From: a virus | Reading direction: 5' to 3' (one strand) | Length of the DNA stretch: 27,335 nucleotides | IMG/VR virus record: IMGVR_UViG_3300023174_000550 | Span: 1-27,335 of that record | Shown here: positions 1 through 27,335 of the stretch, in pieces | Position numbering within the stretch: the first letter of the stretch is position 1 | Layout: every line of letters begins with the position of its first letter | Notes under the pieces: model-generated | What the model was told of the DNA's origin: nothing | Database searches by the model: none | Seen by the model: only the letters and a program-made list of their open reading frames with translations | Program-made: the position numbers and the translations under genes

Positions 1-3000
1 CATTGCTTGCTGCATTTGCTGCTCTTGCATCTTGTACAGCCTGTGCTGCTGCTGCTATGTCTCCTTGTGAAAGTGCATCGGCAATGCTGATTCTTGATTT
101 GCCCTGCTGAATAGCATCTTGATTTAATTTATTAACTTGTTCAAGGGCTGCAGCCTGTTTATCATATTTCTCATTAACTGATTCTGCTTGTTTGTCAATC
201 AAAGAAAGATCATGGTTTAGTGCATTTGTTCTCTTTGTAATTGGATCTAGTTTTTCTGCATAGTCAGCATTTACTTTATCTAATGCTGCTTGGGCTTCAT
301 CAACAGCAGCCTGAGCCTTATCAACTGCAGGTTGATACTGCTGTCTCACTCTTGCTTCTTGAATTCTAAACTTTTCCATCATAACTTCATAATTTTTATT
401 AAACACATCCATCTGTGTTTTAATATTATTTATGCCAAATGGATCTCCAATGCCTTTAATTTTTTCAAGTCCAGAAGCAACATCATCAATAAGTGTTTTA
501 ATATCTTTAAAGTTTGTGCCAGCCTTTGCTGTATTCATAATTAACGTAGATAGTCCTACATCTCCCACAAGTTCTGCAGCCTTTTCTGCTGAATATCCTG
601 CTTTAATTAATTTATCATATGCACTAAGTTGTGTCTCAATATCTTTCTTTTGTTTTTCTAAACTCATTCTTGCTCCAACAGCATCTGACTCAACCTGTGC
701 TATTCTAAGTGTTTCAATTAATTCTTTCCATTTTTTAAGATCAACTTTACCAGTTGCAATACCTGCTGCAATTAATGAATCTCCTGCTAAAGTTGCTGCA
801 GATGCTGCATCAACGTTTGCTGCTCTAAGCATTTTATATGCCTTAGACTGTTGTTGCAAAGCCAGAGTCATTTCTTTTATATTTCCAAGGGCAGTTGATT
901 TTGCAGCACCGCCTGTATCAGCACCACCAGTTATTTTGCCTGCTTCCTTATTTACCAAATCCATTACGGCTTGAATGTCTGCCATTTCTTTTCTAATGTA
1001 AGCCTTAACTCTAGATGCTGCTCTTTGTGCTCCACTATCTGCGCTAGTTGATGCTGCTCTTAATGTTTCAATCATTGCTGGAGTAATGGTTGCTACACCC
1101 AGTGCTGCAGCCTTTGCAATAAGCATTTGATCTTTAACATTTTTAATACCCAATGCTGATTTTGCAAGAGGTCCTGGAAGATTTTTAATTACATTTTCCA
1201 TTAAAACTAATGCCTGTGGTTCTGGCATATCCGTTATTGTTTTTGATATTGTTTCAAAAGATTGATTAAACTGTTCTGCATTTATACTTCCATTTTCAAG
1301 TTGTCCTGAAAGACCATTCATCATTCCAGCAAATGCTTTTGAAGTTAGATTTAAATTCTTTTGTAATCCCTTAGTTAACTTTTCATTTGTTATTGTAATA
1401 ACTTTACCAGTTGAATAATTCATTGCATAAGATGTTGATTTTGAATATCCTTCTCCAAATTGTTTTCCAAATGAATTACCTAATGTTTTTGCACTCTTCT
1501 GAAGTTCTTTTTGTCCTTCTTTTGTTGCAAGATCTATTTTAGCAAAATCAAGTTTAAGGTCAGTCTTGCCAGACTCTTCTTGTAATGCTTTTAATATTGT
1601 ATCAATATTATCTTTTGCAAAACCCTTACCTTTTAATTGAATTGATAAAGACTTTAAAATAAGTTCTGCTTGTTTGTTTGTTGCACCTTTAAGGGATTGA
1701 ATATCATTCTTAAAGTCTTTTTGGAAACCTTCTGAACTTTTTAGTTCATCAACCTGTGTTCTTTTTTCTTGATTAAGAACAAGAGATGGACCAGTTCTTT
1801 CCATTCTAGTTGTTTGAGGCTTGACACCAAAGAAATCGCCAAGTGTTTTTAATTTGTTACCTGAAAGAAGTGCAGCATCTCCAAGTCCTTCAATTGCAAG
1901 ACGTGATTTTTCTTGCTGACTCTTTATAAGTTTAAATCCTAAATATAATCCTGTAAGAACAGTAGTTGCTATTCCAATTGGTCCAAGGAATTTTGTAATC
2001 CCAAGTCCAAGTCTAGCAAGACTTCCCATAAGACCAGATTTTCCTACAAGTCCTGGCATAGAGGCAATTCCTCCTCCACCCTTTGCCATCTTCATTGCTG
2101 TTGATGCAGTTTCTAATCTTCCTACAGTTAAATTAAGAAATGCTTGCTTAGTCATTAATTGAGTAACTGACATTAATCCAAATAGTATTCCTGAATACTT
2201 CATTATTTGGTTTGAAAGTTCGCCTAGTTTTCCACCTGACATAGATCCCATTGATGCAAGTGTAGTTAATCCAAATGATGCGCCCATTATTTTACTATTA
2301 AGGCTTGTAAGATTTGTGGTTGTCTTCTTTACTTCAGTACTTTCACTAACATTTTTTACTTCAGTACTTCCACCAACATTTCCAACCATACCGCCAGCAA
2401 TTATTGGCGCAGCGACACCACCACGTCTAGCAATATTTCTCTTATTACGGGCTATTGATTTTTGAGTAGCAGTATCATATGCAAGCATGTCGTCTCTGCC
2501 ATCTTGTGCTGCAAGTCTATGTGGACTACTTCTGTCACGACTTTTAGCATATGGGTCTTCTAATTTAACAGTTTTTGTTCCTTCTTCATAAGCAAGCATT
2601 GAATCAACGCCAGCCTTTTTCATTACTACCTTTCCTTCTTTAAAAGTTTCTCCAGATCTGATGCGATCCATTAACATTCTTTCTGCTGCAGAACCTTCTC
2701 CTGCCTTTTTTCTAAGATGTGGTTCAACGTATGTTGGGGTTGCTACTGATTCTGGAATATGTGCAAACTGATATCCGCCAGGGTAATCTGGTGATGGAGG
2801 CAGTCCTCGCATCTGAAGTTCTTTTTGAAAAGTCCTTTGAATTTGTGGTTTAAACGTTTCTCCAGATCTTTCTGTTGCAGCACGTTTTACATAAATATCT
2901 CCTAGTTCATTTGTAGCAAGTTCAATTCTTTGTAAATTCTTTTGTGTTAAATCACTTTCAAGAGGCTTAAGTAATTTTCTTGTTGCAACAGACATACTAG

Positions 3001-5554
3001 CAAATTCATCTGCAGTAATTTTTCCAGATAGTTGTAGATTTTCAAGATGCTTTATAATAAGTGGATATTGTGATTCTCCAACTTCTGAAATGTTTTTAGT
3101 ACCATCTGTTACTCCACCTTTAAAGATATCAAAAATATTATCTAAAACTGGAGTTAGGTTAGTTCCAAATTTTTCATAATTTCTTTGTGTTACTTTTATA
3201 TCTTGTTCCATCATCATTGCTGTTTTTATTGATGCTGCAAAAGATGCTCTTGCTTCTTCATTTAACTTTAACCATTCAAGATCCATTCCAGGACCTGCTG
3301 CATTATTTCCTGGTGCCATCATTGCAACTGGAGAATATCTTCTTGATGGGAAACTTCCACCTAATACAGTTCCTATAGTTTCTACTTTTGCCTTTTTACT
3401 TGTAGCGTACCCAGGAATATTATCAGCAATAATGCTATTAATTAAACCACCATATTTTTTAGTTTGCTTTGCAGAAATTATTGATTCACCATTTGACACC
3501 ATTGCTGGAATTGAGTCTGATGTTCCAGTTCCTGGCCCTGAAATTATTCCACCCTCTGCAAATTTCTTTACTGCTGTAGGAGCAATCATTCCAGGATTAG
3601 CAACTCTAAATGCGTTGGCTGCTACAGTGGCACGTGAATATGCACTTCTTAGACTATTAACTGCTCCTGCTTCTAAATTAAATGTTTGAACTAATTTTGC
3701 ATGAGACTGATCAAGAGAGTGTGCTGCTGCTGCAGCATCAAGTTGTTCTGTTGTTAAATATTGAGTTTGTTGTCCTAGTTCTACTGAGCCACCAGTTAAT
3801 CTTTGGTATCCTGCACGTAAAGTTGCAAATAATTTAACTCCATTTGCAAAAGCATTCATAAGCAAACCAAAAGTCATAAGAACTACTGGACCTAAGCCAC
3901 CAACTACTGCAACAATAATTCCAATTGCTTTTTTAGCACCATCTGAAAGATTATTAAATTTATCTAATAATCCACCAAGTGATTCAAGAACTGGTGTAAA
4001 TATTTTCATAAACAATTCACCGACAGGAGCAAGAGATGCTTTTAGTTTCTCAATTGCTGCTTTAAATTTTGTTAGCGCTGATGCACCTTGTATTCCTAAT
4101 TCTTTATCTGTTATGCTTGCAAGATCTGATGCTGACATTCCCATAAGATCTAATACACGAGAAGCCTGACTTCCTTCTTTATTAATATTATCAAACAAAG
4201 TTGACATACGAGCAAATTGAAACTTTCCAAACATTTGCTCAATTGCTCTAGCACGAGTTAGTGGATCAAGTGTATCTAATGCTGCACCTACATCAAGTAC
4301 TGTTTGTTTTAGATTGCCCTTATCTTTTTCAACAATTCCTGCAATATCAATGCCAAGACCTTTTAGCATTTCTTTTGCTTTTGTACTTGGATTAATTAAA
4401 GATGCAAGTCCAGATTTAAGTGCGTTGGCACCCTCTGCTGCATTTACTCCACCTTCTTTCATTGCTGTCATAAAGAATGAAAGATCTTTAACATCTCCAC
4501 CAAGTTGCTGAATAATAGGTGCTACTTTTGGAATTGCTGTTGTAATATCATCAAGAGATACTACAGTTTGGTTTTCTACCGCATTTAAAAAGTCAATAGT
4601 TCCTGCTAATTTATCAGCGCCAATGCCAAATGCACTTTGAAGAGAAATTGTAGTTTGTAGTGCTTGCTGCTGATCAATTTGGCCTAATACAGATAGTTTA
4701 GTTGCTTGAGTTGTCTGTGCAACTAAGTCTGCATTTTTAAAACCTGCTGCAGCAGCGTCTGCTGATAAGGCAATAGTATCTTTTACTGCTACTCCATATT
4801 TTGTATAAGCATCTGCAATAGACTTAACTTGAGTAAGCATGGTGTCAGTTTCTTGCTGACTTGTTCCTAAATCTCCATAAACTCTCTTAAATTTAATAGC
4901 AGCAGATTCAATATCTTGAAAAGCCTTAGTTGCAGATGATCCAAAAGCAACGAGTGGAATTGTAAAACCAACCATAAGTTGGCGACCAGCCCACTGTGTA
5001 TTTTTACCAAAGTTAAGAAGTTGTGTTGATCCTTGTTTAAGTAACTGATTAAAGATTGCTTGCTTTTGTGCTGCAATCTGTAACTTAGTTGATACACTGC
5101 TCATGTCTAGAGATGCAGGCATGATTGACATAGCCCTCATAGCACCAGTTGTATCACGACCCATTTTAATATATTGGGTTTGAAGTCTCTTTACTCTTTC
5201 TTCTGCTACCTTACCAATTGTATTAAATTCATTGGTAAATAATCTTCCAAAAGTTTTTGATGCTCCCCCTGCATAACGGAAATACTCACGCATAGAAAGT
5301 TTATTATTTTCAAGTGCGTGAGTAAATGACTCCGTTGATGTCTTAATGACACCCATCTGTGCTATAAAGTTACCTGTTGCATTAACAGAATTTAAAAGAT
5401 TTGTTTGTAAATTCTTTTGTGCAATGGCTGCACTTTCACTAGTCCTAGATATAGATGTATGGAATTGTGAAAGTTGGCGTTGTAGATTTTTGAGTTCCGC
5501 TAATGCTTGGGCCGTGTCAAAATTGACCCCTATGTTAGCATTAATATCACTCAT
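1..5554 (-). CDS. Tail tape measure protein (3' end beyond window)
   Basis: The frame is open from ATG at 5554 to the left edge, giving 1851 residues with no stop, so the true protein is longer. Tape measure proteins set tail length and are packed inside the tail tube. Residues about 150-480 read like the TP901-type tape measure domain, including FGIGADKLAGTIDFLNAVEN followed by a KEGG..AAEGANALKSGL stretch. A hydrophobic GIIVAVVGGLGPVVLMTFGLL segment follows near residue 540. Near residue 667 is the loop GPGTGTSDSIPAM, common in tape measures. Further hydrophobic stretches lie near residues 1070-1210, and Ala/Gln-rich helical sequence fills the visible end. The start is fixed by AGAGGTG seven bases upstream. 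An ATG four bases further upstream hits a stop at once. It follows the chaperone gene by 26 bases, the normal tail gene order. At roughly 1.5 angstroms per residue the tail would exceed 270 nm (inference). Confidence 0.95.
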   Translation of the reverse strand, partial: MSDINANIGVNFDTAQALAELKNLQRQLSQFHTSISRTSESAAIAQKNLQTNLLNSVNATGNFIAQMGVIKTSTESFTHALENNKLSMREYFRYAGGASKTFGRLFTNEFNTIGKVAEERVKRLQTQYIKMGRDTTGAMRAMSIMPASLDMSSVSTKLQIAAQKQAIFNQLLKQGSTQLLNFGKNTQWAGRQLMVGFTIPLVAFGSSATKAFQDIESAAIKFKRVYGDLGTSQQETDTMLTQVKSIADAYTKYGVAVKDTIALSADAAAAGFKNADLVAQTTQATKLSVLGQIDQQQALQTTISLQSAFGIGADKLAGTIDFLNAVENQTVVSLDDITTAIPKVAPIIQQLGGDVKDLSFFMTAMKEGGVNAAEGANALKSGLASLINPSTKAKEMLKGLGIDIAGIVEKDKGNLKQTVLDVGAALDTLDPLTRARAIEQMFGKFQFARMSTLFDNINKEGSQASRVLDLMGMSASDLASITDKELGIQGASALTKFKAAIEKLKASLAPVGELFMKIFTPVLESLGGLLDKFNNLSDGAKKAIGIIVAVVGGLGPVVLMTFGLLMNAFANGVKLFATLRAGYQRLTGGSVELGQQTQYLTTEQLDAAAAAHSLDQSHAKLVQTFNLEAGAVNSLRSAYSRATVAANAFRVANPGMIAPTAVKKFAEGGIISGPGTGTSDSIPAMVSNGESIISAKQTKKYGGLINSIIADNIPGYATSKKAKVETIGTVLGGSFPSRRYSPVAMMAPGNNAAGPGMDLEWLKLNEEARASFAASIKTAMMMEQDIKVTQRNYEKFGTNLTPVLDNIFDIFKGGVTDGTKNISEVGESQYPLIIKHLENLQLSGKITADEFASMSVATRKLLKPLESDLTQKNLQRIELATNELGDIYVKRAATERSGETFKPQIQRTFQKELQMRGLPPSPDYPGGYQFAHIPESVATPTYVEPHLRKKAGEGSAAERMLMDRIRSGETFKEGKVVMKKAGVDSMLAYEEGTKTVKLEDPYAKSRDRSSPHRLAAQDGRDDMLAYDTATQKSIARNKRNIARRGGVAAPIIAGGMVGNVGGSTEVKNVSESTEVKKTTTNLTSLNSKIMGASFGLTTLASMGSMSGGKLGELSNQIMKYSGILFGLMSVTQLMTKQAFLNLTVGRLETASTAMKMAKGGGGIASMPGLVGKSGLMGSLARLGLGITKFLGPIGIATTVLTGLYLGFKLIKSQQEKSRLAIEGLGDAALLSGNKLKTLGDFFGVKPQTTRMERTGPSLVLNQEKRTQVDELKSSEGFQKDFKNDIQSLKGATNKQAELILKSLSIQLKGKGFAKDNIDTILKALQEESGKTDLKLDFAKIDLATKEGQKELQKSAKTLGNSFGKQFGEGYSKSTSYAMNYSTGKVITITNEKLTKGLQKNLNLTSKAFAGMMNGLSGQLENGSINAEQFNQSFETISKTITDMPEPQALVLMENVIKNLPGPLAKSALGIKNVKDQMLIAKAAALGVATITPAMIETLRAASTSADSGAQRAASRVKAYIRKEMADIQAVMDLVNKEAGKITGGADTGGAAKSTALGNIKEMTLALQQQSKAYKMLRAANVDAASAATLAGDSLIAAGIATGKVDLKKWKELIETLRIAQVESDAVGARMSLEKQKKDIETQLSAYDKLIKAGYSAEKAAELVGDVGLSTLIMNTAKAGTNFKDIKTLIDDVASGLEKIKGIGDPFGINNIKTQMDVFNKNYEVMMEKFRIQEARVRQQYQPAVDKAQAAVDEAQAALDKVNADYAEKLDPITKRTNALNHDLSLIDKQAESVNEKYDKQAAALEQVNKLNQDAIQQGKSRISIADALSQGDIAAAAQAVQDARAANAASN
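2331..2384 (-). repeat. 27-bp tandem duplication inside tape measure gene
   Basis: Two adjacent 27-base copies (2331-2357 and 2358-2384) begin with the same 12 bases, ACTTCAGTACTT, and differ at only a few positions. On the protein they give STEVKNVSE followed by STEVKK in a polar linker near residue 1065. The reading frame is preserved, so this looks like a small in-frame linker expansion. Confidence 0.7.
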
Positions 5555-5580
5555 TCATGAACACCTCTTTACATTATTTT

Positions 5581-5895
5581 TTAAATACTTAGTTGACCAG
5601 ATGCATCAAGGTTTGTACCAGATGCTGCTTCAATAATTTGGTAAACTGTTGGAAGATCAATATTATCTTCAAGAACTTTAATATCCAACGCTAGTTCTGG
5701 CTTGTACTGCTTCATTGCAATCTGAACACACTCAAGAAGAATGGTCATAGACTTATCATTGTCATCTGCTACTGCTTCAATACCCTCAAACTTCTTTGTA
5801 AATTCACGAAGAAGAGAGATTTTTAGTGGACGCACTTCTACAAGTGTTCCATCAATAAGTGATACTTTTTTTGGCTCGTATACTGTTGTTGCCAT
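5581..5895 (-). CDS. Tail assembly chaperone, short (G-like) form
   Basis: This is a 104-aa protein just upstream of the tape measure gene, the position of lambda gpG and its equivalents, which bind the tape measure during tail assembly. Its first 97 residues align with the first 96 residues of the preceding 238-aa gene. Shared features are MAT at the start, a PL.I...R block, an MKQY.P motif (residue 61), and a DL.T.Y.I segment near 80. Roughly a third of positions are identical. There is no T-like extension in any frame before the tape measure start, so it is not the first half of a frameshifted pair. The start has a strong AGGAGGG ribosome binding site. An extended -10 box (5923-5931) would give it its own transcript. 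Function rests on position plus paralogy; confidence in the role is good rather than absolute. Confidence 0.82.
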   Translation of the reverse strand: MATTVYEPKKVSLIDGTLVEVRPLKISLLREFTKKFEGIEAVADDNDKSMTILLECVQIAMKQYKPELALDIKVLEDNIDLPTVYQIIEAASGTNLDASGQLSI

Positions 5896-5922
5896 TTTTA
5901 CCCTCCTAATTAGGTTAAGTCA

Positions 5923-5931
5923 ATTATAGCA
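5923..5931 (-). promoter_or_regulatory. Extended -10 promoter for short chaperone (candidate)
   Basis: The minus strand reads TGCTATAAT, an exact extended -10 element, overlapping the stop of the upstream gene. I see no -35 match. The wider string TATGCTATAATT also occurs in the consensus promoter at 21590. Predicted transcription start is near 5916, leaving a leader of about 20 nt that contains AGGAGGG. Confidence 0.5.
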
Positions 5932-6640
5932 TAACAGCAGGGTCTCGCATGTCTTCATAATCTAAGCCCATGCCAATTCCAAAACCTACCTTTGCTGCAT
6001 TTTGTCCTTGCAGTGCAAGGATATCATTGCTATCACTTGTTGCTCCACCGCTAAATACCCTAGCCTTCATGTCTTCCCATTCTTTTTGACCCTTACTTTG
6101 ACCAGTTTCTTCATCTAAATTTATACCCTGCATCGCTGCAAGAAACTTTTTTTCTTGGTAGTCTAATTCTCTGCGACTAGAAATTGTTGTTATTAATTCT
6201 GGCATTGATATAGATTTTTCTAATTCATCATAGTTTTTCCAAATGCCTAATAAAAATATTTCTGTTTCAAGTTTTACTAAATCTAAAGTTTCCCAACTGG
6301 AGTCTTCTTTAGAAGATGTTGCTTTTTCTTTAATAGTACTATCTTCTTTTTTATTTAATTTAATCCCCATAGAATAATCTAAAATGTTATATATTGTATT
6401 AAGATCAAAATTATCTAAAACATCTTCAAGTGTGTTAGAAAGTGGTGGATAATATTGCTTCATTGTAATTCTTACGCAATCACACAAAATATCTAAAACT
6501 TCTTCTTCTGTGCTATCTTTTCCTATATTAGAAAATAAATCCATCGCTTGTCTCATGTATTTAATAACAAGAGGTATAATCTCAATTTCTATATCATCAA
6601 CAGTTTTAACATATTCTACTTTATATATATCAGTTGCCAT
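5924..6640 (-). CDS. Tail assembly chaperone, long (GT-like) form
   Basis: This 238-aa protein has two parts. Residues 1-96 are paralogous to the downstream 104-aa chaperone. A polar linker (about 97-122, rich in K, E, S) then leads to a T-like C-terminal part. The latter contains EIFLLGIWKNYDELEKSIS, then PEL, a charged helix and KFLAAMQGINLD. This pattern is typical of the C-terminal half of phage tail chaperones normally reached by ribosomal frameshifting. Here both halves are in one frame. No Shine-Dalgarno sequence precedes the ATG. Instead TGGTAAAAT lies six bases before it, which suggests a leaderless mRNA. A run of six A followed by G (6346-6352) sits exactly at the linker; a -1 slip there would meet a TAG within three codons. 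The gene follows a terminator, so its expression is probably low relative to the short form (inference). Confidence 0.8.
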   Translation of the reverse strand: MATDIYKVEYVKTVDDIEIEIIPLVIKYMRQAMDLFSNIGKDSTEEEVLDILCDCVRITMKQYYPPLSNTLEDVLDNFDLNTIYNILDYSMGIKLNKKEDSTIKEKATSSKEDSSWETLDLVKLETEIFLLGIWKNYDELEKSISMPELITTISSRRELDYQEKKFLAAMQGINLDEETGQSKGQKEWEDMKARVFSGGATSDSNDILALQGQNAAKVGFGIGMGLDYEDMRDPAVML

Positions 6641-6646
6641 ATTTTA

Positions 6647-6655
6647 ATTTTACCA
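6647..6655 (-). promoter_or_regulatory. Extended -10 (TGGTAAAAT), leaderless-type promoter candidate
   Basis: On the minus strand TGG precedes TAAAAT (6647-6652), and exactly six bases separate the hexamer from the ATG at 6640. The expected transcription start therefore falls on the A of the start codon. No ribosome binding site is present, which fits leaderless translation. The same TATGGTAAAAT string precedes the gene starting at 19092. Confidence 0.5.
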
Positions 6656-6660
6656 TAAAA

Positions 6661-6690
6661 CAACAAAGCCCACCTCAATAAGAGATGGGC
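6661..6690 (-). terminator. Rho-independent terminator after major tail gene
   Basis: On the minus strand, GCCCATCTC and GAGGTGGGC (6690-6682 and 6676-6668) form a nine-pair stem with one G-T pair and a five-base loop, followed by the T-rich TTTGTTGTTTT. It lies 20 bases after the major tail protein stop and before the chaperone gene. Confidence 0.8.
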
Positions 6691-6709
6691 AATGCTGATT
6701 AGACTATAA

Positions 6710-7345
6710 TTATGAAAGAATAGTCCAGGAACGATCAATGATCTTTCCGTATGATGCTGTCTCGTCATCTGGAAGTAGACGGAATGTCACTTCAAACATA
6801 GATGCTGCATCACGCTTTGCTGATACTGTTACATTGTCAATTGACAATGCACGGTATGCTGCATAGATACGCTCAATGTGGTTAGAGTCATCGCAGTCAC
6901 CTGTTCCAGGTCCTACTGCTACGATACCACGCTCTACTGGGCACTCACCAATGTCTCCTGCTCCAAGAACCATTGTTTGTCCTGCTGAGGACAACTTTGT
7001 TCCTGTTAATGCTGAAGACTTGTATGCTAGTGAAACCAATAGGTTTTCAAGAGTGGCTTCTGCAAATGCAGTCTTAAGACTGACCTGCATGCCCTGCTTG
7101 TAAAGTTTTGCAACATCAAGGATTTGATCTACTGAAACTTCACCAAAGTTTGGTGTAAAAGTTAGGTCAAGCCCGTTCATTGTGTAACCGACATTTCTGA
7201 AGTTGGCTGAATTAGACAATACTTCACGGTAAGATGTGTTTGCAGACTGTGCTGGTAGTCCACCTGAACCTAGAATGTAGTTAGCAATAAAGAATGATGC
7301 TGCACCGACGATAATGTTTTGATTATTACCTCTTGTATACGGCAT
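6710..7345 (-). CDS. Major tail (tube) protein
   Basis: This 211-aa protein is placed between a probable tail terminator and the tail chaperones, the conserved position of the tail tube subunit in siphoviruses. The sequence is soluble and beta-rich, with no signal peptide or membrane segment. It starts MPYTRGNNQNIIVGAASFFI and contains a DLTFTPNFGEVSVDQ stretch, followed by a helix and further beta-rich sequence such as VTVSAKRDAASMFEVTFRLL near the end, plausible for a tube fold. The start has a good AGAGGTG site seven bases upstream. A strong terminator directly follows the gene, as expected for a protein needed in many copies. Family assignment rests on position and general character, as I do not recognise a diagnostic motif. 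Confidence 0.75.
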   Translation of the reverse strand: MPYTRGNNQNIIVGAASFFIANYILGSGGLPAQSANTSYREVLSNSANFRNVGYTMNGLDLTFTPNFGEVSVDQILDVAKLYKQGMQVSLKTAFAEATLENLLVSLAYKSSALTGTKLSSAGQTMVLGAGDIGECPVERGIVAVGPGTGDCDDSNHIERIYAAYRALSIDNVTVSAKRDAASMFEVTFRLLPDDETASYGKIIDRSWTILS

Positions 7346-7409
7346 TTATATCACCTCTTCTGTTAGATTTTATTAAGTTGTACGGCGAAAATTTGTTTCC
7401 TCAAGACCA

Positions 7410-7418
7410 ATTATAACA
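7410..7418 (-). promoter_or_regulatory. Extended -10 promoter for major tail gene (candidate)
   Basis: The 79-base gap before the major tail gene holds TGTTATAAT on the minus strand. TTCATA lies 16 bases further upstream as a weak -35. Predicted transcription start is near 7403, with a leader of about 58 nt that ends in AGAGGTG. I see nothing else in this gap. Confidence 0.45.
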
Positions 7419-7424
7419 GCCTTT

Positions 7425-7973
7425 TTATTTATATGAATTTTCGTTATACTGAGCATGATAGTCATACTCAATTATTAGTTTGTTTACAAACATGGTTCTT
7501 GCTGATGCTAGATCTAATACGTCTCTGGCTTCTTGAGCCTGGTATACCTTGACATTTCTGAAGAAAACATTAAAGTCTTCTCCATTAGTATTTGCTGCAC
7601 AGAAAGCATTTAAGTCTTGGGCTGCTGCGTCTTCTCTATCCAAAAGTTGGGATATGACTATATTGGCATTATTGACATTTGCTAGGCTTGTGCTATATAG
7701 ATAATAAATAACTTGTTCTCTCTTATGTGGATAAAAAACTGATGGTCTAAAAGTCATAAGTCTGTCATATATGATTACTAGTGGTTCTGATATTGCTGTA
7801 GCCTGAACTACATTTTTATATATTTCTTCTGTGTTTGTTGGACTAGTTGCAAATATGGGGGTAAGTTGTGAAACAGCGCTTACTCCAATATCATCATACT
7901 GTGCAAGTTCATTAAAAATATATTTGTTGATCCATTTTGGTGGATATGGCAAGGCTGCTACTGTTTTACCCAT
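7425..7973 (-). CDS. Probable tail terminator / tail completion protein
   Basis: This 182-aa protein is encoded immediately before the major tail protein. That slot is normally filled by the tail terminator, which caps the tail tube at the head side. The predicted protein is a mixed alpha/beta soluble protein. It has a central segment LVIIYDRLMTFRPSVFYPHKR followed by a QVIYYLYS strand, and a closing NKLIIEYDYHAQY. A run of strands around helices of this size is compatible with the family, but no diagnostic motif is visible, so the role is inferred from gene order. The start overlaps the context of the preceding stop (two bases apart), with GGAG upstream, which suggests translational coupling in the neck operon. 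Confidence 0.6.
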   Translation of the reverse strand: MGKTVAALPYPPKWINKYIFNELAQYDDIGVSAVSQLTPIFATSPTNTEEIYKNVVQATAISEPLVIIYDRLMTFRPSVFYPHKREQVIYYLYSTSLANVNNANIVISQLLDREDAAAQDLNAFCAANTNGEDFNVFFRNVKVYQAQEARDVLDLASARTMFVNKLIIEYDYHAQYNENSYK

Positions 7974-7974
7974 A

Positions 7975-8652
7975 TTACTCTACTCCAATCTTTGCATTTA
8001 TGATCCAATTATATCCTGTTTGTATTCCTTTTGATTTTCCGCTTTGTGATCCAGATACTAGGTTTGCTTTGTATGCTATTGGATTTTCTAAGTAATCAAA
8101 TAAGCCAGAAGCCTTTAAAAATGATTGTGAAAAATATAATCTAAAAAATTCATCAAATATTTTTTGATAAGATCCTCTTGCTTCTGGACCTCCAGGAAAT
8201 GGAACTTTTATTTCTTTCTTTGTAAATATTTGTTCTCCATCTATTTCAAATGTAAGTACTGAGTTGTTTTTTGGTTTAATACTAATAGGAATTCCATTTT
8301 CCATAATTCTTGCTTTGTCATAAAAAGGCTTTGTACTATTTTTTGATATTGAACTTGATTGTCTAAAAGTTGATCTTATAGAAATTCCACTACCAATTAC
8401 TTTGCAGTCAATATTATAAAGTCTGGCTTCTGGACTTCCTGTTTTATACCATTCATAAACATGTTGTAATGCTTGTGGGTTTGCTCTTGCATTTGAATCA
8501 ATGTATCTTTTTAAGCCTTCTGATGTACCGTCAGATAAATGTTTTAAAAATAAAGTTCTACCTTTTTGAACTCCTTCAATAAACCCAGTTGAGTATTCTA
8601 AAAAATTAAGCATTTGCATGTCAAAGTGCTTAGTATCAAAAGAAACTCTCAT
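7975..8652 (-). CDS. Neck / head-tail joining protein, unassigned
   Basis: This 225-aa protein starts in a TAATG overlap with the preceding gene, so the two are translationally coupled. It sits two genes before the major tail protein, where HK97 gp10-like or minor neck proteins occur. The N-terminal third is helical (MRVSFDTKHFDMQMLNFLEY, then a helix to about residue 70). The C-terminal half has an FDEFFRLYFSQSFLKASGLFDYL helix and basic, Gly/Ser-rich sequence near 200. I do not recognise a family. A head-tail connection role is inferred only from position. The protein is basic, unlike its acidic neighbours. Confidence 0.5.
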   Translation of the reverse strand: MRVSFDTKHFDMQMLNFLEYSTGFIEGVQKGRTLFLKHLSDGTSEGLKRYIDSNARANPQALQHVYEWYKTGSPEARLYNIDCKVIGSGISIRSTFRQSSSISKNSTKPFYDKARIMENGIPISIKPKNNSVLTFEIDGEQIFTKKEIKVPFPGGPEARGSYQKIFDEFFRLYFSQSFLKASGLFDYLENPIAYKANLVSGSQSGKSKGIQTGYNWIINAKIGVE

Positions 8653-9104
8653 TAATTTACCGCCTGATTTTCTGATCTGCGAATTGTAAATGAATAATAA
8701 TCTATTTCACCATAGGGGGCAAAATGTGGGTCATATGCTGCTAATTCATATATTGTACCCTTGCCGTTTCTAGGTCCTGCAGTTTCTTCATATATAAGTT
8801 GACCAGCAGCACTCCTGATATTAGTCAACAGTATATTTGTTAATGCCTCATTTACTTCTCTTGTTGTTACTCTTAAATCTGTTTTTGTTCTACCAATTAA
8901 AATATCTTTATATTGTAAAAAAACTGCTGGAGTTACTTCTCCTGCACCTTTTCTTGAAAATGGCATTGCATTTAGTGCAATAGTTCTATCAAACACCCAA
9001 TCTTTTTTAACTTCTCCATATGAACCTTGACTTATGATTGGATAATAAATATCAGCAAGCATTGGAAAATATAAATCCGTGGCTTCACAATTGTTTGTAG
9101 CCAT
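8652..9104 (-). CDS. Probable head closure (stopper) protein
   Basis: This 150-aa protein is the second gene of a tightly packed group after the capsid genes, between the probable adaptor and the neck gene. In siphoviruses this position encodes the head closure protein that seals the connector after DNA packaging. The sequence is beta-rich: DLYFPMLADIYYPIISQGSY at the start and YGEIDYYSFTIRRSENQ at the end, with an acidic helix in the middle. The opening phrase about a Y.P.I...G.YGEVKKDWVFD resembles the N-terminal strands of small beta-barrel stopper proteins, but this is a weak resemblance. It begins two bases after the upstream stop with only a poor ribosome site, so it likely depends on coupling. 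Confidence 0.55.
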   Translation of the reverse strand: MATNNCEATDLYFPMLADIYYPIISQGSYGEVKKDWVFDRTIALNAMPFSRKGAGEVTPAVFLQYKDILIGRTKTDLRVTTREVNEALTNILLTNIRSAAGQLIYEETAGPRNGKGTIYELAAYDPHFAPYGEIDYYSFTIRRSENQAVN

Positions 9105-9105
9105 A

Positions 9106-10071
9106 TTAAATCACCCAAGGTTTACGCAATGTTGTTGTGTATTTTTCTAAAGCCTTATCAACAAAAAGATTTCCTGTTCCGTCAAGGTGACGCTGATCCC
9201 AAGTAATTGTAAATTGGTCTGTCTGGTATTGATCAATTGAACGTTTGTAATAATCTAGTTTTCCACATTTAATATCATCCATCAATCTTATAGTTGCATC
9301 ACGAATATCATTTGGAATAACTCTGTGTCCAGTTTCATATATAATTACATAATCAACACCTTCTGGGAACATAACTCCTACATTATTTGCACTAAAAGTT
9401 GGAGTGTCTAGAGCACTAAAATTATTAAATGAATCTGATACTGATCTGCGATATTGTAGTGGTTTTTTCTCAGCACGATTATAGGCTCCTGTATCTGCTA
9501 AGTCTTTGTATATAGCACTTCTATCCATAGTGATTCCATAGGTGTACCCTGCAATTGCTGGATTTGCCAATGTTGAATCATAGACTAATTCTGAGTTTTC
9601 ATATACTTGTAAAACTTTATATGCTAAATTCCATAATGGTATATAGTCTGTTCCTTGTCCAACAACCTCTAGTATGCTTTTTTCAAACAAGAATCCTTGT
9701 GGTCCAACAATTGAGTTAATTATAGTTCTTGCAAGTAACTCATTATCTGCATATTCTGCAATTTCTGATGCTGTTGAAACTAAATCTCTTACATCAACAT
9801 ATGGTCTAATAACATTTAAAACATCTTGAATTACAACATCTCCAGTAGTATTAGTTGGGCTATCATATATTAAAATAGCATAGTCATGATCATATTTTAC
9901 AAAATCTCCATCTAAAATATAAGTAATTTTAGAACTTGCATTTGAGGTTAAAGTCACTGCTGCTTCAACTGTTATTGGTGCATTTTCAATAGTAAAATAA
10001 TACTGTGTATTAGGTAGTGGAACTGTATATTGAATGCTAATTGGGTATGGTGGTTGTCTTTTAATTATCAT
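9106..10071 (-). CDS. Probable head-tail adaptor / connector protein
   Basis: This 321-aa protein is downstream of the capsid genes and heads the neck group. The N-terminal 100 residues are beta-rich (QYTVPLPNTQYYFTIENAPI, then ITYILDGDFVKYDHDYAILI). The middle is helical (DVRDLVSTASEIAEYADNEL, then a segment to about 165), and the C-terminal 110 residues are mixed, including VDYVIIYETGHRVIPNDIRD and WDQRHLDGTGN. The helical centre could be the adaptor bundle seen in gp6/gp15-type connectors, with added beta domains, but I see no diagnostic motif. The start follows the previous stop by two bases, without a Shine-Dalgarno sequence, suggesting re-initiation. It is longer than typical adaptors (about 100-150 aa), so an extra domain or another neck role is possible. 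Confidence 0.5.
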   Translation of the reverse strand: MIIKRQPPYPISIQYTVPLPNTQYYFTIENAPITVEAAVTLTSNASSKITYILDGDFVKYDHDYAILIYDSPTNTTGDVVIQDVLNVIRPYVDVRDLVSTASEIAEYADNELLARTIINSIVGPQGFLFEKSILEVVGQGTDYIPLWNLAYKVLQVYENSELVYDSTLANPAIAGYTYGITMDRSAIYKDLADTGAYNRAEKKPLQYRRSVSDSFNNFSALDTPTFSANNVGVMFPEGVDYVIIYETGHRVIPNDIRDATIRLMDDIKCGKLDYYKRSIDQYQTDQFTITWDQRHLDGTGNLFVDKALEKYTTTLRKPWVI

Positions 10072-10073
10072 AT

Positions 10074-10289
10074 TTATTTACCGTAGGCTTTCGCCACTTC
10101 CTCTGGACTAGCCAAACGTACTGCAGTATGTTGCATCCATCTTTTTGAGTCTTCTGAAGAAACAATGTTGTAGCCAATAGTTAAAGATCCTACTTCAGTC
10201 CAATGAAGATTTCTGGAAGAAAACAGTGCTACTGTTTCATTAACTTCTTTTTGCTCTGTAACAGGTTTAACTGTTTTTGAATTTGCCAT
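10074..10289 (-). CDS. Small unassigned structural-region protein (71 aa)
   Basis: This is a 71-aa soluble protein between the capsid group and the neck group. The N-terminal 20 residues are polar and probably disordered (Lys, Glu, Val, Thr). The rest is a compact domain with NLHWTEVGSLTIGYNIVSSE, then a SKRWMQHTAVRLASPEEVAKAYGK ending. The last part reads like a small regulator-like or capping helix following two strands. I do not recognise the family. The start has a strong AGGAGG site 5 bases upstream, and an extended -10 box 17 bases before the ATG, so it may begin a transcript for the neck genes. A role in head completion is possible from position only. Confidence 0.7.
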   Translation of the reverse strand: MANSKTVKPVTEQKEVNETVALFSSRNLHWTEVGSLTIGYNIVSSEDSKRWMQHTAVRLASPEEVAKAYGK

Positions 10290-10306
10290 TAAATCCTCCT
10301 GTGTTT

Positions 10307-10315
10307 ATTATACCA
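10307..10315 (-). promoter_or_regulatory. Extended -10 (TGGTATAAT) before 71-aa gene
   Basis: The minus strand reads TGGTATAAT in the 32-base gap. The predicted start of transcription, near 10300, falls at the beginning of AGGAGG, so the leader would be only about 11 nt. The same TGGTATAATA string precedes the protease gene at 13151. No -35 match is seen. Confidence 0.5.
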
Positions 10316-10321
10316 GAATGC

Positions 10322-10564
10322 TTATCTTCTTCTACCAAAGTTATTCTGTTGTGTTTGCTTACCACCTGATGGTGTTCCTGATGGATTAGTTGCATTTGGT
10401 CCTGTTGTATCCCCAAAAATTATATCTCCATCAATATTGCCTAATGCATTTCTTTGAGTAATTAATCCAGTTGGACCCATAATAATAACTCCACCAACAT
10501 TACCAATTGCAAATGCACCATCTGCACTTAATGTTTGATTTGGATCTGTACTTGAATATGACAT
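10322..10564 (-). CDS. Small capsid-arm paralogue (80 aa), possible minor head protein
   Basis: The chosen start (MSYSSTDPN) has AAGGAG six bases upstream. A longer reading from 10612 would run through the GC-rich hairpin and has no ribosome site, so it is rejected. The 80-aa protein matches the N-terminal arm of the major capsid protein encoded just upstream. Residues 53-61 are TTGPNATNP in both. The segment TLSADGAFAIGNVGGV also parallels ALNSEGTFASGGIGSV in the capsid protein. DNA identity around the shared peptide is visibly high. The protein lacks the capsid fold, is rich in Gly, Asn and Thr, and ends in RRR. It was probably born by partial duplication of the capsid gene. It may bind the shell or act as a minor head component, but function is unknown. 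Confidence 0.75.
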   Translation of the reverse strand: MSYSSTDPNQTLSADGAFAIGNVGGVIIMGPTGLITQRNALGNIDGDIIFGDTTGPNATNPSGTPSGGKQTQQNNFGRRR

Positions 10565-10587
10565 ATATCTCCTTAAAGTGGAAAGGA

Positions 10588-10607
10588 GGGGCGGTTTTAT
10601 CCGCCCC
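10588..10607 (-). terminator. GC-rich hairpin after major capsid gene
   Basis: GGGGCGG and CCGCCCC (7 pairs, all strong) enclose a six-base loop, in a seven-G context on the minus strand. It is the most GC-rich spot in an AT-rich window, 30 bases after the capsid stop. The following sequence, TCCTTTCCACTTT, is only a weak T-tract, so it may attenuate or protect the 3' end rather than terminate fully. Confidence 0.6.
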
Positions 10608-10636
10608 CCCAATCAGGTTCAATTAAGAACTATTTT

Positions 10637-11767
10637 TTAGGATTCTGCTGCTGCATCTGCGAAAGCAACTGCATCAAGTTCTTCCCATTGGATACCAAAG
10701 CGTACGAATACTGTATATTCTACAGTGTCCTTCTTTGGCTTGTACTCACGGTTTACAGTGATATCTCTCTGGAATCCCCATACACGGTTCTGTGGGAATG
10801 TTAGATCAACATATCCTGCAGGGTAGTAAGGAACTTCCTGAACGTCAACTCCAAGAACACGAGTTGTACGTGCTCCACCAAATGTCTGTCCATTACCATC
10901 AAGGTATGCTTGACGATTCTGTGCTGTTCCATGTCCACCTGCGTGTGTACCAAATGCTTCTGCAATTGCATCAGCAAGTGTTCCATTGTTCTTTACGATA
11001 CCCTGGAATACATCTGTACCTGCGTAGAACTTAAGATTGTTCTTAAGTGCACGGTACTTACGTGGCATTGCAAGAATAATATTCTGCATAACTTCTGGTG
11101 TCCATCCGCCATTTGTTACTGTAACAATTGACTCGTGTGCTCCTGATGATGCTGTAGTTACCTTCTTGATAAAGCCAGGCATGATTGAAAGGAAGTTACC
11201 TGTTGTTCCATCACCATTGATTGCTAGATCTTCAACGTCGTTTCCGAAAGCGTTGGTCATCAAGCGAACGATGTGGTCCTCAAGTGCTCCTCCTTCAATA
11301 TTGTCTTCAAGTGCTTCTGTTGAAATTTCCCAATCAAGACGAATCTTCTTTGTTGTAAGTTCAACCTTTGTAAATGTAGCACCTGCGTTTGTGTAGTCGT
11401 TTGAGCCTTGTGCTGCTGCACGAATTACACGCTCACCCACGTTTACTTTTTCAAGTTCAATCGTATTGGCTCTCATTGTAACCTTACGACCATCCTGGGC
11501 GAGAACTGTTGCATCCCAAACGTAATCAATAAATCTACGTGCTTGCTCTGGTAGAAGAATTCCACCAAGTGCACCCACAGGATTAGTTGCGTTAGGTCCA
11601 GTAGTAACACCCATATTTGCTGTGGCTGTGTTACCAAGTATTCCTCCTGCTGGAGAAGATACTGATCCGATACCACCTGATGCAAAAGTACCTTCGGAGT
11701 TAAGTGCTCCAGCAGGTGCTGTTGAAGAAGGATAGTTCTTTACGATCTCTGTATTTTGTTCTGACAT
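10637..11767 (-). CDS. Major capsid protein, HK97 fold
   Basis: The start used (MSEQNTEIV, 376 aa) has GGAGGTG six bases upstream; a Met five codons earlier lacks a site. Residues 1-66 form a low-complexity Gly/Ala/Ser/Asn arm containing TTGPNATNP (55-63). From about residue 70 the protein reads as an HK97-type capsid subunit: a long strand-rich E-loop region (KVTMRANTIELEKVNVGERV), the WEISTEALEDN helix start, a long helix, and LAINGDGTTGNFLS (181-194), the INGDGT motif found in many capsid proteins of this fold. The end is acidic and alanine-rich. It follows the protease-scaffold gene, as expected, and is followed by a GC hairpin and an arm paralogue. It assembles the head shell, probably after proteolysis by the upstream enzyme. 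Confidence 0.93.
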   Translation of the reverse strand: MSEQNTEIVKNYPSSTAPAGALNSEGTFASGGIGSVSSPAGGILGNTATANMGVTTGPNATNPVGALGGILLPEQARRFIDYVWDATVLAQDGRKVTMRANTIELEKVNVGERVIRAAAQGSNDYTNAGATFTKVELTTKKIRLDWEISTEALEDNIEGGALEDHIVRLMTNAFGNDVEDLAINGDGTTGNFLSIMPGFIKKVTTASSGAHESIVTVTNGGWTPEVMQNIILAMPRKYRALKNNLKFYAGTDVFQGIVKNNGTLADAIAEAFGTHAGGHGTAQNRQAYLDGNGQTFGGARTTRVLGVDVQEVPYYPAGYVDLTFPQNRVWGFQRDITVNREYKPKKDTVEYTVFVRFGIQWEELDAVAFADAAAES

Positions 11768-11800
11768 ATATTTCACCTCCAAGTGATTTTATGATTTTTT

Positions 11801-12379
11801 TTAGTTAAATAGGTCGGATGATTTGAGGAAACGTCCGCCCCATAGGGATTTTTGAGTTGGCATTTCTGCAAACTCCTGCACGATCTCGCCTAGATCGCCA
11901 GACTTGCGGAAAGCGGTATCTTGCTCTACGGCATCTACTCTCTTTCCAAACTCATCTACTCCACCCTTGATATTTGAAACTTCATTAGTTACTGATGTAA
12001 CTTGTGCTGTAACATTATCAAGTGATTTCTTTAATTCAGCAACTACGTCGCTGATTGATTTAACTGTTGAAGTTAAATCTCCAAAGGCATTAGCAAGAGA
12101 TTCTTTTATCTCTGTAACGGCAGTGGCGACTGCCTCATCAGACTTTTTTGCATCAACGATATCTGGATTGATATCTGCTTCTGAAGCATTTGCTGCTTCG
12201 TCTACTGCTTCAGGAGTATGAGCATCTTCTGCTACATCTTCCTCAAGTGTTGGTGCTTCTACTGCTGCTTCTGATGTTGTCTCTGGAGCATCTTCAACGA
12301 CTGAATCTGCGCCGTCTGTTACACCAAGAGTTGTTGTTTCAACTGTTGCATCAGCGACTGGGATTGTATTTTCTGTCAT
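11801..12379 (-). CDS. Internal in-frame scaffold product (predicted, 192 aa)
   Basis: An ATG at 12379 is in frame with the protease gene (codon 255) and is preceded by AAAGGAGG at 12388-12395, eight bases away. That is a stronger site than most true starts here. The product would contain only the acidic region, the coiled coil and the capsid-binding tail, with no protease domain. Nested scaffold genes of this type are known in lambda (C and Nu3) and herpesviruses (UL26 and UL26.5). The prediction rests on sequence signals only. Confidence 0.55.
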   Translation of the reverse strand: MTENTIPVADATVETTTLGVTDGADSVVEDAPETTSEAAVEAPTLEEDVAEDAHTPEAVDEAANASEADINPDIVDAKKSDEAVATAVTEIKESLANAFGDLTSTVKSISDVVAELKKSLDNVTAQVTSVTNEVSNIKGGVDEFGKRVDAVEQDTAFRKSGDLGEIVQEFAEMPTQKSLWGGRFLKSSDLFN

Positions 12380-13141
12380 TGTATTTTCCTCCTTTGTCAT
12401 CTTAATTGTACTAATGCCTTTTGCACTATCAACTAAGAATTTTATCATTTCTGCTTTTTCATTGTCACTTTTTTCAACAAAACCTATGTTTTTCATTTGT
12501 GCACCATCAACTGGACTTACCTCTGAATCATTTTCAGATAAAGAAACAATTCCATTTGTTGAGTCCCAAAATACATTTTCAACTACAACTTCTGAAGAAG
12601 ATCCAGAAACTGTTGTTTGTCCATCTGCATTTTTTTGTACTGACAAAATGTTTGCAAGTTGATTTGCTGGTGAGTCAACTAAAGACAGTTCAAAAAGGTC
12701 ATAGTCTTTAATAATGCGAATTGCTTTTTGTGTTGTTTCGTCAATTGCATCATCCCATTTGTGGATATTTCCGCCAATTGAAAAACTTGAAAGGGTTCCA
12801 TCAAGAACTTTTTCCCAAGTATCCTGTGCGCCCTTTGAAACATATGCTGAAACATATACTCCATTATAAAATTTCTTTGTAGCAGGATCAAAATAGCGAT
12901 CTTGCTTAAATGATACTAATTTACCTACTGCTAATGGTTGATGCATTTCACGGATATTACCCTTGAATTTTTCAAATGCAGCAACGCTTGCTTCCTGTGT
13001 AACAATATCATCTTGCTTATCTAGGTTGTCTAAAGTTGCAAAACCAGACACAATTCTGCGCTCTGCGTCTACCTTAGCAAAAGGCATTGAGAGACGAACG
13101 TTTGTTCCTTCAGTTGTCCAATGGGCTTTATTGATATTCAT
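11801..13141 (-). CDS. Prohead protease fused to scaffold
   Basis: This 446-aa protein has an N-terminal HK97/herpesvirus-assemblin type serine protease domain (about 10-170). Visible elements are the strand RRIVSGFATLDNLDKQDDIV, the putative catalytic His67 in EMHQPL, the putative nucleophile Ser121 within SSFSIGG, and ELSLVDSPANQLA (151-163). The C-terminal part is a scaffold: an acidic, alanine-rich stretch (about 255-345), a long coiled coil (about 350-410), and a terminal SLWGGRFLKSSDLFN tail of the sort that binds capsid protein. The start has AGGAGA six bases upstream. Inside the gene an AAAGGAGG site eight bases before Met255 would allow a separate scaffold. It sits between portal and capsid genes, the standard order. 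Confidence 0.9.
   Translation of the reverse strand: MNINKAHWTTEGTNVRLSMPFAKVDAERRIVSGFATLDNLDKQDDIVTQEASVAAFEKFKGNIREMHQPLAVGKLVSFKQDRYFDPATKKFYNGVYVSAYVSKGAQDTWEKVLDGTLSSFSIGGNIHKWDDAIDETTQKAIRIIKDYDLFELSLVDSPANQLANILSVQKNADGQTTVSGSSSEVVVENVFWDSTNGIVSLSENDSEVSPVDGAQMKNIGFVEKSDNEKAEMIKFLVDSAKGISTIKMTKEENTMTENTIPVADATVETTTLGVTDGADSVVEDAPETTSEAAVEAPTLEEDVAEDAHTPEAVDEAANASEADINPDIVDAKKSDEAVATAVTEIKESLANAFGDLTSTVKSISDVVAELKKSLDNVTAQVTSVTNEVSNIKGGVDEFGKRVDAVEQDTAFRKSGDLGEIVQEFAEMPTQKSLWGGRFLKSSDLFN
12388..12395 (-). promoter_or_regulatory. Internal ribosome binding site for scaffold
   Basis: The minus strand AAAGGAGG encodes part of Lys-Glu-Glu in the protease frame yet matches an ideal Shine-Dalgarno sequence with an eight-base spacer to an in-frame ATG at the exact junction of protease and scaffold parts. 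Confidence 0.6.
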
Positions 13142-13150
13142 ATCTCTCCT

Positions 13151-13159
13151 ATTATACCA
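13151..13159 (-). promoter_or_regulatory. Extended -10 (TGGTATAAT) before protease gene
   Basis: TGGTATAAT lies nine bases before the protease ATG on the minus strand. The predicted transcript would start about three bases before the ATG, so this promoter would give an almost leaderless mRNA, while read-through RNA would use the AGGAGA site. Confidence 0.4.
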
Positions 13160-13173
13160 AAGATTTTACAATA

Positions 13174-13192
13174 CATCTCAGTTATTGAGATG
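13174..13192 (-). other. Hairpin over portal stop codon
   Basis: CATCTCA and TGAGATG form a perfect seven-base inverted repeat with a five-base loop, with the portal TAA in the loop. No T-tract follows, so a termination role is doubtful. It might slow ribosomes or protect the 3' end. Confidence 0.4.
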
Positions 13193-14822
13193 ATCTTCCA
13201 GCACCCTTTGGATTTCGTCCAGCCACTGTTGCAGGGCTATCAGATGAGTTATTTGTTCTTTGGCCATCTCTTGCTCTGTTTTTTGCATTATTAGCATTGG
13301 CATCGGCTGCTGCCCTTGCATTTAACTCTAGAGGTTTATCTCCATGTGCTGCCTGTGGAAGATCCAAAATCTCACGAGCCTCATTAGGAAGCATAATTTG
13401 ATTTTTTACATATCGTTCAAGAATCTGTGATTGTGCAATTTCATCAGTTAGTGTCAACTCATTAAATTTAAGTTCAACAATGTCTGTAAATTCCTTGACA
13501 ATTTTGCTAATAAACTTTTCAATTTTTTCTTGTTCTGGGCGAGCAACCTGCTCTTTAAATGTACGATCTTGAGAAAGGGCTGCTGCAATACCTGAGTCTG
13601 CTCCACCCAATTTAGAAATTGGAACTTGATGTGCAATCAAAATATCATCACGATTTTGCTTGCGATATTCTTTAAATGAGCCATCTTGAATGCCATTTTC
13701 AATTGGTTCCATTTTAAACTCAACCTTAGAAGTATCTGAATCTCCTGGAAGTGGAATATAAAGAGTACGATGAGATTGAGATTTTAGTCCAGTCTGCAAG
13801 AACCTAAACATCTTATCTTCTGCATCTGCAGAAAGTTTTGCACCTTTAAGAGTAATAATATATCTTGGCACAGCCTTGTTTTCAAAGTAATCAATATTAT
13901 ATTGTGAAGCAAGTTGATCTCCAATAAGTGATGGCATTGCAGCAATAATATCTGGAACCCCGTAATATGTATTTAATGGTGAGTATTCTTTAAAATGAAT
14001 AATTTCATTAGGACGATTATCTGCTGTTAATGGATTTTGATTCTTAGCCCCAAAATTGCGGAAATAAACTAAGCGTGGTCCAATAATCTGAACAAAGCCA
14101 TCACGCAAACGACGTACACGCATTGTTGTAGATGGTACATGCCCAATGTATCCAATTTCTCCATTTACTTTACGACCAACCTCAAGATATCCATTTCCTG
14201 TTGCTTGAACATCTGTATAAACTTTTTCCATAATAGTTGTAAAACTATCATCTGAGTTTAAACCTTCAAGCCATTCCTTAGCATCAATCTTAAGACGCTC
14301 AATTCTTTTCCTTGCTCTTTCTGTTGCAGCATCATCTGTTGAAGAAGATAGTTTCATAAGTGTTTGAGCATTCATATCAAAGTGATAACCTAGTCCAACA
14401 ACGTTTTCTACCTTAGCATCAATTGCAGCATGATTTGCAAAAGAAGTATCGTAAAAATTAGCAAGTTCATACATATTATAAGGTGGTGTAATTACATCAA
14501 AAATTCCATAGCCATTGCGGTATACAGTTCCAGGATTAATTGTTTTTGATCCCGCACCGTCTCCAACTTGACTTGCTCTAGCGTTTGCAAGATATTGATC
14601 TGTTGGTGCAGGTTGCTGAGTCATGACTGCAGAACTATACGTGTCTACTGCTTTTGTTGCTATGCGAGATTCACGTCTTTTAAAGTTTTGTTCAAGTCCT
14701 AAAAGATCTTTTAATTTTGTCCAGTCTTGATTAAATGGATCACTTTTTTTAAAAGGATTATCTTCTTTTTCTTGAGTATTTAATGCTGCTGAAATATATT
14801 GGTATTCCATATCATCACTCAT
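13182..14822 (-). CDS. Portal protein
   Basis: This 546-aa protein reads as a phage portal of the PBSX/SPP1-like families. Residues 120-150 carry ANFYDTSFANHAAIDAKVEN followed by VVGLGYHF. Next come a helical wing (about 165-205), VYTDVQATGNGYLEVGRKV, then NEIIHFKEYSPLNTYYGVPD with the long helix IIAAMPSLIGDQLASQYNID. PISKLGGADSGIAAALSQDR lies near 420, followed by helical stem and crown sequence. The last 45 residues are Ala/Asn/Arg/Ser-rich and probably disordered. Portal dodecamers form the DNA entry vertex and bind terminase and connector. The start overlaps the preceding gene by eight bases (ATGAGTGA), with AGAGGTG upstream. It lies next to protease and capsid genes as expected; no terminase gene lies immediately upstream. 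Confidence 0.93.
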   Translation of the reverse strand: MSDDMEYQYISAALNTQEKEDNPFKKSDPFNQDWTKLKDLLGLEQNFKRRESRIATKAVDTYSSAVMTQQPAPTDQYLANARASQVGDGAGSKTINPGTVYRNGYGIFDVITPPYNMYELANFYDTSFANHAAIDAKVENVVGLGYHFDMNAQTLMKLSSSTDDAATERARKRIERLKIDAKEWLEGLNSDDSFTTIMEKVYTDVQATGNGYLEVGRKVNGEIGYIGHVPSTTMRVRRLRDGFVQIIGPRLVYFRNFGAKNQNPLTADNRPNEIIHFKEYSPLNTYYGVPDIIAAMPSLIGDQLASQYNIDYFENKAVPRYIITLKGAKLSADAEDKMFRFLQTGLKSQSHRTLYIPLPGDSDTSKVEFKMEPIENGIQDGSFKEYRKQNRDDILIAHQVPISKLGGADSGIAAALSQDRTFKEQVARPEQEKIEKFISKIVKEFTDIVELKFNELTLTDEIAQSQILERYVKNQIMLPNEAREILDLPQAAHGDKPLELNARAAADANANNAKNRARDGQRTNNSSDSPATVAGRNPKGAGRSSQ

Positions 14823-15216
14823 CTAAAACACCTCTTCCATAAGTATCAACAGTATCTTGTGCAGCCTTCCAAGCACCAAGGTCGTTCATTGAAGGAATTA
14901 ATCCTGCTTTCATTCTATCCATTTGTTCTGAATGTTCTTCTTCAGAAATTCTTGTAAGCCCTGGAACAAATACGGCAGTTCCATCTCCTGGATCTCCATA
15001 GTGCTTTGCTGCAATTTTAAGTTTATTAATTTGATTGATATCATTTTTATTGGAAGGTATGTTTAATACATTTCCTTCTCCATCAGTAAAGTAGGCTCCG
15101 TTAGCCTTCTTATATACATAAAGTCCCCAGTCATACATCTTATCAATGACTTGACGACGAACATTTCCTACAATAGGTTTACCAGTTTTTGGGTTAATTA
15201 ATCCATCCATAACCAT
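14815..15216 (-). CDS. Small head-region protein upstream of portal (unassigned)
   Basis: This 133-aa protein overlaps the portal start by eight bases, so the two are coupled. It begins with a short GLINPKTGKPIVGNVRRQVI segment, then a WGLYVYKKANGAYFTDGEGN strand-turn region, a charged helix (INQINKLKIAAKHYGDPGDG), and an acidic, helical C-terminus (RISEEEHSEQMDRMKAGLIP). I do not recognise the family. The second ATG (15210) is a plausible alternative start. No Shine-Dalgarno sequence precedes either Met. An extended -10 box ends two bases before the first ATG, which would make the second ATG the first codon of a leaderless mRNA. A role in head assembly or packaging is inferred from position alone. 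Confidence 0.75.
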   Translation of the reverse strand: MVMDGLINPKTGKPIVGNVRRQVIDKMYDWGLYVYKKANGAYFTDGEGNVLNIPSNKNDINQINKLKIAAKHYGDPGDGTAVFVPGLTRISEEEHSEQMDRMKAGLIPSMNDLGAWKAAQDTVDTYGRGVLDE

Positions 15217-15217
15217 A

Positions 15218-15226
15218 AGTATACCA
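15218..15226 (-). promoter_or_regulatory. Extended -10 (TGGTATACT), leaderless-type promoter candidate
   Basis: The minus strand TGGTATACTTAT is identical over 12 bases to the ribonucleotide reductase promoter at 21225. The predicted transcription start (about 15211) falls one base before the ATG at 15210. No ribosome binding site is present. It would drive the head gene block beginning with the 133-aa gene and portal. Confidence 0.5.
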
Positions 15227-15228
15227 GA

Positions 15229-18200
15229 CTATACTGGTGTTGCTACAGTAGTTGACCATATGACATCAGAATATACCTTAAACTGGTCTGGATTAATCAA
15301 AACACCGTCAATGTTGTCATCAATAATTATCTTATTAGTGCCAACATACCTTGCATAAATGTCTGATGGATTAATTGAATATATGGGTGTATTGGATATT
15401 GTTTTAACGCTTTCACCAAGATCACCACCCACAGGAGTTCCCCAATTAAATGAATTCTGCCAATAGTCCCAACCACCTAATCCAGTTGCTGTTGATAATG
15501 CGTTAGACCAAGACCTATATTCAACACTTTGTTCTTGCTCAAGGTTTGTTGCAACTGAATAAGAAATATTATTATATGTTAGTGGACCATTCAAAGATAC
15601 TCTTCCAGTATAAGAAGAAAAATCAAGAACTTTTGCAAATGCAATACCAACACAAGACCACTCGCCCATAAATAAATATGGTGTATCTACAGCAACTCCA
15701 TCTAAGTAGAACTGTACATTATTTAGAATAGAATCAGTTGATCTTAGTTTTGCATAAAGTTTTCCTCTTAGACCTGTACTTTCTCCTAAAAGATAAATAT
15801 CCACTGTATCTTCTTTATATGTAATTGATGCTATTTTTATTTCTTGACTAGGAAAAATATTTTCTGCATATCTTAACCAAACTTGTAAAGAACTAATTTT
15901 TAAATCAATATTTTGTTCTTTATTTACTATCATTGCTACACCACGATCAAGGTATGAAGAAAAGTTGCCATGCATTCTCCAACCACTATGCCTAGTTAAG
16001 AATAGGTGCGGAGTAGAGTCTTTATAAAGTGAAATTGGATTTTCGCCTTTAAAATCATAATATAGCCCAGGTTTGTAGTATGGGTATGTTGGAACTCCAT
16101 ACTTACTTCCAACTTCTGTAAATTTTGTTCTTTCAAGAACTTGAGATGCAAGTTGAAGGTCTCTTAATTTAATTGGATTATTAACAATTCCATTAACAAA
16201 AAAATCAATATGTGAAACAATTCCTAAATCATTAAAATCAACATCAGAGTTGTCAGAATATTTTTGAGGTGGATAAATTACAGATCCATCTACAAGTTCA
16301 AAAGCGGTATCTTCCCAATTTGTGACTGCATCATCTGGGTTAACAACTCCTTTTGCTCTTGGCAAATCTATGTTAGGAAAATCAACTAAATTTTTATTAA
16401 CTCCATCAACTATTTTTTGAAAAGATACATAAGTTTTGATATTTGACATACTTGTGTCATAATAATAATATTTAATTGCATTATTGGCTAGATCTAAATA
16501 AATATCCCAACCAGTAAATACATTGTTTGCTAAATTTTCATAGGTTTGCACATATGGATCATGAAACTCATTATATAGATCTTGATATATCCATGCACTA
16601 TTTATTTGTTTAAGATTTGTTTCTATTGGTTCTGGATAATCAATATTAAATTGAATTGTATCTAAATCATAGTTTTCATTACCGTCGTAATCTTTAACAT
16701 ATTTTGCAAAATATGATAATGGAATATAATCTTCCCAATAACCAGAAACTGCAACATCAGCAAAAAATATTCCATATTTTTCAAAAGGCATTAAGTCATA
16801 ACTTGACCTATGATCATATAATGCATTTGCAGAAGATAAAGTTTCTGAAAACAATCCTAAAGAATTATAGTGTGAAGAAATTTTTCTATTGTTATATCCA
16901 GATTCAAAACCAAAACTATATAATTTTCCTGTAAAGGTATTGCCTACTATTCCACCAATACTTATTGATAAATTATTTTGATTACTAAAAAATGAATTAA
17001 CTCCTGGAATGTTTTGTAAATTAAACTTTGTTATATTAATTCCAGAAGCAAACTTTTGATTTGCAACAATTGTTTTTGTTCCAAGAGGATAAGTTACGCC
17101 TGATATTGTTGCACTATATGTTAATGTTGTGTTATTTATAGATGCTTGCAAATAATCTGATGAAAATCTATTTGTTATCTTAAATAAAATTTCATTTGAT
17201 GCAGATCCAGAACTTTCAAATATGCCATAAAACGATTCTGTTTGATCATTAAGTATTGCAAAATTATCAAACTTAATATAACAATTTTGAGAATTCCAAC
17301 TTGCTGGTCCAGGCCTGAATGTGAAATATTTAGTTGCAAGAGCAGATTGTGCTGTTTGCATATCATCATACCAATTTTGAATTGTTTTTGTAGGAGGAAC
17401 AAATGTAATAGTTCCAGACACTTGAGATGTAATTGCAGGGGACACAGTTATAGTGGTTGTTGCAACATTTGTTACATATGTATTTTTCGCAAATCCAGTA
17501 CCAACAACTTCTTGACCAACTGCAATTGCACTATTGGATGCTGAAATTACAAAAGTCGTTGCTGAAGGTGCACCTCCAGAAGAATATGTTGCAGATATGT
17601 TAACTGGTATAAAATTAAAAGTTGGTAACTTGTAGTTTGGCAATTCTAGTGTATTGGAATTTGCCACAACATTATTAAAATATCCTTGTTTCCAATTTGC
17701 AAAATCTGGATAATGATAATTTACAGTACTGTTAGCATATGCATAATCGGCAAAAGCAGTTGTTGCATTTAAAGAAGAGTTTTCAAGTTCTGGAGCAGTA
17801 ACACCCTGACCCCAAACAAATCTTCTCTTAGCAATTTCATTTGGAACGGGATATGAGTAAATTGCAAAAGAATCAATACTGAGATGAGGAACATCAGAAT
17901 ATGCATAAAATCCTAACCAGTCTTGAGACTTTCCTGATACGTATTCTAAAGGAAGAGATACTGATGATTCAATAAAAGAAATATTAATAACTTCTTCTCC
18001 ATTAACCAAAACTGTAATGTTATCCCTAACATAGCGTATATGGATAAGCATTGGTCTAAACCATTCTCCTACATAATGAGACTTAAATTGTTTATTAAAT
18101 ACAAATGTTAAAAATCCACCTTCAACATATAGTCCATCATTTGATGCAATTGAACCAAATATTTTTCTTGCAACTGGTGCATCTGTATTAATTGAAAGCC

Positions 18201-19092
18201 ACATCTCTGCAGTATATTCATTATGTCTTCCTTTCTCATTTAAAAATCCATACCCAGGGAAAATCAAAGATGGATAGTTTATAGAAGATATTACATTTGG
18301 ATATAATTTAGTAACATTTGATGATCCAAAAACAAGAGGGATACCAAAGTTTTTTGCATACATTTCATTTGTTCCAGTTAAGTAGTACGCAAGTTTTGAA
18401 GTTGAACCGTAGCATGCAGCACTAACTGTATTTAATGTACTTGGAAGATTTATAGATGCGCTAATTGGAGAAGTTGAAATTCCCATTGAAGTTTTATTAA
18501 AATTTTCTGACCATTGAGATAAGTTAAATCCATTAACATAAAAATTATAATTATTTGCGCCACCACCAGGAGTTACATTTATTTTTAATATCATTTTTAT
18601 ATTTGTTGCACTAACTGGTAAATCAAAGTTTCCTGAAAAAGAAACCCAGTTATTAAAATCTGTATTATATATTGTGTTTGTTTCTTGTACTGTATAGGTT
18701 AAACTATCAATAGTGCTTACATATTGATACCCGTATGAATAGGAAGTTCCATTGGCTGAACCAATATATAAATTGCCAGAAATAGCAAAGTTTTTAAGAG
18801 TTGTAGAAAGTGAGCCACTTGGAAAAGCAGGAACATTTATTGCAGTAATTTGTGAAACAGAATCAGACCCAGTTAACTTAGTTGTAACACTATTTGAAAA
18901 TGGAACAGTGCCAGGAGGAGAACTTTCTAAACTCCCCGTGGCACCAGTCAATGTCCACTGTGCTGCGTTATAAAATTGACGATTTGTTTCAGTTAATAAT
19001 GATATAAAATCCAATTGCTCATTAAGCATCCATACGGCTATTGGGTGCTCAGAAATAACTTTTTCTACGTACAGATTTGATTGAATAGTCAT
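15229..19092 (-). CDS. Large LamG/concanavalin-like surface or tail protein
   Basis: This 1287-aa protein has at least three, possibly four, concanavalin A/LamG-like beta-sandwich modules. Its opening VISEHPIAVWMLNE is the standard entry of LamG domains in phage proteins. A second module (about 280-375) contains HNEYTAEMWLSINTDAPVAR and HYVGEWFRPMLIHIRYVRD. Further modules lie near 600-740 and 1030-1165. A small beta module (about 497-557) contains VGQEVVGTGFAKNTYVTNV and resembles one in the 1112-aa protein at 22451. Such proteins usually bind sugars on the host or decorate the virion. The start has AGGAG five to six bases upstream and lies 32 bases after the ribonucleotide reductase stop. 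Gene order (between fibres and portal) suggests a receptor-binding or minor tail role, which is not proven. Confidence 0.8.
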   Translation of the reverse strand: MTIQSNLYVEKVISEHPIAVWMLNEQLDFISLLTETNRQFYNAAQWTLTGATGSLESSPPGTVPFSNSVTTKLTGSDSVSQITAINVPAFPSGSLSTTLKNFAISGNLYIGSANGTSYSYGYQYVSTIDSLTYTVQETNTIYNTDFNNWVSFSGNFDLPVSATNIKMILKINVTPGGGANNYNFYVNGFNLSQWSENFNKTSMGISTSPISASINLPSTLNTVSAACYGSTSKLAYYLTGTNEMYAKNFGIPLVFGSSNVTKLYPNVISSINYPSLIFPGYGFLNEKGRHNEYTAEMWLSINTDAPVARKIFGSIASNDGLYVEGGFLTFVFNKQFKSHYVGEWFRPMLIHIRYVRDNITVLVNGEEVINISFIESSVSLPLEYVSGKSQDWLGFYAYSDVPHLSIDSFAIYSYPVPNEIAKRRFVWGQGVTAPELENSSLNATTAFADYAYANSTVNYHYPDFANWKQGYFNNVVANSNTLELPNYKLPTFNFIPVNISATYSSGGAPSATTFVISASNSAIAVGQEVVGTGFAKNTYVTNVATTTITVSPAITSQVSGTITFVPPTKTIQNWYDDMQTAQSALATKYFTFRPGPASWNSQNCYIKFDNFAILNDQTESFYGIFESSGSASNEILFKITNRFSSDYLQASINNTTLTYSATISGVTYPLGTKTIVANQKFASGINITKFNLQNIPGVNSFFSNQNNLSISIGGIVGNTFTGKLYSFGFESGYNNRKISSHYNSLGLFSETLSSANALYDHRSSYDLMPFEKYGIFFADVAVSGYWEDYIPLSYFAKYVKDYDGNENYDLDTIQFNIDYPEPIETNLKQINSAWIYQDLYNEFHDPYVQTYENLANNVFTGWDIYLDLANNAIKYYYYDTSMSNIKTYVSFQKIVDGVNKNLVDFPNIDLPRAKGVVNPDDAVTNWEDTAFELVDGSVIYPPQKYSDNSDVDFNDLGIVSHIDFFVNGIVNNPIKLRDLQLASQVLERTKFTEVGSKYGVPTYPYYKPGLYYDFKGENPISLYKDSTPHLFLTRHSGWRMHGNFSSYLDRGVAMIVNKEQNIDLKISSLQVWLRYAENIFPSQEIKIASITYKEDTVDIYLLGESTGLRGKLYAKLRSTDSILNNVQFYLDGVAVDTPYLFMGEWSCVGIAFAKVLDFSSYTGRVSLNGPLTYNNISYSVATNLEQEQSVEYRSWSNALSTATGLGGWDYWQNSFNWGTPVGGDLGESVKTISNTPIYSINPSDIYARYVGTNKIIIDDNIDGVLINPDQFKVYSDVIWSTTVATPV

Positions 19093-19107
19093 AGATTCTC
19101 CTACACT

Positions 19108-19116
19108 ATTTTACCA
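19108..19116 (-). promoter_or_regulatory. Extended -10 (TGGTAAAAT) inside a short dyad
   Basis: TGGTAAAAT occurs in the 32-base gap between the ribonucleotide reductase gene and the LamG gene, centred within the inverted repeat ACTAT/ATAGT (19105-19120). The predicted start leaves about nine bases of leader. It would make the LamG gene a new transcript start independent of the reductase. The dyad may be an operator, but it is short. Confidence 0.4.
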
Positions 19117-19124
19117 TAGTAAGA

Positions 19125-21155
19125 TTATTTTATCTTAATCTCACAGTAATCTGTAGTGCAGTACATTTCTCCTTGTGCCTCAAGATTTTCTACACCATCA
19201 TAAATAGCAGAGAAATCAATGTGACCAATACGACCAATATAGTGATCATATTCTTCTTCAGTAATTTGTGTATATGGTTGCTGTGGGTATGTGTTATTTC
19301 CCATTGGTAAAAATGACACAGCCTTTAGTTGTCCTTCATACATATGTAATGCTGGAGCAACATGCTTTGATTCTGTTTCTTTATCAAATGATAGAGTCAC
19401 AGAAACACCATTGTCAGACCAGTACTTCTGAGCAGTTGCAGCAAGAGCAATCTTTTCAAATAATGTAACTTCTTTTTCAGAACGCTTATGTCCTGAATGT
19501 ACTGGAAAATATACTACTTGTGTATTTGCTGATACAAGGTCTTTTTCAATCTTATACCCTGCAACTTTAAACAAATGTAGCATTGGATCTTGATCACCAA
19601 AACGAATAGCACGTAGATAATATTCTCCACCTACTGCCCAGTGGACTCCTGGAGATGCTCCAGAAAGTAATGATACTGAACCTGATGGCTTAACAGTAGT
19701 TACACGAATTGATTCACGAACACAAAGCCATTCTGAATATTGCTTATCATAGTGACGAATCTTTCCATAACCTTCGTCCATCCATTCACGAACTGCTGGC
19801 AAGCCATGTTGGTCTGCAAATGAAGCAATGCCTGTAAGAGAAGTTCCAATACGGCGATTACGTTGCATAATACCATTTGTCTGTTGCCAATGTGTTGGCA
19901 TAAGAGTTACAGTCTTTCCATAAAGGTATGCAAACTTTAACGTCTTGAGGAAGTCCTCCTTGGATTCGTGACGATTTAGGTGCACTTCTACAAGTGTACA
20001 TAATTCATAACTTTCCAATGGCTGCTCCGCACAAGGGTTAAAGCCCATAACACGATAGTCTTTACCATCTGCAGGATCTGCAAGGCGACCAAAGTTACGA
20101 GCAACATCAAGCCAAATAAATCCTGGCTCTCCGTTGTTTACAATCAAATCAACATAGTCTTCATACTTAGTTCCGACTTCTGCTGCGATTGAATTATTTG
20201 ACATCCAAGCCCAGCCTGGATTTTCTGAGTCATAAGAATTACGTTCTGGAAATATTTCTGCATTTTTAAGATTAATAAAGTCTTGATCTCCTGCTGCCCC
20301 AAGTGCAAGGGTTGCAGAACGACGTACATTTCCTGATACCACACAGGTACCAATTAAATTAATAATATCTACAATTGCACGAGCATCAAAACCTTCTCCG
20401 CCCCTAGAGCCAATTACCTTGCGAAGGCGTACATGCAGATCAATAAGTGGTTCTGGACCGCTTGCTACCCCTCCAAAGCCCTTGATAGGTGCTCCTAGTG
20501 GACGAATCAAAGAATAATCAAACTCTTGAATAGACTGGTTTGGACGCAAGAAAGAGTTGAGCAATAATCTTACAGACTCAACCCAACCTTCACGAGTATC
20601 TGGAATCTCATATGTAGAAGATGGTTCTGTTGGAGAGTAAATAGAAAAATTCTTTTCTTGTCCAACGGTATCAAACCCAACTCCAATACCTAGCATTAAA
20701 GCATCCATTATCCAAGCAAATAATGCACCTGGATCATTCTTATCAAGATCACGAGTAGAAACCATTGCACAGTTTTGAAGTGAAGCAGAGTTTCGCTTCT
20801 CCATAGTCATTGGAGTACCAAATGCCCATAGACCTCTTCCTGGTGGTGTCCACTTAAGATTAAACATACGATCATATGCTTCTTGTGCAGACTTTTGAGC
20901 CTTATTGTCATTCCATGGCAAACGGTTTTCTTTAGCATGATTTTTTTGAACTGAATACATGCCCTCAATTACACGACGACATACTTCATACCAACGCTCT
21001 TTGGTTCCATCCTCCTTAACACGAGAATATGTGCGGATAAAAGTAATTTCACCTAGGGAGTTTTCTCCCGCATCCTTTAATCCAAACGGAGACTCTGCTC
21101 CAACATACTTTGTTACGAAATCATCTAGAAGACGAAAAGAAAAGAACTCTGACAT
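19125..21155 (-). CDS. nrdJ: Adenosylcobalamin-dependent ribonucleoside-triphosphate reductase (class II, monomeric)
   Basis: This 676-aa enzyme reduces ribonucleotides to deoxyribonucleotides with coenzyme B12 as radical source, supplying dNTPs for phage DNA synthesis. It follows the Lactobacillus leichmannii reductase type. SLQNCAMVSTRDL carries Cys129 (one of the redox pair) and FNPCAEQPLESYELCTLVEV holds Asn373, the thiyl-site Cys375, Glu377 and the second redox Cys386. TVKPSGSVSLLSGASPGVHW (487-506) forms part of the barrel. The C-terminus ends CTTDYCEIKIK with Cys666 and Cys671, the mobile pair that regenerates the active site. All key residues are present, so it should be active; it is about 60 residues shorter than the Lactobacillus enzyme. 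No small subunit gene is needed or seen. Its own promoter and an upstream terminator set it apart from the structural genes around it. The B12 must come from the host or its surroundings. Confidence 0.94.
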   Translation of the reverse strand: MSEFFSFRLLDDFVTKYVGAESPFGLKDAGENSLGEITFIRTYSRVKEDGTKERWYEVCRRVIEGMYSVQKNHAKENRLPWNDNKAQKSAQEAYDRMFNLKWTPPGRGLWAFGTPMTMEKRNSASLQNCAMVSTRDLDKNDPGALFAWIMDALMLGIGVGFDTVGQEKNFSIYSPTEPSSTYEIPDTREGWVESVRLLLNSFLRPNQSIQEFDYSLIRPLGAPIKGFGGVASGPEPLIDLHVRLRKVIGSRGGEGFDARAIVDIINLIGTCVVSGNVRRSATLALGAAGDQDFINLKNAEIFPERNSYDSENPGWAWMSNNSIAAEVGTKYEDYVDLIVNNGEPGFIWLDVARNFGRLADPADGKDYRVMGFNPCAEQPLESYELCTLVEVHLNRHESKEDFLKTLKFAYLYGKTVTLMPTHWQQTNGIMQRNRRIGTSLTGIASFADQHGLPAVREWMDEGYGKIRHYDKQYSEWLCVRESIRVTTVKPSGSVSLLSGASPGVHWAVGGEYYLRAIRFGDQDPMLHLFKVAGYKIEKDLVSANTQVVYFPVHSGHKRSEKEVTLFEKIALAATAQKYWSDNGVSVTLSFDKETESKHVAPALHMYEGQLKAVSFLPMGNNTYPQQPYTQITEEEYDHYIGRIGHIDFSAIYDGVENLEAQGEMYCTTDYCEIKIK

Positions 21156-21194
21156 ATTATAACCACTTACCTCTCAAGTTTAAATTTTATATGA

Positions 21195-21219
21195 AGTACT
21201 TATTATTTTGCTAAGTACT
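21195..21219 (-). promoter_or_regulatory. Inverted repeat at reductase transcript start
   Basis: AGTACTTA and TAAGTACT form a perfect eight-base inverted repeat with a nine-base spacer, starting at the predicted transcription start (about 21218). It may be an operator or a 5' stabilising hairpin. It does not resemble an NrdR box and there is no B12 riboswitch core in the roughly 60-base leader. Confidence 0.45.
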
Positions 21220-21224
21220 GTATA

Positions 21225-21253
21225 AGTATACCACTATTATTTTACAATTACAA
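21225..21253 (-). promoter_or_regulatory. Promoter of ribonucleotide reductase gene
   Basis: On the minus strand a -35 TTGTAA (21248-21253) is followed after 17 bases by TATACT (21225-21230), with TGG directly before the -10, so it is also an extended -10. It lies just after a strong terminator, so the reductase appears to be a separate transcript. Confidence 0.7.
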
Positions 21254-21262
21254 ACGTAAAAC

Positions 21263-21293
21263 AAAAAGCCTATACCTTTTGTTTAGGTATAGG
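21263..21293 (-). terminator. Rho-independent terminator after 78-aa gene
   Basis: CCTATACCT and AGGTATAGG form a perfect nine-pair stem (21285-21293 and 21269-21277) with a seven-base loop, followed on the minus strand by CTTTTTGTTTT. It lies 28 bases after the 78-aa gene and ends that transcript before the reductase promoter. Confidence 0.88.
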
Positions 21294-21320
21294 ACTTTAA
21301 GTTTTTATAAGTTATATGTT

Positions 21321-21557
21321 TTACTCTGCAGGAGTAAGTGGAAGTTTATCAAGTTCTTCCTTATGTACATTAATTGCTGCTTCAAGAATTTCAAGATTCT
21401 TGTTAATGTTTTCCATTTGCTCATCAGATCCAAGTTGATCCGCTGTCTTCTTATTTAGTTCATGCTGATATGCTTCAGCAGCAAACTGTGTAATACGTTG
21501 CTGAATAATTTCAGCCTTTTGCTCATTTGTTAGAACTGCATCAAAGTCAATTGACAT
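21321..21557 (-). CDS. Small coiled-coil protein (78 aa), unassigned
   Basis: This 78-aa protein is almost entirely helical and hydrophilic. It has NEQKAEIIQQRITQFAAEAY followed by a Lys/Asn hinge and MENINKNLEILEAAINVHKE, the pattern of two amphipathic helices forming a short coiled coil. No cysteine, signal peptide or membrane segment is present. The start has AAGGGAG six bases upstream. The gene stands alone between a promoter with perfect -35 and -10 hexamers and a strong terminator, so it is expected to be highly expressed as a monocistronic message. The function is unknown. It could be a small structural or assembly factor, or a regulator, and its isolation suggests a dose or timing different from the virion genes around it. 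Confidence 0.8.
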   Translation of the reverse strand: MSIDFDAVLTNEQKAEIIQQRITQFAAEAYQHELNKKTADQLGSDEQMENINKNLEILEAAINVHKEELDKLPLTPAE

Positions 21558-21589
21558 TTATTTCTCCCTTAAGGTTGACTAGTTTTATA

Positions 21590-21619
21590 ATTATAGCATA
21601 TTGAATTTTAGGCTGTCAA
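21590..21619 (-). promoter_or_regulatory. Consensus sigma-70-type promoter for 78-aa gene
   Basis: TTGACA (21614-21619, inside the last codons of the upstream gene) is separated by 18 bases from TATAAT (21590-21595), which is preceded by TGC. Both hexamers are perfect. The predicted transcription start is near 21583, with a 26-base leader containing AAGGGAG. This is the best vegetative promoter in the window. Confidence 0.85.
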
Positions 21620-22438
21620 GTCACCAGTAAGTAGCCAAGTACTGGCTGTTCCTGATGCTGAGGCTGCTGACATTTTTATTAATGAGGCAGTAGACCATGC
21701 TGCTCTAAGTTTAAGTCCTGGAGTTGCATTTACAGTTGGTACCGTGGCAGTTGCGGTAGTTGCAACAGTAACTCCTGTTGTTTGTGCAACAAGAGTAATA
21801 GTAGTTCCTAATGGCAATACTGCTAAAGATGTATCTACTTGAAATGCAAAGGCACCATTCATTTGAACAATGGTATTTGCATCTGCTGTAGTTAATTGAT
21901 AGGCTGCTGTTTTTGCTGTAGCATTAACATTTTGTACAAGATTTCCCGTAATAGTGGTTGTTCCATAAGCATCACCATTAATACGCATTCGTTCTGTTGT
22001 TACTGCTGCAGCATCATTTTGTCCTCCAGTACCAACTGCAAACGCAAGATATTCTGTTCCCCAAACTCCAGTAGAGTATCCAGCAAGAATATCAGCAACT
22101 CTTCTTGGACCAGTATCTGCTGGATAATTAAAAAATGTTCCCCACAGACTTATTCCAGATCTTTCTCCACTTGTACTTCCTGGAGTTAATGTTCTTATTG
22201 TCCATGTACCATTTATAAATGTATTAGTTACATTTAATCTTGTAACATTTAAATCTGAAAAACTTGGAGTAACATTAAAAATAACACTGTTAGCAAATGT
22301 GACAGAATTATTAAATCTAGCGGTACCATCAAAAACAGAACTACCACGAACGCCCAAGTTATTATCAATTGCTACTGTAGGTAAAAATACAGTATTATTA
22401 ATACTACTATAACTAGTCTGCTCTCGTGTAAGAGGCAT
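21608..22438 (-). CDS. Tail fibre-like protein (276 aa)
   Basis: This 276-aa protein has a repetitive beta-rich shaft. The N-terminal half shows alternating short segments such as FNNSVTFANSVIFNVTPSFS and LNVTRLNVTNTFINGTW. It then contains GTEYLAFAVGTGGQNDAAAV followed by TTERMRI, a phrase typical of trimeric fibre shafts. The C-terminal third, from QLTTADANTIVQMNG, forms a head-like domain with strands TLAVLPLGTTITLVA-type sequence. This suggests a short fibre or adhesin tip. The start has AAGGAGG five to six bases upstream, 12 bases after the previous stop, so the two large structural genes are coupled. Its last codons contain the -35 of the next promoter. It may be the receptor-binding tip or a lid of the preceding protein. 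Confidence 0.7.
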   Translation of the reverse strand: MPLTREQTSYSSINNTVFLPTVAIDNNLGVRGSSVFDGTARFNNSVTFANSVIFNVTPSFSDLNVTRLNVTNTFINGTWTIRTLTPGSTSGERSGISLWGTFFNYPADTGPRRVADILAGYSTGVWGTEYLAFAVGTGGQNDAAAVTTERMRINGDAYGTTTITGNLVQNVNATAKTAAYQLTTADANTIVQMNGAFAFQVDTSLAVLPLGTTITLVAQTTGVTVATTATATVPTVNATPGLKLRAAWSTASLIKMSAASASGTASTWLLTGDLTA

Positions 22439-22450
22439 TTATTCCTCCTT

Positions 22451-25400
22451 TTAAGCCTGGGCTTCTGTCCAAGAAATTCTACCAAGAACATCTGCTGATG
22501 CTGCACCAAGATTTGTTACAACAAAAGTTAATGTATCTGGTCCATCTGGATAAATTCCTGTATTAGAATTTGCTGCTCCGCCACCTAGAATTGCATTACC
22601 AAGGTCACGAAGTGATTTTAGATCTGTTGAGCCAGTAGTTGATACAAAGTAACCACCAGTTACTTCACCACCAGATACAGTAGTTGCACCAGTTCCATGA
22701 TCTGCAATTTGTGCCAAAGATGAGTTAACTGCACCTGCAACGTTACCAACAGCATTTGTCCATGCAGTTGCTACGGAAGGAACTGCATTTAAATAAGCAC
22801 GAATAAGAAGGTTTGCGCTAGATGTTTTAGTTGTAATATCCAAAGCATCCATTTTTAACTGCATACGATTAATAATTTCACGAGCACCAAATGCTCCAGT
22901 TAGACCTGAATCAACGGATGGTGCTACACGAATTGACATAAGTGCTTTTGAAGCACCAGCAGCAATTGTTGCAAATGATGTTTGCCCATATGTAAAGATA
23001 AGTGATTTATCATCATCAAATCTTCCATCCATGATTACAGATGAACCCCAGTGAGAAATTGCTGGAGCAAATGTTGGATATGCTAATTCTACAGATATTG
23101 GAGAAGTTATAGCATATGTATATGCTTGTCCAGTTGTTGCTGTAGCATTAAGAGATGCTGTACTTGTAGCCATTGCAACAAAAACTACACTTGGGTTAGT
23201 AGCAGTTATTGCTTGACTTAATGTAATTGTTGTACCACTAATTCCTGTTACAAATGTATTTTCTGGAATTGGTGAAGGGTTTGCAGTTCCAATTACACGT
23301 TGTCCAATTTGAATACCTGCTGATGCTGCAACAGTACCACTATTTGCACCAGATGCTGCAGTTAAAGTTACACCAGTTACAGTAGTGCCTGGTTGACAAC
23401 GTGTTAATCCAGTAAATGTAGTTGCTGTTTTACCAGTGTAGTTTACAAACTCATAATTTTGAGATGCTTGGTTTGTTGTGCTACCTGGGCGAATTACAAG
23501 AGTTCCAGATGAAGGAAATAAAGTTGTATCTGCTACAGTTAGTGTTGTATCTGAAGCACCAACAGATGCTGATAATTGTGTTTTAACAGGTTCTGTTATT
23601 GACTCATAATGAGCAGGAAGGTTTCCTGAACGCATATACGCTTCATTGTTAATGTTATTATTAGCAAATTTATGTGCATAAATTACATCACCATTAAGTC
23701 CACGAACACCAAATCTAATAAATCCTGCTCCATACCAAGAGTAATCAATATAGAACATTTGCATTTTTGAAAGATCAATATTGTAACCTGAAGGACCAGT
23801 TCCATCTAATCTATCAATATTAAATGCTGATGTTGGTACTTTAAGATCAGTTGTTTTAGATGCAATTAACAATGTAGCAGTGGTACCACGATATGCTGGA
23901 GATACTGTCATAGAAGTATCTGATGCAATATCTAAAACTTTATATGACATACCACGAATTACAATGTAATCCCCTGGAATTAATTGCTTAGAAAATGCTG
24001 TTGGAAATTCTACGTTTGTTTGTGAGATAGTAGATGAACCATTTGTTGCAGAAATTTTTCCAGATAATTGAAAAACAGACTGTCTGCGAACTGCATACAA
24101 TGTTTGTCCATCATATTCCCAGAACATACCATTTTGCTGATCAAATCCACCTAAACGATTTGATGCGTTATACCAATTAAGTACACTTAAAGTATAAAGT
24201 CCTGATGCTGTAGCAGAAGATGGGGCTGACAATGCTGTGTAAGTAAATTTTGTTAAACTGAGTACGTTAGTAACTGTAAATGTTCCATTGTATGCTGATT
24301 CATTAGCGTTAGCAATTACAATTGTTGTTCCTGGTTGAATATTATGCTGTTCACGAGTTTGAACTGTTACAGTTGTACCAGATGAGGTTAATGCATCAAC
24401 AGTAGCATATGGACGAAGAATTGTTCCAGTTGATAACTGAATACCTTTACCTGATTGATAACGGAAATAACGACGTGTTTGACGAATTGCTTGTACGTTA
24501 TTTGATGCTGTATTTGTTGAGAACATAACTCCACCATCAAATGCTCTATGTACATATTGAGATTGTGGACGCATAAATACTGATGAAGCGGTTGCTGTAA
24601 GACCAGAAGGTGTTCCAGCAATTGAATTTGCATAGTATACAAATTGTGTTGGGGTAATAACTGATGTTACTACATAATTACCATTTGGTGGATTAGTTCC
24701 AGTAATACCAGTTACAAAGATTTCATTTCCTACTGAAAGTGCGTGAGGAACTGTAGTTGTTACTGTTACCTTTAAATCTGTTCCTGAAACTGAAATTGTT
24801 GGTGCTGCACCAATTTGTGCTCCAGTATAGTTAGTGCCTTGAAAAATAACAGTTTTTGTAGAATCATAAAGTGCATTAATTGATGAAAGATTTACTGCTT
24901 TTGCTGTATATGTAAATGATGTATTTGTTGTCAATGTTTCAATTATAAAATTACCATTTGCAATTGCCAGTGCTGAGTCTTGAACAATAATTGGAGTTCC
25001 AACTGCCAAACCTGATGTACTTGTAAGAGAAACAGTAACTGTTCTTGAGTTTGTAGACATTGCAATTCCACTAATTGTAGTTACTGGAACAGTAGATGCA
25101 TAAAATGATGGTTTATTATTAATTTGAGATAGATTTTCCCATTTAGTAACCTGAGTTCCGTATTCAAAGTCTGTATCAATCAAAGCCTGTGGCTGAGATG
25201 TTCTAAACTTATTAACAGGATCTAATTGTGCTTCTGCTGGTTCAAATTTTTCAGCATATTCATCAATAGTAATTTGAAGTTTATCTGTTGATGAAAGTGC
25301 TGCTGTGTTAAAATTAAGAATTAATGTTGTATATCCACTTGCACCGTACATAATTGAATTATATGTAGTAGCCTTTAATGATGGATCTGAAAAGTTATAA

Positions 25401-25789
25401 ATAACTTGGTTTGTTGTTACGTTAGTAATTAATACAAGACGTTCTTGTGGAACATATCTAGGAATCACAATCTGCTTGGCAGTAGGAGTAATGTTTGTTA
25501 TTGTACCCGCAGTTGGTGTTGTACCACCAATTGCTGAAAATGTGATAGAGGTAGAAGAAGGAATAGAGACAACACGATATGTACCTGAAGCACCAAGTGA
25601 ACCAGTACCTGTTGTTGCAGTAAAGAATGAACCAATTGCCAACCCTGTTGTTGAAGTCATACCAGTAATGGTTGCTGTCCAAGGTGATGTTGCAGATGCA
25701 ACAATTGATCCAACTGTTCCTGTTGCGGACACAATTGTTGTTGTAGGGTTAAATGTATAACCTGTTTCTAGTAAAATCTTTCTTGCCAT
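22451..25789 (-). CDS. Large tail/baseplate-type structural protein with repeated beta modules
   Basis: This 1112-aa protein has a core shared with structural proteins of aquatic and other large phages. Visible marks are KFRTSQPQALIDTDFEYGTQ (194-213), a TRRYFRYQSGKGIQLSTGT stretch (438-456) and MFYIDYSWYGAGFIRFGVRG (678-697). Between these lie at least seven divergent modules of 55-65 residues (about 22-86, 240-297, 333-388, 463-519, 577-638, 742-800, 811-872). They have a common pattern: strand, (V/I)G-x-x-(I/V)-x-V-x-G, N-G-x-(F/Y)-x-V-x-x-V, then F-x-Y-x-A. This pattern matches the beta-barrel module annotated as E1-type FCCH in phage proteins. The start has AGGAGG overlapping the previous stop, so it is coupled to the fibre upstream. 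The likely role is a structural tail tip or fibre-base protein; the exact place in the virion is not evident. Confidence 0.72.
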   Translation of the reverse strand: MARKILLETGYTFNPTTTIVSATGTVGSIVASATSPWTATITGMTSTTGLAIGSFFTATTGTGSLGASGTYRVVSIPSSTSITFSAIGGTTPTAGTITNITPTAKQIVIPRYVPQERLVLITNVTTNQVIYNFSDPSLKATTYNSIMYGASGYTTLILNFNTAALSSTDKLQITIDEYAEKFEPAEAQLDPVNKFRTSQPQALIDTDFEYGTQVTKWENLSQINNKPSFYASTVPVTTISGIAMSTNSRTVTVSLTSTSGLAVGTPIIVQDSALAIANGNFIIETLTTNTSFTYTAKAVNLSSINALYDSTKTVIFQGTNYTGAQIGAAPTISVSGTDLKVTVTTTVPHALSVGNEIFVTGITGTNPPNGNYVVTSVITPTQFVYYANSIAGTPSGLTATASSVFMRPQSQYVHRAFDGGVMFSTNTASNNVQAIRQTRRYFRYQSGKGIQLSTGTILRPYATVDALTSSGTTVTVQTREQHNIQPGTTIVIANANESAYNGTFTVTNVLSLTKFTYTALSAPSSATASGLYTLSVLNWYNASNRLGGFDQQNGMFWEYDGQTLYAVRRQSVFQLSGKISATNGSSTISQTNVEFPTAFSKQLIPGDYIVIRGMSYKVLDIASDTSMTVSPAYRGTTATLLIASKTTDLKVPTSAFNIDRLDGTGPSGYNIDLSKMQMFYIDYSWYGAGFIRFGVRGLNGDVIYAHKFANNNINNEAYMRSGNLPAHYESITEPVKTQLSASVGASDTTLTVADTTLFPSSGTLVIRPGSTTNQASQNYEFVNYTGKTATTFTGLTRCQPGTTVTGVTLTAASGANSGTVAASAGIQIGQRVIGTANPSPIPENTFVTGISGTTITLSQAITATNPSVVFVAMATSTASLNATATTGQAYTYAITSPISVELAYPTFAPAISHWGSSVIMDGRFDDDKSLIFTYGQTSFATIAAGASKALMSIRVAPSVDSGLTGAFGAREIINRMQLKMDALDITTKTSSANLLIRAYLNAVPSVATAWTNAVGNVAGAVNSSLAQIADHGTGATTVSGGEVTGGYFVSTTGSTDLKSLRDLGNAILGGGAANSNTGIYPDGPDTLTFVVTNLGAASADVLGRISWTEAQA

Positions 25790-25793
25790 ATTT

Positions 25794-27335
25794 CTATCCT
25801 CCTAGTAATATATCCACTGCTTTGAATGGATACTGCCTTGTCTTTGTAATTGTATTTGGTCCTGGCTGAATCATAGCATCAAATCTAGATCCTGCTGGGA
25901 CCACCTCTGAGAAGGCTATATTTCCGTCATTATTAATCTGGAAACCTTCTCTTGGTAGTGGGCTTTGCCAGACATAATCTGGAAAATCCACATATTGAAT
26001 TATACCATTAATTGCCAGTTGAAGTCGCAAAGGATTTGTAATGCTTTGCTTTATCCCCTGATATTTTGGTACAAATACTGAATCAACTCCATTGAACTCA
26101 CCACTAATATCATCTAGTGGAACAATCTCTGGAACACCTGCATTAAGAACTGAATCTACATAAGCCTTGTTTGCAGCATCTGTATTATTTGTTGGGGTTG
26201 GCACTGTTACTGTACTAGAAAATGTTGCGGTACCTGGAATTGACAGACTATTAAATGTTGATAATCCTGAAACACTTAAACTTGTAAGAGTTCCAAGTGA
26301 AGTTAGGCTAGATGCAGTTACACCTGCAGCAAGTGTTGAACCTGTTAGTGTTCCTGCTGCTGCTATAACCCCAGTAGTTACAGATCCATCTGCCATCAAG
26401 TATTGTGATGATGTCCCGCCTGATTTAACAAATGATGCTGCTGTTGCGTTTCCATCTTTGTCTATTTTTGCATATACTGTGCTTGCACTAAAATTAGTCC
26501 ATTGCTGTAAATCAGAGGTTTGAGAATCACTAAATCTTCTTACAGATAGTGGAACATAGTTCGTGTTTGCTGCATAAACAATAACAGAAGAAGATGCATC
26601 AGAAAATACTGCTCTATTTGCTGTACCACCAACATTTTTAATTATTTTAATAAAATTTGTACCATCTGAACCAACGCTGCCAACACTTACATTGTTATTA
26701 TCTTGATAATCAATAAATGTTCCTGCAGTTGCTGCAGCCTTAATAATAATACCAGTGCTAGAAGTTGCACCATTAATTGCAAGAGCAGTTACTCCCGTTG
26801 CAGGGGTTATTGTTTGTGTTGTTGTAAATACATTTGCGGTATTAAGTGTTGCAACAGTTCCTGAAGTTCCAGGGAATGTCATAGTTGTAGAATCAGTACC
26901 AGCCAAAGTCAATGTATTAGAAACTGTAAGCGTTTTAGATGTTGCTCCACCAGCGATTGCAAACCCAGTTCCTGAAGTTGTAGGAGTTAAACCAAGAACA
27001 ACGGTTGGTGAAAGTACAGCAACATTATTAATCTTAAATACTTTACCAGTTACTAAGTTAAAATCTTGGTTTGATGTCCAGTTTGAGTTTGTGTTGTCCC
27101 AAATAATGCTTTTATCTGTTGTTCCCTTAAGAGTAATACCGCCACCATTTGCATTTGCATCTGTTGGAGAGGCAACGGAATTGAGTTCAAGGTTTGGATC
27201 ATCAACGGTAATAGTAACTGAGTTAACTGTTGTAGTAGTTCCATTTACAGTTAAGTTACCATTGACAGTAAGTGTAGAGTTTGTATTACCAATATTAATT
27301 GAGTTAGCACCAGTTCCAGCAGTTGCAATATTAAC
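25794..27335 (-). CDS. Tail fibre protein (5' end beyond window)
   Basis: The frame is open to the right edge, so 513 residues are seen and the start lies outside. A TTG near 26912 is an internal codon, not the start. The visible N-terminal part has LTVNGNLTVNGTTTTVNSVT followed by ITVDDPNLELNSVASPTDAN and GGGITLKGTTDKSIIWDN. This series is characteristic of long fibres of cyanophages and pelagiphages. Further along are short repeats of shaft type, then TDAANKAYVDSVLNAGVPEI (a trimer-forming fibre motif), and a C-terminal domain with ITNPLRLQLAINGIIQYVDF and PLPREGFQINNDGNIAFSEV. The C-terminal part may be the attachment or tip domain. The stop overlaps the ribosome binding site of the next gene. 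It probably mediates host recognition. Confidence 0.8.
   Translation of the reverse strand, partial: VNIATAGTGANSINIGNTNSTLTVNGNLTVNGTTTTVNSVTITVDDPNLELNSVASPTDANANGGGITLKGTTDKSIIWDNTNSNWTSNQDFNLVTGKVFKINNVAVLSPTVVLGLTPTTSGTGFAIAGGATSKTLTVSNTLTLAGTDSTTMTFPGTSGTVATLNTANVFTTTQTITPATGVTALAINGATSSTGIIIKAAATAGTFIDYQDNNNVSVGSVGSDGTNFIKIIKNVGGTANRAVFSDASSSVIVYAANTNYVPLSVRRFSDSQTSDLQQWTNFSASTVYAKIDKDGNATAASFVKSGGTSSQYLMADGSVTTGVIAAAGTLTGSTLAAGVTASSLTSLGTLTSLSVSGLSTFNSLSIPGTATFSSTVTVPTPTNNTDAANKAYVDSVLNAGVPEIVPLDDISGEFNGVDSVFVPKYQGIKQSITNPLRLQLAINGIIQYVDFPDYVWQSPLPREGFQINNDGNIAFSEVVPAGSRFDAMIQPGPNTITKTRQYPFKAVDILLGG

Follow-up and report, generated by a model that had tools for sequence, protein, structure and literature searches.

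In the G/GT class of tail assembly chaperones, the G protein binds the tape measure and the T domain binds the major tail protein, neither product is present in the virion, and the short form is made in large excess over the long form. The frameshifting that yields G and GT is widely conserved among long-tailed phages, with the exception of T4, and in lambda the 30:1 ratio of the two products is crucial (PMC5009743). The PRFect report describes the prevalence of such frameshifts as unknown and points to 342 SEA-PHAGES genomes in which two chaperone genes are listed without being joined, a situation presumed to reflect mostly annotation gaps (PMC10885494). Our search of the literature found no case in which G and GT are encoded as tandem paralogues; its coverage was partial, so this is weak evidence.

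Here we analyze a 27-kb fragment of viral DNA, positions 1-27,335 of the IMG/VR record IMGVR_UViG_3300023174_000550 (the whole stretch of 27,335 nucleotides is hereafter called the window), in which a long and a short chaperone-like gene follow one another. The reading that best accounts for the data, and that we regard as very probably correct, is that G was duplicated once and that the two copies split into GT and G, such that G would be made in excess without recoding.

The gene pair between the major tail and tape-measure genes

Two open reading frames, encoding proteins of 238 aa (5924..6640, minus strand) and 104 aa (5581..5895, minus strand), are present where the first-pass annotation had placed them, and the frame of the long gene is, as had been proposed, unbroken. 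The pair sits in the slot typical of tail chaperones, between genes for the major tail protein and the tape measure. The upstream neighbor (6710..7345, minus strand) encodes a 211-aa Ig-domain protein that matches PHROG phrog_2175 (E 3.3e-30), and the Stanwilliamsviridae gene in the equivalent slot is annotated "major tail protein." The downstream neighbor (1..5554, minus strand) is an open frame from ATGAGTGATATT that starts at 5554 and runs past the window edge, and its position matches that of the annotated tape measure protein in relatives.

The long, GT-like protein consists of an N domain (approximately residues 1-100) joined in-frame to a T domain (approximately residues 110-238). The short, G-like protein had been described as homologous to the N-terminal half of the long one, and this is borne out: BLASTP aligns residues 1-97 with residues 1-96 at 34% identity and 59% positives (E = 3e-16), a second comparison of the two proteins returned an E of 4.4e-15, and the short gene can be regarded as a paralogue of the N domain. 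In profile comparison, the short protein matches phrog_10504 (E 7e-18), which is the family of the Stanwilliamsviridae G. This PHROG is matched by 57 of 57 members, some of which also match four chaperone PHROGs weakly. The T domain of the long protein is homologous to the T encoded in the −1 frame of Stanwilliamsviridae phages, where these proteins are annotated as tail assembly chaperones. Structure models of the two proteins are of medium confidence (pLDDT 75 and 74). The model of the long protein matches an uncultured phage tail assembly chaperone in BFVD (E 2e-4), and its matches to an Enterococcus chaperone frameshift protein and to the GT of phage N15 (prob 0.82) fall below the usual threshold. 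Searches of solved structures, by sequence and by fold, produced no significant match, Pfam gave only sub-threshold matches for the two window proteins, and an Rfam search of the region gave no match. Because the synteny, the homology to annotated tail assembly chaperones, the weak PHROG matches and the structural match of the long model agree, we consider the pair to be, in all probability, siphovirus tail assembly chaperones, G being the short and GT the long form.

Gene layouts among relatives and the direction of change

Relatives of each protein were found in more than 400 IMG/VR stretches. N and T share one open frame in 160/160 first-round loci, and the only one of these without a second N gene downstream ends at a contig edge. 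Layouts were then read in 311 loci by means of N-domain and T-domain profile HMMs; a few of these loci are truncated by contig ends. Two arrangements account for nearly all of them: a fused N=T gene followed by N (218 loci) and an N gene whose T partner lies in the −1 frame (83 loci, plus 4 with a split N match). No intermediate layout, whether N T N or a fused gene without a second N, occurs among the 311. Four loci that appeared to be N=T only (L070, L266, L295, and L312) all stop at contig edges. Several loci share a contig and would be counted repeatedly, so the dereplicated set of 55 duplicated (at 80%) and 25 frameshift representatives gives the safer counts. Duplicated contigs of up to 109 kb carry exactly two N copies per genome and the 97-kb frameshifter L202 carries one; a third N-domain copy elsewhere in the genome was sought and is absent from related contigs up to 109 kb. 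In one duplicated locus (L033, 4690-5473), an insert of ~780 bp between the long and short genes encodes a 210-aa protein that, judged on its sequence, resembles SAM-dependent methyltransferases; the tandem layout can accommodate added DNA between its two members.

A search among related phages had been proposed. Among cultured phages, the Stanwilliamsviridae of Streptomyces are the nearest relatives, and the Rhodococcus Trinavirus phages are more distant. These cultured relatives have one G gene with T in the −1 frame, in the same syntenic slot. The direction of the shift is −1 in all frameshift loci, and most of them contain, in register, one of the heptamers C CCA AAT, C CCA AAC, G GGA AAC or G GGA AAA. 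A canonical X XXY YYZ heptamer is absent from the G/T overlap in a minority (among them Wofford, Mildred21, L301-L310, L165, and L170), where the overlaps read, for example, GAC CCG GAA CTG or GCA GAC AAT GCG. The Gilson and Faust records (L164 and L166) annotate the second chaperone as a tiny distal ORF and miss most of the −1-frame T.

In the duplicated loci, N and T lie in one open frame throughout, an arrangement in which the long form needs no programmed −1 frameshift. The long gene could conceivably still slip at the N/T junction, in which case both genes would make G and the duplicate would top up the supply. The sequence AAT AAA AAA GAA in the window, an AAAAAAG run at codons 97-98, stands where homology would place the former slippery site, and slippage by −1 on it meets TAG within three codons. 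The run is, however, out of X XXY YYZ register, and frame-correct slippery heptamers, scattered in position, occur at the fused junction of 9/54 long genes, for which shuffled codons predict 13. Residual frameshifting is rejected on these counts, and we consider it very unlikely.

The relatives' sequences also bear on how often, and in which direction, the change occurred. The N domains of the long genes fall into a single clade (SH-aLRT 98), and a tree that constrains the short N domains to a single clade beats the free tree by 44 log units, so that a single duplication is the simplest reading. The G of L207 falls inside the short clade, which we ascribe to a long-branch effect, since the fit is better when that clade is constrained to the short genes alone. 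In a tree built from T, the major tail protein and the N terminus of the tape measure and rooted on Trina, the duplicated phages form a single group with moderate support (88-92), deep inside the frameshifters, and the immediate sisters of this group are the single-copy frameshifters L207 and L260 (100), the latter being of the same phage type as L243. Because the duplicated clade is nested in this way, the direction from frameshift to duplication is the most likely one, and the sequences indicate that the frameshift was most likely replaced once, by duplication and in-frame fusion. That the unrooted T tree alone has just one split between the two states might be taken to allow the opposite polarity, with separate genes ancestral and frameshifting derived from the duplicated state. 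The frameshifting Trinavirus root and the two frameshifting sister lineages nevertheless make the duplicated clade the derived one, and frameshifting is reported to be widely conserved across long-tailed phages (PMC5009743), which leaves the reverse order exceedingly improbable. The suggestion, made from the window sequence alone, that duplication here replaced frameshifting is thus largely supported by the layouts of the relatives and the rooted tree.

A single duplication of G followed by division of roles would have proceeded as follows. The ancestor, like living relatives, would have made a little GT from a single G gene through a −1 slip at C CCA AAY or G GGA AAY. In the lineage of the window this gene would have been duplicated once. 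The upstream copy would have been joined in-frame to T, with loss of the slippery site and of the 5′ leader, and would have become a leaderless gene behind the old terminator, and the downstream copy would have become a dedicated G gene that retained its leadered promoter and Shine-Dalgarno site.

Initiation signals, codon adaptation and the balance of the two products

By sequence inspection, a GC-rich, terminator-like hairpin of the intrinsic type (6655..6690, minus strand), with the sequence GCCCATCTC TTATT GAGGTGGGC and a T-rich tail, stands between the genes for the major tail protein and the long chaperone, as the first-pass annotation had recognized. Its further statement that the long gene has no ribosome binding site holds, in that there is no AGGAGG-like site, but the gene does have a signal of its own, an extended −10 box, TGGTAAAAT (6647..6655, minus strand), that ends 6 nt 5′ of the long ATG and constitutes a predicted leaderless promoter. 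Among dereplicated relatives, a Shine-Dalgarno site precedes 0/52 long genes and a TGnTAnnnT extended −10 box lies 5-9 nt before the ATG in 50/52. The view that the long gene is read by default from upstream consequently gives way to that of a conserved, predicted leaderless promoter. Frameshift G genes have a Shine-Dalgarno site in 25/25 cases and the leaderless −10 spacing in 0/25, and positional controls found essentially none of this spacing among neighboring genes.

Roughly one in five actinobacterial genes is leaderless, a state signaled by TAnnnT ~12 nt upstream (PMC3160421). In the long gene, which lacks a Shine-Dalgarno site, the TAnnnT begins 12 nt 5′ of the ATG and matches this signal, and it is on this match and its conservation that the proposed leaderless expression of the long gene rests. 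Boxes of the leaderless type precede 13/114 ORFs in the 105-kb relative L006 and thus appear to be a normal device of the phage. Within the window, extended −10 boxes are also found directly 5′ of the ATG of the head protease gene (11801-13141, minus strand; TGGTATAAT) and of a 133-aa ORF (14815-15216, minus strand; TGGTATACT), which suggests leaderless or very short-leader expression of these two genes; L006 has these boxes as well. The hosts are probably actinobacteria, because whiB is carried by 11/15 related contigs. A search of a genome collection returned one relative only, L320, which is of the frameshift type and uninformative for the host. This 110-kb sequence (CAINGU010000031.1) comes from a cyanobacterium-labeled MAG, carries a frameshift-type chaperone locus and is probably a phage contig put in the wrong bin.

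The short gene has the Shine-Dalgarno site AGGAGGG (5901..5907, minus strand; by sequence inspection) and its own extended −10 box, TGCTATAAT (5923..5931, minus strand), both located 5′ of the gene as originally reported. Across the clade, a Shine-Dalgarno site is present in 54/54 short genes and a leadered extended −10 box in 53/54. The box of the window overlaps the final codons and stop of the long gene (5923-5931, minus strand, read as ATG CTA TAA T), so that promoter and coding constraints coincide at these positions. Of the duplicated loci, 49/51 have a terminator-like hairpin ahead of the long gene and 0/51 have one between the long and short genes; in frameshift loci, a hairpin occurs at the former place in 25/25. 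With no terminator between them, the layout makes the short gene readable from both promoters and the long gene from its own only. Under the duplication model, the short gene would be transcribed from two promoters and the long gene from one, and stronger initiation together with better codons for the short gene would give more G than GT without recoding.

Codon adaptation, scored against the codons of the major tail gene, is 0.62 for the short gene, 0.47 for the long N domain and 0.48 for the long T domain in duplicated phages, and 0.59 for G and 0.49 for T in frameshifters. The short gene scores above the long one in 55/55 phages (Wilcoxon p ~1e-10). The long N domain thus does not have the adaptation that G shows in other phages, which is what one would expect of a domain produced at the level of GT only. 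These values bear on a rival in which expression is not ratio-controlled and both proteins are made at similar levels to act as a heteromer. Translation of leaderless genes can be efficient in actinobacteria, which means that leaderless initiation alone is no proof of low expression, and the long N domain evolves faster, as that of a specialized partner might. The codon difference, on the other hand, has in all 55 phages the sign that a surplus of G over GT would predict, like that of G and T in the frameshifters, and two promoters can serve the short gene against one for the long gene; we therefore think equal expression unlikely. Promoters and initiation, not recoding, most likely determine the balance between G and GT, a conclusion in which the protein ratio is predicted from these sequence features.

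The two copies have also diverged unequally. Mean pairwise identity is 68% among short proteins and 50% among the N domains of the long copy, and, compared with the G of L243, a sister lineage, the short copy is 54% identical and the long copy 37%. Within one phage, the long and short copies are only ~39% identical and fall in separate clades, which would accord with the short gene having taken another role, for example as a tail protein or as a distinct chaperone for the tape measure, with the long protein alone carrying out the G function. Yet the short copy is the better conserved and the nearer to the single G of the sister frameshifters, it retains the initiation signals and codon bias of G and adjoins the tape measure, and by these measures it is the N domain of the long copy that changed more. 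A new role for the short gene is accordingly improbable, and we retain it as the dedicated G gene. A more elaborate version of this assignment, which we put forward tentatively and rate a little below an even bet, is that the pairing of a leaderless promoter (for GT) with a nested, leadered Shine-Dalgarno promoter (for G) sets the ratio and that the N domains have specialized, the one in GT having diverged and lost its codon optimization. The chaperone would then be heteromeric, and its ratio could be tuned transcriptionally during infection.

Comparison with known chaperone loci

A clade without the frameshift beside sister lineages that retain it makes it testable whether recoding itself or the ratio alone matters. 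The locus would also be an example of an overlapping two-product gene resolved through duplication into separately controlled genes, with roles divided by the type of translation initiation, leaderless or Shine-Dalgarno.

The lambda gpG/gpGT system and the window clade share an N-terminal domain common to both proteins, an extra T on the longer one and the slot between the major tail protein and the tape measure. However, lambda uses a programmed −1 frameshift, whereas the window clade has two tandem genes with different initiation signals and no slippery site. The Stanwilliamsviridae phages (BillNye, Gilson, Wofford, Faust, Comrade, and Mildred21) have homologous N and T domains, the same synteny with an Ig-domain major tail protein, and a terminator and promoter upstream, but differ in having a single G with a Shine-Dalgarno leader and T in the −1 frame, with C CCA AAT in most. 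The more distant Rhodococcus phages NiceHouse and Trina (Trinavirus) share the homologous T domain and the gene order and produce G and T by a −1 frameshift at G GGA AAA. The closest relatives of the duplicated clade are the IMG/VR phages L207 and L243/L260, and the T of L243 has the same C-terminal extension; these phages nonetheless have one G gene with a Shine-Dalgarno leader and a −1 frameshift at G GGA AAC. In relation to the leaderless genes of actinobacteria, the difference is that the signal here occurs in a phage structural operon and on one paralogue only. Collectively, these comparisons suggest that a recoding device thought to be near-universal is replaceable by ordinary gene duplication, in a large clade of aquatic, probably actinobacterial phages, and that what is new is the presence of tandem paralogues in place of the frameshift, with the same parts and probable function as in the known systems and the ratio probably set differently.
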